64,000 nucleotides of DNA from positions 1,550,001 to 1,614,000 of the forward strand of contig NZ_JALPRP010000001.1 in the NCBI RefSeq assembly GCF_023195915.1. The letters are read 5' to 3'. A program made the translations under genes and the position numbers. This DNA comes from Methanoculleus sp. 7T. Lineage in GTDB: Archaea; Halobacteriota; Methanomicrobia; Methanomicrobiales; Methanoculleaceae. Shown here in pieces: positions 1 through 64,000 of this stretch (positions are counted from its first letter, which is position 1; every line of letters begins with the position of its first letter). The notes under the pieces are model-generated. The model had not been told where the DNA came from and made no database searches. It was given only the letters and a program-made list of their open reading frames with translations.

Positions 1-276
1 AGATGATTGAACGCAACGGCACTGATGACAGCAGGGGGCATAACGCGAAATTCGGCCGGCTTGGAGCTCAATGTTGATAAAAACCTCCGCATGAAATATA
101 AAAATATTGATATATTATAAAGGCTATTCCGGGTCGGAACCCCGAAGCCGGCACCGGAACTGGAAAATCCCGGACCGCCCGGCCGCCGGAGGGGGACGCA
201 GACGGATACTGCACCCCTCCGTGGGGGTTACGCACCCGGACAGCCCCATGAGCGTCCGGAAAATGAGGTGAACCGA
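1..276 (+). promoter_or_regulatory. Upstream region and probable promoter of the first surface protein gene
   Basis: No convincing gene lies in this stretch. Bases 93-122 are very AT-rich, with TATA-like motifs, against a GC-rich background. They are the likely archaeal promoter for the secreted protein that follows, giving a GC-rich leader of about 130 nt. A strong Shine-Dalgarno sequence GAGGTGA sits at 265-271, five bases before a TTG at 277. The source of bases 1-60 (end of an upstream gene or spacer) cannot be told. Confidence 0.5.
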
Positions 277-759
277 TTGAGAGAGATCAGCATTCTTGTA
301 GCCGTCATCGTATCAGCGTTCGTGTTCGGTTCGATCGCAAGCGCGGCGGCCTACGTCCCGCCGGGACCGGGAGGAGAGAAAACCATCGGCACCATCGGAG
401 GAACAGTCTGGCTGGATTCCAATGCCGACGGCGTGCAGGACCCCGGGGAGCGGGGCATGAGCGGCATCACCGTCTACCTCTTCAATGCTACCGGCGGAAA
501 GGTCGCAACGACTGAGACATTCTCCCATGCCTGTGAAGGGCTCTACATCTTCAGCGGCGTCAGCCCGGGGAACTATACCGTCGAGGTCGTTCCGCCCGAG
601 GGGTATGCCTTCACCGTCCAAGGCCGGGGCACACCCAGGGATACGGTCAGCACTATCGACCCGATCAACGGAACAGCCGTCATCAACCTGACCGATGAGC
701 TTGTGGTGGAGACGGACCTCGTCGTCAGGGACGCCGGGCTGGTGCCGGTCGGGAACTGA
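277..759 (+). CDS. Small secreted protein with one SdrD/Cna-B-like domain
   Basis: Extracellular beta-sandwich protein of about 160 residues. The N-terminus is a signal peptide with a hydrophobic core ending in an Ala-rich cleavage region (ASAAA). A single SdrD B-like domain follows, with the calcium-loop-like signature DSNADGVQDPGE and the family end motif RDAGL. Two N-glycosylation sequons (NAT, NGT, NLT type) are visible, and there is no C-terminal membrane anchor. I prefer the TTG start at 277 because GAGGTGA is spaced ideally for it; a GTG at 268 would overlap that site. The domain matches those in the large protein encoded 390 bases downstream, so the two may act together at the cell surface. 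Exact role unknown. Confidence 0.8.
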   Translation: MREISILVAVIVSAFVFGSIASAAAYVPPGPGGEKTIGTIGGTVWLDSNADGVQDPGERGMSGITVYLFNATGGKVATTETFSHACEGLYIFSGVSPGNYTVEVVPPEGYAFTVQGRGTPRDTVSTIDPINGTAVINLTDELVVETDLVVRDAGLVPVGN

Positions 760-792
760 CGCGGGCGTACCGCACGGCGGCACGCCGGCCCC

Positions 793-799
793 TTTTTTT
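793..799 (+). terminator. Poly-T archaeal terminator after the small SdrD protein gene
   Basis: A run of seven T residues lies 33 bases after the stop codon. Archaeal RNA polymerase terminates at such U-tracts without needing a hairpin. Confidence 0.5.
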
Positions 800-925
800 C
801 GCGTCGTTGCGGTGCCGCCCGCTCCGCTCCGTCTGAGGCGGCAAGAGAGTTGCCTTCTTCCTTGAGGGCTTCTGCAGGCCGGACCTTAAAAACTCGCCCG
901 ATGAACCGGGGTGCCGACCGCCGAG

Positions 926-1150
926 CAATTCATAACAACATTATTATAATAATCTAGCAATTATAGTGAACCCCCCCGCGGATAGCACCGACAACATCGC
1001 TGTAGTGTTGAACACAGACCGTCGAAAATAGAGATACCGCATCCAGCGGCCGTAACCCGGCACCCCATCTACATTCTTCAGTCACGCGGGCAGGCAAGCG
1101 ATCGTAAGTGTGGAGCGCGTGAGGGGCGGCAATCAGCATGGAGACGTAGT
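926..1150 (+). promoter_or_regulatory. Promoter and leader of the large surface protein gene
   Basis: Bases 928-965 form an AT-rich island containing TATA-like ATTATTATAATAATC. They are followed by a leader of roughly 160 nt before the ATG at 1151, with GGAG about 8 bases before the start. No gene is seen here, and the ORFs on either strand have no support. Confidence 0.45.
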
Positions 1151-4030
1151 ATGAGACGGAATCTTGGTTTGATAGTGGTGGTGTTGCTGGCATGCACGCT
1201 TGCCGCGACGTCGAGCGCGGCCGCAGTGGATTTCTCGGTCGTCTGGAACAAGACCTACGGCGGCCCGGACGCAAACGAATCGGCATATGCTCTTCTCCAG
1301 TCACCCGACGGAAGAGGCTACCTCTTCGCCGGGGACACCGAGTCGTTTGGGGCCGGAGAACGTGACGCTTGGGCGGTCAACCTGACCGGAACCGGTGACG
1401 AGCGCTGGAACAGGACGTTCGGCGCCGGCGAAGCGGATACGGCTCGGGCACTGATCAACACAACCGACGGGAACTACCTCTTCGCAGGGTCGCTCACCTA
1501 CGTGACCGGAGGCACACGGAAAGATACCGATATCTGGGTGGTGAAATTCGACCCCAAAGGAGAGATCGTCTGGAACAAGACGTTCGGCGGCGCCGAGGTC
1601 AACGCATCGGCATACGCGGCCGCAAAGACCAGTGACGGCGGTTACGTCGTCGCCGGGACGGTCGCAGCTTGGGGGTCCCCGGATACCGATGTCTGGGTGA
1701 TCAAACTCAACGCCACCGGGGACGAGGAGTGGAACCGGACCTTCGGAGAGCCGGGCTCCTCCGATGCCGCATACTCGGTCATTGAGACGACCGACGGCAA
1801 CGTTGCCGTCGCGGGGAGCACGGAGTCGTTTGAAGCGTTCGCCGCCGACGCGTGGGTCGCGAAACTCGATCCTGCAGGGAACGAGGTCTGGAACAAGACG
1901 TTCGGCGGCCCGGAGAACGATACCGCCCGGGCACTCACGGCAACCCCGGACGGGGGCCTCGTCTTTGCCGGGAGTTACATGAGCAGGGATGCGGCCAACC
2001 GCACCGAGGACGATGCTCTGGTCGTCAGGATGGGGCCCGACGGTGAAGTCGTCTGGAACTGGACCTACGGTGATGCGGAGACAAATGAGTCGGCAGAATC
2101 GATCATCGCCACGATGGACGGAGGATACCTCTTTGCCGGGGAGAGCGGGAAGGACCCGGCCGGGGGCGACGCTTGGATCGTCAAACTCGACGGCGAGGGA
2201 GGCGTCGAGGGGAGCATAACGCTCGGCGGGGCCAACCCCGGCAACCGGGCGGCATCGGCCGTGCAGGTATCGAATGCGGAGTACGCCTTCGCCGGGACGT
2301 TCAACGCGACCGAGAAGGGCGGGCCGGCGGAGACCGATGCTTGGGTCGTCAAACTCTCGGTAAAGCCGCAAACCGTGCCGCAACCATCCCCGAAACCCCC
2401 GAAACCGCCGAAAAAGATCTGCCCGCCGTGCCCGGTGCCGCCGGAGCCCCGGCCATCGCCCGCCTCGATCGGTGACTTTGTCTGGAACGACACAAACGCA
2501 GACGGGATCCAGGACCCCGGCGAGCCGGGGGTCGAGGGCGTCAACGTCACGCTCCTCGATGCCGGAGACCGGGAGATCGCCCTAACGATGACCGATGCGG
2601 ACGGCAAGTACCTCTTCGCCAACCTGACGCCCGGGAACTACACCGTGAAGTTCGCGCCCCCTGAAGGGCTGGTCTTCACGGTCCAGAACGCCGGCACCGA
2701 CGATACGCGCGACAGCGACGCAAACCGGACGACCGGGATGACGGAGAGGATCGCTCTCGGCGCCGGGGAGAAACAGCTCGGGTGGGACGCCGGACTCATC
2801 GTACCGCAACCGGAGATAACAGGCCGAGTAGGCGGCCTCGTCTGGACGGACGCGAACGAAGACGGCATCCGGGACGACAGTGAAGCAGGGCTCCCGGGAG
2901 CCTCGGTCTCCCTTTACACCGCAAACAACACCTCCGTCAACACCACAGAGACCGATGCGGCAGGGAGATATCTCTTCGCCGGCCTGCCGCCGGGCGACTA
3001 CTACTTGGTCTTTGGCTTGCCGCCGGGCTACGCCTTCACGGCCGCTGGCCGGGGCGGCGACGATACCCTCGACAGCGACGCGGATCCCGCGACCGGCAGG
3101 ACAGAGAACTTCACGATCTCCAAGGACGAGACGGAGGTCGCCCGGGATGCCGGGGCCGTTCTCGGGAATGCAACCATCGGGGACTTCGTCTGGAACGACA
3201 CAGACGCTAACGGCATTCAGGACGACGGCGAGCCTGGGGTTGGAGGCGTCACCGTGAGGCTCCTCGACGCGGCCGGCAGCCCGGTCACCGACGGAGCGGG
3301 GAGTCCGCTTGAGGCGACTACCGGGGACGACGGCAGGTATGCCCTCCAAGGAAAGGTCGGGCAGACCTACATCCTCGAGTTCGTCCTGCCGGAGGGTGCC
3401 GCGTTCACGACACCGAATGCAGGCGACGACGCTCTCGATAGCGACGCCGACCCGGTGACCGGGAGAACCGAACCGTTCGAACTTACCGGCGACGACCTCA
3501 CCCGAGATGCCGGGGTGGTTGAAGAGGTCCGGCCCCAAGAGCCCGGTCTTGTCACCGGCACCGCGTGGAACGACACCAACGCAAACGGCGCACGGGACGC
3601 AGATGAACTCGGTGTCCCGGACGTCGGCGTGGAACTCGTGACCGCAGACGGCACACCGACCGGCACGACAACCACCGGAGACGACGGCGGATACACCTTC
3701 AGCGTGGACGAGCCGGGGACCTACCTCCTCCGGTTTGCACCGCCGGGAGGGTTCGGCTTTACCGCACCCGGCTCCGGAAGCGACGTCGACCCAGCGACCG
3801 GCAGGACGGACGAGTTTGACGTTGCGCCGTCCGGGACGGTGACGCGAAACGCAGGGCTGGTCGGAGGAACCCCGGAGGAAGAGGGCACCACCCCGCCTGC
3901 GGAAGAGACCGTGACGCCGGAGGAGACCACAACCACACTTACACCGGAGGAGACAGAAACTGTTGAACAGACGCCTCCGGCAGACCTGAACGCAACGCCG
4001 GAGGAGACGGAGACCGGGGGACCGAGCTGA
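1151..4030 (+). CDS. Large secreted surface protein: seven-repeat propeller plus four SdrD domains
   Basis: A 959-residue exported protein. An N-terminal signal peptide (about residues 1-25) is followed by seven repeats of about 50 residues. Most begin with a W-N-[KR]-T-[FY]-G motif and contain a DG(G)Y/L..AG strand and a DAW/DVWV(V/I)KL strand, as expected for a seven-bladed beta-propeller. A proline-rich linker with a CPPCP motif follows near residue 425. Then come four SdrD B-like domains (starts near 434, 556, 676 and 798), each with a W-x-D-x-N-x-[DN]-G-x-x-D-x-x-E signature and most ending RDAG. The C-terminus is a Thr/Glu/Pro-rich tail without a membrane helix or PGF-CTERM signal. N-glycosylation sequons are abundant. 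Likely an adhesin or envelope protein; ligand unknown. Confidence 0.88.
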   Translation: MRRNLGLIVVVLLACTLAATSSAAAVDFSVVWNKTYGGPDANESAYALLQSPDGRGYLFAGDTESFGAGERDAWAVNLTGTGDERWNRTFGAGEADTARALINTTDGNYLFAGSLTYVTGGTRKDTDIWVVKFDPKGEIVWNKTFGGAEVNASAYAAAKTSDGGYVVAGTVAAWGSPDTDVWVIKLNATGDEEWNRTFGEPGSSDAAYSVIETTDGNVAVAGSTESFEAFAADAWVAKLDPAGNEVWNKTFGGPENDTARALTATPDGGLVFAGSYMSRDAANRTEDDALVVRMGPDGEVVWNWTYGDAETNESAESIIATMDGGYLFAGESGKDPAGGDAWIVKLDGEGGVEGSITLGGANPGNRAASAVQVSNAEYAFAGTFNATEKGGPAETDAWVVKLSVKPQTVPQPSPKPPKPPKKICPPCPVPPEPRPSPASIGDFVWNDTNADGIQDPGEPGVEGVNVTLLDAGDREIALTMTDADGKYLFANLTPGNYTVKFAPPEGLVFTVQNAGTDDTRDSDANRTTGMTERIALGAGEKQLGWDAGLIVPQPEITGRVGGLVWTDANEDGIRDDSEAGLPGASVSLYTANNTSVNTTETDAAGRYLFAGLPPGDYYLVFGLPPGYAFTAAGRGGDDTLDSDADPATGRTENFTISKDETEVARDAGAVLGNATIGDFVWNDTDANGIQDDGEPGVGGVTVRLLDAAGSPVTDGAGSPLEATTGDDGRYALQGKVGQTYILEFVLPEGAAFTTPNAGDDALDSDADPVTGRTEPFELTGDDLTRDAGVVEEVRPQEPGLVTGTAWNDTNANGARDADELGVPDVGVELVTADGTPTGTTTTGDDGGYTFSVDEPGTYLLRFAPPGGFGFTAPGSGSDVDPATGRTDEFDVAPSGTVTRNAGLVGGTPEEEGTTPPAEETVTPEETTTTLTPEETETVEQTPPADLNATPEETETGGPS

Positions 4031-4051
4031 ACGCCCGGACCCTGCGCTACC

Positions 4052-4057
4052 TTTTTT
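4052..4057 (+). terminator. Poly-T terminator after the large surface protein gene
   Basis: Six T residues lie 22 bases after the stop codon, the archaeal type of termination signal. Confidence 0.45.
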
Positions 4058-4178
4058 GCGAATATCGCCCGGGCATCGTTTTTGGGGAGGCAGGCCCTCG
4101 GGCATACCCCACATCAGGTGCACCGGTCCTCATCGGCCCATGAAGGCTAAGCACCCCGCGGGAGTCGCGGAGTGCCCG

Positions 4179-4412
4179 TCACTGGTGTTTTGCGACGTGT
4201 TGCCGAAGCATCGTGCCGGGCCTGTAGCGGTCGGCGATATCGAGCGCCGTCGCGCGCAGGGCCGCATGTTCGGCTATACAGGTCTCCGGCGGTGCGGTCT
4301 TCCGGAGGATCGCAGAGGTGTTCTCGGTGATCTGGATAAGTTCAGTAGCTATCACGGCGTTGAGCCAGACGAGATCTCGGAGCATCTCTTTGAGTTCTTC
4401 GTCCTGTTGCAT
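4179..4412 (-). CDS. Small hypothetical helical protein
   Basis: 77 residues, acidic at the N-terminus and predicted mostly helical, with no signal peptide or transmembrane segment and one cysteine. I do not recognise a family. No clear Shine-Dalgarno precedes the ATG, so the start is uncertain. A hairpin-capable sequence (about 4150-4174) lies just past the stop and could end the transcript. The composition looks more protein-like than the overlapping plus-strand reading frame, which I take as a shadow. The gap from 4413 to 4619 holds no other gene I can support. Confidence 0.45.
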   Translation of the reverse strand: MQQDEELKEMLRDLVWLNAVIATELIQITENTSAILRKTAPPETCIAEHAALRATALDIADRYRPGTMLRQHVAKHQ

Positions 4413-4619
4413 GGATGAGAGGTAGGAGGCGCTCCCACATCAACTGTGCTGGAATAAGACCGCCGGAGAGGGTTGCGTCGTTCCGGTGCGGGTCCTCCCC
4501 ACGAAAGGCGGCCGCGACCTTCCATACTATCCACAAACACCCGGCCCACGCGCCGGACTCCCCATTCGCAACGCTTATCCCGCCGAATCCCAAAAATTCT
4601 CGCGGACAGGTGTGATCGC

Positions 4620-5030
4620 ATGGGCTACATCGACGAGATAAGACGGATCGGAAGGGACGCCAACCCCTTCTTCACGCTGATGGGCATCGCTGTGGACGAG
4701 TTCGGAGACGGGCAGGCGCGCCTCACCATGGAGGTCAGGCCGGATATGTTAAACGGCGCCGGGTGGCTGCAGGGTGGGGTCTATGTGGCGCTTGCGGACG
4801 AGGCGATCGCGCTTGCGCTCCACACGCTCCTTGCAGATACCGAGGAGATCGCCACAATCGACGAGCATACCAGCTTCATAAAAGGCGTCAACGCCGGGAC
4901 GATCACCGCCACCGGCAGGATCATCAGGAAAGGGCGCCGGGTGGCGTTCGCGGACGGGGAAGTCCGGAGTGCGGCCGACGGTGCGCTTCTCTCCCGAACG
5001 TCGGCATCGTTTGCCGTGATCGCGAGGTAA
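4620..5030 (+). CDS. PaaI-type hotdog-fold thioesterase
   Basis: 136-residue protein of the PaaI/YdiI thioesterase family, which hydrolyses acyl- or aryl-CoA thioesters. The hotdog signature is visible: NPFF..MGI near the N-terminus, a LNGAGWLQGGVYVALADEA helix segment corresponding to the family's HGG motif region, and paired strands to the end. The usual His of the HGG motif is replaced here by LQGG. The ATG at 4620 follows AGGTGTGATCGC; the longer in-frame N-terminus would be Arg/Pro-rich and unlike the family. Substrate cannot be told from sequence. Confidence 0.82.
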   Translation: MGYIDEIRRIGRDANPFFTLMGIAVDEFGDGQARLTMEVRPDMLNGAGWLQGGVYVALADEAIALALHTLLADTEEIATIDEHTSFIKGVNAGTITATGRIIRKGRRVAFADGEVRSAADGALLSRTSASFAVIAR

Positions 5031-5168
5031 CGCCCCGGCGAAGACCCTACCTAATCCGCCGTTCCGCCGGCAGGGATTCCTCCGGGGATGCCGGAACAAT
5101 ACATTCTCAATACCAAAGATCACATACATGAGATAGAGACTCTGGAAGAACCGGAGGGGAACGAGAGT

Positions 5169-6758
5169 TTGAAGTATATCGTTGTAACCGGCGGCGTCAT
5201 GAGCGGACTCGGGAAAGGCATCACCACCGCGTCCATCGGCCGCCTCTTAAAAAATCGCGGCTACCAGGTAACGGCGGTGAAGATCGATCCGTACCTCAAC
5301 ATCGATGCCGGCACTATGAACCCCGCCCAGCACGGGGAGGTCTTCGTCCTCTCCGACGGCGGTGAAGTCGACCTCGATCTCGGCAACTACGAACGGTTTC
5401 TGGACATCAACCTCAAATCGATCCACAACATTACGACAGGGAAGGTCTATCGGAACGTCATTGAGAAAGAGCGGCGCGGAGACTTCCTCGGTGCGACCGT
5501 CCAGATCATCCCCCACATCACCGACGAGATCAAGCACTGTATCAGCCGCGCGGCGCAGGAGCCGATCGACGGCGGCAAAGTGGCGGAGATCTGCTTGGTG
5601 GAGGTCGGCGGCACGGTCGGCGATATCGAGAGCATGCCGTTCTTGGAAGCAGTCCGCCAGATGCACGGCGAACTCGCGCCGCAGGACATGGTTCTCGTCC
5701 ACGTCACCCTGGTCCCGGTGGATACCATGGGGGACCTCAAGACCAAACCCACCCAGCACTCGGTCAAGGCGCTCCGGGAACTCGGACTGCAGCCCGATAT
5801 CATCGTATGCCGGAGCAGCGAGGTGATCAACCCGCAGGCGAAGAAGAAGATATCGAACTTCACCGACGTCCCGGCAAAGGCCGTAATCTCTGCAAAGGAC
5901 GTTCCCGATATCTATCAGGTCCCGATGGAACTGGAGAAAGAGGGGCTTGCGGACGTCGTCTGCAGTTACCTTGCCCTCGAGAACAAAGAGCCCGATACGA
6001 GATGGTACCGGGTCGTCTCGCAGGAGTACACAAACCGGGTGACGGTCGCCATCGTCAGCAAGTACGGGATCGAGGACGTCTATATGTCCATCAAAGAGTC
6101 GCTCAAACACGCCGGGAGGGCGCTCTCCACCGAGGTGAATATACGGTGGCTGGACGCCGAGACGTTTAACGCCCGGGACCTTGCCGACGTCGACGGCATC
6201 CTCGTTCCGGGAGGATTCGGCAAACGCGGCGTCGAGGGCAAGATCCGGGCGATCCGGTCCGCGCGCGAGACTAAGAAACCCTACCTAGGCCTCTGCCTCG
6301 GCTTCCAACTCTCGGTGATCGAGTATGCACGCCATGTCCTCGGCATCTCTGACGCCACCAGCGAGGAGATGGGGCCGGGGACGCACGTCATCGCCATCCT
6401 CCCCGAACAGGAAGAGGTCTCCGACCTCGGCGGCACGATGCGCCTCGGGAACTGCACTATCAAACTCAAAGAGGACACGACGATCGCCGAACTCTACGGC
6501 AAGACGGAGATCGTGGAGCGGCACCGCCACCGCTACGAGGTGAACCCGGAGTTCGTCGGCGACCTCGAGGAGGCAGGCCTTGCCTTCACGGGGTCCTGCG
6601 GTGAGCGGATGGAGGTCTGCGAGCTCTCGGACCACCCCTTCTACCTCGCCACACAGTTCCACCCCGAGTTCAAATCGAGTCCGACCAACCCCTCTCCGCC
6701 CTATATCGGCTTTGTATCCGCGTGCAAGAAGAATAAGACATCTACCCAGACCAGGTGA
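5169..6758 (+). CDS. pyrG: CTP synthase
   Basis: Converts UTP to CTP using ATP and glutamine, the last step of pyrimidine nucleotide synthesis. The N-terminal synthetase domain begins with [16 protein letters not shown], the family P-loop. The C-terminal class I glutamine amidotransferase domain carries the nucleophile in LGLCLGFQL (near residue 380) and the His/Glu pair in QFHPEF near the end. Length of 529 residues is normal. I chose the TTG at 5169 because it is preceded by a strong GGAGGGGA eight bases upstream and matches the usual N-terminus; an ATG at 5088 would add 27 extra residues. Followed at 9 bases by the GMP synthase gene, so probably co-transcribed. Confidence 0.96.
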
Positions 6759-6767
6759 AACGGCAAT

Positions 6768-7685
6768 ATGGTAAACGTTGAGAAGTTTATCGATCAGGCA
6801 ATCCGGCAGATACGGGATGCTGCCGGTGGAGAAAAAGTCGTGATGGCGCTCTCCGGCGGCGTAGACTCGTCGGTCTGCGCGGCGCTGGCCGCCCGCGCCA
6901 TCGGCGATGCGCTCGTCCCGATATATGTCGATACCGGCCTCATGCGGAAAGGAGAGACCGAGAGGATACGGTCCCTCTTTGCCGACATGAACCTCCGCGT
7001 CGTTGATGCAAGCGACGAGTTCTTCGAGGCGCTCAAGGGCGTCACAGACCCCGAAGAGAAGCGGAAGGCCATCGGCGAGAAGTTCATCAGGATCTTCGAA
7101 CGGGAAGCGAAGCGGACGGGAGCGACGATGCTCCTGCAGGGGACGATCTACCCCGACCGCATCGAGAGCGAAGGGGGTATCAAGAGCCACCACAACGTGG
7201 GCGGTATGCCCCTCGATATCAAGTTCAAGGGCGTCATCGAGCCGCTTGCCGACCTCTACAAGGACGAGGTCCGCGAGGTGGCCGGCGGCCTTGGGCTCCC
7301 GGTCGAGATCCAGCACAGGATGCCCTTCCCGGGGCCGGGACTCGCCGTCAGGGTGCTCGGCGAGGTGACACGCGAGAAGGTCGCGATCGTGCGGGAGGCA
7401 AACGCCATCGTCGAGGAGTGTCTGGTGGAGAAGTTCCACCCCTGGCAGTGTTTCGCCGCGCTCCTCGGCCTCGGGACCGGGGTGAAAGGAGACGTCAGGC
7501 TCCACGGCTGGATCGTTGCGGTCCGGGCCATCCAGTCTCGGGACGGTATGACCGCCGACCCCCTGCTCCTGCCCTACGACGTTCTCGGGCAGATGGCGTC
7601 CCGGATCACCGCCGAGATCCCCGGCGTCGCCCGGGTGGTCTACGACGTCACCCCCAAACCCCCGGCGACGATCGAGTACGAGTGA
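6768..7685 (+). CDS. guaAB: GMP synthase, ATP-pyrophosphatase subunit (subunit B)
   Basis: Adenylates XMP and transfers ammonia to make GMP. In archaea the glutaminase (subunit A) is a separate protein, and this 305-residue protein is the synthetase half. The PP-loop motif LSGGVDSS is near residue 29, and the C-terminal dimerisation domain ends in KPPATIEYE, typical of GuaA. No glutaminase gene lies next to it in this window. AGGTGA overlapping the end of pyrG serves as the ribosome-binding site. Confidence 0.95.
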
Positions 7686-7692
7686 TAAAGAT

Positions 7693-8817
7693 ATGACAAA
7701 AGATTCACGGGTGCTTGATGCACGCTACTACATGCCCGCGTTCGGCCGGACGATGAAGGTCGTCCGCGGTGCGGGGTCGCGCGTCTGGGACGACCAAGGA
7801 CGGGAATATATCGACTGCGTGGCAGGGATTGCGGTCTGCAGCACCGGCCACTGCCACCCGGCGGTCGTCAAGGCGATCTGCGACCAGGCCCACCGGCTGA
7901 TCCACTGCTCGAACCTCTACTACGTCCCGAACCAGGCCGAACTTGCCGAGAGACTTGTAGGGATCACCGGGCTTTCCAAGGCGTTCTTCTCGAACTCCGG
8001 CGCGGAGGCGAACGAAGGCGCGATAAAACTCGCCCGTATCAGGACGGGGCGGAAGAAGTTCGTCGCGTTCGTCCACGGGTTCCACGGCAGGACCTGCGGG
8101 TCGCTTGCCGTCACCCACAAGCCCGCCATCAGAGAACCGTTCGAGCCGCTCTCGCCCGCCTGTACCTTCGTGGACTACGGCGACCTCGACGCCCTTGCCG
8201 GCGCCGTCGACAAGGATACCGCCGGGGTATTCGTCGAGCCGATCCAGGGAGAAGCAGGCGTTCTGATCCCGCCCGACGACTTCTTCCGGGGCATCCGGGA
8301 TATCTGCGACGATGCCGGCGCGTTGATGATCGTCGATGAGGTGCAGACCGGGATGGGCCGGACCGGGAAGTGGCTCGCCATCCAGCACACCGGCGTCACC
8401 CCGGACATCGTCACGCTTGCAAAAGGGCTTGCGAGCGGGTTCCCCATCGGTGCGCTCGTCGCCCGCGAGGGGCTCGAGTTCGGGAGGAGCGAGCACGGGA
8501 GCACCTTTGCCGGAGGACCGCTCGCCTGTGCGGCGGCGCTCGCCACCATCGGCGTCATCGAGGAGGTCCTCCCCGGCGTCGCGGCGAAGGGCGAGCGGTT
8601 CATGAATGGGCTTGCCCCCCACAACCCCCGGGGCCGCGGCCTGATGATCGGCGTCTCGGTGGGCGACCGGTGTCCTGAGGTGCAGCGTATCTGCGCCGAG
8701 CACGGCGTGCTGGTCAACTGCGCCGCCGACGGGAACCTCCGGCTCATCCCGCCGCTGGTGATCACGGATGAGGAGATCGACACGGCTGTCGGTGTCATCA
8801 ATGCGGCGCTTGGTTAG
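7693..8817 (+). CDS. argD: Acetylornithine aminotransferase (class III, PLP)
   Basis: Class III PLP aminotransferase of 374 residues. It most likely makes N-acetylornithine in arginine synthesis; related paralogues act on succinyl-ornithine or lysine precursors. Visible features are the SNSGAEANEGAIKLAR cofactor-binding segment, IVDEVQTGMGRTG, and the PLP lysine in TLAKGLASGFPIGA. It starts 7 bases after guaAB and its end overlaps the hisC start by 17 bases, so it belongs to a tight operon. Confidence 0.9.
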   Translation: MTKDSRVLDARYYMPAFGRTMKVVRGAGSRVWDDQGREYIDCVAGIAVCSTGHCHPAVVKAICDQAHRLIHCSNLYYVPNQAELAERLVGITGLSKAFFSNSGAEANEGAIKLARIRTGRKKFVAFVHGFHGRTCGSLAVTHKPAIREPFEPLSPACTFVDYGDLDALAGAVDKDTAGVFVEPIQGEAGVLIPPDDFFRGIRDICDDAGALMIVDEVQTGMGRTGKWLAIQHTGVTPDIVTLAKGLASGFPIGALVAREGLEFGRSEHGSTFAGGPLACAAALATIGVIEEVLPGVAAKGERFMNGLAPHNPRGRGLMIGVSVGDRCPEVQRICAEHGVLVNCAADGNLRLIPPLVITDEEIDTAVGVINAALG

Positions 8818-9859
8818 AGCGTGCTTCTCGGGCTCGGCGGGCTACTCCTACGCGAAGTCGGCGGATGACGTCGCGCGGGAGCACGGCATCGACCGGGTTG
8901 CCCGCCTCGCAAGCAACGAGAACCCCTGCCCGCCGTCGCCGGCCGCCGTTGAAGCGGCGGCCAATGCCCTCCGGACGGCGAACCGCTACCCGGACACGCG
9001 GGCGACGGCACTTGTCGAAGCGCTCCGCCGCTACCACGGTGACTACCGGTTCGTCACCGGTGTGGGCATGGACGGCGTCATCGAGACGGTGATCCGGACG
9101 GTCGTCGAGCCCGGCGAAGCGGTGGTCGTCTCGACCCCCACTTTCTCCTTCTACGGGCTCGCGGCCGCGGCGCATGGCGCCCGGGTTGTGAACGTCCCCC
9201 GTCGGGAGGACTTCTCGGTTGACACGGGGGGTTTCGTCGAGGCATGCCGGGGGGCAAAACTTGCCTTCCTCTGCTCCCCGAACAACCCCACTGGAAACTC
9301 GGTCCCGCTGGGTGCGGTCGAAGAGATCCTTGAAGGAATAGAGGGGTTGCTCTTCCTCGACAACGCCTACGTCGACTTCTCGGATATCGATTACCGGCCC
9401 CTTATGCGGCGGCACGAGAACTTAGTCCTCGGGCGGACGATGTCGAAGATCTTCGCTCTTGCCGGGCTGCGGGTCGGCTACGCCTTCGTACCCGAGTGGC
9501 TGGAGCCGTTCTACCACCGGGCGGCGACGCCGTTTGCCTTAAACTCGGTCTCTCTCGCGGCGGCAGCCGGGGCGCTCGCCGACCCCGACCGGGTGCGTGA
9601 GACGTGCGACCACGTCCGGCAGTGGAGGGAGCGGTTCCTCGAAGAGATACCATATGAGACGTTCCCCTCGGACGCAAACTTCGTCATGATCGATGTTTCG
9701 CCCCTGACCGGCGGCGAGGCGGTGGAGCGGCTTGCGGCAAAGGGCGTCCTTGTGCGGTCCTGCACCTCCTTCCCGGGGCTCGGGGATCATTACATCAGGG
9801 TCAGCATCGGTGAAGACTGGGAAAACGTTCGGTTCCTCGAGGCGATCAACAATCTATGA
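8801..9859 (+). CDS. hisC: Histidinol-phosphate aminotransferase
   Basis: Class I/II PLP aminotransferase of about 352 residues that converts imidazole-acetol phosphate to histidinol phosphate. The HisC hallmark LASNENPCPPSP is near residue 40. CSPNNPTGN, the FLDNAYVDFS segment and the PLP lysine in RTMSKIFALAGLRVGY follow in order. The start is uncertain: ATG 8801 overlaps the end of argD, and a TTG at 8810 would also fit. It ends in an ATGA overlap with the next gene. Confidence 0.9.
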   Translation: MRRLVRACFSGSAGYSYAKSADDVAREHGIDRVARLASNENPCPPSPAAVEAAANALRTANRYPDTRATALVEALRRYHGDYRFVTGVGMDGVIETVIRTVVEPGEAVVVSTPTFSFYGLAAAAHGARVVNVPRREDFSVDTGGFVEACRGAKLAFLCSPNNPTGNSVPLGAVEEILEGIEGLLFLDNAYVDFSDIDYRPLMRRHENLVLGRTMSKIFALAGLRVGYAFVPEWLEPFYHRAATPFALNSVSLAAAAGALADPDRVRETCDHVRQWRERFLEEIPYETFPSDANFVMIDVSPLTGGEAVERLAAKGVLVRSCTSFPGLGDHYIRVSIGEDWENVRFLEAINNL

Positions 9860-10368
9860 TGGTAGGCATCACCGGGACGCCGGGGACCGGGAAGACGTCC
9901 GTTGCGGCCGAACTTGAGCGGCGGGGCCACCGCGTCGTCCGCCTGACCGATACGGTGCGCCCCTATATCCTCGAAGAGGACCGGTGCCGCCAGACGCTGG
10001 TGGTGGACGTCGACCGGTGGGTAGCGGAGTTCGAACCCCTCGACGGGATCGTCGAGGGCCACCTCGCGCATTATCTCCCCTGCGACCGGGTGGTGGTGCT
10101 CAGGTGCCGCCCCGACGTCCTGCGGCAGCGCTTATCCCCAAGGAACTATTCCCAAGAGAAGGTCGCGGAGAACGTCGAGGCTGAGGCCCTCGACGTCATC
10201 CTGATCGAGACCCTCGAAGGCCATCCTGGGGAACACGTCTTAGAACTGGATACGACCAGCCTCTCCACAGGAGAGTGCGCAGACCTGATCGAGCAGTTTA
10301 TCCGGGGAGAACTGCCATCATCCTACGGGTCCATCGACTGGACCGATTATCTGGATCTCGGCGCATGA
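9856..10368 (+). CDS. Adenylate kinase-like NMP kinase (Fap7/hCINAP type)
   Basis: 170-residue P-loop kinase with Walker A GTPGTGKTS at residues 7-15 and a lid region RNYSQEKVAENVEAE, as in the archaeal/eukaryotic Fap7 (hCINAP) adenylate kinase family. In eukaryotes and archaea this family is linked to small-subunit rRNA maturation through uS11. It overlaps hisC by four bases (ATGA) and the following phospholipid-synthesis gene by four bases, so the three are translationally coupled. Confidence 0.85.
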   Translation: MMVGITGTPGTGKTSVAAELERRGHRVVRLTDTVRPYILEEDRCRQTLVVDVDRWVAEFEPLDGIVEGHLAHYLPCDRVVVLRCRPDVLRQRLSPRNYSQEKVAENVEAEALDVILIETLEGHPGEHVLELDTTSLSTGECADLIEQFIRGELPSSYGSIDWTDYLDLGA

Positions 10369-10967
10369 CACTGGACCAGTTCCGACCTCAAGTACAGGGC
10401 ATCGTTCAGCCCGTGGTGAACCTGACCCGAAGACTCGGGGTCACCCCGAACGGGCTGACCATCGCGTCATTTTTCGTATCGATACTTGCGGGTATCGCGT
10501 TCTATGCCGGAGGCGTCGTGCTCGGCGTCGTCATGGTCGCGCTGAACGCCGTCTTCGATGCGCTCGACGGAGCGCTCGCACGGGACATGGGGATCGCGAG
10601 CCTCCGCGGGGATTTCCTGGACCATGTCATCGACCGCTACGCCGATATCTTCATCATCACCGGCATCTTCGCAGGCGGCGCCGCATCATGGCCAATCGGC
10701 GTCTTCGCCCTGACCGGAGTCCTGATGTCCTCCTACCTCGGCACCCAGGCGCAGGCCGTCGGGGTCGGCAGGTATTACGGTGGCATCCTCGGCCGGGCGG
10801 ACCGCTTGGTGCTGATCATGATCGCCGGCGTGCTCACCGTCCTTATCCCAGGGGAGATCTACGGCTTGAACTACCTCGGGTGGCTCCTCGTCATATTCGG
10901 CATTCTCGGGCATTACACCGCCTTCCAGCGCTTTGCTCACGTCTGGCGGCAGATCGAAAAAGAGTGA
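10365..10967 (+). CDS. CDP-alcohol phosphatidyltransferase family protein (archaetidylinositol phosphate synthase-like)
   Basis: Integral membrane enzyme of 200 residues that transfers a CDP-activated archaeol to an alcohol phosphate such as inositol-1-phosphate. The catalytic motif D-G-x2-A-R-x8-G-x3-D-x3-D is complete in the DGALAR...GDFLDHVID segment. Several hydrophobic helices follow. The gene overlaps the kinase gene by ATGA. The exact head group (inositol phosphate or glycerol phosphate) is an inference from common archaeal gene order. Confidence 0.88.
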   Translation: MTLDQFRPQVQGIVQPVVNLTRRLGVTPNGLTIASFFVSILAGIAFYAGGVVLGVVMVALNAVFDALDGALARDMGIASLRGDFLDHVIDRYADIFIITGIFAGGAASWPIGVFALTGVLMSSYLGTQAQAVGVGRYYGGILGRADRLVLIMIAGVLTVLIPGEIYGLNYLGWLLVIFGILGHYTAFQRFAHVWRQIEKE

Positions 10968-11104
10968 AGTCGTCTTAAAAGCATTCGGTGGTCGGAGATT
11001 CAGACGACTCAGAGCAATTTTATGTATGTTTTCGGAAAATGAGCGTTATATCGTGTCGAATCGCTGGCACGGTTTTCCACAGGGTATCGTCTCGCGGGGA
11101 GGGA

Positions 11105-11129
11105 CCGGGAGGGGGACACCCCCTCCCGG
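11105..11129. repeat. Perfect 11-bp GC-rich inverted repeat between convergent genes
   Basis: CCGGGAGGGGG and its exact complement CCCCCTCCCGG are separated by three bases. The hairpin lies between the CDP-alcohol transferase (plus) and TspO (minus), 34 bases past the tspO stop. It has no adjacent T-run, so it is not a classic archaeal terminator. The rest of 10968-11162 holds no gene I can support. Confidence 0.6.
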
Positions 11130-11162
11130 CAAAGGCATTTGGGATGGCCTCAGCAGATAATC

Positions 11163-11648
11163 TTACGGATTAAGCGCGTAGATGCCGTAGTTGAGGTAGG
11201 CGGCAAAGGTCACCCAGAGGAGATAGGGCACGAGCAGTGCCGCCGCCGGTATCGATACCCGGTAGAAGGCGCAGATTGTCATGAGGATTGCGACCCAGAG
11301 AAGCCCGATCTCAAGGAGGGCGAAGAACGGGGCCTGCAGTCCGAAGAAGAGGTACGACCAGAGGACGTTGAGGGCCAACTGGACGGCGAAGATCACCATC
11401 GCGACCTGCACCTTTTTTTGTCCCCACCCTTTGCTCCAGACGATATAGAGCGCGATGCCCATGAGAATGAAGAGCACCGTCCAGACGGGGGCAAAGACCC
11501 ACGCCGGAGGGGTCAGAGCGGGTTTTGCAAGCGCGGCATACCATGTAGGTATGGCCGGAGTCGTGAAGATCGACCCGATCAGCCCGGCAAGCAGACAGGC
11601 CGCGATCGCCACGAAGAACTGGATAACCCGAACGTATATAGATGCCAC
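11163..11648 (-). CDS. tspO: TspO/MBR family tryptophan-rich membrane protein
   Basis: 161-residue membrane protein with five hydrophobic helices and the family's conserved aromatic motifs (WYAAL.KPALTPPAWVFAPVWT near residues 35-55, ALNVLWSYLFFG, and a C-terminal WVTFAAYLN). TspO proteins bind porphyrins and are linked to tetrapyrrole and stress signalling. The start appears to be GTG. It lies 100 bases downstream of the histidine kinase on the same strand and could share its transcript. Confidence 0.92.
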   Translation of the reverse strand: MASIYVRVIQFFVAIAACLLAGLIGSIFTTPAIPTWYAALAKPALTPPAWVFAPVWTVLFILMGIALYIVWSKGWGQKKVQVAMVIFAVQLALNVLWSYLFFGLQAPFFALLEIGLLWVAILMTICAFYRVSIPAAALLVPYLLWVTFAAYLNYGIYALNP

Positions 11649-11748
11649 GACGGTAAATAGCAGCCTTCTCCCTTAAATCTTTTGATAAGGGATAAGATGT
11701 CGGCTCCTGCTCCGACAAAAAGCCGACGTTATGCCGTGCCCCGAGAAC

Positions 11749-14106
11749 TCACCGGCATTCCTCCTCCGCCGGGAGTTCGTCGGCATCTTCGTCGCCCCCG
11801 GCGGGGAGGACCTCACGGAGGGTGAACCTGAACGCCGCACCGAGGTCCGGCCGCCCTTCCACCCTGTCTTCCACCCGGACCGTCCCGCCGTAGCGCTCGA
11901 TGAGCGTGCGGACGATGAAGAGCCCGAGTCCGTCGCCGCACCCCGCGACCCATCCCCGCTCGAATCGGTGGAAGATGGACTCCTTCATCCCGTCGGGTAT
12001 GCCGGGCCCGGTGTCCTCGACCGAGACGAGCACATTCTCGCCGTCATAATCCTCCATCTTGACGGTGATCCGAACCCCGGGACCGCCGAACTTGACGGCG
12101 TTCCGGATCAGGTTCGTGAAGACTTCGGAGAGGAGGTCGTCCGCCCAGACGCGGCGGGGGGTGTCCTCGAACTCGATCGCAACATCCGGGAAGGCGGCGA
12201 CCTCCTCCCTGACGACGGCGTCAAGGTCGACAGGCTCGGTAACGGGCAAATCGTGATGGATACGGCGGATCGTGGTGACGTTCCCGAGGATCTCCGCACT
12301 CTTGCGGATACTGCTCCGGATCTTTTTGGCGTACAGCGCGGCCTCCCCTCCGCCCAACATCTCGATAAGGAGGTCGGCATAGAGGCTTGCGACGTTCTCG
12401 ACGTTCTTGATGTCGTGCGTCATGATATCCAGGTAGAGGTTCGCCTCCCGGTTCGCCGCCTCCAGTTTTTTGTGGAGCATGCCCTTGAGGATTCCCGACC
12501 CAATCTCCTTGCCTATCATCTCAAGGAGCGTCCGCTCCTCGCGGGAGAAGGACTCTTTCGTCTTGCTGCCGACGTAGACCGCCCCGACGACGACCGACTC
12601 GGCGATGAGCGGGATGCAGGCGAGCGACGAGACCTCGAGTTCCCGGAGTATATCAGCCTCGATGGAGTTGAGGTCGGGCTGCCGCTCGATGTAGCGGGGC
12701 TGGCCGGCGATGAAGATGAAGTTGAACGGCCAGTGGTGGACCTTGATCACGCGGTTTCGGGACATGCATCCCGGCGGCACTCCTCTCTGGTACTGCAGCA
12801 GGGCCCGCTTCCGCTCGGCATCGAGCATGTAGACGACCCCGACATGGAACCCCATCAGGTCGAGCGTCTTCTCAAGCGACTCCTCGAGGAGTTCGGCCAG
12901 CGAGAGGGAGGTTGCCGAGACGCTGATGATCTGGTTGAGGACCATGAGCTGCTCGTTCCGGATCCGGATCTCCTCTTCCGCCTGTTTCCGCTCGGTGATA
13001 TCCATAACGCCGGCAATCGAGCCCCGGAACTCACCGGAATCGTCTGTGAACGGGGATGCAATCAGAAGCGCCGTGATAGAGTCGCCATCCTTGCGGACGA
13101 ACTCGCACTCATACTGCTCGCGGATGCCGTCTCTTCGGCGGTTCAAGCGGTCCTGGATCACGGCGCCGCAGGAGGGAGAGAGAAACGAGCAAAACGGCTT
13201 TCCAATCATCTCTTCCGGAGCGTAGCCGAGCATCTCCGCCATTCTCGGGTTGACAAACGACGTGAGGGTGTCTTGGTCGATCACCCATATCCCCTCGCTG
13301 AGGCTCTCCACGACAAGCCGGTACTTCTGCTCGCTCTGCCTGAGCGCCTCCTCTGCCTGCTTTCGGCCGGTGATGTCCAGCACCCCGGCAAGGCATCCCC
13401 TGAATGCGCCGGCGTCGTCGGCGATCGGCGATGAGACTACGAGCGCGTGGATGCGCTTGCCGTCACTCGCGAGGAGATCCTGTTCGAACTCCTGCTTCAG
13501 GTCCGTCTGTCGGCAGGAGAGGTTTTTGGCGACGGAAGCGGTGCCGTCCGCGGTGCCGAAGAACCTAGCGACCGGCGACCCGGGCAGGCGCTCTGCAGGG
13601 TAGCCGAGGATCTCGCCCATGCGCGGGTTTGCGAAGGTGATGATGCCGTCCTCATCCACGGCCAGAACCCCCTCGTTGAGGTTCTCAACCAGCCTCCGGT
13701 ACATCGCCTCCGAGTTTCTGAGGGCACGTTCCGCCCGCATCCTCTCCTGCGCGTACCTGACGGCCCGAGAGAGCAGGTCCGCGTCGGTCTTCCCTTTGAC
13801 GAGGTAGTCCTGCGCACCGCACTGCATCGCACGGAGCGCGGCACGTTCGTCGCCCACTGCGGTGAGAACGATGATCGGGACGTCGGGTGCCGCTTCCCGC
13901 AGACGGTCGAAGAGCGCCGTCTCCCGGTTGCCAGGGAGCTCAAGGTCGAGGAGGACCACCTCGACGTCACCGCGCGATACTACGGCAATTCCGCTTTCGT
14001 GGCGCTCGCAGTGGATCAACGCAACCTCACGCCCGCTCTCCCCAAGCATCTCCCGGACGTCGTCGGGATGCCCCCCGATCAACAACACTCTCAACGATCC
14101 GCTCAT
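11749..14106 (-). CDS. Response-regulator/PAS/GAF histidine kinase
   Basis: 785-residue cytoplasmic sensor kinase with no transmembrane segments. Order: N-terminal receiver domain (about 4-120, phospho-acceptor Asp54 in VVLLDLELP, Lys near 103 in YLVKGK); two PAS domains (about 135-375), each followed by an ITGRKQAEE or ITERKQAEE linker; a GAF domain (about 395-540); a dimerisation helix with phospho-acceptor His in MTHDIKN near 560; and an ATPase domain with N-box NLIRNAVKFG, DTGPGIP and GDGLGLFIV. A TTG at 14124 preceded by GGGGTG is an alternative start. No partner regulator gene is adjacent. The ligand is unknown. Confidence 0.93.
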   Translation of the reverse strand: MSGSLRVLLIGGHPDDVREMLGESGREVALIHCERHESGIAVVSRGDVEVVLLDLELPGNRETALFDRLREAAPDVPIIVLTAVGDERAALRAMQCGAQDYLVKGKTDADLLSRAVRYAQERMRAERALRNSEAMYRRLVENLNEGVLAVDEDGIITFANPRMGEILGYPAERLPGSPVARFFGTADGTASVAKNLSCRQTDLKQEFEQDLLASDGKRIHALVVSSPIADDAGAFRGCLAGVLDITGRKQAEEALRQSEQKYRLVVESLSEGIWVIDQDTLTSFVNPRMAEMLGYAPEEMIGKPFCSFLSPSCGAVIQDRLNRRRDGIREQYECEFVRKDGDSITALLIASPFTDDSGEFRGSIAGVMDITERKQAEEEIRIRNEQLMVLNQIISVSATSLSLAELLEESLEKTLDLMGFHVGVVYMLDAERKRALLQYQRGVPPGCMSRNRVIKVHHWPFNFIFIAGQPRYIERQPDLNSIEADILRELEVSSLACIPLIAESVVVGAVYVGSKTKESFSREERTLLEMIGKEIGSGILKGMLHKKLEAANREANLYLDIMTHDIKNVENVASLYADLLIEMLGGGEAALYAKKIRSSIRKSAEILGNVTTIRRIHHDLPVTEPVDLDAVVREEVAAFPDVAIEFEDTPRRVWADDLLSEVFTNLIRNAVKFGGPGVRITVKMEDYDGENVLVSVEDTGPGIPDGMKESIFHRFERGWVAGCGDGLGLFIVRTLIERYGGTVRVEDRVEGRPDLGAAFRFTLREVLPAGGDEDADELPAEEECR

Positions 14107-14124
14107 GGTCTCACTCGTATGCAA

Positions 14125-14412
14125 GGCTCGGCACCCCTATCGGCCGCAGACTCCCGGGTGTTCCGAACAGTGGTCGGGCGCCGCTGCACCCGACGCCCGT
14201 CGACGCCGTGCTTCCCGGAAACCCCCAATTCCACGCCTCCGCTCGGTGGATCGGCGGGCACGCTCCGCGATCCACTCTCTGTATGGTACGTACCGCCCGG
14301 GGAGAATTTATATCTCATTCTTTCAGCGCGCCGGGCGCCCTCCACGACTATGATCGGTACCGGCCGGGGAGGAGAGATAATGCGCACAACACTTTTGGTT
14401 TCTAAAAATGGA
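14125..14412 (-). promoter_or_regulatory. Promoter region of the histidine kinase gene
   Basis: About 290 bases without a gene. On the minus strand a TATA-like GATATAAAT lies at about 14309-14317, implying a leader of roughly 170 nt for the kinase. The rest is GC-rich spacer between the end of DUF1894 and the kinase. Confidence 0.4.
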
Positions 14413-14691
14413 TTATTTCCCCTTCCGCGCCCGCAGGCGCTCTATCTCCTCGCCGCCCGGAACCTTCACCACGAACGTCCCGTGGCAGGGCTTGGTGTAG
14501 GGGAAGATGAGGTGCTCGCCCTCCACACCGACGTAGAGCGGCGCGACACCGATGATATGGACATCGAATATCTTGTAGCCCGGTTCGACCTCGTGATACT
14601 CCCGGACGTGCTTAGTGATATACTCCCGCGCCTCCTTAAACGAGGACTGGGAGAGAAGGATCTCAGGTTTCAGCGCTTCGAGACAGCCCAT
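14413..14691 (-). CDS. DUF1894 family protein (methanogen-restricted)
   Basis: 92-residue soluble protein matching DUF1894, a family found in methanogens and of unknown function. Two cysteines are visible, one in MGCLEAL and one in YTKPCHGTF. Its start lies inside the end of the DUF1890 gene (22-base overlap), so the two are translationally coupled, as they usually are in methanogens. The neighbours are an FdhD-like protein, CutA and the Fe-S assembly pair, which hints at a redox cofactor or metal role. That is inference only. Confidence 0.85.
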   Translation of the reverse strand: MGCLEALKPEILLSQSSFKEAREYITKHVREYHEVEPGYKIFDVHIIGVAPLYVGVEGEHLIFPYTKPCHGTFVVKVPGGEEIERLRARKGK

Positions 14692-15149
14692 TGCATCACC
14701 TCATCAAGTCTTCGCTTCAGCGGCATGGGGTTATGAACGGCCCGCGCCGCGACGACCTCGCAGGGGAACTCGATCTCGCCGGCAAGGTCTTCCGCATGCT
14801 CCCCGAAGAGGAGCGCATACAGCCGTGCACGGGATATGTAGGCCATAGTTCCTGCGTAGGCGACCCCCGAATCGTTATGGATGAAGACGAAGCAGAGGTC
14901 GAAGTCCCGTTTTTTTGTGGTAATCTCGTCGATTACGGCATCAAGGTCGGCCATCTCGTCCAGATAGTGCCGGTCAGGGTCGGCCACCTCCAGCAGTTTC
15001 CGTGCCGCCGTCGTCCCGGCAATCACCGGTCGGATGCCCTGTCGTTTCAGGCTGTGCACCAGGTAGAGCGCCATGCTCGTCTGGACCGGCACCTGCGGGC
15101 ACCCAAGCAGGATCAGTGCGGTTGCACTCCCGTTATCGTTCTCAGTCAT
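14670..15149 (-). CDS. DUF1890 family protein (methanogen-restricted)
   Basis: 159-residue protein of the DUF1890 family. The N-terminal half looks like a Rossmann-like nucleotide or cofactor fold: hydrophobic strand ALILLGCPQVPVQTSMALYL, then a helix, then RPVIAGTTAARKLLEVADP. A His/Asp-containing segment (IHNDSGVAYAG) follows. No signal peptide or membrane helix. It overlaps the FdhD-like gene upstream by four bases and DUF1894 downstream. Function unknown. Confidence 0.86.
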   Translation of the reverse strand: MTENDNGSATALILLGCPQVPVQTSMALYLVHSLKRQGIRPVIAGTTAARKLLEVADPDRHYLDEMADLDAVIDEITTKKRDFDLCFVFIHNDSGVAYAGTMAYISRARLYALLFGEHAEDLAGEIEFPCEVVAARAVHNPMPLKRRLDEVMQWAVSKR

Positions 15150-15898
15150 GATTTAGTCTTCTCCACCTGCGCGTAGACATCAGGCACCCGCTCCGGGTGC
15201 GTGTAGATGGTGAACCGCTCCCCCCGCGAGAAGCAGATCAGGGTGAGCCCTGCCTGCCGGGCCGTGAGGATGCCCCGGTCGGTCGAGGCGGCTCGGGAGA
15301 CGACGATTGGGATGCCTGCGTTCGCCGCCTTCGCCACCATCCCCGCCGGCTGCCTGCCGGTGCACCCGAGGATGCAGGTCGACCGGTCGAGTCCGCGGAG
15401 GGTTGCATACCCCACAACCTTATCGACGGTGTTGTGCCTGCCGACGTCGCAGGCACGGGTGACGAGTTCGCCGTTGCAGAAGAGGACCGAACAGTGGACG
15501 CCGCCGGTCCTCCGCCAGGTATCGGACTCGATCGCGGCCGTGACCGCCCGAACGCCGTCCGCCGTGACGGTGATCGACGAGACAACCTCCTTGGGCTCGC
15601 CGAGGACGCGGTAACCCCCGGACGACTCTACCTCAAGCCGGACGTCCTTTCCGATCGGGGCGGTGATATACACATCCTTTCCCGAGACATCCACCGAGTC
15701 GACCTCGTCGGCGAGCCCCTCGCAGACGACGAATCCCGCCCCGAGGTCGTCGAGACGGTCGGGGCTTGCCACTAGGGTCGTGAGGTACTCGCCGTTCAAG
15801 AAGAGCCGGACATGGTCCTCGACGATGATGTCGTCGTGGACGGTGCGCGCGCCGTCGCCCGTCACCTGGATCCCGGCGCGGCAGACGATATCCATCAT
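15146..15898 (-). CDS. FdhD-like protein lacking the canonical CxxC motif
   Basis: 250-residue homologue of FdhD, the sulfurtransferase that passes sulfur from a cysteine desulfurase to molybdo/tungsto-bispterin in formate dehydrogenase. Visible family features are an LxxLGxGFVVCEG segment, TGGVHCS, DVGRHNTVDKVVG and the C-terminal AGLTLICFSRGERFTIYT. The SSCGxCG-type cysteine pair expected before TGGVH is absent. Other cysteines occur instead (HCSVLFC, ACDVGRHN, TCILGC). A cysteine desulfurase gene lies nearby. It overlaps cutA by four bases and DUF1890 by four, so this is a tight operon. It may be an FdhD paralogue with altered chemistry rather than the FDH maturase. Confidence 0.85.
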   Translation of the reverse strand: MMDIVCRAGIQVTGDGARTVHDDIIVEDHVRLFLNGEYLTTLVASPDRLDDLGAGFVVCEGLADEVDSVDVSGKDVYITAPIGKDVRLEVESSGGYRVLGEPKEVVSSITVTADGVRAVTAAIESDTWRRTGGVHCSVLFCNGELVTRACDVGRHNTVDKVVGYATLRGLDRSTCILGCTGRQPAGMVAKAANAGIPIVVSRAASTDRGILTARQAGLTLICFSRGERFTIYTHPERVPDVYAQVEKTKS

Positions 15899-16212
15899 GC
15901 CGTCTCCTCCCGAATCCAGTTCAGGTATGGGGCGTAGCCGCCGACGATGGGCATGGCGATGATCTCGGGGATCTCATAACTGTGGAGTCCCCGGATTCTC
16001 GCGATGAGTTGGTCGAGCAGGCGGTGCTGTGTCTTGATGATCAGGAGCTCTTCGGGCTCGCTTGAGACCGCACCCTCCCACCGGAAGCAGGACCGCACGC
16101 CGGTAACGTTCACGCAGGCGGCGAGCTTGGCATCGACGAGGGCTTTTGCGAGCCCCTCCGCCTCTCCGGCAGGCGCCGTGCAGAAGACCACAACATATTC
16201 GGGGAGATCCAT
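15895..16212 (-). CDS. cutA: CutA divalent-cation tolerance protein
   Basis: 105-residue trimeric ferredoxin-like protein. Motifs are VVFCTAPAGEAEGLAKALVDAKLAACVN near the N-terminus and HSYEIPEIIAMPI near the C-terminus, with a final YLNWI. The physiological role of CutA is poorly defined (copper binding in vitro, tolerance in E. coli). The start is ATG 16212, giving normal family length. It overlaps the FdhD-like gene by ATGA. Confidence 0.93.
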   Translation of the reverse strand: MDLPEYVVVFCTAPAGEAEGLAKALVDAKLAACVNVTGVRSCFRWEGAVSSEPEELLIIKTQHRLLDQLIARIRGLHSYEIPEIIAMPIVGGYAPYLNWIREETA

Positions 16213-16237
16213 GGTTTTACCTTCGTATCGCCCGTAT

Positions 16238-16693
16238 TTAATGATTCTCCGGCCGGGAACCGCACCCGGTCTCCCCGCCGCATCCTCCGTCTCCGCACCC
16301 AGAGCACCGCATCTCCCAGGGTTCGAGCCCGCGGCGGGTCCGGTAGTCGTTGATCGCGGCCCGGATGGCATCGCGGGCGAGGACCGAGCAGTGGACCTTC
16401 ACCGGCGGAAGGCCGCCGAGGGCATCCACCACGTCGGCGTTCGAGAGGGCCCATGCCTCGGCAAGAGACTTGCCCCGGATCATCTCGGTAGCCATGGAAC
16501 TTGAGGCGATCGCCGCTCCGCACCCGAAGGTCCTGAACCGGGCGTCGGTGATCCGGTCTCCCTCGATCTTCAGGTAGATCTTCATGATGTCGCCGCAGGC
16601 CGGGCTTCCGACCTCGCCGACGCCGTCGGCATCCGGTAGCTCCCCAACGTTTTTGGGGTCCATGATATGCTCCATTACTTTTTCCGTATACAT
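16238..16693 (-). CDS. iscU: IscU/NifU-type Fe-S cluster scaffold with Cys-rich tail
   Basis: 151-residue scaffold that builds Fe-S clusters with the adjacent desulfurase. It has the three scaffold cysteines in SPACGD (near residue 33), FGCGAA (near 58) and VHCSV (near 101). Unusually, the C-terminus is a short Gly/Cys-rich tail with CSGCGDGGCGGETGC, which could bind a metal or an additional cluster. It starts just after the end of the desulfurase gene, so the two are co-transcribed. Confidence 0.92.
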   Translation of the reverse strand: MYTEKVMEHIMDPKNVGELPDADGVGEVGSPACGDIMKIYLKIEGDRITDARFRTFGCGAAIASSSMATEMIRGKSLAEAWALSNADVVDALGGLPPVKVHCSVLARDAIRAAINDYRTRRGLEPWEMRCSGCGDGGCGGETGCGSRPENH

Positions 16694-16694
16694 C

Positions 16695-17894
16695 TCAATC
16701 GACCTCCGGGATCCGGGCGCACGTAGGCGTCAGCGGCGATATCTGCCGCAACCTCCCGATCACCTCGGGCAGCACGGAAAGGACGTAGTCGACGTCGTCC
16801 TCCGTATTGGCGTCGCCGAGCGTCAACCGGAGCGACCCGTGCGCCTCCTCGGGGGCAAGCCCGGTTGCGAGCAGCACGTGCGAGGGCTCAAGCGACGCCG
16901 AGGAGCAGGCGCTCCCTGTGGAGGCGCAGATCCCGCGGGCGTCGAGCAGGAGGAGGATCGACTCCCCCTCGACGTAGCGGAAACTGAAGTTCGCGTTGTT
17001 CGGGAGCCGCTGCTTCGGGTGGCCGTTCAACCGGGTATCCGGGATCGACCCGAGGACTCCCCGGATCAGCCGGTCCCGCATCGCGGCGATCCGGCGGTTG
17101 TGCCCCTCGATATCGGCGGTCGCAAGTTCGATAGCCTTTCCGAGCCCGACGATGCCCGGAACATTCTCGGTCCCGGCGCGTCGCCCCCGCTCCTGTCCGC
17201 CGCCGTGGATCAGGTTCTCGATACGCGTCCCCCGCCGGATGTAGAGCGCCCCGGTACCCTTGGGGCCGTAGAACTTGTGCCCGGAGAGCGAGAGAAGGTC
17301 GATCCCCATCTCGTCCACGTCGATCGGCACCGCTCCGACCGCTTGGACGGCGTCGGTATGGAAGAGGACGCCGTGGTCGTGCGCGACCTTCCCGATGGCG
17401 GCAACCGGCTGGACGGTCCCGATCTCGTTGTTCGCGGTCATCACCGAGACGAGAATGGTCCGGTCGGTGATAGCGTCCTCGACCTCTCCCGGGTCAACCC
17501 GGCCGTACTCGTCCACGGGCAGGTAGGTGACCGAGAAGCCCTGCTTCTCGAGCGCACGGCAGGTATGGAGGACGGCGTGATGCTCGATCGCGGAGGTGAC
17601 GATGTGGCCGCCTCGCTTCCGGAGGGCCGATGCGACCCCCTTGATCGCCCAGTTGTCGGCCTCGCTGCCGCCGGCACAGAAGAAGATCTCCTCGGGACCG
17701 GCCCCGAGGGCCGTTGCAACCCGGGTCCGGGCTTCTTCCACGCCCTCCCGTGACTCGCGGGAGAACCGGTAGATGGACGAAGGGTTGCCGAAATGCCGGG
17801 AGAAGTACGGAGCCATCGCCGCGAGGACCTCGGGCTTCATGAATGTCGTCGCCGCGTGGTCCATGTACACGGGACGTTGATCCTGATCGTTCAT
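16695..17894 (-). CDS. iscS: Cysteine desulfurase (IscS/NifS family)
   Basis: 399-residue PLP enzyme that releases sulfur from cysteine as a persulfide. Features: YMDHAATTFMKPEV at the N-terminus, GGSEADNWAI, AIEHHAVLH, the PLP lysine in SGHKFYGPKGTGAL, and the catalytic cysteine loop in STGSACSSA near residue 328. Upstream of iscU with one base between stop and start. It supplies sulfur to IscU and possibly to the FdhD-like protein in the same block. Confidence 0.95.
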   Translation of the reverse strand: MNDQDQRPVYMDHAATTFMKPEVLAAMAPYFSRHFGNPSSIYRFSRESREGVEEARTRVATALGAGPEEIFFCAGGSEADNWAIKGVASALRKRGGHIVTSAIEHHAVLHTCRALEKQGFSVTYLPVDEYGRVDPGEVEDAITDRTILVSVMTANNEIGTVQPVAAIGKVAHDHGVLFHTDAVQAVGAVPIDVDEMGIDLLSLSGHKFYGPKGTGALYIRRGTRIENLIHGGGQERGRRAGTENVPGIVGLGKAIELATADIEGHNRRIAAMRDRLIRGVLGSIPDTRLNGHPKQRLPNNANFSFRYVEGESILLLLDARGICASTGSACSSASLEPSHVLLATGLAPEEAHGSLRLTLGDANTEDDVDYVLSVLPEVIGRLRQISPLTPTCARIPEVD

Positions 17895-18009
17895 ATCCAG
17901 ATAGAACGTTGGAACCGAAGACGTATCAGCGTTACCGGATCCCGTGCCGACGGGTTCCCGCCGGCCGCAAGTGAGAAATTAGATAGGGGCACGTGTGCAA
18001 TACTAGGCA

Positions 18010-19158
18010 ATGTACTCGAGACGCATGGACCACCTTCCACCCTACCTTTTTGCACGTATCGACGAGATGAAAGAGGAGAAACTGCGCCAAGGTGTCGACG
18101 TCATCGACCTCGGGGTCGGGGACCCCGACCTCCCCACCCCGCCGCATATCGTGGAGGCGCTCTGCGCTGCGGCCCGGGACCCGAAGAACCACCATTACCC
18201 CTCCTACGCCGGCATGCTCGCCTACCGTGAGGCGGTAGCCGGCTGGTATCAGGATAGGTTCGGGGTCGACCTAGACCCGAAGAAGGAAGTGCTCGCCCTC
18301 ATCGGATCGAAGGAAGGCATCGCACACATCGCCGAGGCGTTCGTCAACCCCGGCGAGGTCGTCCTAGCCGCCGACCCCGGCTACCCCGTCTACAAGACCT
18401 CGACGCTCTTTGCCGAAGGAAAGGTCTACGAGATGCCCATCCGGGCCGAGAACGACTTCCTCCCGGTGCTCGAGGATATTCCCGCCGACGTCGTGAAGCA
18501 GGCGAAGCTGATCTTCATCAACTACCCGAACAACCCCACCGCGGCAACGGCTCCGCTCTCGTTCTTCGAGGAGGTCGTCGAGTTCGCTCGGGAGCACAAC
18601 ATCGTCGTCGTCCACGACAACGCCTACTCCGAGATCACCTTCGACGGCTACCGGGCGCCCTCGTTCCTCGAGGCGGACGGCGCCATGGAGGTCGGCGTCG
18701 AGATGCACTCGCTCTCGAAGACCTACAACATGACCGGGTGGCGGATCGGCATGGCCTGCGGGAACAAAGAGATCATCGCCGGACTCGGGCGGGTCAAGAC
18801 GAACGTCGACTCTGGTGCGTTCAACGCCGTCCAGCACGCCGCGATAACGGCGCTCACCGGCCCCCAGGACTGCGTCGCCAAAGCCTGCTCGATCTATCAG
18901 GAGCGCCGGGACGTGCTTGTTGCAGGGCTCTCCGAGATCGGGTTCGACGTCCGGGCGCCGAAGGCCACGTTCTATGTCTGGGTGCCGGTCGACGACTGCA
19001 TGGCGTTTTCCGCACAACTCCTCGATCAGGCGGGGATCGTCGCTACCCCCGGCGTAGGGTTCGGCAAAAACGGAGAAGGGTTCGTCAGGTTCGCCATCAC
19101 CCGGTCGATCGAGCGGATCCGCGAGGCGGTGGACAGGATGCGGGGGCTCGACCTGTGA
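18010..19158 (+). CDS. dapL: LL-diaminopimelate aminotransferase
   Basis: 382-residue class I PLP aminotransferase that makes LL-diaminopimelate directly from tetrahydrodipicolinate, the DapL route used by many methanogens. Motifs: [46 protein letters not shown] and the PLP lysine in [14 protein letters not shown]. The assignment is strengthened by the four-base overlap (GTGA) with lysA. The ATG at 18010 has no clear Shine-Dalgarno; a second ATG at 18025 is possible. Confidence 0.92.
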
Positions 19159-20447
19159 TCCTCCCCTCCCACCTCTCGGTCAAGGGGGGCCGCCTCCACA
19201 TAGGCGAGCACGACACGGTGGACCTTGCGGAGCGGTTCGGCACCCCGCTCTACGTCACCGACGAGGAGAGAGTCCGGGAGAACTTCCGGCGCCTCTCTGG
19301 GGCTCTCGCCGCTCACTACCCGAAGGTCAGGGTGCTCTACGCCGCAAAGGCGAACGGCAACCTCGCGATATTCCGGACGCTTGCATCGATGGGCGCCGGG
19401 GCCGACGTCTTCTCGTCCGGGGAACTGACGCTCGCCCTTGCGGCGGGGATGCGCCCCGAGTCGCTCCTCTTCAACGGGAGTTCCAAGAGCCCCGCCGACC
19501 TCGCCCTCGCGGTCGAGAAGGGCGTCCGGGTCTCGGTCGACTCGCTCGACGAACTCCGGCAGCTCGACGCAGCGGCCGCAAAGGCAGGAAAGACCGTAGA
19601 TGTCGCATTCCGGGTCAACCCGGCCATCGACGTCCCCACCCACCCGAAGATCGCCACCGGCCTTGCGACAAGCAAGTTCGGCATCCCGGCAGGAGAGATC
19701 CTCGATGCCTACCGGCAGGCGCTCGCCGCCGAGCATATCAACCCGGTCGGTATCCACTGCCACATAGGCTCGCAGATCCTTGCCGTGGAGCCCTTCGCAC
19801 GCGAGGTCGAGGTGCTGATCGGTGTCGCACGCGACCTCATCGATATCGGGGTCGACCCCTCGTTCATCGATATCGGCGGAGGCCTCGGTATCCCCTACCG
19901 CAGGGAGGCCGACCGGGCCCCGACGCCGGAAGAGTATGCGGGAGCGGTCATGCCGGTCTTCCTGAAGGGCATCCGCGACCTCGGGATCGAGCCCGAACTC
20001 TGGGTCGAGCCCGGCAGATGGCTCGTCGCGGACTCGACGATCCTCCTTGCCCGGGTCAACTCGGTCAAGACCGCCCATAAGACGTTTGCCAACGTCGACG
20101 CCGGGTTCAATCTGCTCGTCCGCCCGACGATGTACGACTCCTACCACGAGGTCGTCGCGGCAAACAAGGCGGATGCGCCCGCAGTGCGGGAGTACTCCAT
20201 CGCTGGACCGATCTGCGAGACCGGCGACGTTCTTGCGAAAGACCGGATGCTTCCCGATCTATCGGCCGGCGACATCATCGCGGTTCTGGACGCCGGGGCC
20301 TATGGGTTTGCGATGTCGTCCCAGTACAACAGCCGCCCCCGGTGCCCCGAAGTGATCCTCTCGGGCAAGAAAGCGGCACTGATGCGCCGGGCCGAGACGA
20401 TCGACGACCTGACCGCCCCCATGACGGTCCCGCCCTGGCAGGCGTAG
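19155..20447 (+). CDS. lysA: Diaminopimelate decarboxylase
   Basis: 430-residue fold-type III PLP enzyme that decarboxylates meso-diaminopimelate to lysine. The PLP lysine is in LYAAKANGN (about residue 61). HIGSQI and GGGLGIPY line the barrel, and [13 protein letters not shown] carries the catalytic cysteine. It starts with GTG inside the end of dapL, so the two final lysine steps are translationally coupled. Confidence 0.96.
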
Positions 20448-20463
20448 GAGCGAGAGAGGCAAC

Positions 20464-21738
20464 GTGAAGTTTCATTACCTCCTCGTCGACGACCTCGTAG
20501 GGAAAGAGGAGTTCGAGCGGCGGGTCGAGGAGAAGGTGGCGGAGTCGGGCGACCTGCTGGACGAGCGGACGGCGGCGATGCTGGTCGTCAAAGACCTCGG
20601 GCGGGCGCACATCCGGATACGCGACCTCGCCGAGGCCCCGAGCCTTGCATGCTTCTTTGCAAAGGTGCTCTCCGTCGAGGAGCCCCGGGAGTTCGAGCGG
20701 CCCGACGGCACGACCGGGCTCGTCGCGAACGTGATGGTGGGCGACGAGACCGGCAGAGCGAGGCTGACTCTCTGGGACGAGAAGGCCGGCGGCGTCCGTG
20801 AGATCGAGGCCGGGGACGTGCTCGAGATCCTCGGCCGGCCGAAGGGCGGGGGGAAGGTTCCCGACGTCACCGCCGTCGCCCTCCAGGAGGCATCGTGCGA
20901 GATCACCTGCGAGGAGACAGGACCCGCCGCACTTCCCGAACCCGGGGGAGACCTCGAGGTCAGGATCATCGCCGTCGAGAACCCGCGGACGTTCACCCGG
21001 CGCGACGGGAGCCAGGGCGAGATGGTCGAAGCGGTGATCGGGAGCGAGGACGGCGTCTTCCGGCTCGTCGCTTGGGTCCCGGCCGTCCTTCTCGGGGTGG
21101 AGGCTGGGGAGAACGTCGTCATCCGAGGCGCCGTTCCCCGGGAGAGCGAGCAGGGCATCGAGTACAGCCTCGGCGAGACGGCGTCAGTCCTACCCTCCGA
21201 CCGGGAGATCGTCCTCCCGTTCGAGACCGTCGCCGACGTAGAGGAGGGAGGCTCATACTCGCTTGCCGGAGCGGTTGTGCGCGTGCAACCGTCCCGCTCG
21301 TTCACCACACGGAGCGGAAGGCAGTCCTCGGTCAGGAACCTTGTCGTTGCCGACGAGACCGGGGAGATCCCGGTCGTCGTCTGGGGCGAGAAAGCCGAGG
21401 AGTATCTGGCTCCCGGCGACCAAATCGAGATCTACAACGCGACCGCCCGGCGGGGGCGGTACGGCGACCTCGAACTCCACCTCTCGTGGGGGAGCGCTCT
21501 CATCGTCCTCGCCGAAGAAGAGCAGGAGGTGGAAGTCGTTGGAACGATCATCGCCACAGAGCAGGGAACCTGCATCGATACCGGCGATGCCTGCTATCTC
21601 CTCGCCGAACCGCTACCCGTCGGCTACGAGGTGCGCGCCGAAGGCACCCTGTACCGGGGTGTTATCACCCTGCACCACGTCGAGGCCACGTTGCCTGATC
21701 GGAACGATCTCCAGTGCCGTCTGGATCGGTTCTCCTGA
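20464..21738 (+). CDS. rpa: Replication protein A-type single-stranded DNA-binding protein
   Basis: 424-residue protein with at least three OB folds (about 65-165, 170-270, 275-365), each recognisable by an R.F.R.DG...V.N..V.DETG..R...W pattern. Archaeal RPA coats single-stranded DNA in replication and recombination. No C-terminal zinc finger is visible, unlike some methanogen RPA paralogues. The GTG start follows GAGAGG. It lies upstream of radA, fitting a recombination module, though an AT-rich 118-base gap separates them. Confidence 0.9.
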   Translation: MKFHYLLVDDLVGKEEFERRVEEKVAESGDLLDERTAAMLVVKDLGRAHIRIRDLAEAPSLACFFAKVLSVEEPREFERPDGTTGLVANVMVGDETGRARLTLWDEKAGGVREIEAGDVLEILGRPKGGGKVPDVTAVALQEASCEITCEETGPAALPEPGGDLEVRIIAVENPRTFTRRDGSQGEMVEAVIGSEDGVFRLVAWVPAVLLGVEAGENVVIRGAVPRESEQGIEYSLGETASVLPSDREIVLPFETVADVEEGGSYSLAGAVVRVQPSRSFTTRSGRQSSVRNLVVADETGEIPVVVWGEKAEEYLAPGDQIEIYNATARRGRYGDLELHLSWGSALIVLAEEEQEVEVVGTIIATEQGTCIDTGDACYLLAEPLPVGYEVRAEGTLYRGVITLHHVEATLPDRNDLQCRLDRFS

Positions 21739-21856
21739 AGATCCCGATCCCGGACCTTCACTTTCACCCCGCACGGCGAGCGAACTTTATGCCTCCGGTT
21801 GCACACTCTTAGTGTAGCACAGCAGAACAGACAGAAGAGATCAAGTGAGGATTGAG
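21739..21856 (+). promoter_or_regulatory. radA promoter region
   Basis: A gap of 118 bases with a TATA-like AACTTTATGCC near 21783 and GTGAGG at about 21845-21850, six bases before the chosen radA ATG. No gene here. Confidence 0.35.
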
Positions 21857-22831
21857 ATGACAGAGATTGATCTTGAAGATTTACCCGGCGTCGGCCCGAC
21901 AACTGCCGACAAGCTCCGCGAGGCCGGATACGGCACCGTCGAGAGCATCGCAACAGCCACCACGTCCGATCTCGCCGAAGCGGCGGAGATCGGCGAGGGG
22001 ACCGCCAAGAAGGTGATCCTCGCCGCCAGGAAGATGGCGGATATCGGCGGGTTCAAGACGGGCCGGGATATCATGGATAAAAGGAAAGACATCAAGAAAC
22101 TGAAGACACTGGTCCCCGAGTTCGACGAACTGGTCGGCGGGGGTCTTGAGACGCAGGCAATAACCGAGGTCTACGGAGAGTTCGGGTCCGGAAAGAGCCA
22201 GCTCGTCCACCAGATGGCCGTCAACGCCCAGCTGCCCGAGGAACTCGGGGGCCTGCACGGAAGTGTCATCTACGTCGATACCGAGAACACGTTCCGCCCC
22301 GAGCGTATCGAGCAGATGGTCGACGGGCTCCCGGAGGAGGCGGATCTCGGCCCGATGGAGGATATCCTCGAGCGGATCCATGTCGCCAGGGCCCACAGCT
22401 CCGACCACCAGATGCTGCTCCTCGACACCGCACGGGAACTCGCAAACGACCTGCGGAGCTCCGACTACCCGGTCAGACTCTTCGTCATCGACTCGCTGAC
22501 GTCTCTCTTCCGTTCGGAGTACGCAGGACGCGGCACCCTTGCCGCCAGGCAACAGAAACTGAACCGCCACATGCACGACCTCCTGAAACTGATCGACGAC
22601 CACAACGCGGTCGGCCTCGTGACCAACCAGGTGATGTCGAACCCGGCCGTCCTCTTCGGCGACCCGACAAAACCGATCGGCGGCAACATCGTCGGCCACA
22701 CCGCGACCTTCCGGCTCTACCTCCGGAAGAGCAAGGGCGGTAAAAGGGTCGCCCGCCTCGTAGACAGCCCCAACCTCCCCGAGGGCGAGGCGGCGTTCAT
22801 GGTCGAGCAGGCGGGACTCAAGCCGTGCTGA
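21857..22831 (+). CDS. radA: DNA repair and recombination protein RadA
   Basis: Archaeal RecA/Rad51 recombinase of 324 residues that forms filaments on single-stranded DNA. The N-terminal helix-hairpin-helix domain has [16 protein letters not shown]. The ATPase core has Walker [10 protein letters not shown] and Walker [20 protein letters not shown], and the C-terminus carries [12 protein letters not shown] chose ATG 21857 over an in-frame GTG at 21845 because GTGAGG is then placed as ribosome-binding site and the N-terminus matches the family. It overlaps the next gene by seven bases. Confidence 0.96.
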
Positions 22832-23529
22832 AGGCGCTCGTAACCGACGTCGACGGCACCATCACCGACCGGCGGCGGCGGATCAACACCCGCGCCGTCG
22901 AGGCCGTCCGGACCCTCGTCGACGCCGGCGTTGCGGTGGTGCTTGCAAGCGGCAACACCGTCTGCTTTATGGACGGGCTCTGTAAGATGGTCGGGACTGA
23001 CGGGACCATCATCGGCGAGAACGGCGGCGTATACCGGAGGGGGTTTTCGGGCACCCTCCACATCCCCGGCGACCAGAAGGCTTGCTTGGAGGCGTTCGAG
23101 GTCCTCAAAGACTATTTTGCCGAGCAGGGGATCGGGCTCGAACTCCTCAGCGCGCAGTACCGGTTCGCCGACGTGGCCTTCGCCCGCAATATCGACGCCG
23201 ATGAGGCAAGAGCAGTCGTCAGAGACCGACACCTCCCCGTCCGGGTGCTGGATACGGGGTTTGCGATCCACCTCCAGGCGCTCGGCGTGAGCAAGGGGAC
23301 GGCGATGCGGGAACTCGCCGGAGATATGGGACTTCGCTCAGACGAGATTATGGCAATCGGGGACTCTGAGAACGATATCGAGATGCTCAAGGCCGCCGGC
23401 GTCGGCGTAGCGGTTGCAAACGCCCCGACATCGACCCAATCGGCGGCGGACTGGGTATCACGGGAGACGTATGGGGACGGATTCGTAGAAGCGATAAAAA
23501 AGTATTATCCCGATCTCTTCAGCAGGTAG
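22825..23529 (+). CDS. pgp: Phosphoglycolate phosphatase (archaeal HAD, Cof-type)
   Basis: 234-residue HAD-superfamily phosphatase removing phosphate from 2-phosphoglycolate. Motif I is DVDGTITD (nucleophile Asp near residue 8), motif II is VLASGNT, and motif IV is [12 protein letters not shown]. The cap is the archaeal TA0175-like type. GTG start, overlapping radA by seven bases. Its end overlaps the convergent PRC-barrel gene by 25 bases. Confidence 0.9.
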
Positions 23530-23762
23530 CGGTCGACGACGATATAATCTTTTATGTCCTTCACGGCCTCGAACGGCACGAACATCTTGTCCCCATCGGT
23601 CCTGTAGCCTTCGGTCCTGAAGGTGTCGTCCGGTTTGACGATCAGGTCGACAACCTGCCCGGTATCGAGGTCAACCATGACGTTCTTGATGGTCCCGATG
23701 AGCATACCGTCATTACTCATCACTCTCTTCCTGGCAAGGGTACGGCAGAACGTTTTGCTCAT
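23505..23762 (-). CDS. PRC-barrel domain protein
   Basis: 85-residue single-domain protein of the PRC-barrel family (photosynthetic reaction centre H/RimM-like), common in archaea and of unknown role; family members have been linked to RNA processing and cell division. Visible: GMLIGTIKNVMVDLDTGQV and VPFEAVKDIKDYIVVD strands. The promoter on the minus strand is AT-rich (about 23785-23815), suggesting a short leader. Confidence 0.88.
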   Translation of the reverse strand: MSKTFCRTLARKRVMSNDGMLIGTIKNVMVDLDTGQVVDLIVKPDDTFRTEGYRTDGDKMFVPFEAVKDIKDYIVVDRYLLKRSG

Positions 23763-24033
23763 AGAGAGCGTGGGGCGTTTGTACTATTTAAGTTTTATAA
23801 ATTTCTCAAAATCCTCTAAATACGGCTTTCCGATATATCCGTCCGGGCCGAGTGCCGCCGCTGCCGGTGGCCGAACGGGCGGGGGACCGGTCCCACGCAA
23901 AGGCGCGGCACGGGATTTGCGGAATTAAGACTTATGCGGTGCTAGGATGCGCGGTACGATGGAGTTCGGTGCTCGGGTATGGTGAAACCGACTCCGTCTT
24001 GGATTATTACATAAAATAGGAGTTGGAGTTGGT
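23763..24033. other. Intergenic region between the PRC-barrel and histone genes
   Basis: 271 bases with no gene I can support. It holds the AT-rich promoter of the PRC-barrel gene (23785-23815), a palindromic GGGACCGGTCCC element near 23884, and a tandem GGAGTT repeat near 24020 just past the histone stop. Confidence 0.4.
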
Positions 24034-24243
24034 TCATTTCACGGTCTCGGCCGCCATTCGGACATCGGTTGCCTTGACCGTCTTCCTGCCTGCGTGTCCC
24101 GCGAGCTTGATCGCCTCTTTTGCGATACGGGACGCGTACTGCTCCATCAGTTTTGCGAGCTCTTCATTGGCGTCGGAACTCACTCGTTCCGCGCCCGACT
24201 TCTTCACGATTCTGCCAACAGGTGCCAGAGGTATATCTGTCAT
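24034..24243 (-). CDS. Archaeal histone
   Basis: 69-residue single histone-fold protein that wraps DNA. It starts with the near-invariant PLAPVGRIVKKSGAERVS and continues through helix 2 (ANEELAKLMEQYASRIAKEAIKLA) and HAGRKTVKATDVRMA to the end. Length and sequence are typical of HMf-type histones; no tails. GGGGGA about 13 bases upstream may be the ribosome-binding site. The 5' leader carries a perfect inverted repeat (separate entry). Confidence 0.97.
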   Translation of the reverse strand: MTDIPLAPVGRIVKKSGAERVSSDANEELAKLMEQYASRIAKEAIKLAGHAGRKTVKATDVRMAAETVK

Positions 24244-24266
24244 GATCTCATTTCCCCCTTTTTATT

Positions 24267-24299
24267 GAGCTCTGTGAAATGTAATCTCAAACAGAGCTC
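24267..24299 (-). promoter_or_regulatory. Inverted repeat in the histone 5' leader
   Basis: GAGCTCTGT at 24267-24275 and its exact complement ACAGAGCTC at 24291-24299 form a nine-base stem with a 15-base spacer, 24 to 56 bases before the histone start. A TATA-like box on the minus strand lies at about 24326-24336, so the repeat falls within or at the start of the transcript. It could be a hairpin or an operator. Confidence 0.55.
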
Positions 24300-24387
24300 G
24301 TTTTACAGAAGCACCATAGGTATCCTCATATAAATAGTTATCCGTCTCCGGAGGGGTTGGAGCGCCAAATTCAGAACGTGGAGGGGA

Positions 24388-25266
24388 TCAAAGTGAGGGA
24401 AAGACCCGAATAATATCGGTCTGGGTAACGATCCCGATAGGCTTGCCGCCCTCGACCACGATCAGCCTCCCGATCTCCCGTTCCTTGAACCGACCCACGA
24501 GTTCGTAGAGCCGGATCGACGCCGGCGCTTCCACCACATCGGTGGTCATGATGCCGGAGACGGGCGCCTCCAGCGTCTGCCCCTCGTCGAGGGCGCGGGC
24601 GACATCGCTCAATGTCACGATGCCCGCGAGGTCGCCGTTCTCCATCACCGGCGCTCCGTGGATATGGTGTTCGTTGAAGAGACGGACCGCATCCCGGAGG
24701 GTGGCGGAGCGCGGCAGGGTCAGAAGCGGGGTGCTCATGTAGTGCTTGATCGGCTTTTTCGGCAGGGATATCATCTCCGAGACGCTGATCAGGAGCGCCT
24801 GTTGGTTCTCATCCATCCCGAAGACCTCGCCGCGGACGAGGAGTTTATTCACCGGCGTAGGTCCGATTGAGACCATATCCCCCACTTTGAAGAGTTTCAC
24901 GCTCCCGATGATCTTGACCATCGCCTGACAGAGGTCCGGATGGCAGAGGGTGGTGAAACCGAGTTCCGCGACCCTGACCCCCTTCACCTTCTCGCCGTCG
25001 CGGAGGATCTGCACCTCCGACTGGTGCTCGAGGTCTCCGAGGTTCAACTCCTTATATGCGCGTGCGGTCGGGCTATAACCGCCTTTTGGGCCGGGTACGC
25101 CGTCTACGAGCCCGAGCGCCTTCAACGCCTGCATCTGGTTGCGGACTGTGCCGGGGTTGCGCTTCAGCACATCCGCAATCTCCTCACCTTTTATAGCATG
25201 AGATGACTGATGATATAAGGTAATCAGGGTTATCAGGATATCTTTCTGAATCGGGGAGAGATCCAT
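24388..25266 (-). CDS. HTH-CBS domain transcriptional regulator
   Basis: 292-residue predicted regulator. The N-terminal winged helix-turn-helix is at about residues 3-65 (ADVLKRNPGTVRNQMQALKALGLV). A middle domain of about 100 residues follows, then two CBS domains at about 170-225 and 235-290 with the GIVTLSDV and GIVTQTDIIRV signatures that bind adenine nucleotides. Family members are annotated as IMP-dehydrogenase-related proteins but lack the enzyme. ATG 25266 is 27 bases from the centre of the shared TATA box, fitting a leaderless transcript; an earlier ATG is at 25272. Confidence 0.88.
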   Translation of the reverse strand: MDLSPIQKDILITLITLYHQSSHAIKGEEIADVLKRNPGTVRNQMQALKALGLVDGVPGPKGGYSPTARAYKELNLGDLEHQSEVQILRDGEKVKGVRVAELGFTTLCHPDLCQAMVKIIGSVKLFKVGDMVSIGPTPVNKLLVRGEVFGMDENQQALLISVSEMISLPKKPIKHYMSTPLLTLPRSATLRDAVRLFNEHHIHGAPVMENGDLAGIVTLSDVARALDEGQTLEAPVSGIMTTDVVEAPASIRLYELVGRFKEREIGRLIVVEGGKPIGIVTQTDIIRVFPSL

Positions 25267-25288
25267 AATCATCAGTCATAATACGTTG

Positions 25289-25297
25289 TTTAAATAC
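25289..25297. promoter_or_regulatory. Palindromic TATA box shared by two divergent genes
   Basis: TTTAAATAC, with a palindromic TTTAAA core, sits midway between the CBS regulator (minus) and NOG1 (plus). Start codons lie 22-27 bases from it on both sides, so both transcripts would be leaderless or nearly so. Confidence 0.45.
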
Positions 25298-25314
25298 ATT
25301 AGGTTGTGCGTGCA

Positions 25315-26295
25315 GTGGAGTTTGAAGTTATCCCGACCGTTCCGACGGCAGACGAAGTCCTCGACCGCAGTCTTCGCAGGGCTGCGGCCAAGAAGAAACT
25401 GAAGATCAACGTCGATCGGGCGAACGAGGAGTTCGTGCGAGCGGTCGCGAGCGCCATCCACGACAAGTTAAAGAGCGTAGTCAGTTCGTTTCCGAGTTTC
25501 GAGCGCCTTCCTCCCTTTTATCAGGAGGTGGCCGACATCCTCGTCTCGCTCGACCGGCTGAAACGGTCCCTCGGCGCCGTCACGTGGGCGGCGGACCAAG
25601 TCTGGGTCATCGGCTCCGGCTACGCCCGCAGCATGCGCTCTGCGGACGATACTGGCCCGATACGGCGACAGGCTGTTGCCCGCATCGCCTCCGTCGTCCA
25701 CCAAGTCGAAGACGACCTTCTCTTCCTCAACGAGGCAAGGAACATCCTCCGGAAACTCCCGCACGTGAGCGAGGACGAGTTCACCGTGGTGGTGGCGGGA
25801 TACCCCAACGTCGGCAAATCTTCGTTTATCAGGCTCGTCTCCACAGCGGAACCCGAGATCGCCGCCTACCCCTTCACCACCAAAGGGATCATCGTCGGCC
25901 ACCGCGATATCGGGAAGCGTGAACGAGTCCAGTTCATCGATACACCCGGAGTCCTCGAACGGCCGGCCGATGAGAGGAACCCCATCGAGCGGCAGGCGGT
26001 AAGCGCCATCATCAACACGGCAGACGTCGTGCTCTTCATCATCGACGCAAGCGAGCACTGCGGCTACGCACTCGACGATCAACTCCGGCTCCAGAACGAG
26101 ATTGCCCAACTCGTCGACGTCCCGGTGGTGACGGCCGCAAATAAGGCGGACATCCGGGGGATCGAGGGCTACCCCGCGATGTCCACGCTCACCGGCGAGG
26201 GGGTGGAGGAGATGCTCGACCTCTTGCTCAGATACAGAAAGGACACCAAGCAAGCGAGCCTGCGAGAACCGCCCCAATCAGAAACCCAAGAATAG
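25315..26295 (+). CDS. NOG1-family GTPase (ribosome large-subunit assembly)
   Basis: 326-residue archaeal short form of Nog1, an Obg-class GTPase involved in 60S/50S assembly. G1 is GYPNVGKSSFI (near residue 160), followed by G2 PFTTKGI, G3 DTPGVLE and G4 NKADI. The N-terminal helical domain starts EFEVIPTVPTADEVLDRS, the conserved Nog1 beginning, which favours GTG 25315 over GTG 25306. The 3' end overlaps the convergent presenilin-like gene by 68 bases. Confidence 0.92.
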   Translation: MEFEVIPTVPTADEVLDRSLRRAAAKKKLKINVDRANEEFVRAVASAIHDKLKSVVSSFPSFERLPPFYQEVADILVSLDRLKRSLGAVTWAADQVWVIGSGYARSMRSADDTGPIRRQAVARIASVVHQVEDDLLFLNEARNILRKLPHVSEDEFTVVVAGYPNVGKSSFIRLVSTAEPEIAAYPFTTKGIIVGHRDIGKRERVQFIDTPGVLERPADERNPIERQAVSAIINTADVVLFIIDASEHCGYALDDQLRLQNEIAQLVDVPVVTAANKADIRGIEGYPAMSTLTGEGVEEMLDLLLRYRKDTKQASLREPPQSETQE

Positions 26296-27139
26296 CCCCG
26301 CCGTTCAAGGGCGGGAGCCCCGCTTGGGGTTTACCTTTGTTGACGAAGTAGAGGAGTGCGGCAAGGCCTGCAAGCGATCCCAGCATTGCGCCGAGCGTCG
26401 GCGCCGAGAGGACCCAGAGGACGGCGGGCGCATCCACAAATACGTGCGACGACGCGACAAGGATGGAGGGCATGATCAGGTCGCCCATACCCATGATGAA
26501 CGCGCCGCGCTCCTCCCCTTCTCCCATGCCGATACCCTCACGCCGGAACGAGTAGTCCGCCCTCTTCGGGACCACGACCATGATGGGGGCCTTGGTCTCG
26601 AGGACGCCCTCGGCGAGCGTGATCATGTGTTTTGTCCGGTAGACCGATATGGCGTCGTAGACCGCAAGCAGCACGAGCAGCACGAGCACCGGCAGGACGG
26701 CGAGGGATATTCCGAAGATGGACGCAACGCCGGCTGATATCAGCACGCCGAGGGTATCGATGACGTACCACTCTGGGTAGAGGTAGAGAAGCGCCGTCGC
26801 TGCCCCGGCACCGATGAGCGTCCCGAAGACGGCGGCATCGGTCGCGCCGAGCGCAAGGATGGAAAGCGCTCCGAAGATGTAGAGGAACGTCATGAAGATG
26901 GCGAAACCGATGAAGGCGGCGATGAAGCGCCGACCCCCCACCCGGATCAGGAGGAGCAGAATCAGCGTGAAAACAAGCAGCATCCCTATGAATATCAAGG
27001 GATTCGCAACTGACTCGGGGTCTTCGAACGCCACAAGCCCCGCAGCCTGCATGGGCGTGACGAGGATGATGGCGATGACCTGGACAAAGAGGAGCATGAG
27101 GGGCATTCCAAGAAGCGGCAGCCAGTCACGTATCTGCAT
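26228..27139 (-). CDS. Presenilin/SPP-like intramembrane aspartyl protease (A22)
   Basis: 303-residue polytopic membrane protease with nine predicted helices. The catalytic YD motif (AVYDAISVY) places Asp at residue 162 and the GxGD motif (MGMGDLIMP) places Asp at residue 220, counting from the second of two Met codons. These are the positions known for the crystallised Methanoculleus marisnigri homologue, and this supports the start at 27139. Near the C-terminus GLPPLNGG occupies the place of the PAL motif. Cleaves substrates within the membrane; the natural substrate is unknown. Confidence 0.94.
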   Translation of the reverse strand: MQIRDWLPLLGMPLMLLFVQVIAIILVTPMQAAGLVAFEDPESVANPLIFIGMLLVFTLILLLLIRVGGRRFIAAFIGFAIFMTFLYIFGALSILALGATDAAVFGTLIGAGAATALLYLYPEWYVIDTLGVLISAGVASIFGISLAVLPVLVLLVLLAVYDAISVYRTKHMITLAEGVLETKAPIMVVVPKRADYSFRREGIGMGEGEERGAFIMGMGDLIMPSILVASSHVFVDAPAVLWVLSAPTLGAMLGSLAGLAALLYFVNKGKPQAGLPPLNGGAILGFLIGAVLAGSLAWCPFCI

Positions 27140-27196
27140 CATAAAACTCCATTCATTTTAGGTAGGTTAATTAATGCATCCTCATCACTTTAAAAT

Positions 27197-27511
27197 ATGG
27201 AGATTCGCGAACTCATCGGCGACATTGTTCTCACCATCGTGATGGTGGTCTCCACCGTCGTGCTGGTGATGCGGTTCTGGCAGGACCTGATCATAGCGGT
27301 TGCTGCAACGTTCATGATGCTCTCTCTCGGGGGACTGCTCATCTCTCTCGGTATGAAGATCGTGAGCCTCGAACAGAGTGTCGCACAGCGGGAGCGCACC
27401 ATGCGCGTGAACATGGAAGAGATGGGGAAGACGATGAGCGCCAAATACGATAATACGGTGAGCCACATCGAGGGAATCGTCGACGGTCTCTCTCGGCGAA
27501 TGTATCGGTGA
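27197..27511 (+). CDS. Small membrane protein with two helices and a C-terminal amphipathic helix
   Basis: 104 residues: two hydrophobic helices (about 8-28 and 32-54) followed by a charged helical tail (EQSVAQRERTMRVNMEEMGK) likely to form a coiled coil in the cytoplasm. No family recognised. It lies 57 bases from the divergent protease gene and 48 bases upstream of fen, so it may be co-transcribed with the latter. Confidence 0.75.
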   Translation: MEIRELIGDIVLTIVMVVSTVVLVMRFWQDLIIAVAATFMMLSLGGLLISLGMKIVSLEQSVAQRERTMRVNMEEMGKTMSAKYDNTVSHIEGIVDGLSRRMYR

Positions 27512-27559
27512 ACCCGATCGCCATCTTAATGGCCTCTTCCCGACTTATGAGTAGGTAGC

Positions 27560-28561
27560 ATGGGCGTTGCTATCCGCGATATTCTGGCAGACTGTAAGGA
27601 GACACTGACGTGGGACGACCTCTCCGGCATTGCCGCAGTGGACGCCCATAACGCGCTCTACCAGTTTCTCTCGATCATCCGGCAGCCGGACGGGACCCCG
27701 CTGATGAACGGCGCGGGCCGGATCACCTCGCACCTCTCCGGCATCCTCTTCCGGACCGTCAACTTCCTCGAGAAAGGCATCAAACCGGTCTTCGTCTTCG
27801 ACGGCAAACCGCCCGAGTTCAAGCAGGAGACGATCGATCAGCGGCGGGAGGTCCGTAACCGGGCTAACGAGGCCTGGAAGGCGGCACTGCGGGAGGGCGA
27901 TATGGAGGAGGCGTATAAGCAGGCGAGCGCATCCGCCAGGATCGATGCCTACACCATCGAGTCGTCCCATGAACTCCTCGACCTGCTCGGCATCCCCTGG
28001 GTGCAGGCGCCGAGCGAAGGTGAAGCGCAGGCGGCCCACATGGTGCGGGAGGGGACGGTCACCTACGCGGTCTCGCAGGACTACGACTCCCTCCTCTTCG
28101 GATCCCCGGTGCTGGTGCGGAACCTCACGGTCAGCGGCCGGCGGAAGACGCGGGGGCGGACGGTCACGGTGAACCCCGAACGGATCGTCCTCTCTTCCCT
28201 CCTCGACTGTCTCGGCGTCACGAGAGAGCAACTCGTCGAGATCGGCATCCTGGTGGGTACCGACTTCAACCCCGGGGTCCGGGGCGTCGGCGGCAAGACG
28301 GCCTTGAAGATCGTGAAGAACGGCGAGTTCGAGTCGCTGATCGCCGAGAAGCAGCCTGACTTCGACCCCGGGCCGGTCCGGGAGTTTTTCCTCGATCCGC
28401 CGGTCACCGGCGATTACACCCTCGAATGGAGACCGCCGGACGTCGAAGGGGTTGTGGAGATGCTCTGCGGGCGCTACGACTTCTCCGAAGACCGGGTCGG
28501 AAGCGCCCTTGCCAAGGTCTCGGTGAAGGCGACGCAGAAGACGCTCGACGCGTGGTTTTAA
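27560..28561 (+). CDS. fen: Flap endonuclease 1
   Basis: 333-residue structure-specific nuclease that removes 5' flaps in Okazaki-fragment maturation and repair. The N domain has [12 protein letters not shown] and [12 protein letters not shown] with acidic metal ligands. The internal domain has [12 protein letters not shown] and [10 protein letters not shown], then the helix-hairpin-helix [18 protein letters not shown]. The C-terminus ends in a PCNA-interacting box, TQKTLDAWF. Confidence 0.97.
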
Positions 28562-29139
28562 AGGGTCGCTTACCCTCACGCCTCACAACCTCGCGGCACT
28601 CCCGCACCCTTCACCCATCTCAATCAGCGGGCGTTCCATTCGTTGCACTTCGAACCATCGCCTTACACGGACCTCTCGCCGGAACCGGCATACTCCAAGC
28701 GGCGAACCCGCCGACCGCTCACAAGAAGGTTCCCGCAGAGCCGTAACCTTCAGGAGAAGCCGTAAAAAACGTCCGATAGTCTGGAAAATGTATATTCTCA
28801 CTTGGATATGAACTTGGGCGAACGGCACAACTGATATATGTTAGGACGACCCAGTACGCCAATTGACGAATCTCTACCAGGCTTTCACGGCACGATGGAA
28901 GGTGCAGGGACCGATAGCGAACCGAAATATCCCCGACTACCATTCAAGCGTTCCTGACGTTCGTTCACTACCGTTCTCCCGACGTATTCAGCCTCTTTCC
29001 GAGCACACACCGCCATCTGCCGTCGCTCAAGAATCGTTCAGCCAGACCCGGCGGTCCCGTGAGGGACTCCGTACGCATTGTTCCTTTGAACATGCTGTCC
29101 GGTCTTCCGGGCAGCAGGATACAAGAGAGGTGAACTGAA
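28562..29139 (+). promoter_or_regulatory. 578-bp gene-free region ahead of the DUF2193 gene
   Basis: No reading frame here has both a ribosome-binding site and family resemblance. Small inverted repeats occur (GCCGG-AA-CCGGC near 28677, AAGGTT/AACCTT near 28725-28749). TATA-like motifs are CTGATATATG at 28831 and GAAATATCC near 28923, so the DUF2193 transcript would have a leader of roughly 180-280 nt. Its last 60 bases hold three hairpins (separate entry). Confidence 0.45.
29054..29115 (+). promoter_or_regulatory. Three consecutive hairpins in the DUF2193 leader
   Basis: Hairpin 1 is GTCCC-GTGA-GGGAC (29054-29067), a perfect five-base stem closed by a GNRA tetraloop. Hairpin 2 is TGTTC-CTTT-GAACA (29079-29092). 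Hairpin 3 is GCTGTCCGG-TCTT-CCGGGCAGC (29094-29115), nine pairs with one G-U. The ribosome-binding site AGAGGTGA follows about ten bases later. This is a candidate cis-regulatory RNA; I do not recognise a known riboswitch class. Confidence 0.55.
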
Positions 29140-30639
29140 ATGAAAGAACTCTACGAGAAGATGATAAACGAGGCCATGGCCGCCCAGCGGGCGGATGTGG
29201 ATACGGTAAAGGCGAAACGCGGCCAGAAGTTCGTCATCGAGGACACGAAACCCTACGTTGATGTGGCCCGGAAGATGACGGCGATCGGCGACCAGAGCCA
29301 GGCGGTCATCGACCTCCATAAGAACTCGGTGATCTCGCACTATGAGATCCTCAAAGGCCTCACCAAGACAGTCCGCCCCGAAGACGACCCCTTCGTCGAG
29401 CACTACCAGACTCCGGTCGTGCTCGAAGTACTCAAAGAGCAAGATGAGGCGTTCGCAAAAAGCGTCGATGCCTTCATCCAGGCAATCGCTGATGCGGAGG
29501 CCAGAATCGGCCTAGAGGCGGTGCGGCATTACGGCGGGTTCTACGGCCCCGCCTGCGTTGTCGACTTTGCGCTGATGCCGGGGAGCACGAGCAACGTGGT
29601 GAACCGGGTGCTGAAGAAGACCGATATCCCGGTCGAGCACAAGCGGGCGATCCTCGCCGCCAAATCGTGGGGCATGAACACCTCCTATGGCTTCGGCGAC
29701 GCCTTCGCTCACGCTCTCGAGGCAGGGGCCACCCCGACCGAGGCGACGGCCAAAGAGATCGAAACCATGCAGAAGATCTACCGCGAGCCGGTCGAGGCCC
29801 AGGCGGAACTGATGGATGCCGCCGGAATGACGTCCTTTGATGCCCGGAAGTACATGAGCGAGTACCGGCGGCGGATGGAAGGAACCGTCAAGGCTGCCAT
29901 CGACGACGGCGTCCACTACGGCAACATCCTGACCGTTCCCGCCTACAGCGTCGGTGATATCTCGCACCACATCGCACAGTCGACCTTCAACATGTGCAAG
30001 GACGACGTCATCATGGCGGTGATCGAGGCAGGCACCGAGGTGATGGAATCCTCGCTCCGGAAATCGCTTGACTCCTACAAGAGTTACTGGGACGTCCTCT
30101 CAGTCGCGACCGGTTCGTCTGCAGCCGCGACCGAGTACATCCTCGAACTCGACGGGTTCAACGCCCCCATGATCGTCGACCTGCTGACGAAGAGGTTCCA
30201 CAACTATGTCCAGGTCTATCCGGCCCGGGGTGCGGCGGCGGAACTTCACAACTGCGACTTCATGGACATGATCTACCGCGGGTGGAAGATCCTCGACAAG
30301 GCCCAGCGGGGTCGGAACGGGTCCGATGAGGAACTGGTCCCCATGGTCGGCAAGTACCCCGTCGACCTCTCGCCCATCCACAGAAACGAGGTGCTGATGA
30401 ACCCGCAGTGGTACGCCTACGCGGCCTGTGCGATATCGGTCCGGTTCTCCGCACTGATGCGGCTTGCCGACTACCCGTGCCTCCTGACGAGCGAGCCCGT
30501 GACCGCGACGATGATGACGAACATCATCGCCCTCGAGAAGGAGACGGCGGCCGCTCCGGTGCGGGCCTGCAAGAACTGCGCAGCGGCGTGCCTTGTCGAT
30601 CTGCGGCACCAGTACTGCCAGTGGAAAGAGGCGGTCTGA
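29140..30639 (+). CDS. DUF2193 family protein (methanogen-associated, unknown function)
   Basis: 499-residue soluble protein matching DUF2193, a family found mainly in methanogens. It is largely helical, with no signal peptide or membrane helix. The C-terminal 25 residues contain CKNCAAACLVDLRHQYC, four cysteines in a pattern that could bind a metal or Fe-S cluster. Strong ribosome-binding site AGAGGTGA. It is followed at 17 bases by the zinc-ribbon-like DUF2180 gene, so the pair forms an operon. No function can be assigned. Confidence 0.85.
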   Translation: MKELYEKMINEAMAAQRADVDTVKAKRGQKFVIEDTKPYVDVARKMTAIGDQSQAVIDLHKNSVISHYEILKGLTKTVRPEDDPFVEHYQTPVVLEVLKEQDEAFAKSVDAFIQAIADAEARIGLEAVRHYGGFYGPACVVDFALMPGSTSNVVNRVLKKTDIPVEHKRAILAAKSWGMNTSYGFGDAFAHALEAGATPTEATAKEIETMQKIYREPVEAQAELMDAAGMTSFDARKYMSEYRRRMEGTVKAAIDDGVHYGNILTVPAYSVGDISHHIAQSTFNMCKDDVIMAVIEAGTEVMESSLRKSLDSYKSYWDVLSVATGSSAAATEYILELDGFNAPMIVDLLTKRFHNYVQVYPARGAAAELHNCDFMDMIYRGWKILDKAQRGRNGSDEELVPMVGKYPVDLSPIHRNEVLMNPQWYAYAACAISVRFSALMRLADYPCLLTSEPVTATMMTNIIALEKETAAAPVRACKNCAAACLVDLRHQYCQWKEAV

Positions 30640-30656
30640 AGGGAGGAGGGGTTGCC

Positions 30657-30866
30657 ATGAAGTGCTACTACTGCGCCCTTGAAGGGGGAGAGAGCGAGGC
30701 GGTGGCGATCTGCATCGTCTGCGGGATGGGACTCTGCATGGAGCACGCGATCCGAAAGGATGTCGATGTCTGGGAGGGGGGCTACCCGTTCCCGAGCAAG
30801 CGCGTGAAGGCTCCGCTGCCGAGGATCCTCTGTCCCGAGTGCTACGCTGCCCTGTATGGGAAGTGA
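30657..30866 (+). CDS. DUF2180 family small zinc-ribbon-like protein
   Basis: 69-residue protein with CxxC pairs at the N-terminus (KCYYC), in the middle (CIVCGMGLC) and at the C-terminus (LCPEC), enough for two zinc sites in a B-box-like arrangement together with a His (MEHA). Matches DUF2180, small archaeal proteins of unknown function. A strong GGGAGGAGGGG precedes the ATG. Likely co-expressed with DUF2193. Confidence 0.85.
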   Translation: MKCYYCALEGGESEAVAICIVCGMGLCMEHAIRKDVDVWEGGYPFPSKRVKAPLPRILCPECYAALYGK

Positions 30867-30933
30867 GGCACACCTCAAACCCTTTTGGCAAAATCCTTAC
30901 TCTAGAAGGATGTTATGATTAATTGGTGAAACT

Positions 30934-31677
30934 ATGACTGTATCTCTTGGTAAGCGGTCCATCGCCGAGGCTGTCGGCACTTTCATCCTGGTCTTCTTCG
31001 GAGCCGGTGCTGCAGCCGTCACGCTGATGCTGGCTTCGGGAACCACCCCGACGACGCCCTTCAACATAGGGATCGGGGCGCTCGGTGGCCTCGGCGACTG
31101 GCTCGCCATAGGACTTGCTTTCGGCATCGCGATTGCCGGGTCCATCTACGCCTTCGGAAGGATATCGGGATGCCACATCAACCCGGCGGTGACGATAGCC
31201 CTCTTTGCGACCGGGCGGTTTCCCGGCCGGGATGTGGGCCCGTACATCGTCGCACAGTTGATCGGTGCGGGGGCCGCAAGCCTGCTCTTTGCCTGGGCCG
31301 TCGGCCCGGACGCCGTCGCCATCGGGGGGCTCGGGGCAACGGCACCGTTCCCCGGCATCGGCTACCTGCAGGCGATCGTCATCGAGGCGGTCGGGACGTT
31401 CCTCTTGATGCTCGTCATCATGGGCGCCGCCGTCGATGAGCGGGCCACACCCGGCTTTGCCGGCCTTGCGGTGGGTCTTGCGGTCGCCGGCATCATCACG
31501 ACGACCGGGAACCTGACCGGCGCATCGTTAAACCCCGCCCGTACGTTCGGGCCGTACCTCGGGGACTGGCTCCTTGCAGGGCAGAACCTCTGGGCGCTCT
31601 TCCCCATCTACATCATCGGCCCCATCATCGGTGCGGTTCTCGCCGCATTCCTCTACGACTACCTCTCCGGCGATTAG
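30934..31677 (+). CDS. aqpM: Aquaporin / glycerol facilitator (MIP family)
   Basis: 247-residue channel with six membrane helices and the two half-helix NPA motifs: HINPAVT near residue 82 and SLNPARTFGP near residue 194, the latter with the conserved selectivity-filter Arg. The N-terminal AEAVGTFILVFFGAGAAA is typical. Archaeal AqpM passes water and, more slowly, glycerol and possibly small gases. It has its own AT-rich promoter just upstream. Confidence 0.95.
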   Translation: MTVSLGKRSIAEAVGTFILVFFGAGAAAVTLMLASGTTPTTPFNIGIGALGGLGDWLAIGLAFGIAIAGSIYAFGRISGCHINPAVTIALFATGRFPGRDVGPYIVAQLIGAGAASLLFAWAVGPDAVAIGGLGATAPFPGIGYLQAIVIEAVGTFLLMLVIMGAAVDERATPGFAGLAVGLAVAGIITTTGNLTGASLNPARTFGPYLGDWLLAGQNLWALFPIYIIGPIIGAVLAAFLYDYLSGD

Positions 31678-31689
31678 GCCGGTCTCACT

Positions 31690-31696
31690 CTTTTTT
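31690..31696 (+). terminator. Poly-T terminator of the aquaporin gene
   Basis: A T-tract lies 13 bases after the aquaporin stop, in the short gap between convergent genes. Confidence 0.45.
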
Positions 31697-32043
31697 CACC
31701 CTTCCGGCGGGCCACTGCGGCGAGAGAGTCGGATCCCCCAGACCTCCTCTTCGTAGCGCTGAGCCTTCTCGGCCCCCCGCATGCAGTAGAAGTCGTGGCG
31801 CATCGCAAGTTCGCTGTGGACGGGACACCCGTTCGCACAGAGACAGTCTACTTCGTAGGTGATGCAGAGGTTGCTGTAGCCCATGTCGCAGAAGAGTCTC
31901 TCGTCGTTATTTGCAGCGCAATCGGTGTATGTCGGGCATGCGGGGCAGACGCACCGCGATCGCATCTCTTCGGCGATCGCCCGCCGGACGGCGGGTGTGC
32001 ATGCGGCCATCTCCAGACAACGTTTCTTGAACGGATCCAGCAT
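31696..32043 (-). CDS. DUF2769 family cysteine-rich protein
   Basis: 115-residue protein with about a dozen cysteines, several in a CVCPACPTYTDCA...FCDMGYSNLC pattern followed by CLCANGCPVHSEL. It resembles DUF2769, archaeal cysteine-rich proteins thought to bind metal. No signal peptide. The ATG at 32043 is preceded by GGGAGGAG at good spacing. Role unknown. Confidence 0.8.
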   Translation of the reverse strand: MLDPFKKRCLEMAACTPAVRRAIAEEMRSRCVCPACPTYTDCAANNDERLFCDMGYSNLCITYEVDCLCANGCPVHSELAMRHDFYCMRGAEKAQRYEEEVWGIRLSRRSGPPEG

Positions 32044-32175
32044 CACATACTCCTCCCTCGTGCAGCAACCACTGCCGGGCGGTTCACCGGGTGAACCGGT
32101 CCCTGCATATAAGTTCTCATCGGGCGCGGACGGGCCCTAAGGGAACGCACCTCTCCGTAGGGATCTTTTGATAAG

Positions 32176-32319
32176 GGCGTGCCGCGCTTTGACTCGCCAT
32201 AAACGCCTGCCCTCGGGCTTCGGATTGCGGCACGCCGATGCTCCGGACCAAAAACCCTGACGGCAGAAAAGCGGCGAACCGGGGCGAACCCGGTTCGCCA
32301 CACCTTCGTCCGGAGCATC
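32176..32319. repeat. Cluster of perfect inverted repeats, candidate structured RNA or element
   Basis: Three perfect stems follow one another. GGCGTGCCGC (32176-32185) pairs with GCGGCACGCC (32227-32236). GATGCTCCGGAC (32237-32248) pairs with GTCCGGAGCATC (32308-32319). Nested inside the latter, GGCGAACCGGG (32273-32283) pairs with CCCGGTTCGCC (32289-32299) around a five-base loop. No gene overlaps it. It lies downstream of the TPP-enzyme gene and upstream of DUF2769, both minus strand. The flanks (32044-32175, 32320-32501) hold no gene I can support. Confidence 0.6.
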
Positions 32320-32501
32320 CTAGTTCCCGGGGCGTGGAGCAGCAGGGAGGTTCCGGTGCTCCCACCCGGATCGACATCAGGAGACCCTCGTGTATCCGGT
32401 ACGGGCACTACATACTGCAGGCCGACCGGGATGTTCACAATACCCCTCGGGAGTCCATTCCCCGCCGGTATATTTATAGATTCCGGATTCGGAGTGAAGT
32501 C

Positions 32502-34121
32502 TCACCCGAACCGGGTCGGATCGGTCTCGACGTCGATGACGGCGGGTTTGTCCATCTGCACCGCCTTCTTAATCGCGGGGGCGAGGTCCTGGGGTCGGGT
32601 TACCCGTATCCCGGCGCCGCCGCAGGTCTCGGCGTAGGCGGCAAAGTCAGGGTTGAGGAGATCGATTCCGTAGGCCGGGTAGTCCGCCTCCCGCTGCTCC
32701 TCCCGGATCATGGCGAGTTCATGGTTGTTGAGGACCACCACGACGATCGGGAGGCCGTATTTTACCGCAGTGGCGAAGTCGGCCATGACCATGGAGAACC
32801 CGCCGTCCCCGGTGATGCAGACCGCCGTCTTCTCCGGATAGGCCAGTTTTGCCGCAATCGCCCCCGGGAGCCCGAACCCCATCGTCCCGAGGTAGCCGGA
32901 CATCGCAAACCGCTGCCGCTTCATCCGGAAGTTCCGCCCGAACCACCACTGGTTATCCCCGACGTCGAGAGAGATGACCGCATCCTCGGGCAGGGTCTCC
33001 GAGAGGACCTTCATGATGTAGGGCGGGCGGATCGGGACGGCTTCCGGGTCCGCCTCCTGATCGAGCCGGTCGAACCACTCCCGCTTTTTATCCGCAAGCC
33101 ACTGCCTGACGCCCTGATCCTCCCGCGGCCGGACCCGCTCGCGGATCCGGGGCAGAGCAACGGCGCAGTCGCCCCAGACCCCTACCGCGAGCGGGTGTTT
33201 CCCGAGTTGGAGCGGGTCGATGTCGATCTGGACCGCCCGCTTGCTCTCCGGAATCCCGGTGAGGTCGGAGAAACTCGCACCGCAGGCGATCACGAGGTCC
33301 GACTTCAGGACGAGGTTCAGGGCGTGCGGCGTCCCGAGCTGCCCGTGCACCCCGGCAACCCACTCGTTATCGTCGGGGAGGATGCCCTTCGCCCGGAACG
33401 TGGTGACGATCGGCGCCCGGATCGCCTTCGCCAGGTCGAGGACCGCCTCGGCCGCATTCATGGCCCCGAAACCCGCGAGGATGACCGGCCGTTTTGCGCC
33501 GTCGATCGCCTCCGCCGCCGCCCGGACCGCCTCGTCGGTCGGCGCGACACTGACCGCCGGGAGGCAGGTCTCGCGCTCGCAGTAGGCTGACTCAAGCGGT
33601 GCGGCTTGGATATCGTTCGGGATGGAGAGTTGAGAGACGCCATGGGCGACGACGGCGTGGCGCAACGCCCGGGTGAGGAGTTTGACCGCCGTCGCGGGGT
33701 CGGCGACGGTGTTGTTGAAGACCGTGATGGGCCGGAAGAACGCATCTTGATCGATCTCTTGGATGCCTCCGGGACCGGAATACTGTGTCTTCACCTGTCC
33801 GTTCAGCGAGAGGACGCTCGCTCGGTCCTCCTTTGCATCATAGAGGCCGGTCGCTAGGTTTGTTGCTCCCGGCCCGGCGATGGTCAGGCAGACCGCGATC
33901 TTTCCTGTGAACTTGTTGTAGGCGGACGCCGCCATCGCCGCGGCCTGCTCGTGCCTGACGACGATGTACCGAGCGTTCGGGTTTCTCCTGACCGCATCCA
34001 CGAGCGGGAGCGACGATGCCCCGGGAATGCCGAAGTACAGGGTTATCCCCCATGTTTCGAGTTCAGAAATCAATACGTCGGCCACGGTCGTTGTGGCCCC
34101 TTCAAAGGTAGTCTTCTCCAT
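32502..34121 (-). CDS. Thiamine pyrophosphate-dependent enzyme (acetolactate synthase/pyruvate oxidase family)
   Basis: 539-residue three-domain TPP enzyme. The N-terminal domain has FGIPGASSLPLVDAVRR and the catalytic Glu in VRHEQAAAMAA. The C-terminal domain has the TPP/Mg motif GDGGFSMVMADFATAVKYGLP ending in LNN. Members include acetolactate synthase large subunit, pyruvate oxidase and other 2-keto-acid decarboxylases. No regulatory subunit gene is adjacent, so classical IlvB is unlikely. Its start overlaps the rubredoxin gene by 20 bases, which suggests an electron-transferring oxidation of a keto acid. Substrate not determinable. Confidence 0.88.
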   Translation of the reverse strand: MEKTTFEGATTTVADVLISELETWGITLYFGIPGASSLPLVDAVRRNPNARYIVVRHEQAAAMAASAYNKFTGKIAVCLTIAGPGATNLATGLYDAKEDRASVLSLNGQVKTQYSGPGGIQEIDQDAFFRPITVFNNTVADPATAVKLLTRALRHAVVAHGVSQLSIPNDIQAAPLESAYCERETCLPAVSVAPTDEAVRAAAEAIDGAKRPVILAGFGAMNAAEAVLDLAKAIRAPIVTTFRAKGILPDDNEWVAGVHGQLGTPHALNLVLKSDLVIACGASFSDLTGIPESKRAVQIDIDPLQLGKHPLAVGVWGDCAVALPRIRERVRPREDQGVRQWLADKKREWFDRLDQEADPEAVPIRPPYIMKVLSETLPEDAVISLDVGDNQWWFGRNFRMKRQRFAMSGYLGTMGFGLPGAIAAKLAYPEKTAVCITGDGGFSMVMADFATAVKYGLPIVVVVLNNHELAMIREEQREADYPAYGIDLLNPDFAAYAETCGGAGIRVTRPQDLAPAIKKAVQMDKPAVIDVETDPTRFG

Positions 34122-34302
34122 TCTTCTCCTCCACTTCCTCTTCGTCGACCCGCACGAACGCTTCCTTCCCCACGGTGCAGCCGGGGCACCGCCAGTCGTC
34201 GGGAAGGTCCTCGAACAGCGTCCCCGGGGGTATTCCGGCGGCGAGGTCTCCCGCCTCTTCGTTGTACTCATAATCACAGACGCTGCACGCCCATCGTGCC
34301 AT
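34102..34302 (-). CDS. rub: Rubredoxin
   Basis: 66-residue one-iron electron carrier with the four ligands CSVC (Cys6, Cys9) and CPGC (Cys39, Cys42) and the conserved aromatic core. The acidic C-terminal extension EEEVEEKNGEDYL is longer than in minimal rubredoxins. It is first gene of a two-gene operon with the TPP enzyme. The minus-strand TATA-like ATTATATATGC at about 34352-34362 fits a short leader. It could also serve the nearby F420H2 oxidase. Confidence 0.95.
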   Translation of the reverse strand: MARWACSVCDYEYNEEAGDLAAGIPPGTLFEDLPDDWRCPGCTVGKEAFVRVDEEEVEEKNGEDYL

Positions 34303-34483
34303 ACCGCTCACGCTCCGAAGGTGACTCCCCCGGCGTACGCCATCTTAATGCATATATAATTGCCCCAGGTTCCGGGTGGCCGGGTCCCGGATCCGTCTGT
34401 GTGCGGCGGTTCGGACCCCGGGAGTACCGCATACCAATAGGTAGTAATAGTCTCATCCCGATCTCCGTGGCCAGGAGACGCCC
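34303..34483. promoter_or_regulatory. Divergent promoter region of rubredoxin and endonuclease V
   Basis: 181 bases without a gene. GCATATATAATTG at about 34350-34362 is a TATA box for the rubredoxin operon. A second AT-rich patch near 34435-34450 precedes the endonuclease V gene. Confidence 0.45.
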
Positions 34484-35212
34484 ATGAAGATCAGAGAGAC
34501 CCACCCGTTCGACCTGACCCCGAGCGAAGCCGCACGGCTCCAAGAGGCGTTGCGGGCCCGGCTCCGCCTCTCCGGAGATGTCGGAGAGGTCTCCCTCGTG
34601 GCCGGCGCCGACGCCTCCTACACGAAGGGTTCGGACGAGATCTACGCTGTCGTCGTCGCTCTCCGCTACCCCGACCTGACCGTCGTCGAGCGGGTCTCTG
34701 CCTGCGCGGAGACGCCGTTTCCCTACATCCCCGGCCTCCTGACCTTCCGGGAAGGGCCCGCCCTCCTTGAGGCGTTCCGGAGGCTGCGGTCCGAGCCTGA
34801 CGTCGTCTTCTTCGACGGGCAGGGGATCGCCCACCCCCGGGGGCTCGGCATCGCAAGCCACATGGGCGTCCTGCTGGACCGGCCCACCGTCGGGGTCGCA
34901 AAGAGCCTCCTCGTGGGCACGGCGACGGACCCGGGGGCCGGCAGGGGATCGGCAAGCCCGATACGCCGCAACGGCGAGACGATCGGGATGGCGGTGCGGA
35001 CGAAGGAGAAGACGAGGCCGGTCTACGTCTCGGTGGGCCACCGGATCGCCCTCGCGCAGGCGGTCGATCTCGTGCTCGCGACCGCACGGGGATACCGGCT
35101 CCCGGAACCGACCCGACAGGCCCACCTCTTTGCGAACGAGGTCAGGAGGGAGGGGAGCGGGGAGGAAAGGCAGACCACCCTCCTCTCCGGGGGCGCTCCC
35201 GAAGGTGAGTAG
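34484..35212 (+). CDS. nfi: Endonuclease V (deoxyinosine 3' endonuclease)
   Basis: 242-residue repair nuclease that nicks DNA (or RNA) one base 3' of inosine. Motifs: AGADASYT with the first catalytic Asp, PYIPGLLTFREGP, VVFFDGQGIAHPRGLGIASHMG with the second Asp, and the GVAKSLLVG lysine. Length fits the family, with a short extra C-terminus. ATG at 34484, shortly after an AT-rich promoter. Confidence 0.93.
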   Translation: MKIRETHPFDLTPSEAARLQEALRARLRLSGDVGEVSLVAGADASYTKGSDEIYAVVVALRYPDLTVVERVSACAETPFPYIPGLLTFREGPALLEAFRRLRSEPDVVFFDGQGIAHPRGLGIASHMGVLLDRPTVGVAKSLLVGTATDPGAGRGSASPIRRNGETIGMAVRTKEKTRPVYVSVGHRIALAQAVDLVLATARGYRLPEPTRQAHLFANEVRREGSGEERQTTLLSGGAPEGE

Positions 35213-35374
35213 CGCCGATGCCCGGCGAAACCGTTATCAGTATCCGGGCCGGATAGGCGCTTACCGACCGGCACGGCAAGGATCGCCGGGCGGGTATGAG
35301 CCCACTACGGAGTAATGAACTATGCCATACGACACCCACTTCAACCATAGAGCGACCGACGGGGGCGGCAGAGC

Positions 35375-36565
35375 ATGACCGCACGCGAGATTGTGCCGGG
35401 CGTCTTCGCCGTCGGGGCCATCGACTGGGACCGCAGGATCTTCGACGAACTGATCTCGCTTCCCGACGGCACCACCTACAACAGTTACCTGGTGCAGGGC
35501 GGCGAGAAGACGGCGCTGATCGACACCGTCGACCCGATGAAGACCGCCGACCTCATGGCGAACCTGGACCAGATCGGCGTCGGGAAGATCGACTACATCG
35601 TCTGCAACCATGCCGAGCAGGACCATTCAGGATCGATACCGGCGGTGCTCGACCGATTCGGGGGATCGAAGGTGGTGACGAACCAGAAGTGCCGTGACCT
35701 CCTGGTCGAACACCTTCATATCCCGGAAGACCGCTTCGTCGTCATCGGCGACGGGGATACGCTCCCGCTGGGAGGCCGGACGCTTGAGTTCATCATCGCC
35801 CCCTGGGTCCACTGGCCGGAGACGATGCTGACATATCTCCAGGAAGACCGGGTCCTCTTCCCCTGCGACTTCTTCGGCTCGCACTACGCGACGAGTTCCC
35901 TCTACGTCCCGGACGAGGGCGTGATCTACGAGTCGGCAAAGCGCTACTACGCCGAGATCATGATGCCGTTTCGGGCAAGCATCAAGGCGCATCTCGCGAA
36001 ACTCGCGTCGCGCGAGATCGACGTGATCGCTCCGAGCCACGGCCCGGTCTACGATAGGCCGGCGTTCATCACAGATGCCTATCTAGACTGGACGGGCGAC
36101 GCGGTGAAGAACATGGTGGTCCTCCCTTACGTCTCCATGCACGGGAGCACCCAAGCAATGGTCGACCACCTCATCGCCGCCCTGATGCAGAGAGGCGTTC
36201 TGGTACAGCCCTTCAACCTGACGAAGACCGATACCGGCGACCTCGCAAAGGCCCTCGTGGATGCCGCGACAGTCGTGATCGGCTCGCCGACGCTCATCTT
36301 CGGCCCCCACCCGCAGGTAGTCTCCGCCGCGTACCTCGCAAACCTCCTCCGCCCGAAGGCCCGCTACGCAACGGTGATCGGGTCCTACGGCTGGGGCGGG
36401 AAGACGGTTGATACCCTGAAGGAGATGCTCGGGCGGCTCAAAGTCGAGTTCCTCGAACCGGTCTACGTCAAGGGCTACCCGAGGGAGGAAGATTTCGCGG
36501 CGCTGGACCGGCTCGCCGACGAGATCCGGAGGAAGCACGAAGAAGCGGGAGCCCTGACGGCCTGA
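35375..36565 (+). CDS. fprA: F420H2 oxidase, FprA-type flavodiiron protein
   Basis: 396-residue flavodiiron protein that reduces oxygen to water with F420H2 in methanogens, an oxygen-defence enzyme. The N-terminal metallo-beta-lactamase domain carries the di-iron ligands in CNHAEQDHSG (near residue 81), the DFFGSH region and APSHGP. The C-terminal flavodoxin domain begins at about 250 with VSMHGSTQAM and has GSPTLIFGPHP and GSYGWGGK. Its nearby partners could be the rubredoxin 1 kb away. Bases 35213-35374 hold no gene. Confidence 0.93.
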   Translation: MTAREIVPGVFAVGAIDWDRRIFDELISLPDGTTYNSYLVQGGEKTALIDTVDPMKTADLMANLDQIGVGKIDYIVCNHAEQDHSGSIPAVLDRFGGSKVVTNQKCRDLLVEHLHIPEDRFVVIGDGDTLPLGGRTLEFIIAPWVHWPETMLTYLQEDRVLFPCDFFGSHYATSSLYVPDEGVIYESAKRYYAEIMMPFRASIKAHLAKLASREIDVIAPSHGPVYDRPAFITDAYLDWTGDAVKNMVVLPYVSMHGSTQAMVDHLIAALMQRGVLVQPFNLTKTDTGDLAKALVDAATVVIGSPTLIFGPHPQVVSAAYLANLLRPKARYATVIGSYGWGGKTVDTLKEMLGRLKVEFLEPVYVKGYPREEDFAALDRLADEIRRKHEEAGALTA

Positions 36566-36701
36566 GATTCCGGGAAGGAGCGGAGGCCCGAGCCGCCCTT
36601 CTCCTCCCACCTTCTCCCTACGATTTTCGGCCCGGATCAGGGCCGGCCGTCAGGCACCGAAATCTTAACAGTGGAATGCCGACCAACCCTTGAGCTGACC
36701 T

Positions 36702-37703
36702 ATGCCCCCATCGGATTTCAAGAGAGTCATTGCAGAGTCGCCCTATGTCTTCATCATCGGTGTAGCAGGAGACAGCGGGAGCGGAAAGACCACGTTCACC
36801 CAGGCAATCAGGGCGATATTCGGAGAAGACCTTGTCTCCACGATCACCATCGACGATTACCACAGATACGACCGCCGGGAGCGTAAAGAGCTCGGGATCA
36901 CCCCGCTCGTCCCCGAGGCGAACCGGTTCGACCTGCTGGAAGAGCACCTTGAGGCCTTGAAGGCAGGAAAACCGATCGCGAAACCGGTCTACAACCACGA
37001 CACCGGGGTGTTCGACCCCCCGGTGCCTTTCAAACCCACAAAGATCCTGATCCTCGAGGGGCTGCACCCCTTCATAACCCCGAAGATGCGGGACCTGATC
37101 GACTTCAAACTCTACGTGGACCCGGACCCCGAGGTCAAACGCGCCTGGAAGATCAAGCGCGACGTGGAACAGCGGGGATACTCTCCGGATGCGGTCATCA
37201 GGGAGATGGAGGAGCGTAAACCCGATTTCGAGCGCTACGTCGCGCCGCAGTGCCGGTTTGCGGATGCGGTCATCAAGGTCGCCTTCTCGAAGTACGGCCG
37301 GGAAGCAAGCGAAGAACGGAACGTCTATCACGTCACCCTCTGCCAGAGCAAGTTTGAGAGGAGCATCAGAGACGTCGACCTCTCCATCGACCTCTTTGGG
37401 ATCCTCTCTCTTTCACAACGGAACTTTATGGTCGAGTTCACCACCGAAGACGTCGGCGGGACGGCGATGGGGGCGCTCGCGTTCGACGGGGAGCTGAACT
37501 ATGCCGTGGTGAGAAAACTGGAGAGGAACATCGAGATCCAGACGCAGGTGCAGCCCATCAGCCTCGTCCAGAACGGTGCCTACCTGACGGCCGGGGATAT
37601 GGCCCAGCTCATCCTTGCCTGGCGGATCATCAACCGACGCATCTTCATCGAGGGCGCTCCGGAGGCGACCGGGAACGGTGGGTGCGGGTGCGGCCGCAGA
37701 TAA
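36702..37703 (+). CDS. prk: Archaeal phosphoribulokinase
   Basis: 333-residue P-loop kinase with Walker A GDSGSGKTTF at about residues 23-32 and a catalytic acidic segment TIDDYHRYDR. It matches the phosphoribulokinase/uridine kinase superfamily in the archaeal PRK branch. In Methanomicrobiales this enzyme makes ribulose-1,5-bisphosphate for the reductive hexulose-phosphate pathway with RuBisCO. The C-terminus has a short CGCGR tail. RuBisCO is not in this window, so the pathway role rests on family knowledge. Confidence 0.9.
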   Translation: MPPSDFKRVIAESPYVFIIGVAGDSGSGKTTFTQAIRAIFGEDLVSTITIDDYHRYDRRERKELGITPLVPEANRFDLLEEHLEALKAGKPIAKPVYNHDTGVFDPPVPFKPTKILILEGLHPFITPKMRDLIDFKLYVDPDPEVKRAWKIKRDVEQRGYSPDAVIREMEERKPDFERYVAPQCRFADAVIKVAFSKYGREASEERNVYHVTLCQSKFERSIRDVDLSIDLFGILSLSQRNFMVEFTTEDVGGTAMGALAFDGELNYAVVRKLERNIEIQTQVQPISLVQNGAYLTAGDMAQLILAWRIINRRIFIEGAPEATGNGGCGCGRR

Positions 37704-37781
37704 GGAGACTGTTCTCCGGAGTCCGGAGTTGAACGTCCGTGTGGGCGAAAATAGATATGAGCGCCCGGAGAACGTGTATTA

Positions 37782-39239
37782 ATGGATAGGTTCGAGCAGT
37801 TCTCGACCATCGCGCCCGACATCGGTAATATCTTCAGGTATGTCAGCATCGGCACAGCGGTGCCGCTTGTTGTGGCGGTGATCTATCGGGAGTGGGAGAT
37901 GATCCTGCCCATGGCCTCCGTCCCCGTCGCTTTTTTCCTTCTCGGGACGCTTCTCACTCTGGTTCCCCGGCAGGAGCGTGAGGCGCCTCTCTCCGCCGCC
38001 CTTATGGCCGTCGCCCTGATCTGGCTGATCAGCGCGCTGGTGAGCGCCCTGCCGTTCGTCCTCGGGCTCGGCGTGCCCTATCTCGACGCCGTCTTCGAGG
38101 CGATGTCCGGGTGGACCGATACGGGCCTGACCCTGATGCCGTCGGTCGAGGACCTGCCCCGGACCCTCCTCTTCTGGCGGTCGCTGATGCAATGGCTCGG
38201 CGGCATCGGGATTGTCGCCTTCACCATCGCGATGGCCTCGAGGACCGGGCTGACCCAGTTCCGTCTTTACCGGTCGGAAGGGCGCTCGGAGGCGCTGATG
38301 CCGAGCGTCGTGGCGACCGGCATGGAGATGTGGAAGATCTATCTGGTCCTGACCGCCGCATCGATCGGCCTGATCCTCGTATCGGGGGTCTCCCTCTGGG
38401 ACGCGGTGAATATTGCGCTCTCCGCGATCTCTACCGGCGGGTTCTCCGTCCACTCGGAAGGGATCCCCTTCTACAAAAACCCGCTCCTCGAGGTCCTCAT
38501 CGTTCCGGTCATGATCGCCGGCGCTCTGCCGTTCAAACTCTATTATCTCCTCTACCGCCGGAAAGGGGTGCGGTTCTTCGACGACCAGCAGGCACGCCTC
38601 CTCTTCATACTCGTCGCGCTCGGGATCGTCGTGGTAACGTGGGACCTCATCACGCTCAGCGCAACCGACATACCTACCGCCGTCAGGCAGGCGCTCTTCA
38701 TGTCGGCCGCCGCGGTCACCAGCACCGGGTTTCAGGTCGCCTCTCCGAACGAATGGGCGAGCGTGACGGTCCTCTTCCTCTCGATGCTGATCGTGATCGG
38801 CGGGGCATCGGGGAGCACCGCCGGCGGTATCAAACTCTCCCGGGTGGTCCTCGGCTTTCAGAGTCTGCTGTGGTGGTTCCGGCGGATGTTCGTCTCCGGG
38901 AAGGTTCTCGTGCCGTTCAAGTATGACGGCAAGGTGATCCCGAAGAACATCGCGGACCTTGAAGTCTCTCGGAACATGCTGATCATCATGCTCTACTTCC
39001 TGATCATATTCGTCGCCACGGTGCTGGTGATGCACCTACAGCCGACATCCTTCGACTCGAGCAACGTGATCTTCGAGATCGTCTCGGCCATGTGCAACAA
39101 CGGCATGACCGCGGGTTTTGTCTCGCCCGATATGGCCGACTCGGCGAAGGTTCTTTTCATCCTGATCATGTGGATCGGGCGCCTTGAGATCATCCCGGTG
39201 ATCATGCTCTTCATGGGTGTCTTCAAGAGGTTCGAGTGA
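37782..39239 (+). CDS. trkH: Trk-type potassium uptake channel TrkH
   Basis: 485-residue membrane protein with four M1-P-M2 repeats. Pore-loop segments are visible in MSGWTDTGLTLM, AISTGGFSVH, VTSTGFQVA and CNNGMTAGF, each with the Gly that forms the K+ selectivity filter. LFWRSLMQWLGGIGIV and ASGSTAGGIK are family signatures. The regulatory TrkA subunit is not adjacent. Confidence 0.95.
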   Translation: MDRFEQFSTIAPDIGNIFRYVSIGTAVPLVVAVIYREWEMILPMASVPVAFFLLGTLLTLVPRQEREAPLSAALMAVALIWLISALVSALPFVLGLGVPYLDAVFEAMSGWTDTGLTLMPSVEDLPRTLLFWRSLMQWLGGIGIVAFTIAMASRTGLTQFRLYRSEGRSEALMPSVVATGMEMWKIYLVLTAASIGLILVSGVSLWDAVNIALSAISTGGFSVHSEGIPFYKNPLLEVLIVPVMIAGALPFKLYYLLYRRKGVRFFDDQQARLLFILVALGIVVVTWDLITLSATDIPTAVRQALFMSAAAVTSTGFQVASPNEWASVTVLFLSMLIVIGGASGSTAGGIKLSRVVLGFQSLLWWFRRMFVSGKVLVPFKYDGKVIPKNIADLEVSRNMLIIMLYFLIIFVATVLVMHLQPTSFDSSNVIFEIVSAMCNNGMTAGFVSPDMADSAKVLFILIMWIGRLEIIPVIMLFMGVFKRFE

Positions 39240-39294
39240 TCCGCTCTTCCCGAACGGGAGGATAATCAGAGGCCGGGGAGCCTGCCCATGCCGC

Positions 39295-39300
39295 AAAAAA
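39295..39300 (-). terminator. Poly-T terminator of the secreted hypothetical gene
   Basis: Six A residues on the plus strand (six T on the minus strand) lie 13 bases after the stop codon of the minus-strand gene. Confidence 0.4.
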
Positions 39301-39312
39301 GGGAGTATCGGG

Positions 39313-39930
39313 TTACTCGGGCTGGGGATGGGTGTAGAGGTCGTCCACCGTTGCCCTATCCCCGCCGCTCTTCACAAGCAGGTCCATGTAGGCATAGACC
39401 TCGGGCGCATCCTCCTTCAGGAGGTCCGGAGAGGTGTGGTAGAGCATGAAGGCGCCGGCAAAGAGTGCCGCTTCTCTCTCCTCACCGGCCGGAACGCTGA
39501 TCCGGTCCAGGTACGACCCGGGCTTTGCGTCCAGCGCCGAGAAGACCGTGCTCTCCTCAAACCCCATGGTGTGATAGACCCGGTACCCGACCTGTTCGGC
39601 AAAGACCTCGTCGGCTCGTTCCGGGTGCTGGTCGGAGCGGATGTAGACGGCGTTCTCACTAGGAACATACAGGCCGCTTGCAGTCCCCGCTACGCCCTGC
39701 TTGAATCGCTCATTCTTGCTGTCGATGTAGACAGTGAGATTCTCCATAAACTCATCATTGATTTTCGTGCTCTGCTGCAGCACCAAAGCCTCCGCGAGCG
39801 CCGCATCGGTGCCGCTCCCATCCCTGTTTTCCAGACGGAATCCGGCGACCGGGCTCACCGAGAAGGCCGAACATACGACGACTATAAGGATGATCGCCGC
39901 AATCAACCGTGATCGAAATCGTGGGTCCAT
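39313..39930 (-). CDS. Secreted hypothetical protein
   Basis: 205 residues with an N-terminal hydrophobic helix (about 8-29) that acts as a signal peptide or membrane anchor. The mature part is mixed alpha/beta with a helical C-terminal half (DEVFAEQVGYRVYHTM...AALFAGAFMLYH). I considered a metalloprotease because of the helical layout but no HExxH motif is present. No family recognised. It has its own AT-rich promoter, divergent from the NifH-like gene. Confidence 0.75.
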   Translation of the reverse strand: MDPRFRSRLIAAIILIVVVCSAFSVSPVAGFRLENRDGSGTDAALAEALVLQQSTKINDEFMENLTVYIDSKNERFKQGVAGTASGLYVPSENAVYIRSDQHPERADEVFAEQVGYRVYHTMGFEESTVFSALDAKPGSYLDRISVPAGEEREAALFAGAFMLYHTSPDLLKEDAPEVYAYMDLLVKSGGDRATVDDLYTHPQPE

Positions 39931-40159
39931 GGTTCGCTCTTCCTCTGCTTAGCAAGAGTTTCAAACTGGGTAATATATACTTTTCTAATATATAATAACG
40001 TAAAAATAACCCTCGATCGATAGAATATCGGATGAGAAATTCCGGTTCGAAAAAAAGAGTTCGAAAATGCGCCTATCAAACTACCAAAAGTGATATATAA
40101 CGTTAAGGTCGGAACGCCATCCGACACCTAATTACCCATGCAAGCGCATAGTAAGAATA
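39931..40159. promoter_or_regulatory. Divergent promoter region of the NifH-like cluster
   Basis: 229 bases, much more AT-rich than the surroundings. TATA-like elements occur at 39971-39994 (both directions) and at 40091-40100 (TGATATATAA), the latter about 60 bases before the NifH-like ATG. Two direct copies of TTCGAAAA lie at 40046-40053 and 40060-40067, and ATAACGT occurs at 39995-40001 and 40097-40103. These are possible regulator-binding sites. Confidence 0.5.
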
Positions 40160-40978
40160 ATGAAACAGATCGCCCTCTACGGGAAGGGTGGAATCGGGAA
40201 ATCCACTACTGCAGCAAACCTATCGGCAGCACTCGCAGGGGAAAGGCTCGACATCCTGCAGATCGGCTGCGATCCGAAGCACGACAGTACCCGCATGCTG
40301 ATGCACGGGACCTGGATCCCGACGGTGCTCGACCTCATCCGGGAGCGCGGGGACGAAAACATCACCGTCGATGATGTGGTCTACCGGGGCTTCCGGGGGG
40401 TGCGCTGTGTGGAGGCGGGCGGCCCCGAACCAGGTATCGGATGCGCCGGCCGGGGGATCATTGCAACGTTCCAACTCCTCGAACGCCTTGATGCCCTCAA
40501 GGGCGATGTGATCGTCTACGACGTCCTCGGAGACGTCGTCTGCGGCGGGTTTGCGATGCCGATGCGCGAAGGATACGCGCAGGAGATCTATCTCGTCACT
40601 TCCGGGGAACTGATGTCGATTTACGCGGCAAACAACATCGCAAAGGCCATCGCCCGCCTCTCGCGCCGGGTGCGGAGCAGGTGCACTCTCGGAGGCGTGA
40701 TCTGCAACGCAAAAAACATCGAGGGCGAAGAGGACTTGGTTCGGGAGTTCGCCCGCCGGATCAACTCCCGGCTCATCGCCTACATCCCCCGGGACCGGGT
40801 GGTGCAGGTTGCGGAACTCAACCGGCAGACGGTCGTCGAGTACGCCCCCGAGTCGGACCAAGCCGCGGTCTATCAAGAACTCGGGCGCACGATCTACGGA
40901 AACCGGAAGACGAGTATCCCCACCCCCCTCGAGATGGATGAGCTCGAATCCTTCGCCCTCGAATTCGTCCAGGTTTGA
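40160..40978 (+). CDS. cfbC: NifH-family iron protein (CfbC-like ATP-dependent reductase)
   Basis: 272-residue homodimeric ATPase of the nitrogenase iron-protein family that passes electrons to a component-1 partner. P-loop GKGGIGKS is at residues 8-15. The [4Fe-4S] ligands are Cys95 in GCAGRGI and Cys128 in [10 protein letters not shown]. It lacks nif genes around it and looks like the methanogen group that includes CfbC, the reductase for Ni-sirohydrochlorin a,c-diamide in coenzyme F430 synthesis. It could instead serve only the component-1 pair next to it. Its end overlaps the next gene by 41 bases. Confidence 0.85.
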
Positions 40979-42011
40979 GGGGTGCACCCTCACCGGAGCG
41001 CTCTCGGTGCTCACGGAGGTACGGGACGCCGTCTGCATCATCCACGGTCCGGCAGGGTGTGCGCACCATAACTTCTCCCTCCTTCACGCCACCCTGCTCT
41101 CGAACGACCGGCTCGACGTCCCTCACCTCCTCTCCACCCGCCTTACGGAGAACGATATCATCTTCGGGGGCGAAGAGGCGCTGGAAAGGACCGTTGCGCG
41201 GGCGCTCTCGCTCTCTCCGGCGCCGGCCTCCGTCTTCGTCCTCTCGACCTGCATCGTAGAGACGATCGGGGACGACGTCGCGGCCGTCTGTGCGAAGGCG
41301 CGGAGAGTCCCGGTAGTCTCGGTGCCGACCGCAGGGTTTCTCGGCGGGGTCTTCGAGACCGGGGTCAGAAACGCCCTCTCCGCCGTGGCGTCGCTCGCCC
41401 GGCCCGGGACCGATATAACGCTCTCGGCGAACCTGATCGGAGAGAAGAACCTGGAGTACGGCGTCGACGAGAACGCGGCCGAGATCGCACGCCTCCTCGG
41501 CCGGCTCGGCATCGGGGTCAACCTCAGGTTCGTGCGGGGGATCGGCACCCCCGATCTCGGGCGCCTCGGGTCCGCGGCCCTCAACGTCCTCCGGGAGCCG
41601 GCGCTCCGGCCGGTCGGCGAAGAACTCCGGGGGAGGTTCGGCACCCCCTTTGTGGACTCGTTCCCGACCGGCCTAACGGGGACATGCCGTTTCCTTGAAG
41701 AGGTGGGCCGCATCTGCGGCATCGACGCCTCCGCCGCCGTCGAGGAGGAACGCGCCTACCAGACGGCGATGCTTGAGGGGTTCGCCGACATCGCGGGCAG
41801 CAAGGTATGCTTCCAGCCCGCCCATCCGGCGCTCAGGGCCGATCCCGATGCGAAGACCGTCTGCGCCGAGTGCGCCGGAGCCCTCGATCTCACCGTTGTG
41901 CCGGGCGGGGCCGGCATACCGTTCCCGTATCCGGCGCCGGTCGGGACCGCCGGGCTCCGTCGGATGCTGCACCGGTGGAGGACGCTGATCCGGGAGGAGA
42001 GGCGGAGGTGA
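40938..42011 (+). CDS. Nitrogenase component-1-like protein, NifD-type
   Basis: 357-residue member of the nitrogenase component-1 superfamily. Cys16 (GCTLTGA), Cys41 (HGPAGCAHH) and Cys105 ([11 protein letters not shown]) are spaced 25 and 64 residues, close to the P-cluster ligand spacing of NifD (26 and 66). A second-domain signature, SANLIGEKN, is present. The third Rossmann domain seems reduced, and the protein ends in an Arg-rich helix after a CAEC pair. The start inside the iron-protein gene implies coupling. It lacks the HGPxGCCF-type signature I associate with CfbD, so it may be a distinct subunit. Confidence 0.8.
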
Positions 42012-42152
42012 AGGAACAGCGGGTGCCGGTCCGACAACCTCGAGATCGGGATGGCGGCACAGTCAGTGATACTCAACCCATCCGGTGGGCTCCTCATGAT
42101 GTCTTTTAAATATCTGGTGCACAGAGAAGAGACCACCGGAGAGAGTGCCAGT

Positions 42153-42626
42153 ATGTTTGAACGCATCTTGTTTCCAACGGACTTTTCAGAGCCCTCCATG
42201 AAGGTGCTGGGCTACATCCCCGCACTCCGGGAGGCAGGAACCCGCGAGGTGGTCCTCGTCCACGTCATCGACCAGAAGGAGGTTGCGCTGATCGCCTCAG
42301 GGGGGCAGGGATTCCTCGGGACGGTGCCCGATCAAGAGACCGAGGCCCAGCGAGAGCTGCGGGAAGAGATCCACCACCGGATCATCGATATCCGTCGTGC
42401 GCTCGAGAGGCAGGGCCTTGCGGTGATCGTCCGGATGCCCATCGGCAGCCCGGGAAAGGAGATCGTGACCGCGGCCGATGCGGAGGGGGCCTCGCTCATC
42501 GTCATCGGTTCGCACGGCCGGTCGAACATCCGCGACCGCCTGCTCGGGACGGTCTCCGAATACGTGGTCAAGAACGCCCACCAGCCGGTCTTGGTCATCA
42601 AGCGGGATGTGGCGGCGCCGAAATAA
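42153..42626 (+). CDS. Universal stress protein (UspA family)
   Basis: 157-residue Usp-fold protein. It starts MFERILFPTDFSEPS and has the ATP-binding signature GSHGRSNIRDRLLGTVSEYV near residue 130. It has its own promoter (TTTTAAATATC near 42105) and sits between the two component-1-like genes. Role unclear; ATP-binding stress response is the family theme. Confidence 0.92.
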   Translation: MFERILFPTDFSEPSMKVLGYIPALREAGTREVVLVHVIDQKEVALIASGGQGFLGTVPDQETEAQRELREEIHHRIIDIRRALERQGLAVIVRMPIGSPGKEIVTAADAEGASLIVIGSHGRSNIRDRLLGTVSEYVVKNAHQPVLVIKRDVAAPK

Positions 42627-42709
42627 TCACCGTCTTTTCCCCCGGAGCACCGCCGTACAGGGAAAAGACCGTCTTTTATATCCCCGCACCGCCATGATCT
42701 TGTAGATCA

Positions 42710-43858
42710 ATGCCGGACGACCATCACACACCGTGCGAAAACCCGCTCTGGCCCTGTGCGATGACCGGGGCGGTCGCCTGCTTGGCCGGGTTCGAGGACG
42801 TCGCCGTCATCGTCCACGGTTCGAGCGGATGCTACTTCTACCCGGCATCCCTCGTCGGCGTCCCCATCCACGGGACCTTCCTCGTCGAGAACGAGGTCAT
42901 CTTCGGAACCGAATCTCGCCTCCGGGAGGTGATCGGGGAACTTGGCGATCGGTATTCCCGGATAGCCGTGGTCAACACCTGCGTGCCCGCCATCATGGGT
43001 GAGGATACCGGAAGCCTGGCCCGAGACGGGCGGATCCTCGTCGTCGACAGCCCCGGGTTCCTTGGGGACCTCGAGGCCGGGTATCACCGGGCGCTCGCGG
43101 AGGTCGCGCCGGAGGTAGACCCCGATGCCCCCGGCGTCAACATCGACGGCGTCTGCCGCACCGACCCGTTCTGCCGGGGCAACACCCTTGAGGCACGGCG
43201 GCTGCTCAACCTGGCCGGGGCGGCCGTCGGCACCACGTTCTGCTTGGACCGCTACGCCGCAACCCGCCGGGCGGCGCCTCTCACCGTCGGCACGAACCCC
43301 GACCTCGCGAGCGGCGTCGGGACGTGGTGCGGCTCGCTCCTCGGCCTCGACGCCGTCGACGAGACCTTCGCCGCGCTCGCCGCCGTGGTCGACGGCATCG
43401 AGACCAGGCCGATCGAGGAGGAGATTGCATGGGCCGACGCCAAGATCAAAAAGGCGTGCGACAAGTACCTCCGCAGGTTCGACCCGCCCCGGGTGGCGAT
43501 CTGTGCCGGCCGCTCCTACGCCGATTTCGCCGCAGGGATGCTCAAACAGTATCTCGATGCCGATATCGCCTGCATCGCGGCCAGAAACGATGCCGCCTCC
43601 CGGACGGCCGACTTCTCGACCGTCCGGGGCATGATCCGGGACGCAGAACCCGACCTGATCCTCGGCTCCTCTTATGAGCGGGCAATCTGCGGCGACGCCG
43701 CGTTCGTCGGGCTGACGTCGCCGCTCCGGGGTAAGGTCCTCCTGCACTCCCGGGCGGTGGCAGGGGTCGAAGGGGCGCTCTGGCTGATGGACGAGGTGCT
43801 CAACGCCTGCACGAACCGAAACCGGCGCCCGCGGAGCCCCGGTAAGGACTCTCTTTGA
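42710..43858 (+). CDS. Nitrogenase component-1-like protein, NifK-type partner
   Basis: 382-residue second component-1 homologue. Cys16 (WPCAMTGA), Cys41 (HGSSGCYF) and Cys91 (NTCVPAIMGED) are spaced 25 and 50 residues, comparable with NifK (25 and 58). Unlike the NifD-type neighbour it keeps a full third domain with a PRVAICAGRSYADF strand and a C-terminal PDLILGSSYE segment. It is preceded by a TATA-like CTTTTATATC at about 42673, so it has its own promoter. It probably pairs with the upstream NifD-type protein; substrate unknown. Confidence 0.8.
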   Translation: MPDDHHTPCENPLWPCAMTGAVACLAGFEDVAVIVHGSSGCYFYPASLVGVPIHGTFLVENEVIFGTESRLREVIGELGDRYSRIAVVNTCVPAIMGEDTGSLARDGRILVVDSPGFLGDLEAGYHRALAEVAPEVDPDAPGVNIDGVCRTDPFCRGNTLEARRLLNLAGAAVGTTFCLDRYAATRRAAPLTVGTNPDLASGVGTWCGSLLGLDAVDETFAALAAVVDGIETRPIEEEIAWADAKIKKACDKYLRRFDPPRVAICAGRSYADFAAGMLKQYLDADIACIAARNDAASRTADFSTVRGMIRDAEPDLILGSSYERAICGDAAFVGLTSPLRGKVLLHSRAVAGVEGALWLMDEVLNACTNRNRRPRSPGKDSL

Positions 43859-43946
43859 GAAAGCGTTAAGACTCCCGGTGCCAGAGCACTCATGCAGGAG
43901 AGCGGGGATTCGCCCGGATCCCCGGCAACCGTCGGAGTTTATCAGT

Positions 43947-44315
43947 ATGCCACTTGCTAGAATCGAGATCCTTACCGGAAAACCGGTTGAGTACCGGCAA
44001 TCGCTCATCAGGAGCCTTCGTGAGGCAATTTCCGATGCACTGCAGACCCCGGAGGGCACCCTCTGGATCCGGCTCTGTGAGCGGAAAGAGGAGAACTTCC
44101 TGATTCCCCCCGGCCGATCCGGCGACGCTGTCCTCATCGAGATATCCCTTATCCAAGGGCGAAGCGCTGAGAAGAAAGAGGCGCTCTATCGGACGGTGGT
44201 AGAACGTCTGGCCCGCGACCCGGGCGTCAGCCCCGATGACGTCTGTATCGTCGTCTACGAACCGCCTGCCGAGAACTGGGCGGAACGCGGCGGAGTATCG
44301 GCGGCCCGCCGGTAA
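43947..44315 (+). CDS. Tautomerase superfamily protein
   Basis: 122-residue protein starting Met-Pro, where the N-terminal proline exposed after Met removal is the catalytic base of tautomerases. PLARIEILTGKPVEYRQSLIRSLREAISDAL is typical of the fold, and a second beta-alpha unit ends in VCIVVYEPPAENWAERGG. The ATG at 43947 gives this N-terminus; the longer frame does not. Substrate unknown. Confidence 0.85.
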   Translation: MPLARIEILTGKPVEYRQSLIRSLREAISDALQTPEGTLWIRLCERKEENFLIPPGRSGDAVLIEISLIQGRSAEKKEALYRTVVERLARDPGVSPDDVCIVVYEPPAENWAERGGVSAARR

Positions 44316-44417
44316 GTCGGCGAGGCCGCTGTGCCGCCATAAGGTATTTAAAATCCGGTGAGCACTGGAGTGCCGGCCTGTCCGTACGGGCAGGCCGATA
44401 TGAGGGGGGAGAAGAGT

Positions 44418-44627
44418 ATGACACATTACGGCGGGTACGCCGCACACGGTATGCTCCTCGAGAGGATGTTTGATCTCCTCGACGAGGACCAGATGCGGCA
44501 GTTGATGATCCGGATGATCGAGTCGCGCATCAAGATGAAAGAGCACCGGATCGAGATGATGCAGTACAAGGTCGAGACGTATAAGATGGCACGCGAGATG
44601 CTCCAGGCAGGCGCGAAGCGGAAGTGA
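44418..44627 (+). CDS. Small Met-rich helical protein
   Basis: 69 residues, about one sixth methionine, predicted as two long amphipathic helices (LLERMFDLLDEDQMRQLMIRM and MKEHRIEMMQYKVETYKMAREML). Basic C-terminus, no signal peptide. GGGGGAGAAG precedes the ATG. No family recognised. It has its own TATA-like TAAGGTATTTAAAATC at about 44340-44355 and a downstream T-tract. Confidence 0.7.
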   Translation: MTHYGGYAAHGMLLERMFDLLDEDQMRQLMIRMIESRIKMKEHRIEMMQYKVETYKMAREMLQAGAKRK

Positions 44628-44677
44628 GGCGAGCACCTTCCGGGGGATCCGCACACAACCCGGAGGATGCCGTCTCC

Positions 44678-44684
44678 TTTTTTT
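44678..44684 (+). terminator. Poly-T terminator after the Met-rich protein gene
   Basis: Seven T residues lie 51 bases after the stop codon and 25 before the next gene. Confidence 0.45.
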
Positions 44685-44708
44685 CACCATAACAGCCAAC
44701 CTACCGGC

Positions 44709-45185
44709 ATGGACCTGATCAGGAGTTACCGAGAATCCGACTTTTCTGCGGTCTCCGCTCTCGAACGGGAGAACAGCGCGGGGGACTGCAAACCGGAGGT
44801 CTTCATCCGGCAGGCCGGCGTCCTCTTTGCCGAGACGTTCCTTGTCGCCGAGTGCGGCGGGGAGGTCGTCGGCTATACCATCGGCGCCCTCGTGCAGCAC
44901 CGGCCGGCCACGGGATGGATCGTCAGGTTGGCGGTGGCCGGGCAGCACCGGCGGCGGGGCTACGGGGAACGACTCGTCGCCGCCGTCACCGGCCTTCTCC
45001 GTGAGCGGGGCGCGGATGAGGTCTACCTCTCGGTCTCGCCGAGGAACCATATCGCAAGGGCGCTCTATGAGAAGCACGGGTTCCGGGAGGTGGATTTCCG
45101 CCCGGCCTACTTCGGCGACGGAGCCGACCGGTGCATCCTCCGCAAGGGTCCTGACGGTCAAGAAAGTTTAACCGTCCGGGATTGA
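44709..45185 (+). CDS. GNAT-family N-acetyltransferase (RimI-like)
   Basis: 158-residue acetyltransferase. The acetyl-CoA loop is QHRRRGYGERLVAAV near residue 80, followed by YLSVSPRNHIARALYEKHGF, the motif B region of RimI-type enzymes. It may acetylate protein N-termini; the substrate cannot be told. ATG 44709 gives a family-like N-terminus (DLIRSYRESD). Confidence 0.9.
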   Translation: MDLIRSYRESDFSAVSALERENSAGDCKPEVFIRQAGVLFAETFLVAECGGEVVGYTIGALVQHRPATGWIVRLAVAGQHRRRGYGERLVAAVTGLLRERGADEVYLSVSPRNHIARALYEKHGFREVDFRPAYFGDGADRCILRKGPDGQESLTVRD

Positions 45186-45198
45186 GATAGGTGACACC

Positions 45199-45789
45199 AT
45201 GCCTCTCACTCCGGTTCGCATAGGAGAGACGTTCGGGCCGGTACCGCGGTACCGGTCGTACCTCTACGCATCCCTCGTTCTGACCATCGCCCTCTTCATC
45301 CTGCCCTGGCTGGTCCCCGTCGTCCTCCTCAGTCCGATGGTCGTCGCCGCCGTCACCGCCATACCCGTCCTTGCCGTCGTCGTGTTCGTCTTCTACTGGA
45401 TCCCGCTCTACTACAAGAGCGTCTCCTACCGGCTCACCGTCACCGAGATCACATGGCAGCGGGGCGTCTGGTTCCGGCAGACGGGCATCGTCCCCTATAA
45501 CCGTATCACGAACGTCGATATCATCCAGGGCCCTCTGATGCGGTTCTTCTCCTTCTCGGCGCTCCGGGTGCAGACCGCAGGCTACTCGGCTCAGGCTCGG
45601 GCGGAGATCGTTCTCAACGGGATCGAGGACCCAAAAGACCTCCAGGAGACGATCATGGGCTTTGTCCGATGGACCGGGCCGGTCGCCGTCGGCGGCGGCG
45701 AGCCGGAAGCGCCGCCGATCGCCGCCGATGCGGTGGTGGAGGAACTCCGGGCGATTCGGAGACTGCTCGAAGGACGGGTGGAGAGGTAA
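45199..45789 (+). CDS. PH domain-containing membrane protein (YdbS-like)
   Basis: 196 residues. Two hydrophobic helices (about 23-45 and 48-70) are followed by a bacterial-type PH domain (YYKSVSYRLTVTEITWQRGVWFRQTGIVPYNRITNVDIIQGPLMRFF), as in the YdbS/YdbT group. The C-terminus is a short helix (VVEELRAIRRLLEGR). Located 13 bases after the acetyltransferase, so probably co-transcribed. Function unknown. Confidence 0.88.
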   Translation: MPLTPVRIGETFGPVPRYRSYLYASLVLTIALFILPWLVPVVLLSPMVVAAVTAIPVLAVVVFVFYWIPLYYKSVSYRLTVTEITWQRGVWFRQTGIVPYNRITNVDIIQGPLMRFFSFSALRVQTAGYSAQARAEIVLNGIEDPKDLQETIMGFVRWTGPVAVGGGEPEAPPIAADAVVEELRAIRRLLEGRVER

Positions 45790-46045
45790 GGGCGGCCTTC
45801 CGGGGATGAGAAGGCGGGCTCGCTTTCCCTGAAGAGGTGTTTCACGCTGGACCGCCCCCCCCCTCCCCCGGTCCCCACCCCCGGATGCGATGCCCGGTGG
45901 AAGTCGTGTTCGGAAGCGCGGACGAACAGGGCTCTGTTCTGTGTAACTACGACTCCTAAAGAGAATAAGGGGTCCAAGTCCACCCCAAGACGCCCATCAG
46001 CCGAGCCTGTGGCCGATGCGGCCCTGTCGGCGTTCTTGGATGTCC
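45790..46045. other. Intergenic region between the PH-domain and leuB-like genes
   Basis: 256 bases between convergent genes with no gene I can support. It contains a C-rich tract (about 45855-45890). Confidence 0.4.
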
Positions 46046-47167
46046 CTATACCTTCATCACAAGCGACGCGACGTACCTGCCGACCTCGCTCGTCTTCTTC
46101 GCGCCGCCCATATCCCGGGTCACGAAACCGTCGAGGATGCTCCTCTCTATCGCCCGAAGGACGGCCGCCGCGGCCTCGTGCTCGCCGATGTGGTCGAGGA
46201 GCATCGAGCCCGCCCAGATGGTGGCGAGCGGGTTTGCGACGTCGAGACCCCGGTACTTCGGGGCGGAGCCGTGGATCGGCTCGAACATCGAGGTGCCCGC
46301 GGGGTTGATGTTGCCGCCGGGGGCGAGACCGAGCCCGCCCTGGATCATGGCGCCGAGGTCGGTGACGATGTCACCGAACATATTCGGGGTGACGACGACG
46401 TCGAACCACTCGGGGTTCTTGACGAACCACATCGTGACGGCGTCCACGAAGTTGAACTCAGTCGCGACATCCGGGTATTCTGTGGCGACCCGGTTGAAGA
46501 CGTCCCGCCAGAGGCCGTAGACGTCGGAGAGGACGTTTGCCTTGTCGACCGACGTGAGTTTCTTGCGCCTCTGGCTGGCGAGGTCGAAGGCGTAGCGGAT
46601 CACCCGCTCCGCGCCGGGCCGGGTGACCACGCCGATCTGGTAGGCGATCTCGTCTGCGTCGGTCTCGACGTCCAGCCCGAATTTGACGTTGTAGAGGTCG
46701 CGGACGACCTCGAGGGTCTTCGCCTCGCGCGCACCCGTGAACCGGGAGCCTATCCCGACATAGAAGTCCTCGGTGTTCTCCCGTACTACCACGAAGTCGA
46801 TATCCTCCGGACGCTTGTTCGCAAGCGGTGTCGCAACGCCCTCGAGGAGTCTGATCGGCCGCAGGTTGACGAACTGGTCGAAGTGGAACCGGATCGCGAG
46901 CAGGATGCCCTTCTCAAGGATCCCGGGCTTCACCCGTTCATCCCCGATTGCTCCGAAGTAGATCGCCCGGAACTTTGAGAGTTCCCTGATATCCTCCTCG
47001 GTGAGGAGTTCCCCGGTGCCGAGGTAACGCTCCGCCCCGATATCGAAGTCGGTCCACGCGATATCGAACCCGAAGCGCTCCCCCGCGGCATCGAGGACCT
47101 CTTTTCCCGCCGCCACGATCTCGGGGCCGATCCCGTCCCCGCCGATGGCGGCTACTTTGTGTTGCAT
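46046..47167 (-). CDS. leuB: 3-Isopropylmalate dehydrogenase (isocitrate/isopropylmalate family)
   Basis: 373-residue beta-decarboxylating dehydrogenase. The N-terminus is [14 protein letters not shown], substrate-binding arginines are in the RPIRLLEG and [12 protein letters not shown] regions, and metal-binding Asp residues lie in [15 protein letters not shown]. The NAD loop is [20 protein letters not shown]. Position after leuC and leuD supports the leucine (or citramalate-isoleucine) pathway; homoisocitrate dehydrogenase for coenzyme B is the main alternative. It overlaps leuD by 16 bases. Confidence 0.87.
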
Positions 47168-47643
47168 CTCTCTACACTCCCTAGGTTCTTCGCATAGGCC
47201 ACGAGGCCGCCTGCCTCGACGATCTCGTTGAGGAAACCGGGCACCGGCTCGACCGCGAACCGCTTCCCGTTCACCTCGATGAAACCCCCGGCGACATCCA
47301 CCGATATGGCATCGCCGTCCCGGATCTCGTCGGTCCCGGCGCAGACCAGCGGCAGGAGCCCGGTGTTGACGGCGTTCCGGTAGAAGATCCGGGCAAAGGA
47401 CTTTGCGACCACGACCCTGATCCCGGCGCCCCGGAGTGCGAGCGGTGCGTGCTCCCGTGAGGAGCCGCACCCGAAGTTGGTGCCCGCCACCACGACGTCG
47501 CCTTCCCGTGCTTCCTTTGCGAACTCATCCCTCGTCCCCTCAAACGCATGCTTCGCAAGTTCCGCCGGATCGTAGATCGTCAGGAACCTGCCCGGGATGA
47601 TTGCATCCGTATCGATATCGTCGCCGAACTTCCATACCCGCAT
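47152..47643 (-). CDS. leuD: 3-Isopropylmalate dehydratase small subunit
   Basis: 163-residue swivelling subunit of the aconitase-like dehydratase. Motifs are [12 protein letters not shown] near residue 10 and [20 protein letters not shown] near residue 60. The substrate-specificity loop at residues 20-23 reads FLTI. Methanogen homoaconitases carry an Arg at the third position of this loop (YLRT) and here it is Thr, which argues against homoaconitate as substrate. Confidence 0.92.
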
Positions 47644-47647
47644 GATA

Positions 47648-48901
47648 TCACACCTCCCTCGGGTCGGTGATCTCGCCGTAGAGGGCGCTTGCCGCCGCCG
47701 TCGCGGGCGAGGCAAGGTAGACCGAGGCCTGGGCGCTCCCCTGCCTGCCCCGGAAATTCCGGTTCGACGTAGAGAGCGAGACTTCGCCGGGAGCGAGGAG
47801 GCCGAACGCGCCGCCCATGCAGGGGCCGCAGCAGGGCGCCTCGACAAGGGCTCCCGCCTCGACGAACCGCTCGATGAGCCCGGCCCGCAGGGCCTTGAGG
47901 TACTCGGTCCGCGAGGCCGGGATGACGATCACCCGGACGCCGTCCGCGAACCGATCGACGGTCCCGAGCACCTCCGCCGCCTCTGCGAGGTCCTCGTAGC
48001 GCCCGTTGGTGCAGGAGCCGATGAAGACCTGGTCGACCTTCGTCCCCGCGACGTCGCCTACGTCCACGACGTTGTCCACATTGTGGGGGACGGCGACCTG
48101 CGGCGCAAGGTCGGTGACGTCGTAGCGCCGGTCCCCGGCGTACTTCGCATCAGGGTCGCTTGCGAGGTCGAACGGCTCGATCTCGCGTCGGGCGGAGACG
48201 TAATCCCAGGTGGTCGCGTCGGGCGGTACAATCCCCGCCTTTGCTCCCATCTCGATCGCCATATTGGCGCAGGTCATCCGGCCCGCCATATTCATCTCCC
48301 GCATGGCCCCGCCGGTGAACTCAAGCGCCTTGTAGGTCGCGCCGTCGGCGCCGATATCCCCGGCAAGGGAGAGGATCAGGTCTTTTGCCCCCACCCTCCG
48401 GCCGAACGCCCCGTCCACTTCGACCCGGATGCTCTCGGGCACCCGGAAGTAGAGCGCCCCGAACTTCAGCACGAACCCCATATCGGTAGAACCGATGCCG
48501 GTCGCAAACGCCCCTGCGGCCCCGTAGGTGCAGGTGTGGGAGTCGGTCCCGACGATGATCTCGCCGGGCGCCGCCCGCCCCTTCTCCATCACCACCTGAT
48601 GACAGACGCCCTCGAGGAGGTCGTAGTTGTGGATCCCCTGCTCCTTCGCGAACTGCCGCATGAAGACATGGTTCTCGGCAGCCGGTATGGAGTCGGCGGG
48701 GATCTGGTGGTCGAAGAGCATGATGATCCGCTCCGGATCGAAGACGTGTTCTCCTCCCATCTCGCGGAAGACTCGAACCGCCAGCGGGCCGGTGATGTCG
48801 TGGATCATCGCCGCGTCCACCGGCGCCATCACCACGTCGCCCGCGCGGACGGTTTTGCCGCACTGTCGCGAAAATATCTTCTCTGCGATCGTCGCCGCCA
48901 T
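47648..48901 (-). CDS. leuC: 3-Isopropylmalate dehydratase large subunit
   Basis: 417-residue [4Fe-4S] subunit of the dehydratase. Motifs: [20 protein letters not shown] with a cluster cysteine, [19 protein letters not shown] with the second, and [14 protein letters not shown] with the third and a neighbouring Cys. It is the first gene of the minus-strand leuC-leuD-leuB run, with four bases between leuC and leuD. Confidence 0.94.
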
Positions 48902-49045
48902 ATAGTATCGTGTTATGGGTACGCGCTCCGGATGTATCTAGTTTGGCAAGGCCGCCCCGATCGTGCAGGGAATCGGCGTCTTCTCCGCCCGCCTTTTAGG
49001 GGGAGTACCTTATGTGATACCGTGCGGAATTTATGAGGAGAAGCG
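48902..49045. promoter_or_regulatory. Divergent promoter region of leuC and mutS
   Basis: 144 bases between divergent genes with no gene. AT-rich patches near 48905-48915 and 49008-49035 are the likely promoter positions for leuC and mutS. Confidence 0.35.
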
Positions 49046-51667
49046 ATGACCGACGGACCAACCCCGGCAATGCGGCAGTATTACTCAGTAAAGGCCCGGT
49101 ATCCCGATGCTATCCTCTTCTTCAGGATGGGAGACTTCTTCGAGACCTTCGGCGAAGATGCCGGCGTGGTGGCTCGAGAACTCGACATCACGCTGACCGC
49201 CCGCGGCAGGGACAAGAACGGCGATCGGATGCCGCTTGCGGGCGTCCCCCACCACGCGGCCGACGGCTACATCGCCCGCCTGGTGAACAAGGGCTACAAG
49301 GTGGTGATCTGCGATCAAGTTGAGGACCCAAAGACCGCGAAAGGGTTGGTGAAGCGGGACGTCACGCGGGTGATCACCCCGGGAACGCTCATCGACTCCA
49401 CGATGCTCGGCTCTACGGGAGCCCAATACCTGATGGCGCTCGCCCCCGACCGGAAGGGCGCCTTCGGCCTCGCATTCTTGGACGTCTCCACCGGCGAGTT
49501 CTTCGTCTCCTCAGGCAGCGGCGAGGGAGCGTATGCCGATATCGTCTCGGAGGTCGTGAGGCACCGCCCGACGGAGGCGATCGTCCCGGAGAGCCTCCAA
49601 GGCGAACTCCCCGACCGGCTCGAGACCCTCGGGGTGACGGTGAGCCGCTACCGCGACGACGCCTTCGACCCGGACGCGGCGTATGCACGGCTCTGCGAGC
49701 AGTTCGGGACGACGACGCTCGACGGCTACGGGTGCGGGGATATGGCAGGCTCGGTCGCCGCCGCCGGGGCGGCGCTCTGCTACGCACAGGAGACCCAGCA
49801 GTCGCCCCTCTCCCATATATCAGGCATAGCAACGAGGATCCCGTCGCAGAACATGGTTCTCGATGCGATCACGCTCCGGAACCTTGAGATCACGACGAGC
49901 ATCCGTGGCGAAGGCGACGGGAGCACCCTTCTATCCGCGCTCGACGTTACTGAGACCTCGATGGGGAGCCGGACGATGCGGTCGTTCCTGATCAGCCCGC
50001 TGGTCGGGAAGGCGGCCATCGACGAGAGGCTCGATGCGGTGGAGTACTTCTTCGATCGTGCGCTCGATCGGCAGGCGCTCCGCGCGACGCTCGGCGATTT
50101 CGCCGATATCGAGCGGATCGCAGGGAGGATCGCCTACGGGAACGCCGGCCCCCGGGACCTCGGGACGTTGAAAGATTCGCTTCTGGCAATCCCGGACCTC
50201 AAAGCGCTCTTCGGCGACGATGCCCCTGTCCTGATCCGCGAGGCCCTCGATGCGATGAGCGACCATGCCGTGGTCACGGACCTCATCGGCCGGGCGATCG
50301 TGGACGAGCCTCCGGCGCTCGCGAAGTCCGGAGGGATGATCCGGGAGGGGTTCAACAAGAAACTCGACGAACTCCGGCACCTTGCGACGACCGGCAAAGA
50401 CTGGATCGCGGAGTTCCAACAGCAGGAGCGGGAGAGAACCTCCATCAAGTCGCTCAAGGTCGGCTACAACCGGGTCTTCGGCTACTACATCGAGGTGACG
50501 AAGCCGAACCTGCACCTGGTGCCGCCGGAGTACGAGCGCCGGCAGACGACCGCGAACGGCGAGCGCTACACGATTCCGGACCTCCGGGAGAAAGAGGCGA
50601 TGATCGCCACCGCAGAAGAGCGCCTTACGGCACTCGAGGCCGAGATATACGCCGAACTCGTCCGGACGCTCGCGGCGCACGTCCCCGACCTGCAGGCGAC
50701 CGCCCGGGCGGTGGGGCTGCTCGACGTCTACGCGGCCCTCGCCGAGGTCGCCGCCCGTTACGGCTATTCCCGCCCGGTGATCGAGGAGAGCGGCAGGATC
50801 GTCATCAGGGACGGGCGCCACCCGGTGGTGGAGCGGCACCTCCCGGTGCCGTTCGTCCCGAACGACACCGAACTCGACAGTGCCGGCGACCAGATCATGA
50901 TCATCACCGGGGCGAACATGGCGGGCAAGTCCACCTACATGCGGGCGGTGGCGCTCTGCTGCATCATAGCCCAGATGGGGAGTTTCGTCCCGGCCCGCCA
51001 CGCCACAATCGGGATCGTGGACCGGGTCTTCACCAGGGTCGGAGCGTTCGACGACCTCGCCTCGGGGCAGTCTACGTTCATGGTTGAGATGCTGGAACTT
51101 GCAAACATCCTAAACAACGCTACCCCGCAGAGCCTCGTGATCCTCGACGAGATCGGGCGGGGGACGAGCACGCTGGACGGGTGCTCGATCGCCCGGGCGG
51201 TGGTTGAGTTCCTGCACGGAAAAGCGGTCGCCGGGCCCCGGACCCTCTTTGCGACCCACTTCCACGACCTGATCGACCTCGAGGGCTCGCTTGCACGGGT
51301 GAAGAACTTCCACTTTGCCGTGAAGGATACGGGAAACGACGTCGTCTTCCTCAGAAAGATCATCCCCGGCGCGACCGACAAGAGTTACGGCGTCCACGTG
51401 GCGCACCTTGCCGGCATCCCGAAGAAGGTGACCGACCGGGCGATGGCGCTCCTGAAAGAGGCGTCGGAGCGGGAGTTTTCGGGCGGGCCGCGGGCTCCCC
51501 GGTATACCCAGATGCTCCTCATCGACCCCGGCGAAGGGGTCGTGGAGGAGAACCCGGCGGTCGAGGAACTCAAGGCCTTGAACCCGAACGAGATGACGCC
51601 GATTGATGCGTTGAACGCCCTCTGCCGCCTCAAGAAACTCGCGAACGGAGAGAAGTGCGAACGATGA
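49046..51667 (+). CDS. mutS: DNA mismatch repair protein MutS
   Basis: 873-residue mismatch sensor of the bacterial MutS1 type. The mismatch-reading F-x-E motif is in FFRMGDFFETF near residue 30. The core and lever domains follow, then the ATPase with Walker A TGANMAGKSTYM (near 620), Walker B LVILDEIGRGTST and the C-terminal TLFATHFHDL. Full domain set, normal length. It overlaps mutL by four bases (ATGA). Most archaea lack MutS/MutL, so this pair points to an old bacterial acquisition. Confidence 0.96.
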   Translation: MTDGPTPAMRQYYSVKARYPDAILFFRMGDFFETFGEDAGVVARELDITLTARGRDKNGDRMPLAGVPHHAADGYIARLVNKGYKVVICDQVEDPKTAKGLVKRDVTRVITPGTLIDSTMLGSTGAQYLMALAPDRKGAFGLAFLDVSTGEFFVSSGSGEGAYADIVSEVVRHRPTEAIVPESLQGELPDRLETLGVTVSRYRDDAFDPDAAYARLCEQFGTTTLDGYGCGDMAGSVAAAGAALCYAQETQQSPLSHISGIATRIPSQNMVLDAITLRNLEITTSIRGEGDGSTLLSALDVTETSMGSRTMRSFLISPLVGKAAIDERLDAVEYFFDRALDRQALRATLGDFADIERIAGRIAYGNAGPRDLGTLKDSLLAIPDLKALFGDDAPVLIREALDAMSDHAVVTDLIGRAIVDEPPALAKSGGMIREGFNKKLDELRHLATTGKDWIAEFQQQERERTSIKSLKVGYNRVFGYYIEVTKPNLHLVPPEYERRQTTANGERYTIPDLREKEAMIATAEERLTALEAEIYAELVRTLAAHVPDLQATARAVGLLDVYAALAEVAARYGYSRPVIEESGRIVIRDGRHPVVERHLPVPFVPNDTELDSAGDQIMIITGANMAGKSTYMRAVALCCIIAQMGSFVPARHATIGIVDRVFTRVGAFDDLASGQSTFMVEMLELANILNNATPQSLVILDEIGRGTSTLDGCSIARAVVEFLHGKAVAGPRTLFATHFHDLIDLEGSLARVKNFHFAVKDTGNDVVFLRKIIPGATDKSYGVHVAHLAGIPKKVTDRAMALLKEASEREFSGGPRAPRYTQMLLIDPGEGVVEENPAVEELKALNPNEMTPIDALNALCRLKKLANGEKCER

Positions 51668-53424
51668 CCGAGACGAAGATACGGGTCCTCGATCCCGACA
51701 CGGTAAACCAGATCGCAGCAGGCGAGGTCGTTGAGCGGCCGGCATCGGTAGCAAAGGAACTCCTCGAGAACGCCGTCGATGCGGGAGCGACGAGCATCCT
51801 CGTCGAGGTCTCCTCGGATCTCCGAGAGATCACGAAGATCCGGGTGACCGACGACGGCGAGGGTATGACGCCGGAAGAGGCGGCGCTTGCGTTCCATCCC
51901 CATGCGACGAGCAAGATCCGGGATATCGTCGACCTCTCCTCCATCCGCACCCTGGGGTTCCGGGGGGAGGCGCTCGCAAGCATCGCCGCCGTTGCGGAGG
52001 TGACCCTGATCACCCGTCCTCGGGGTGCCGGGGCGCTCGCCGGCATCCGGATGGTGGTCAGGGGCGGCGAGGTCGTGGAGAGGAGCGAGGTGGGGGCGCC
52101 GGAGGGGACGACGGTGATCGTGGAGCGCCTCTTCTACAACACCCCCGCCCGCCGGAAGTTTCTAAAGAGCAGGAACACCGAACTCGCCCACATCTATGGG
52201 GTCGTGGAGAACCTCGCGCTCGCACACGGCGAGGTCGCCTTCCGGGTGGTGCACAACGAGAAGGAGCGGATGGCGACCCAACGGTCGGGAGGGCTCCTGA
52301 ACGCTGTCGCGGGCCTCTACGGCGCCGACCTTGCCCGGGCGCTCGTCCCCGTCGAGGGGAGGCTCCCATTCCTGCGCATCGGCGGCTACGTCTCCCGCCC
52401 GTCTGAGAACCGGGGGAACCCCTCCCAGGTCGCGGTCAGCATTAACGGCAGGAGCGTCGCCTCCCGGCAGATCGCCGCCGCGGTCAGGGAAGGCTACGGC
52501 ACCCTCCTCCCCAGGGACCGCTACCCGGTGGCGTTCCTCGACCTCTCGATCGAGACCGATCTCGTGGATGTCAACGTCCACCCGACCAAGCGGGAGGTCC
52601 GCCTCTCTCGGGAGCGGGAGATCCTCACTGCGGTTGCGGCCGCCGTGGCGGAGGCGCTCGCCGGGCACGACCTCGCCCGCGAGGCGCCGGCCGAGCCGGT
52701 GCAGCAGCAGATTATCCCGGAGGGACCGGTTCAGGCGCGTGCCCCGGCGGTCGGCGAGACCGAGGCATTCTACACGCCCGGCCACCAAGAACTCGTCCTC
52801 TCCGACCGGCAACTCCGCCGGACGGAGGTGGGGGGCGCCGAGAACCTCCTCCCGGCCATGGAGCCGGTCGGGCAGGTGGCGGCGACCTACATCGTGGCGG
52901 AAGGAACCGACGGGACCCTCTACCTCGTCGACCAGCACGCCGCCCACGAGCGGGTCCTCTACGACCAGGTCGTGGAGCGGCGCGACGCGGAACCTCGGTC
53001 GCAGGAGCTGATCACGCCCGTCGTCCTCTCGTTCCCGCCGAGAGAATCAGCCGCGCTCCGCGACGCGATGCCGCTCCTTGCGGACGAGGGGTTCGTCGTC
53101 GAGGAGTTCGGCCGGGATACCTTCGCCGTCCGGGCGGTGCCGGTCGCTCTCGGCACGCTTGAAGACCTCGAAGTAGTCAGGGAGACGATCGCCGACCTCC
53201 TCGCCGATGCCTCCCGGACCGCCCCCGACCGGCGGGAGGCGGTCACCTGTATTGTCGCCTGCAGGGGCGCGGTGAAGGCCGGCGCCCTTCTCACGCACGA
53301 ACAGCAGAAGCGCCTCCTCGCCCAACTCGCCCGGACGAAGACCCCGTGGACGTGCCCCCACGGAAGGCCGACGGTGGTGGCGTTCGACAAGAGGAAACTC
53401 GACGGTATGTTCCGGCGGGGGTAA
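51664..53424 (+). CDS. mutL: DNA mismatch repair protein MutL
   Basis: 586-residue MutL with an N-terminal GHL ATPase (NQIAAGEVVERPASVAKELL with the Asn/Glu motif, DDGEGM, TLGFRGEALASI). The C-terminal domain has the endonuclease metal-binding motif VDQHAAHERVLYD plus ACRGAVKAG and CPHGRPT, as in MutL proteins with nicking activity. The last acid of the DQHAx2Ex4E motif is Asp here. The start at 51664 overlaps the mutS stop. Confidence 0.96.
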   Translation: MTETKIRVLDPDTVNQIAAGEVVERPASVAKELLENAVDAGATSILVEVSSDLREITKIRVTDDGEGMTPEEAALAFHPHATSKIRDIVDLSSIRTLGFRGEALASIAAVAEVTLITRPRGAGALAGIRMVVRGGEVVERSEVGAPEGTTVIVERLFYNTPARRKFLKSRNTELAHIYGVVENLALAHGEVAFRVVHNEKERMATQRSGGLLNAVAGLYGADLARALVPVEGRLPFLRIGGYVSRPSENRGNPSQVAVSINGRSVASRQIAAAVREGYGTLLPRDRYPVAFLDLSIETDLVDVNVHPTKREVRLSREREILTAVAAAVAEALAGHDLAREAPAEPVQQQIIPEGPVQARAPAVGETEAFYTPGHQELVLSDRQLRRTEVGGAENLLPAMEPVGQVAATYIVAEGTDGTLYLVDQHAAHERVLYDQVVERRDAEPRSQELITPVVLSFPPRESAALRDAMPLLADEGFVVEEFGRDTFAVRAVPVALGTLEDLEVVRETIADLLADASRTAPDRREAVTCIVACRGAVKAGALLTHEQQKRLLAQLARTKTPWTCPHGRPTVVAFDKRKLDGMFRRG

Positions 53425-53600
53425 GGTGACCGACCGTCTCGGGGGTTGAGAGGGGAAATACCATAGTTTATCGGCCAATTTTTTGATACGCTCAATAATC
53501 TTGGAGATAATGACCAAATTCAGTATCATAATGGATTTATTCTCCGAGAATCAGAATGGCTATGCGTCACAGGGGGGACTCCCCGCTGCAGACGAAAGGA

Positions 53601-53774
53601 ATGAGTCATGTGACACTACTCCAGCAGATCCGCCTCTGGATGAGGACCCGGGGCGGGGGGAAGCAGTATCACGACCGTGAAAATGATTCAATCATCGAAC
53701 CCTACTTCGACATCTCCCCCGAAGCGACCCTCGTTCCGGATACCCCCGAGGTCTCGCAGGAAGAGATCAGGTGA
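53601..53774 (+). CDS. Small hypothetical protein downstream of mutL
   Basis: 57 residues with an N-terminal helix (SHVTLLQQIRLWMRTRGGGK) and an acidic C-terminal half rich in Glu and Pro. The start is uncertain: ATG 53601 follows GAAAGGA, while an ATG at 53556 would add 15 residues. No family recognised. It lies 176 bases after mutL, preceded by an AT-rich stretch (53465-53560) that looks like its own promoter. Confidence 0.5.
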   Translation: MSHVTLLQQIRLWMRTRGGGKQYHDRENDSIIEPYFDISPEATLVPDTPEVSQEEIR

Positions 53775-53838
53775 TGGGGGAGCATCTAAAACGCCCTACC
53801 GAACAGATCGCCTCTCAACCCCACAATAACCTACCACA

Positions 53839-53845
53839 TTTTTTT
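53839..53845 (+). terminator. Poly-T terminator after the small hypothetical gene
   Basis: Seven T residues lie 65 bases downstream of the stop. Confidence 0.4.
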
Positions 53846-53902
53846 CGAGTCCTGTTTCCCCTAGACGAAAACGCTACAGGGGGAGATGAGCGGCCGAGAA
53901 AA

Positions 53903-54502
53903 TTAGGATCTGAGGAACCGGAACGACTCCGCCGCGGCGGCTGCATCGGCGTTGTAGACATCGTATCCCGGCGGGAATACCGTATGCATGACCGAGTAGA
54001 CGGTATCGTTCCGGACAGCATAACGGACAATGAAGGTATACCGGTCGTCGTCGACGATGGGAACGGAGAAGACCGACTCGTATGCCGGGACGCCGTCAAG
54101 GGTAGTCTTCTCGGTCGAGACCCACTCGGCCCCGATCCCGGCCTTGAGGTCCTCCGCGTAGGTCGCGTTCAGCGCTTCAAGGACGTTCTCCTCATCGGTG
54201 GCATTCCGGCCCGAGAGCGGGATCGCATTCACGCGGACCTCCTCGTGCTTCGCCGGCGAAGAGAACCATACGCTCTCTTCCGACTCGGTGAAGAACCAGC
54301 CCTCCGGGCAGGTGACGGCGTAGCCGTAGGTGGTGTTGATATAGGTCCCGTTCTCGGGAACGGGTGCCGGGGTCGGGGTCGGCGCCGGAGCGGGTCCGGG
54401 AGGAGGCGACTGCGGTGCGAAGAGCCCCGGTACCACAACCGCTAGGACGGCGGCGAGAGCGACCACAAGAATCCCGGCGATCAGCAGTCTCTGTGATCTC
54501 AT
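53903..54502 (-). CDS. Membrane-anchored hypothetical protein with PsbP-like domain
   Basis: 199 residues. An N-terminal hydrophobic helix (about 5-28) is followed by a Pro/Ala-rich spacer (PPPGPAPAPTPTPAP). A globular domain of about 140 residues begins with YINTTYGYAVTCPEGWFF, the sort of start seen in PsbP/DUF1795 domains. Several N-glycosylation sequons imply surface exposure. Function unknown. The gene is followed at 64 bases upstream by the Lon-like protease gene on the same strand. Confidence 0.75.
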   Translation of the reverse strand: MRSQRLLIAGILVVALAAVLAVVVPGLFAPQSPPPGPAPAPTPTPAPVPENGTYINTTYGYAVTCPEGWFFTESEESVWFSSPAKHEEVRVNAIPLSGRNATDEENVLEALNATYAEDLKAGIGAEWVSTEKTTLDGVPAYESVFSVPIVDDDRYTFIVRYAVRNDTVYSVMHTVFPPGYDVYNADAAAAAESFRFLRS

Positions 54503-54566
54503 AGTATCCGGGTACGTGGCTCGGGATAGCATAAAAGAATTGGGATGAAGCCGGCCATGACCACGG

Positions 54567-55430
54567 TCAGAAGACCGCGGCGATCGGGGCCGTTGCGGGT
54601 GCACGGACGTCGGCAAGCAGGCTGTCTATCGAGTCTACGTATTCCACCCGGATACCGATGTTCTCCTCGATGTACTCCTTTGCATCCACGACGACCGGCC
54701 GCTGCCGCGCTATCTTCAGTCCGCCGAACGACCGGGCGTCTTCCCGGTAGTCGATCACCTGGCTGTTCTCCTTCGAGAGGATCAGGAGCGTCTTCCCGCT
54801 CGCCGCGGTGGCCTCGGCCTTCTCGAGGATCCCGCCGACCGGGCCGATGCCCCCGTCCTCATCGATGGTTCCCGTCACGGTCACGCTCTCGTTGAGCGGG
54901 AACCCCTCAAGCACCGAGAGGAGGAGGGTGGTCATCAGCGCCCCCGCACTCGGGCCGTCGATCTCGGAGACTTCGTCCGGACCCTGGATGCTGAAGATGA
55001 TGTCGCTCCCGGTGAGGTTTGCGTGAGAGTGGTTCCGGGCGACGACGACCGCAAGGTTCGCTGCGTCTTGGAAGACGACCCCCATCAAGGGCGTTGTCTG
55101 GACGAGCACCCGGCCCCGCCCGGGCACGACCTCGACCGAGACGTTCACCATCGCCCCCTCTTCGGTCACCCTGCTCGCGGCAAAGGGGCCGCCCCGATCG
55201 GCCTCGATCTTCTGGAGGATGACCGGCGCCTGCATCGACGCCGCACTCCCGGCCACAGCCTCCCTTGCCGGAGGGGAGGGGGTCGTGACCGGACATGCAC
55301 CTTCCTCCGGGGGGTGAGAGAGAACCCGGGCGGGGTCCTGCGCCGGAACGAGGACGACCACCAAGAGGAAGATGTTCATGACGAGCGACAGAACGAGCAG
55401 GATCGCCAGAGTCTTCTCCCGTATGCGCAT
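54567..55430 (-). CDS. Membrane-anchored Lon-type (S16) protease without ATPase
   Basis: 287 residues. One N-terminal transmembrane helix (about 8-29) is followed by a Pro-rich spacer and a Lon S16 protease domain (about 68-280). The catalytic dyad is Ser161 in DGPSAGALMT and Lys204 in GGILEKAEA, 43 residues apart, as in E. coli Lon. No AAA+ domain is present, so proteolysis would be ATP-independent, probably on the outer face. The ATG at 55430 gives a charged MRIREK leader before the helix. Confidence 0.9.
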   Translation of the reverse strand: MRIREKTLAILLVLSLVMNIFLLVVVLVPAQDPARVLSHPPEEGACPVTTPSPPAREAVAGSAASMQAPVILQKIEADRGGPFAASRVTEEGAMVNVSVEVVPGRGRVLVQTTPLMGVVFQDAANLAVVVARNHSHANLTGSDIIFSIQGPDEVSEIDGPSAGALMTTLLLSVLEGFPLNESVTVTGTIDEDGGIGPVGGILEKAEATAASGKTLLILSKENSQVIDYREDARSFGGLKIARQRPVVVDAKEYIEENIGIRVEYVDSIDSLLADVRAPATAPIAAVF

Positions 55431-55558
55431 ATGCTGCTCGCATACCATTCGTCCGGATATATACCTTTCCGAGGGGCGCACCGGGGCGGGTGTCCTCCCG
55501 CAGCGGACCCGGGGCTCCTTGCGGAGTCGGTTAAAAAAGTTGCTAGAAATTCTCCGGA

Positions 55559-56935
55559 TTAATTTTCTCCGCCGAGATCCAGCTTCTTTGTCTTCCAGGC
55601 TCCCTGCCTGTAGAAGAACAGATCACACAGGAACACCACGACGGTGCCGCAGACCACCGCGAACCAGACGAACTGCAGCGGCAGGCCCATCGCTACAAAG
55701 AGCGCAGCAAGACCCACCTGCACGATCAGCTGCCCCGTGATCGCCGCGTACATGCCCGGTCTCGTCATCCCCGCACCGTTCATCGCAAATCCCATCGTCA
55801 TCGCCATAGCTATCACGAAATACGACATCGGGATTATCCGCATAAACAGGATGCCGTTTGCAAGCGAATCCCCCGTCGCGCCGAAGAATTCCAGGAGATA
55901 CTTCGCAAACAGCAGATACAGGATACCCACAACCGCCATAAACGACGCATTCACGATCATCGCAATCCTGACTGCTTTCTCCGCTCTCTCCACTCTCCCC
56001 GCTCCCAGGTTCTGCCCGACCATCACGGCGACTCCCGTGCAAAGCCCCATCACGAACACCAGGCCCAACATATCCAGGCGCTGGCAGATGCCGTATGCCG
56101 CCACCGCCGCCGTGCCGTACAGCGCTACGATCGCCGTCATCCCCAGGAACGCAAAACTCCTGACCCCGCTCTGTACCGCCGACGGTATCGTGACCTTCAC
56201 GATATCCTTAATCAGCCGCGACTCGAACGTCCATTTCTTCGGGAACCTGACCGGTCCGTTCTTTTTGGACGGCAGGAGGTATATCACTCCGATCAGAAGC
56301 AACACGCCGGTCGCACGCGACGCAAGGGACGCATACGCAGACCCGGCTATTCCGAGTGCCGGGAAACCGCCAAGTCCCATGATCAGCGTCGGGTTTAGAA
56401 TAATGTTTGCGATGTTCACTGCGATCATCACAAACATCGGTGTTCTGGAGTCTCCCGTACTCTGGAACACGGTCGTCAGGATCATCAGAGTGACGAACAC
56501 GAACATTCCTATCAGCGTTGGAGAGAGGAAGCGTGTCCCCTCCGCTGCAACCTCGGGATCAGCTCCAAGAAGCAGGAGAAGGTCCTGCGACCAGAACATA
56601 CCGACGACCATAAGGATCGCTGAAAAGGCGAGTGCCAGATAAAGCGAATGCGAAAGGATCACCGGGATACGCTCAAACCGCTCCGACCCGTACGCACGCG
56701 ACACGAATGCGGCGGTTGCCGTCACGGTCCCGAAGATCACTGTCGTGAGCACCAGTATGATGGATATGCTCATCGCTCCGCCGGCAATCGAGACGTCGCC
56801 AAGTTTGCCGATAAAGTACATATCCACCACCTCCAGGATACTCGCGAGGAGATTGCTGATGATTATCGGAAGAGCGACTATCAAAAGGCCTTTTCCGACC
56901 GGTCCTTCGGTGAGGAAATTAGTGGGGTATTTCAT
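55559..56935 (-). CDS. MATE-family multidrug/Na+ exporter
   Basis: 458-residue exporter with twelve membrane helices in two similar halves. MATE hallmarks are LLASILEVVDMYFIGKLGDVS near residue 30 and AAVAAYGICQRLDMLG in the second half. It expels drugs or organic cations against Na+ or H+. Its base composition is visibly lower in GC than its neighbours, with more A/T-ending codons, which may reflect recent transfer. AT-rich promoter upstream (56940-57000). Confidence 0.93.
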   Translation of the reverse strand: MKYPTNFLTEGPVGKGLLIVALPIIISNLLASILEVVDMYFIGKLGDVSIAGGAMSISIILVLTTVIFGTVTATAAFVSRAYGSERFERIPVILSHSLYLALAFSAILMVVGMFWSQDLLLLLGADPEVAAEGTRFLSPTLIGMFVFVTLMILTTVFQSTGDSRTPMFVMIAVNIANIILNPTLIMGLGGFPALGIAGSAYASLASRATGVLLLIGVIYLLPSKKNGPVRFPKKWTFESRLIKDIVKVTIPSAVQSGVRSFAFLGMTAIVALYGTAAVAAYGICQRLDMLGLVFVMGLCTGVAVMVGQNLGAGRVERAEKAVRIAMIVNASFMAVVGILYLLFAKYLLEFFGATGDSLANGILFMRIIPMSYFVIAMAMTMGFAMNGAGMTRPGMYAAITGQLIVQVGLAALFVAMGLPLQFVWFAVVCGTVVVFLCDLFFYRQGAWKTKKLDLGGEN

Positions 56936-57150
56936 CGCTACGTTATCATCTATAATGTGAAGTGAAAGGAAATAAAGATTGACAGATTCCTAAAACTAGG
57001 ATTTTGCAGTAAATCTAAAAATACGGTCACTCCGGCGTTCAAACCGGTTATCGGAAACACTCGGGCGAGGAGAATTTTTTGCTCGGAATCACCGGCTCGG
57101 TGCTTCCCTGAGCTTCGAAGGGCGAGATTGCGATGATCCGTGACTGCCGA
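56936..57150 (-). promoter_or_regulatory. AT-rich promoter region of the MATE gene
   Basis: 215 bases with no gene; bases 56945-57030 are AT-rich and the likely promoter of the MATE gene on the minus strand. Confidence 0.35.
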
Positions 57151-57741
57151 TCACAACCCTATCCGACAAACATCCCGCATCGCCCGGAGGACGTAGAGGG
57201 TCTCGTCCTCGAGCGATTCCTCGTCGATGATAAACGAGACGAACCCCTCCCGGGCGAAGAGTTCCCGCACATCGTCGGGACCGGTCAGGGACGAGACAAG
57301 CAGCAGGACCCGCCCGAACGGCGAGAGCACCCGGCCTACCCCGGCGATGAATTTCTCTATCGTCGCCCTCCCCGTCGGCCCGCCGTCGAGGGCGTACTCC
57401 AGCCAGTCGTCGATCCGCTCCTCGGGGAGCGTCGGCAGATAGGGCGGGTTGAAGACGATGAGGTCGAACGGGCCCGATAGCCCTGCGAAGAGGTCGGTCC
57501 GGACCGCGGCGATGCCGCGGGCACGGGCGCATGCCGCCGCGTGGGGGTTGATGTCGGTCGCGATCACGCTCGCCGCCCGGCCCAGAAGCCCGGCCGCGAC
57601 ATACCCGCTTCCGGTCCCGACTTCCAGCACCCGGTCGGTCTCCCGGACCTCCCGAAGCGCCGCCCGGAGGAGAAGGAAAGAATCCTCGGCAGGGGGATAA
57701 ACTTGGTCCGGGACGGCGTCAGCCTCTCGCCGGCCGCTCAT
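57151..57741 (-). CDS. HemK/Mtq2-like SAM-dependent methyltransferase
   Basis: 196-residue class I methyltransferase. SAM motif VLEVGTGSGYVA is near residue 45 and the catalytic NPPY (VFNPPYLPTL) is near residue 96, the signature of glutamine methylation. It matches the archaeal HemK/Mtq2 group that modifies the GGQ motif of release factor aRF1. It starts inside the end of ksgA (23-base overlap) in the conserved operon. Confidence 0.9.
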   Translation of the reverse strand: MSGRREADAVPDQVYPPAEDSFLLLRAALREVRETDRVLEVGTGSGYVAAGLLGRAASVIATDINPHAAACARARGIAAVRTDLFAGLSGPFDLIVFNPPYLPTLPEERIDDWLEYALDGGPTGRATIEKFIAGVGRVLSPFGRVLLLVSSLTGPDDVRELFAREGFVSFIIDEESLEDETLYVLRAMRDVCRIGL

Positions 57742-58519
57742 CGCTCAAGCACCTGCTCATCCGGTTTGCTATCAGCGCAAACTCCTCAAGCGTCAGGTCT
57801 TCGGGCCGCTGCTGCAGGAGGTCTTCGGGGAGGCCCGCGATCGCCCGCTCGATAGCCTCGGTCGGAAGAGAGTCCTTGCCGCTCCGGAGCCCCTTGCGGA
57901 CGGTCTTCCTCCGGTGGGAGAAGAGCACCCTGACCACGTCGGCGTAGACCCCCCGGTCTGCAATCGGATACGGCGGCTCGTGCGGCGTGACCCTGACCAC
58001 CCAGGAGCGGACCTGCGGTTTCGGGTGGAACGCGTTCGGCGAGAGTTCAAGCAGCGGCTTGACCGTAGCATAGGTCTGCACCATCACCGAGAGCCGCCCG
58101 ACTGCGGGCGTCCCCGGCTTTGCAATCATCCGCTGGGCGAACTCCTTCTGGTACATCAGGACCGCGACCTCAAACCCTATCTCAAGCAGCCGGAACGTGA
58201 TCTTCGAAGAGACGGAGTAGGGGAGGTTTGCGACGACGATCTCAAACGGCGGGAGGTCCACCTTCTTCGCGTCGCCCGGGACGAGTTCAAGGCGGCCCTC
58301 CTCGATCTCATCGGCAAAGGCGATCTCGAGTTCTTCTACAAGAGCCGGATCGACCTCTACCGCAACCACTCTCGCGCCACGGTCGAGGAGAGCACGAGTG
58401 AGGACCCCTTCGCCGGGTCCGATCTCGAGCACCCTCCGGCCGGAAACATCAACAAAACCGGCGATCTTCCCGACGGCCCTCTGGTCGACGAGAAAGTGCT
58501 GATCCCTCGGAGCACTCAT
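57719..58519 (-). CDS. ksgA: 16S rRNA dimethyladenosine transferase
   Basis: 266-residue RsmA/KsgA/Dim1 methyltransferase that dimethylates two adjacent adenosines near the 3' end of 16S rRNA. Motifs: RDQHFLVD at the N-terminus, VLEIGPGEGVLTR (motif I), VEVDPALVEEL, and NLPYSVSSKI (catalytic motif IV). The ATG at 58519 overlaps DUF655 by four bases; the longer frame upstream is read-through of that gene. Confidence 0.96.
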   Translation of the reverse strand: MSAPRDQHFLVDQRAVGKIAGFVDVSGRRVLEIGPGEGVLTRALLDRGARVVAVEVDPALVEELEIAFADEIEEGRLELVPGDAKKVDLPPFEIVVANLPYSVSSKITFRLLEIGFEVAVLMYQKEFAQRMIAKPGTPAVGRLSVMVQTYATVKPLLELSPNAFHPKPQVRSWVVRVTPHEPPYPIADRGVYADVVRVLFSHRRKTVRKGLRSGKDSLPTEAIERAIAGLPEDLLQQRPEDLTLEEFALIANRMSRCLSDERPARG

Positions 58520-59079
58520 TTCAGTGTGAAAATATGGTACTTCTCGTCCGGGTCCTCGATCTCGTGCAGGATCCGGCTGACGATCATACGTTCGGGGTGC
58601 GGAATCGATTTGATCCGCCCCGAGATGTCGGCAAAACTCTCGAACGGCTTCTTCTGGCGCTGATCGAGGATCTCCCACATCAGTTTCTTCCCGATACCGG
58701 GAAGCAGGTGCAGCATGTGGAACTTCGGCGTGATCGGGAGCGACTTATTGAAGAAGTCGACGAACCGCAACTCATTCTCGCGGACGATCTGCTCGACCAC
58801 GAACGGCAACTCCAGTTTCGCCGTCGCCGTCAGGTCTTCGTAGCCGATCCGCCGCTTGACCCGCTCAATCTTATCCCGCTCCGCATCGCCGATGTAGACG
58901 CGGTCGTGGATCTGAATATCCGCACCGGCCTTCGGGACGAGTTCGAGCAACTTGAACTGGTTCACGCCGACGGCGAGGACGACCGGTTCGCGCTTGTAGA
59001 CGGGACGCTGGTCGCTCACATATCCCATCGGAAGGACATCGATAACTACCGCGTTCTCCTCTTTCTTTTCGGTCTTCAT
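58516..59079 (-). CDS. DUF655 family RNA-binding-like protein
   Basis: 187-residue archaeal protein of the DUF655 family. An S1/OB-like N-terminal part (VVIDVLPMGYVSDQRPVYKREPVVLAVG) is followed by a helix-hairpin-helix segment (LHLLPGIGKKLMWEILDQRQ) near residue 130. The family sits between rpoF and ksgA in many archaea and is thought to act in RNA metabolism. ATG 59079 is preceded by GGGGTGGAG; a GTG at 59088 is an alternative. Confidence 0.88.
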   Translation of the reverse strand: MKTEKKEENAVVIDVLPMGYVSDQRPVYKREPVVLAVGVNQFKLLELVPKAGADIQIHDRVYIGDAERDKIERVKRRIGYEDLTATAKLELPFVVEQIVRENELRFVDFFNKSLPITPKFHMLHLLPGIGKKLMWEILDQRQKKPFESFADISGRIKSIPHPERMIVSRILHEIEDPDEKYHIFTLK

Positions 59080-59096
59080 AGACTCCACCCCTTCTG

Positions 59097-59447
59097 TTAG
59101 AAGTGGGTCATTACCAGATCGAGGATCTCGTCAAGCTCTTCCGTCGTAAGGTTGAATCGTTCTTTTGCGTAAATTGCGCGTAGTTCGTCCCGGGTCCGCG
59201 GCATCAGGTTCGCGATGCGGTAGGCGATCTCCTCTTTCATCTTCTCGAGCTTCATGAGCTCGTCGACGAGGTCGCGGGCTTTCTCGGCTGATGTCTTTGA
59301 GAGATGATTGGCATGTTCGATACTCTTCCGAAGCTCGTAGGACATCTCTTCCCCGGACTCGAGCCTGGCTGCCTCTACAGCGAGGAGTGTATCACGCAGT
59401 TCGGGAAGCAGTATCCGCTCTTCACTAACGATCCGTTTTACCTTCAT
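59097..59447 (-). CDS. rpoF: RNA polymerase subunit Rpo4 (F, Rpb4)
   Basis: 116-residue subunit that with Rpo7 forms the stalk of archaeal RNA polymerase. It starts MKVKRIVSEERILLPELRDTL and contains the LMPRTRDELRAIYAKERFNLTTEELDEIL tail typical of the HRDC-like Rpb4 fold. ATG 59447 is chosen; an ATG three codons upstream is possible. It lies 17 bases downstream of rpl21e, first half of the conserved run with DUF655 and ksgA. Confidence 0.95.
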   Translation of the reverse strand: MKVKRIVSEERILLPELRDTLLAVEAARLESGEEMSYELRKSIEHANHLSKTSAEKARDLVDELMKLEKMKEEIAYRIANLMPRTRDELRAIYAKERFNLTTEELDEILDLVMTHF

Positions 59448-59468
59448 GCCAATCACTACTGTTGAGGA

Positions 59469-59762
59469 TTATACCTTCTGCGCTTTTAGATGTTGCGGTC
59501 TCGCAATCACCTGTTTTACCGTCTCTCCATCCCTGATTTCGAGCACCCATGCACGTCCGCGCTGTCCGACGACCGTGCCGGTCTTCCCGTGGAATCTCCG
59601 GTGGGGCATGCCCTTCTGGACGCTCGGCTCGACCACAACGTGCACCTTCTGCCCGATCTCGAAACTCTGAATCACCGAAGAGACCGGGGGGATACCGCGT
59701 CTTCGGAGGTCCTTCTTGAACTTATACCGCGTCTTCTTGCGTGGTCCATTGTGATGTGCCAT
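59469..59762 (-). CDS. rpl21e: 50S ribosomal protein eL21
   Basis: 97-residue archaeal/eukaryotic-type L21e. It begins MAHHNGPRKKTRYKFKKDLR and contains FHGKTGTVVGQRGRAWVL, the KOW-like SH3 core, and an RPQHLKAQ end. Two bases after pus10. Confidence 0.97.
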   Translation of the reverse strand: MAHHNGPRKKTRYKFKKDLRRRGIPPVSSVIQSFEIGQKVHVVVEPSVQKGMPHRRFHGKTGTVVGQRGRAWVLEIRDGETVKQVIARPQHLKAQKV

Positions 59763-59764
59763 GA

Positions 59765-61003
59765 TTACTCACCATACTCGTTTGCTGTTTTGACCAGCAC
59801 CACATCGAGGCTGACAACACTTGCGGTGCGCCCCAGGATCTGGGCAAGGCTGGGCTGGGTTCTGCCGCCGTCTCCCGATACCAGTTCCTTGATGTAGAGG
59901 CCCGCTTCGCCGACGACTTCGACCCAGTATCTGTCGTCTTGTGTGCCCGTACACCTGATATCGAGGACCTGCCGTTCCCGAACTTTATCTGCCCGTCGGT
60001 GTGACACCCTAGTCGGGGTGCGCTGTCGTATCGTTACACCTTTTAACTGATCGAGGGCCGCCCTGAACTCATCTGGGGTTACAGGGCCGTCGATCTCGAC
60101 CAGGATCCTGTATTTTTTATGCGCTTTGTCGGATTTAAGGCTTTGCACCATCTTCCGGTCCGCCCATCCGGTCAGGTGGACCGCCACCCGCCCCTCGGCC
60201 TGCCGGTTGATCTCCTCTTCAAGCGCCGCGAGGTCGACGGATCGCTTCCGCGGTTCCTCGACCTCCATCACGAAGGGCCGGCCGGACCCAAGCATCCGGG
60301 CGTCGATATCCTCGCGGCCGGCGCCGTGGAGGACGGCGTTCTCGGCGTCGAAAGCCTCGATCACCGGCCGGCCGATCAGTTCCTCGACCGAGTCCGCGTA
60401 CTGCTTGCCGGTGAAGTTGCACCGCTCGCACCCGGCCCCCCTGCAGGTCCGGCAGTCCCAGTGGGTCTGCGGGATCCCCCGTTCGTACTTCAGGTAACGG
60501 CCGACAAAGAAGACGGGGTTGACCTGTATCTCGACAGCATCTGTTGCGAGGTCGAGGATCGCCACGACGTCGGGCCGTTTGAGGTCTGCCTCTTTCCCGG
60601 TGAGGGCCGAGACGGCTTTACCGACTTCCCGGTTCATCTCGGCCTTCAGCGGCTCGGGGTCGCGCAGGGAGAGGTCGCTCCAGACCATCTCCTCGCTCTC
60701 GGCCACGAGCGGGGGCACTCTCGTCCCGACGAGAAACGTATCGAACTCAATGCCCTGCACCGCTTCTGCGACCCTCGCGGCCCAGACGTCGACGCGGGAG
60801 AGTTCGCCGCCGCAGATCCAGCAGGATTCCGGATCAGGTTCGTGGTGCGGCTCGTTTGCCGCGAGTTCCCGGGTGATCCGGAGCGCTCTGCCCCGCTCTT
60901 CGTTCGTCAGCCCAAACGACCGCTTGCCGAAGAAGCGCCCGAGACAGTTGTTGCAGGTCTCGCCATATCCTAGAATTGCTTCTACCTCTTCGATGATATC
61001 CAT
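59765..61003 (-). CDS. pus10: tRNA pseudouridine synthase Pus10
   Basis: 412-residue archaeal enzyme making pseudouridine 54 (and 55) in tRNA. The N-terminal THUMP-containing region has two CxxC pairs (CNNCLGRF and CWICGG). The catalytic domain has the motif GREDIDARMLGSGRPFVME with the catalytic Asp, and the C-terminus has VSGDGGRTQPSLAQ. It overlaps trmY by 22 bases; that gene methylates the same nucleotide. Confidence 0.95.
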   Translation of the reverse strand: MDIIEEVEAILGYGETCNNCLGRFFGKRSFGLTNEERGRALRITRELAANEPHHEPDPESCWICGGELSRVDVWAARVAEAVQGIEFDTFLVGTRVPPLVAESEEMVWSDLSLRDPEPLKAEMNREVGKAVSALTGKEADLKRPDVVAILDLATDAVEIQVNPVFFVGRYLKYERGIPQTHWDCRTCRGAGCERCNFTGKQYADSVEELIGRPVIEAFDAENAVLHGAGREDIDARMLGSGRPFVMEVEEPRKRSVDLAALEEEINRQAEGRVAVHLTGWADRKMVQSLKSDKAHKKYRILVEIDGPVTPDEFRAALDQLKGVTIRQRTPTRVSHRRADKVRERQVLDIRCTGTQDDRYWVEVVGEAGLYIKELVSGDGGRTQPSLAQILGRTASVVSLDVVLVKTANEYGE

Positions 61004-61572
61004 CCGGATTCCCTCCGGTCCATCTCGTTTAAGAGGACGGTAATCGTGTGATCGGCATGCAGCGACCGCGGCCCCACCGAGTAGCGCTCAAGCCCCTCGA
61101 TCATCTCCAGTTCCTCGGGGGTGAAGTTGTGGTGGTCGGAGAGGAGGCAGGCCTCCGGCAACGCCGGTGCTATCCTGACATCCTCGCCCGCCTCATCGAG
61201 GACCGCGAACGGGATCTCGGCAAGAAGCCTCGCAAGGCCCCCGCGGCGGATGTAGACCCCCGGCGTAGACTCCCGGAACTCACCGCCGCAGGGGATTGAG
61301 AGCGCCTTCTTGATCAGGGCCGCGCTGCTCCGCTCGTCGGGCGAGAGGTAGCGGACCTCACTGCCCCGGAAGAGGACGGTCTTTTCCGGACCCGGTTCGC
61401 CGCAGAGGATGAGGTAACACTCGACGTCGCGCCGGAGGTCGTGAGAGAGGAAGAACGCGGAGTTGACGGAGCGGCAGAGGACGTCCATCCTTCCGCCGCT
61501 CCCGGCAAGATCATTGAGGCTGAAGTTGCCGCTCGTTGCGGCAAGGTGGCCTACGACGGCAAACCGCTTCAT
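60982..61572 (-). CDS. trmY: tRNA (pseudouridine-54-N1)-methyltransferase
   Basis: 196-residue SPOUT methyltransferase that converts pseudouridine 54 to N1-methyl-pseudouridine. It starts KRFAVVGHLAATSGNFSLNDLAGSGGRMDVLCR and has the C-terminal knot strand SVGPRSLHADHTITVLLNEMDRR. It directly follows srp54 (adjacent codons) and overlaps pus10, which supplies its substrate. Confidence 0.95.
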   Translation of the reverse strand: MKRFAVVGHLAATSGNFSLNDLAGSGGRMDVLCRSVNSAFFLSHDLRRDVECYLILCGEPGPEKTVLFRGSEVRYLSPDERSSAALIKKALSIPCGGEFRESTPGVYIRRGGLARLLAEIPFAVLDEAGEDVRIAPALPEACLLSDHHNFTPEELEMIEGLERYSVGPRSLHADHTITVLLNEMDRRESGWISSKR

Positions 61573-62901
61573 CTACTGGGTCCTGCCGAACTTCTTCATC
61601 ATGCGCTGCATGTTGAACTTGCCGCCGCCCATGCCCCGCATGCCCTTCAAGGCGCGCTGCATGATCTTATAATACTTGATGAGGTCCCGAACATCGTCGG
61701 GCGCGACACCGGCGCCACGGGCGATACGCTGGACCCGGGAACTCCCGATCACCGAGGGGTCGTCGAGTTCCGAGGGCGTCATCGAGTCCATGATCACCTT
61801 GTAGCGCTGCATCTTGGTGCTGGTGATGTCGTAGGCGTCGTCCGGGATCTGCATGCCGCCGAGGGGGAGCATGCTCATGATCTGCTTTAGGGGCCCCATC
61901 TTGTTCAAGGCCTCGAGCTGCTTGTACATGTCCCGAAGCGTGAACCTCCCCTTGAGCATGGCGTTGACGTCGATATCCTCGGCCGAGACCGCCTCCTCGG
62001 CCCGCTCGACGAGCGCCTTTAAGTCGCCCATCCCGAGCAGCCGAGAGATGAACCCGTCCGGGTCGAACCGTTCGAGGTCCTCGATCGTCTCGCCGCTCCC
62101 GATGAAGACGATCCCGCTCTGCGTCTCCGAGACCGCCGAGAGTGCGCCGCCGCCCCTCGCGGTGCCGTCCATCTTCGTGACGAGCACGCCGTCGATCCCG
62201 ATCGCCTCGTGGAACCGGCGGGCCTGTTCGCTCGCCTGCTGGCCGAGCGCCGCGTCGATCACCAGCCAGCGGTGGTCGGCGTGCGAGATCTCGTTGATAT
62301 TGACGATCTCCTCGATCAGGTTCTCTTCGAGAGCGTGCCGCCCCTGGGTGTCGATGATGATCACTTCGTACTGCTTGCGGAACCGGGGCAGCCCCTCGCG
62401 GACAATCGCGAGTGCGTCGGGCTCCTTCGGGTCGCCGAAGCAGGGGACGCCGATCCGGTCGCAGAGGGTCTTCAGTTGGTCGTACGCACCCGGCCGGAAG
62501 GTGTCGGCGCAGATCACCCCGACCCGCAACCCTTTCCGCTGGAAGTAGCGGGCGAGTTTCGCGGTCGTCGTGGTCTTCCCGCTCCCCTGCAGGCCCGCCA
62601 TCAGGATCGTCTGGGGTCCGAGCGTCACCTCTCCCGGCTTCCCCATCAACTTGACGAGTTCCTGGTAGACGATCCGCAGGACGTGCTCTCTGACGCCCAT
62701 CCCTTTCGGGGGCTCCTCGTCGAGGGCACGCTGCTTGATCGCCTGGGAGAGTTGCATCACGAGTTTGACGTTGACGTCGGCCTGCAGAAGCGCCCGCTGA
62801 AGGTCGCGGACCAACTCGTCGACCGCCGCCCGGTCGATCACCGTCTTGCCGGCGAGTTTCTTGACGGCGTCCTTCAGAGACGTGCCGAGGTTATCGAGCA
62901 T
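61573..62901 (-). CDS. srp54: Signal recognition particle 54 kDa protein
   Basis: 442-residue GTPase that binds signal sequences and 7S RNA. The N and G domains are complete: G1 [15 protein letters not shown] near residue 108, G3 DTQGRHAL, G4 [13 protein letters not shown]. The Met-rich M domain follows ([19 protein letters not shown] at the end). The start shares a base with the ftsY stop (TGATG). Confidence 0.97.
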
Positions 62902-64000
62902 CAGGCCTCATCCCCCAAGAGTTCGTCGACCACGACGCGAGGACTGAACGGCACGATGTCGTCGTATCCTTGGCCGGTCCCGAGGAAGAGGATCGGTTTT
63001 CCGACGGTATGCGCAACCGATATGGCGGCGCCGCCCTTGGGATCCATATCCGCCTTCGTCAGGACGACTGCGTCGGTCCCGACCGCCCGGTTGAACTCGT
63101 CGGCCCGGATGACCGCGTCGTTCCCGGCCACCGCCTCGTCGACGTAGACGACAAGGTCCGGCTTCATGACCCGCCGGATCTTCTCGAGCTGGTTCATGAG
63201 GTTCGCACGGTTATGGAACCTGCCGGCCGTATCGGCGAGGACGACATCGATCTCGTGCGCTTTCGCGTACTGGACCGCATCAAAGAGGACCGCGGAGGGG
63301 TCGGCGCCGGCCTGGTGCTGGATCACCTTGATCCCGAGACGGTCGGCGTGAGTCTTGATCTGCTCGATCGCTCCCGCACGGAAGGTATCCCCTGCGCCGA
63401 TCACGACCGAGAAGCCGTTCTTCTGGAGGTAATGGCCGACCTTCGCCACGGTCGTCGTCTTCCCTGTCCCGTTCACGCCGGTGAAGAGGATCTTCACTGG
63501 GCGCTCATGCTCCCTGATGTAGCGCGAGAGGTCGAGGCCTTCGCCCAGCACGCCGCAGAGCGCGGACCGGAGCGTCGCGACGACCAGCTCGTCTACCGAA
63601 GAACCGAGTTTCCGGTGCCGGCCCACCAGGTCCCCCCGCATCCGGGCGATGATCTCGTCCGTGACCGGGAGTGCGACATCGTTTTCGAGGAGGACCATCT
63701 CAAGCTCGAACAGGGGCTCTTCGACATCCTTCTCCTGGATGAGAACCTCGCGGTCCCGGACAAGGACCTTCAACTTATTGAAAAACGTCGGTTTCTCCCG
63801 ATCCGCCTCCGGCACTTCCTCCGGCAGGGGAGCCGGAACGGGAGCCGGGAGAGGAGGTTCGGGGGTCGCCGGCTGCGCTTCCTCCGGGAGTTCCTCCGGG
63901 AGTTCCTCCGGGAGTTCCTCCGGGAGTTCCGCAACCGGGACCGCCGGTTCGGCCTCGGCAGCCTCCTCGATATTCGAGGTAAATTTTGTCCTGATATTCT
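62901..64000 (-). CDS. ftsY: SRP receptor FtsY (N-terminus beyond window)
   Basis: GTPase partner of SRP54 at the membrane. The G domain has G1 [16 protein letters not shown]3 [13 protein letters not shown] and G4 [12 protein letters not shown]. The N-terminal part is open to position 64000, so the gene is partial. Although a GTG at 63815 is in frame, the open frame continues upstream with an acidic, Pro/Glu-rich linker containing four copies of a four-residue ELPE unit (12-base DNA repeat, about 63882-63929). This linker is typical in kind but not in sequence. Confidence 0.95.
63882..63929 (-). repeat. Four tandem 12-base repeats inside ftsY
   Basis: The plus-strand unit CTCCGGGAGTTC is repeated four times, encoding ELPE on the minus strand in the acidic linker of FtsY. 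Such in-frame repeats can gain or lose copies without frameshift. Confidence 0.7.

Follow-up and report, generated by a model that had tools for sequence, protein, structure and literature searches.

Why does a methanogen keep two different nitrogenase component-1 proteins beside its only NifH-type iron protein? This question is raised by a locus of Methanoculleus sp. 7T, whose genome contains no other nif structural genes. The locus lies in a stretch of 64,000 nucleotides (the window), and positions are counted from its first letter. A sequence-only reading of the window had proposed a heterodimeric, three-component nitrogenase-like reductase acting on a tetrapyrrole or on a sulfur/nitrogen substrate. 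In this study, the iron protein and the two component-1 proteins, here called D2 and K3, were analyzed with a focus on their classification, conserved cysteines, distribution, predicted structure, phylogeny and gene order.

Identification of the three proteins

The features of the locus are listed in Table 1. The sequence-only reading had described a NifH-like reading frame with a P-loop, Cys95 and Cys128 that overlaps a 357-residue component-1 frame, and a second, distinct component-1 gene of 382 residues further on. All of this was found in the sequence, the P-loop reading GKGGIGKST, the overlap being 41 nt and the distance from the end of D2 to the start of K3 being 698 bp. The NifH-type protein is CfbC by the NCBIfam model NF033200 (cut-off 402 bits), against which CfbC orthologues of four other genera, in the operon or orphan, scored 406-422 bits. 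D2 and K3 matched the nitrogenase component 1 superfamily (PF00148) so far above its gathering cut-off of 28.6 bits that a chance match is excluded.

Table 1. Features of the cfbC-D2-K3 locus (positions in the window)
Feature	Position	Strand	Evidence
TATA-box-like stretch gtgatatataac 5' of cfbC	40090..40101	+	sequence, by eye only
cfbC, NifH-type iron protein, 272 aa	40160..40978	+	NF033200 419.9 bits; sole NifH in genome
D2, alpha-type nitrogenase component-1 protein, 357 aa	40938..42011	+	PF00148 184.3 bits; order-wide orthologues; pLDDT 92.6
Codon of D2 Cys16, P-cluster position 1	40983..40985	+	invariant; same column as NifD ligand
Codon of D2 Cys41, P-cluster position 2	41058..41060	+	invariant
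Codon of D2 Cys105, P-cluster position 3	41250..41252	+	invariant
Codons of D2 Arg219-Glu220, place of NifD FeMoco ligand Cys275	41592..41597	+	Arg-Glu/Arg-Asp family-wide, no Cys
Universal stress protein (Usp) gene, complete	42153..42626	+	PF00582 101.7 bits
TATA-box-like stretch tcttttatatc 5' of K3	42672..42682	+	sequence, by eye only
K3, beta-type nitrogenase component-1 protein, 382 aa	42710..43858	+	PF00148 129.0 bits; co-occurrence with D2; pLDDT 91.0
Codon of K3 Cys16, P-cluster position 1	42755..42757	+	invariant
Codon of K3 Cys41, P-cluster position 2	42830..42832	+	invariant
Codon of K3 Cys91, P-cluster position 3	42980..42982	+	invariant

The possibility that D2 or K3 is itself CfbD was ruled out, as they reached only 49.3 and 43.1 bits against TIGR03282 (cut-off 268.4 bits) and the true CfbD was found at a separate locus of the genome (G000:C1:1964472-1965518; 505.5 bits). 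A canonical CfbD above the cut-off was likewise present at another locus in 26 of 26 genomes. With the BchN, BchB and BchZ models no score of D2 or K3 exceeded 63.3 bits, the cut-offs being 324 bits or higher. A nitrogen-fixation cluster was also ruled out, since the genome contains just three component-1 genes and one NifH, and the FeMoco cysteine is absent.

The top NCBIfam match of both proteins was nifE (TIGR01283), with 107.9 bits for D2 and 48.2 bits for K3, which would suit a NifEN-like function as scaffold or chaperone in the maturation of a complex Fe-S cluster, such as one destined for the MCR activation complex, CfbC being the helper; MCR activation employs L-cluster-like clusters and NifB (PMC12176620). 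We consider such a role improbable, because both scores are far under the nifE cut-off of 505.1 bits and no Cys occupies the place of the L-cluster ligand. Moreover, the methanogen genomes of Methanospirillum and one further genome (G129) contain NifB and CfbD in the absence of D2-K3, and D2-K3 is therefore not generally needed for MCR activation.

One iron protein, probably for two partners

As the sole NifH in a genome with CfbD, CfbC must also power CfbD, which it would reduce in an ATP-dependent manner. Thus the three-component enzyme of the sequence-only reading becomes a CfbC common to two catalytic partners: its two distinct component-1 subunits stand, and its dedicated iron protein does not. 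In Methanomicrobiales, CfbC would accordingly be shared by the homodimeric CfbD and a D2-K3 heterodimer. D2-K3 resembles CfbCD in this iron protein, in a compact component 1 of about 350 residues and in the apparent lack of FeMoco ligands, but CfbD is encoded elsewhere with cfbA, cfbE and cfbB, whereas D2 and K3 are two separate proteins.

The common CfbC, the CfbD-like compact size and the loss of D2-K3 in some genomes without loss of CfbC or CfbD would be compatible with an accessory or variant CfbCD reaction that acts on Ni-sirohydrochlorin a,c-diamide, perhaps in another redox or nickel state, and partly duplicates CfbD. We hold this to be unlikely, because CfbD is intact, and under stronger constraint than D2 and K3, in every D2-K3 genome checked, and because the extra Cys, the other clade and the strict pairing of D2 with K3 fit a distinct job better.

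Distribution, co-inheritance and selection

Among 232 Methanomicrobiales genomes, D2 and K3 were both present in 200, both missing from 25 and discordant in 7, all of the last being fragmented drafts; in complete genomes their co-inheritance as a pair was 100%. Neither of the sequence-level outcomes that would have contradicted the sequence-only reading was seen, since neither protein scored as a true CfbD and the two occur together across genomes. Precisely D2 and K3 were missing from the same gene order, with CfbC retained, in five Methanospirillum genomes and G129, and no orthologues of either were found outside Methanomicrobiales. NifB, present in Methanoculleus sp. 7T, was found equally in genomes without D2-K3 and is uninformative as a discriminator; its presence in those genomes is accounted for by MCR activation (PMC12176620).

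The dN/dS values of 0.20-0.22 for both D2 and K3 indicate the same purifying selection. At least two losses within the order might suggest that D2-K3 has no separate catalytic role, being instead a relic or a regulator that binds CfbC, but this is highly improbable given the dN/dS values, the six invariant Cys and the order-wide conservation, all of which speak against a relic, and given a complete set of cluster ligands that points to electron transfer. In-frame stops were reported in a few orthologues (e.g. G156, G174 and G231); the open reading frames found there come close to full length.

Conserved cysteines and the cofactor position

The cysteine positions given in the sequence-only reading, with spacings of 25/64 in D2 and 25/50 in K3, proved correct, and all six Cys were conserved at 100% in 41 orthologues of about 30 genera. 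They align with the P-cluster columns of NifD and NifK, three per subunit, and by this homology they would meet at the D2-K3 interface. The same reading had stated that CfbD lacks the first of these cysteines, and in the alignment this Cys is present in D2 and K3, whereas five CfbD rows have Ser there. As for the FeMoco ligand His442, no invariant His was seen in the C-terminal half of D2, but the C-terminal part aligns poorly with NifD.

Elsewhere, a complete set of six Cys typically goes with a metallocofactor. NifHDK and NifEN resemble D2-K3 in the alpha/beta pair and the H-D-K gene order, and NifDK in the six P-cluster-position Cys, whereas D2-K3 is shorter, has no FeMoco Cys ligand and forms separate clades. 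MarHDK and IsrHDK (methylthio-alkane and isethionate reductases) are likewise alpha/beta pairs with the P-cluster Cys set that do not fix nitrogen. This MarDK-like architecture and Cys set, together with the NifB in the genome and the placement of Mar and D2 both on the alpha side of the tree, would allow a Mar/Isr-like role for D2-K3, in which CfbC drives the reduction of a small sulfur- or nitrogen-containing compound with a NifB-made [Fe8S9C]-type cofactor. We assign this a low probability: the cofactor Cys of Mar, NifD and NifE, retained in Mar-type alpha subunits, is Glu or Asp in D2, NifB occurs irrespective of D2-K3, and neither NifX nor a sulfhydrylase or sulfur-transport gene is a recurrent neighbour of the operon, in contrast to Mar-type loci, which adjoin NifB/NifX-type and sulfur genes.

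Predicted folds, phylogeny and nearest relatives

BchB was the best PDB match of both predicted models (K3, Z 36.2, rmsd 3.1, 368 aligned; D2, Z 30.4, rmsd 3.1, 329 aligned), although its top score may be caused by D2 and K3 being short chains without the nitrogenase insertions, and a shared compact DPOR-like fold is no demonstration of function. DPOR (BchL/BchN/BchB) has a heterodimeric component 1 without an active-site metallocofactor, as proposed for D2-K3, and BchB is the nearest solved fold, but DPOR has a [4Fe-4S] cluster with four ligands (three Cys plus Asp) and a dedicated BchL, and D2 and K3 fall far below its subunit cut-offs. To our knowledge, no chlorophyll pathway is to be expected in a methanogen.

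D2 was grouped with NifH-NifE fusions with a support of 99/96 in a tree without CfbD and Bch rows and of 96 in a quick tree, but of only 26/1 in a careful tree including Bch, CfbD and K-type rows; the deep placement of D2 in a single tree with CfbD and Bch is unstable. These fusions and their NifN-like partners (Methanosarcina, Methanospirillum) are the nearest sequence relatives of D2 and also lack the cofactor Cys, whereas their iron protein is fused and their partner, FusN, retains one of the three Cys. They also differ in being linked to FecBDE transport genes and, at most loci, to chelatase-type genes (CobN-, CbiK- or BchI-like). That a fusion replaces D2-K3 in Methanospirillum was unsupported, with neither in G203 and both in, for example, G113.

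NifE/N-like clades with three Cys per subunit and no FeMoco ligands have been described by Dos Santos et al. 2012 (PMC3464626), and D2-K3, which apparently has the same ligand pattern, may be among their sequences, but no order-wide CfbC-linked operon or sharing with CfbD was described there. No description of a CfbC-linked D/K pair in Methanomicrobiales was found in the literature searched, which covered a minority of subscription journals, so that an earlier mention is possible. The classification of nitrogenase-like group VI reportedly rests on Meheust et al. 2020.

Proposed function of D2-K3

The reading that we favour, with about even confidence, is that D2-K3 is a heterodimeric, CfbC- and ATP-driven reductase with an interface Fe-S cluster, no active-site metallocofactor and a tetrapyrrole substrate. 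Its architecture is well supported, while the complex, its cluster type, its electron path and its substrate are inferred. D2-K3 would probably form an alpha2-beta2 tetramer, in which CfbC, hydrolysing ATP, would send electrons from its [4Fe-4S] cluster to an interface Fe-S cluster held by up to six Cys. This cluster would hand them on to an organic substrate occupying the counterpart of the FeMoco cavity of nitrogenase. The likeliest substrate would be an F430 or sirohydrochlorin derivative, or damaged or oxidised F430 for re-reduction.

The two substrate classes named by the sequence-only reading can be narrowed, since Glu/Asp at the FeMoco Cys position, the BchB-like folds and the nearest relatives of D2, mostly in chelatase clusters, favour a tetrapyrrole over a sulfur/nitrogen compound. 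The analogy with the fusions is incomplete because of the single Cys of FusN. Against a tetrapyrrole, no tetrapyrrole gene was found beside cfbC-D2-K3 in the neighbourhoods of the operon, and the six-Cys set is unlike the four-ligand [4Fe-4S] cluster of known tetrapyrrole reductases.

The presence of D2-K3 beside the CfbC gene in almost all Methanomicrobiales suggests that these archaea carry out a second reduction powered by ATP, whose substrate is most likely a large ring molecule, and an order-wide enzyme using the F430-pathway iron protein would imply an unrecognised, energy-costly reduction in methanogens relevant to global methane. The combination of this CfbC with an alpha/beta pair in which a P-cluster-like site is present and the FeMoco Cys is missing also bears on the origins of nitrogenase. 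A bolder and rather doubtful reading sees in D2-K3 an extant intermediate linking CfbCD with nitrogenase, CfbC-powered, with a complete six-Cys P-cluster site and no active-site metallocofactor, performing an undescribed, order-specific, ATP-driven tetrapyrrole reduction; if so, the P-cluster site would be older than FeMoco-type catalysis. The role of D2-K3 is directly testable, because Methanoculleus thermophilus is reported to be naturally transformable and amenable to gene deletion (PMC9081873). Surveys of nifH that take this cfbC for evidence of nitrogen fixation are misled (compare pseudo-nifH, PMC8597730).

Gene order and transcription

In most other genera cfbC, D2 and K3 are contiguous; the NifH and D2 frames overlapped in 38 of 40 loci, and in 34 of 40 a gap of less than 60 bp separated D2 from K3 on the same strand. 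Recurrent neighbours (FprA-like, phosphoribulokinase, TrkH, LeuB/C/D-like and MutS) are on the opposite strand or apart from the operon, and look like background gene order that offers no functional clue. A scan for bacterial promoter and terminator consensus, which is ill-suited to an archaeal host, gave none above chance. The Usp gene between D2 and K3 was overlooked in the sequence-only reading. It probably does not belong to the enzyme, since in the majority of other genera D2 and K3 are direct neighbours. The putative TATA-box-like stretch upstream of K3 would let this gene be transcribed on its own.

Gene organization of the locus

In the 2.6-Mb methanogen genome that hosts the window, a NifH-type iron protein gene is followed by genes for two nitrogenase component-1 proteins (PF00148), the alpha-type D2 and the beta-type K3. 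The iron-protein gene and D2 overlap by 41 nt. Several orthologous loci show an overlap of about this size (41-44 nt), and this backs the D2 start chosen in the sequence-only reading. The tight operon iron protein-D2-K3 is the gene order in most other genera. In relatives from the window's genus, K3 is found 5 kb off (L040) or inverted (L041), and even at these loci no more than about 6 kb separates it from D2. Genome bin G182 carries two cfbC-D2-K3 operons that differ from each other, each on its own contig (L073 and L074); either the bin mixes strains or the operon is truly duplicated. The gene for an 89-aa protein in the window, flanked by tautomerase and acetyltransferase genes, had no Pfam match.

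Location of the genes and related loci (G000, the window's own genome; L numbers, loci fetched from genomes)
Feature	Location	Strand	Remark
NifH-type iron protein gene (cfbC)	window 40160-40978	+	
D2, component-1 protein	window 40938-42011	+	357 aa
Universal stress protein (Usp) gene	window 42153-42626		between D2 and K3; absent from the sequence-only reading
K3, component-1 protein	window 42710-43858	+	382 aa
89-aa protein gene	window 44358-44627		
Canonical CfbD	G000:C1:1964472-1965518		505.5 bits
Divergent NifH of G141	L212:7609-8367	+	329.4 bits to CfbC model
NifH-NifE fusions with NifN-like partner	L191, L192, L193, L194, L195, L220, L221, L229		fusions about 730-760 aa
Solitary component-1 protein, about 396 aa	L203:7926-9116	-	
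Solitary component-1 protein, about 396 aa	L204:6854-8128	-	
Solitary component-1 protein, about 396 aa	L206:6674-8206	+	
Solitary component-1 protein, about 396 aa	L231:7992-9170	-	
Solitary component-1 protein, about 396 aa	L233:3505-4692	+	

One CfbC for CfbD and, presumably, D2-K3

The iron protein scored 419.9 bits against the NCBIfam CfbC model (cut-off 402) and 389.7 bits against the nifH model, narrowly under its cut-off of 394.35, and by these scores is identified as CfbC of F430 biosynthesis. It was the sole NifH found in its genome, the next PF00142 match reaching 51 bits, and when 16 D2-K3 genomes were searched with it, 14 gave just one match with an E-value of 1e-40 or lower. A canonical CfbD, which the sequence-only reading had proposed to look for, was detected elsewhere in the genome beside a CfbE-like gene, and CfbD exceeded the cut-off in all 26 Methanomicrobiales genomes checked. 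Because F430 synthesis needs CfbC, the single CfbC must serve CfbD, and its operon makes it likely that it serves D2-K3 too. In a sister genome cfbA-E-D-B (gene names assigned by eye) form one cluster without cfbC; in ANME-2a, in contrast, cfbA, E, D and C occur together (PMC12622379). Genus g31 (G141) lacks the CfbC, D2 and K3 of this operon, and its only NifH, divergent and under the CfbC cut-off of 402, presumably stands in for CfbC with CfbD.

Conserved cysteines and predicted structures

D2 Cys16/41/105 and K3 Cys16/41/91 were 100% conserved in 41 loci, and the six cysteines share alignment columns with the P-cluster ligands of NifD/NifK. In the first of these columns CfbD has Ser, in agreement with the sequence-only reading, in which it lacks this cysteine. 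At the place of the FeMoco ligand NifD Cys275, D2 has Arg-Glu or Arg-Asp, and no invariant His was found in its C-terminal half; from these residues, the D2-K3 interface Fe-S site looks complete and the active-site metallocofactor site does not. Single-chain AlphaFold2 models were confident (pLDDT 92.6 for D2 and 91.0 for K3), and the best solved match of both was BchB, from the tetrapyrrole reductase DPOR (for K3, Z 36.2, rmsd 3.1 and 368 aligned; for D2, Z 30.4, rmsd 3.1 and 329 aligned), followed by NifN, MarK, MarD and nitrogenase beta chains at Z of about 28 to 33. The BchB ranking may be partly due to the short chains of D2 and K3.

Phylogeny and distribution

In maximum-likelihood trees D2 and K3 were each monophyletic with full support and fell outside NifD/E, NifK/N, Mar and CfbD. 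When CfbD and Bch were omitted, the sister group of D2 was the NifE portion of NifH-NifE fusions (99/96) and K3 grouped, more weakly (85/72), with the fusion's NifN-like partner. The deep branching order is unsettled, because support for D2 plus fusion drops to 26/1 with all rows included.

Among 393 Halobacteriota genomes, Methanomicrobiales orthologues matched the D2 profile at 357-519 bits and the next best match at 187 bits. Among 84,980 species genomes 170 related loci were found; in the best 80 of these every title naming a group gave Methanomicrobiales, four being titled only 'Euryarchaeota'. The named sequences closest to the central protein, mostly at 75-84% identity, included Methanoculleus, a genus of Methanomicrobiaceae, Methanomicrobiales. 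As far as searched, the family is confined to this order.

With presence scored as E below 1e-50 in 232 Methanomicrobiales genomes, both proteins occurred in 200 and neither in 25, bearing out the expected co-occurrence; five had only K3 and two only D2, and each of these seven is a draft in roughly 190 or more contigs. Exactly D2 and K3 are missing, with CfbC in place, from five genomes, which we take to be Methanospirillum, and from G129. The flanks there are unchanged: upstream lies an FprA-like gene, CfbC is preceded by phosphoribulokinase or TrkH, and a protein of about 140 aa follows it. The pair is therefore one unit, losable without loss of CfbC or CfbD. Across three genomes of the window's genus, both D2 and K3 had a dN/dS of 0.20-0.22, compared with 0.10-0.14 in CfbD and 0.07-0.08 in CfbC; all four are under purifying selection, and D2 and K3 evolve at the same pace.

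Proposed function

D2-K3 is probably a CfbC-dependent two-subunit reductase, in which CfbC, with ATP hydrolysis, would pass electrons to the interface cluster and this cluster onward to an organic molecule occupying the central cavity as substrate. That the substrate is a tetrapyrrole is slightly favoured, and the combined statement has about an even chance of being right. The main pointer to a tetrapyrrole is the surroundings of the fusion relatives: of the eight fusion loci scanned, seven have a FecBDE-type transporter adjacent, and at six the sequence retrieved includes CobN-, CbiK- or BchI-like genes. These loci, hosted by Methanosarcina- and Methanospirillum-type genomes, apparently represent an uncharacterised tetrapyrrole pathway. 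An attractive hypothesis is that D2-K3 may repair oxidised F430 or introduce an additional F430 modification exclusive to Methanomicrobiales; the consulted passages of a review (PMC9081873) list modified F430s for some Methanococcales, ANME-1 and an ethane oxidiser, and name none for Methanomicrobiales.

Nitrogenase-like clades with three Cys per subunit and no FeMoco ligands, a pattern common to D2-K3, were reported in 2012 with no function given (PMC3464626) and may include D2/K3-type proteins, and a nitrogenase-like 'group VI' has been labelled putative tetrapyrrole cofactor biosynthesis (PMC9391474). No description of this order-wide CfbC operon, or of its CfbC being shared with CfbD, was found in the literature searched, the coverage of which was incomplete.

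A solitary component-1 protein, in some Methanomicrobiales located downstream of the cfbA-E-D-B cluster, has the three P-cluster-position Cys, a further Cys where NifD carries the FeMoco ligand Cys275, and no obvious partner subunit. It is a candidate single-gene, perhaps homodimeric, holder of an [Fe8S9C]-type cluster.
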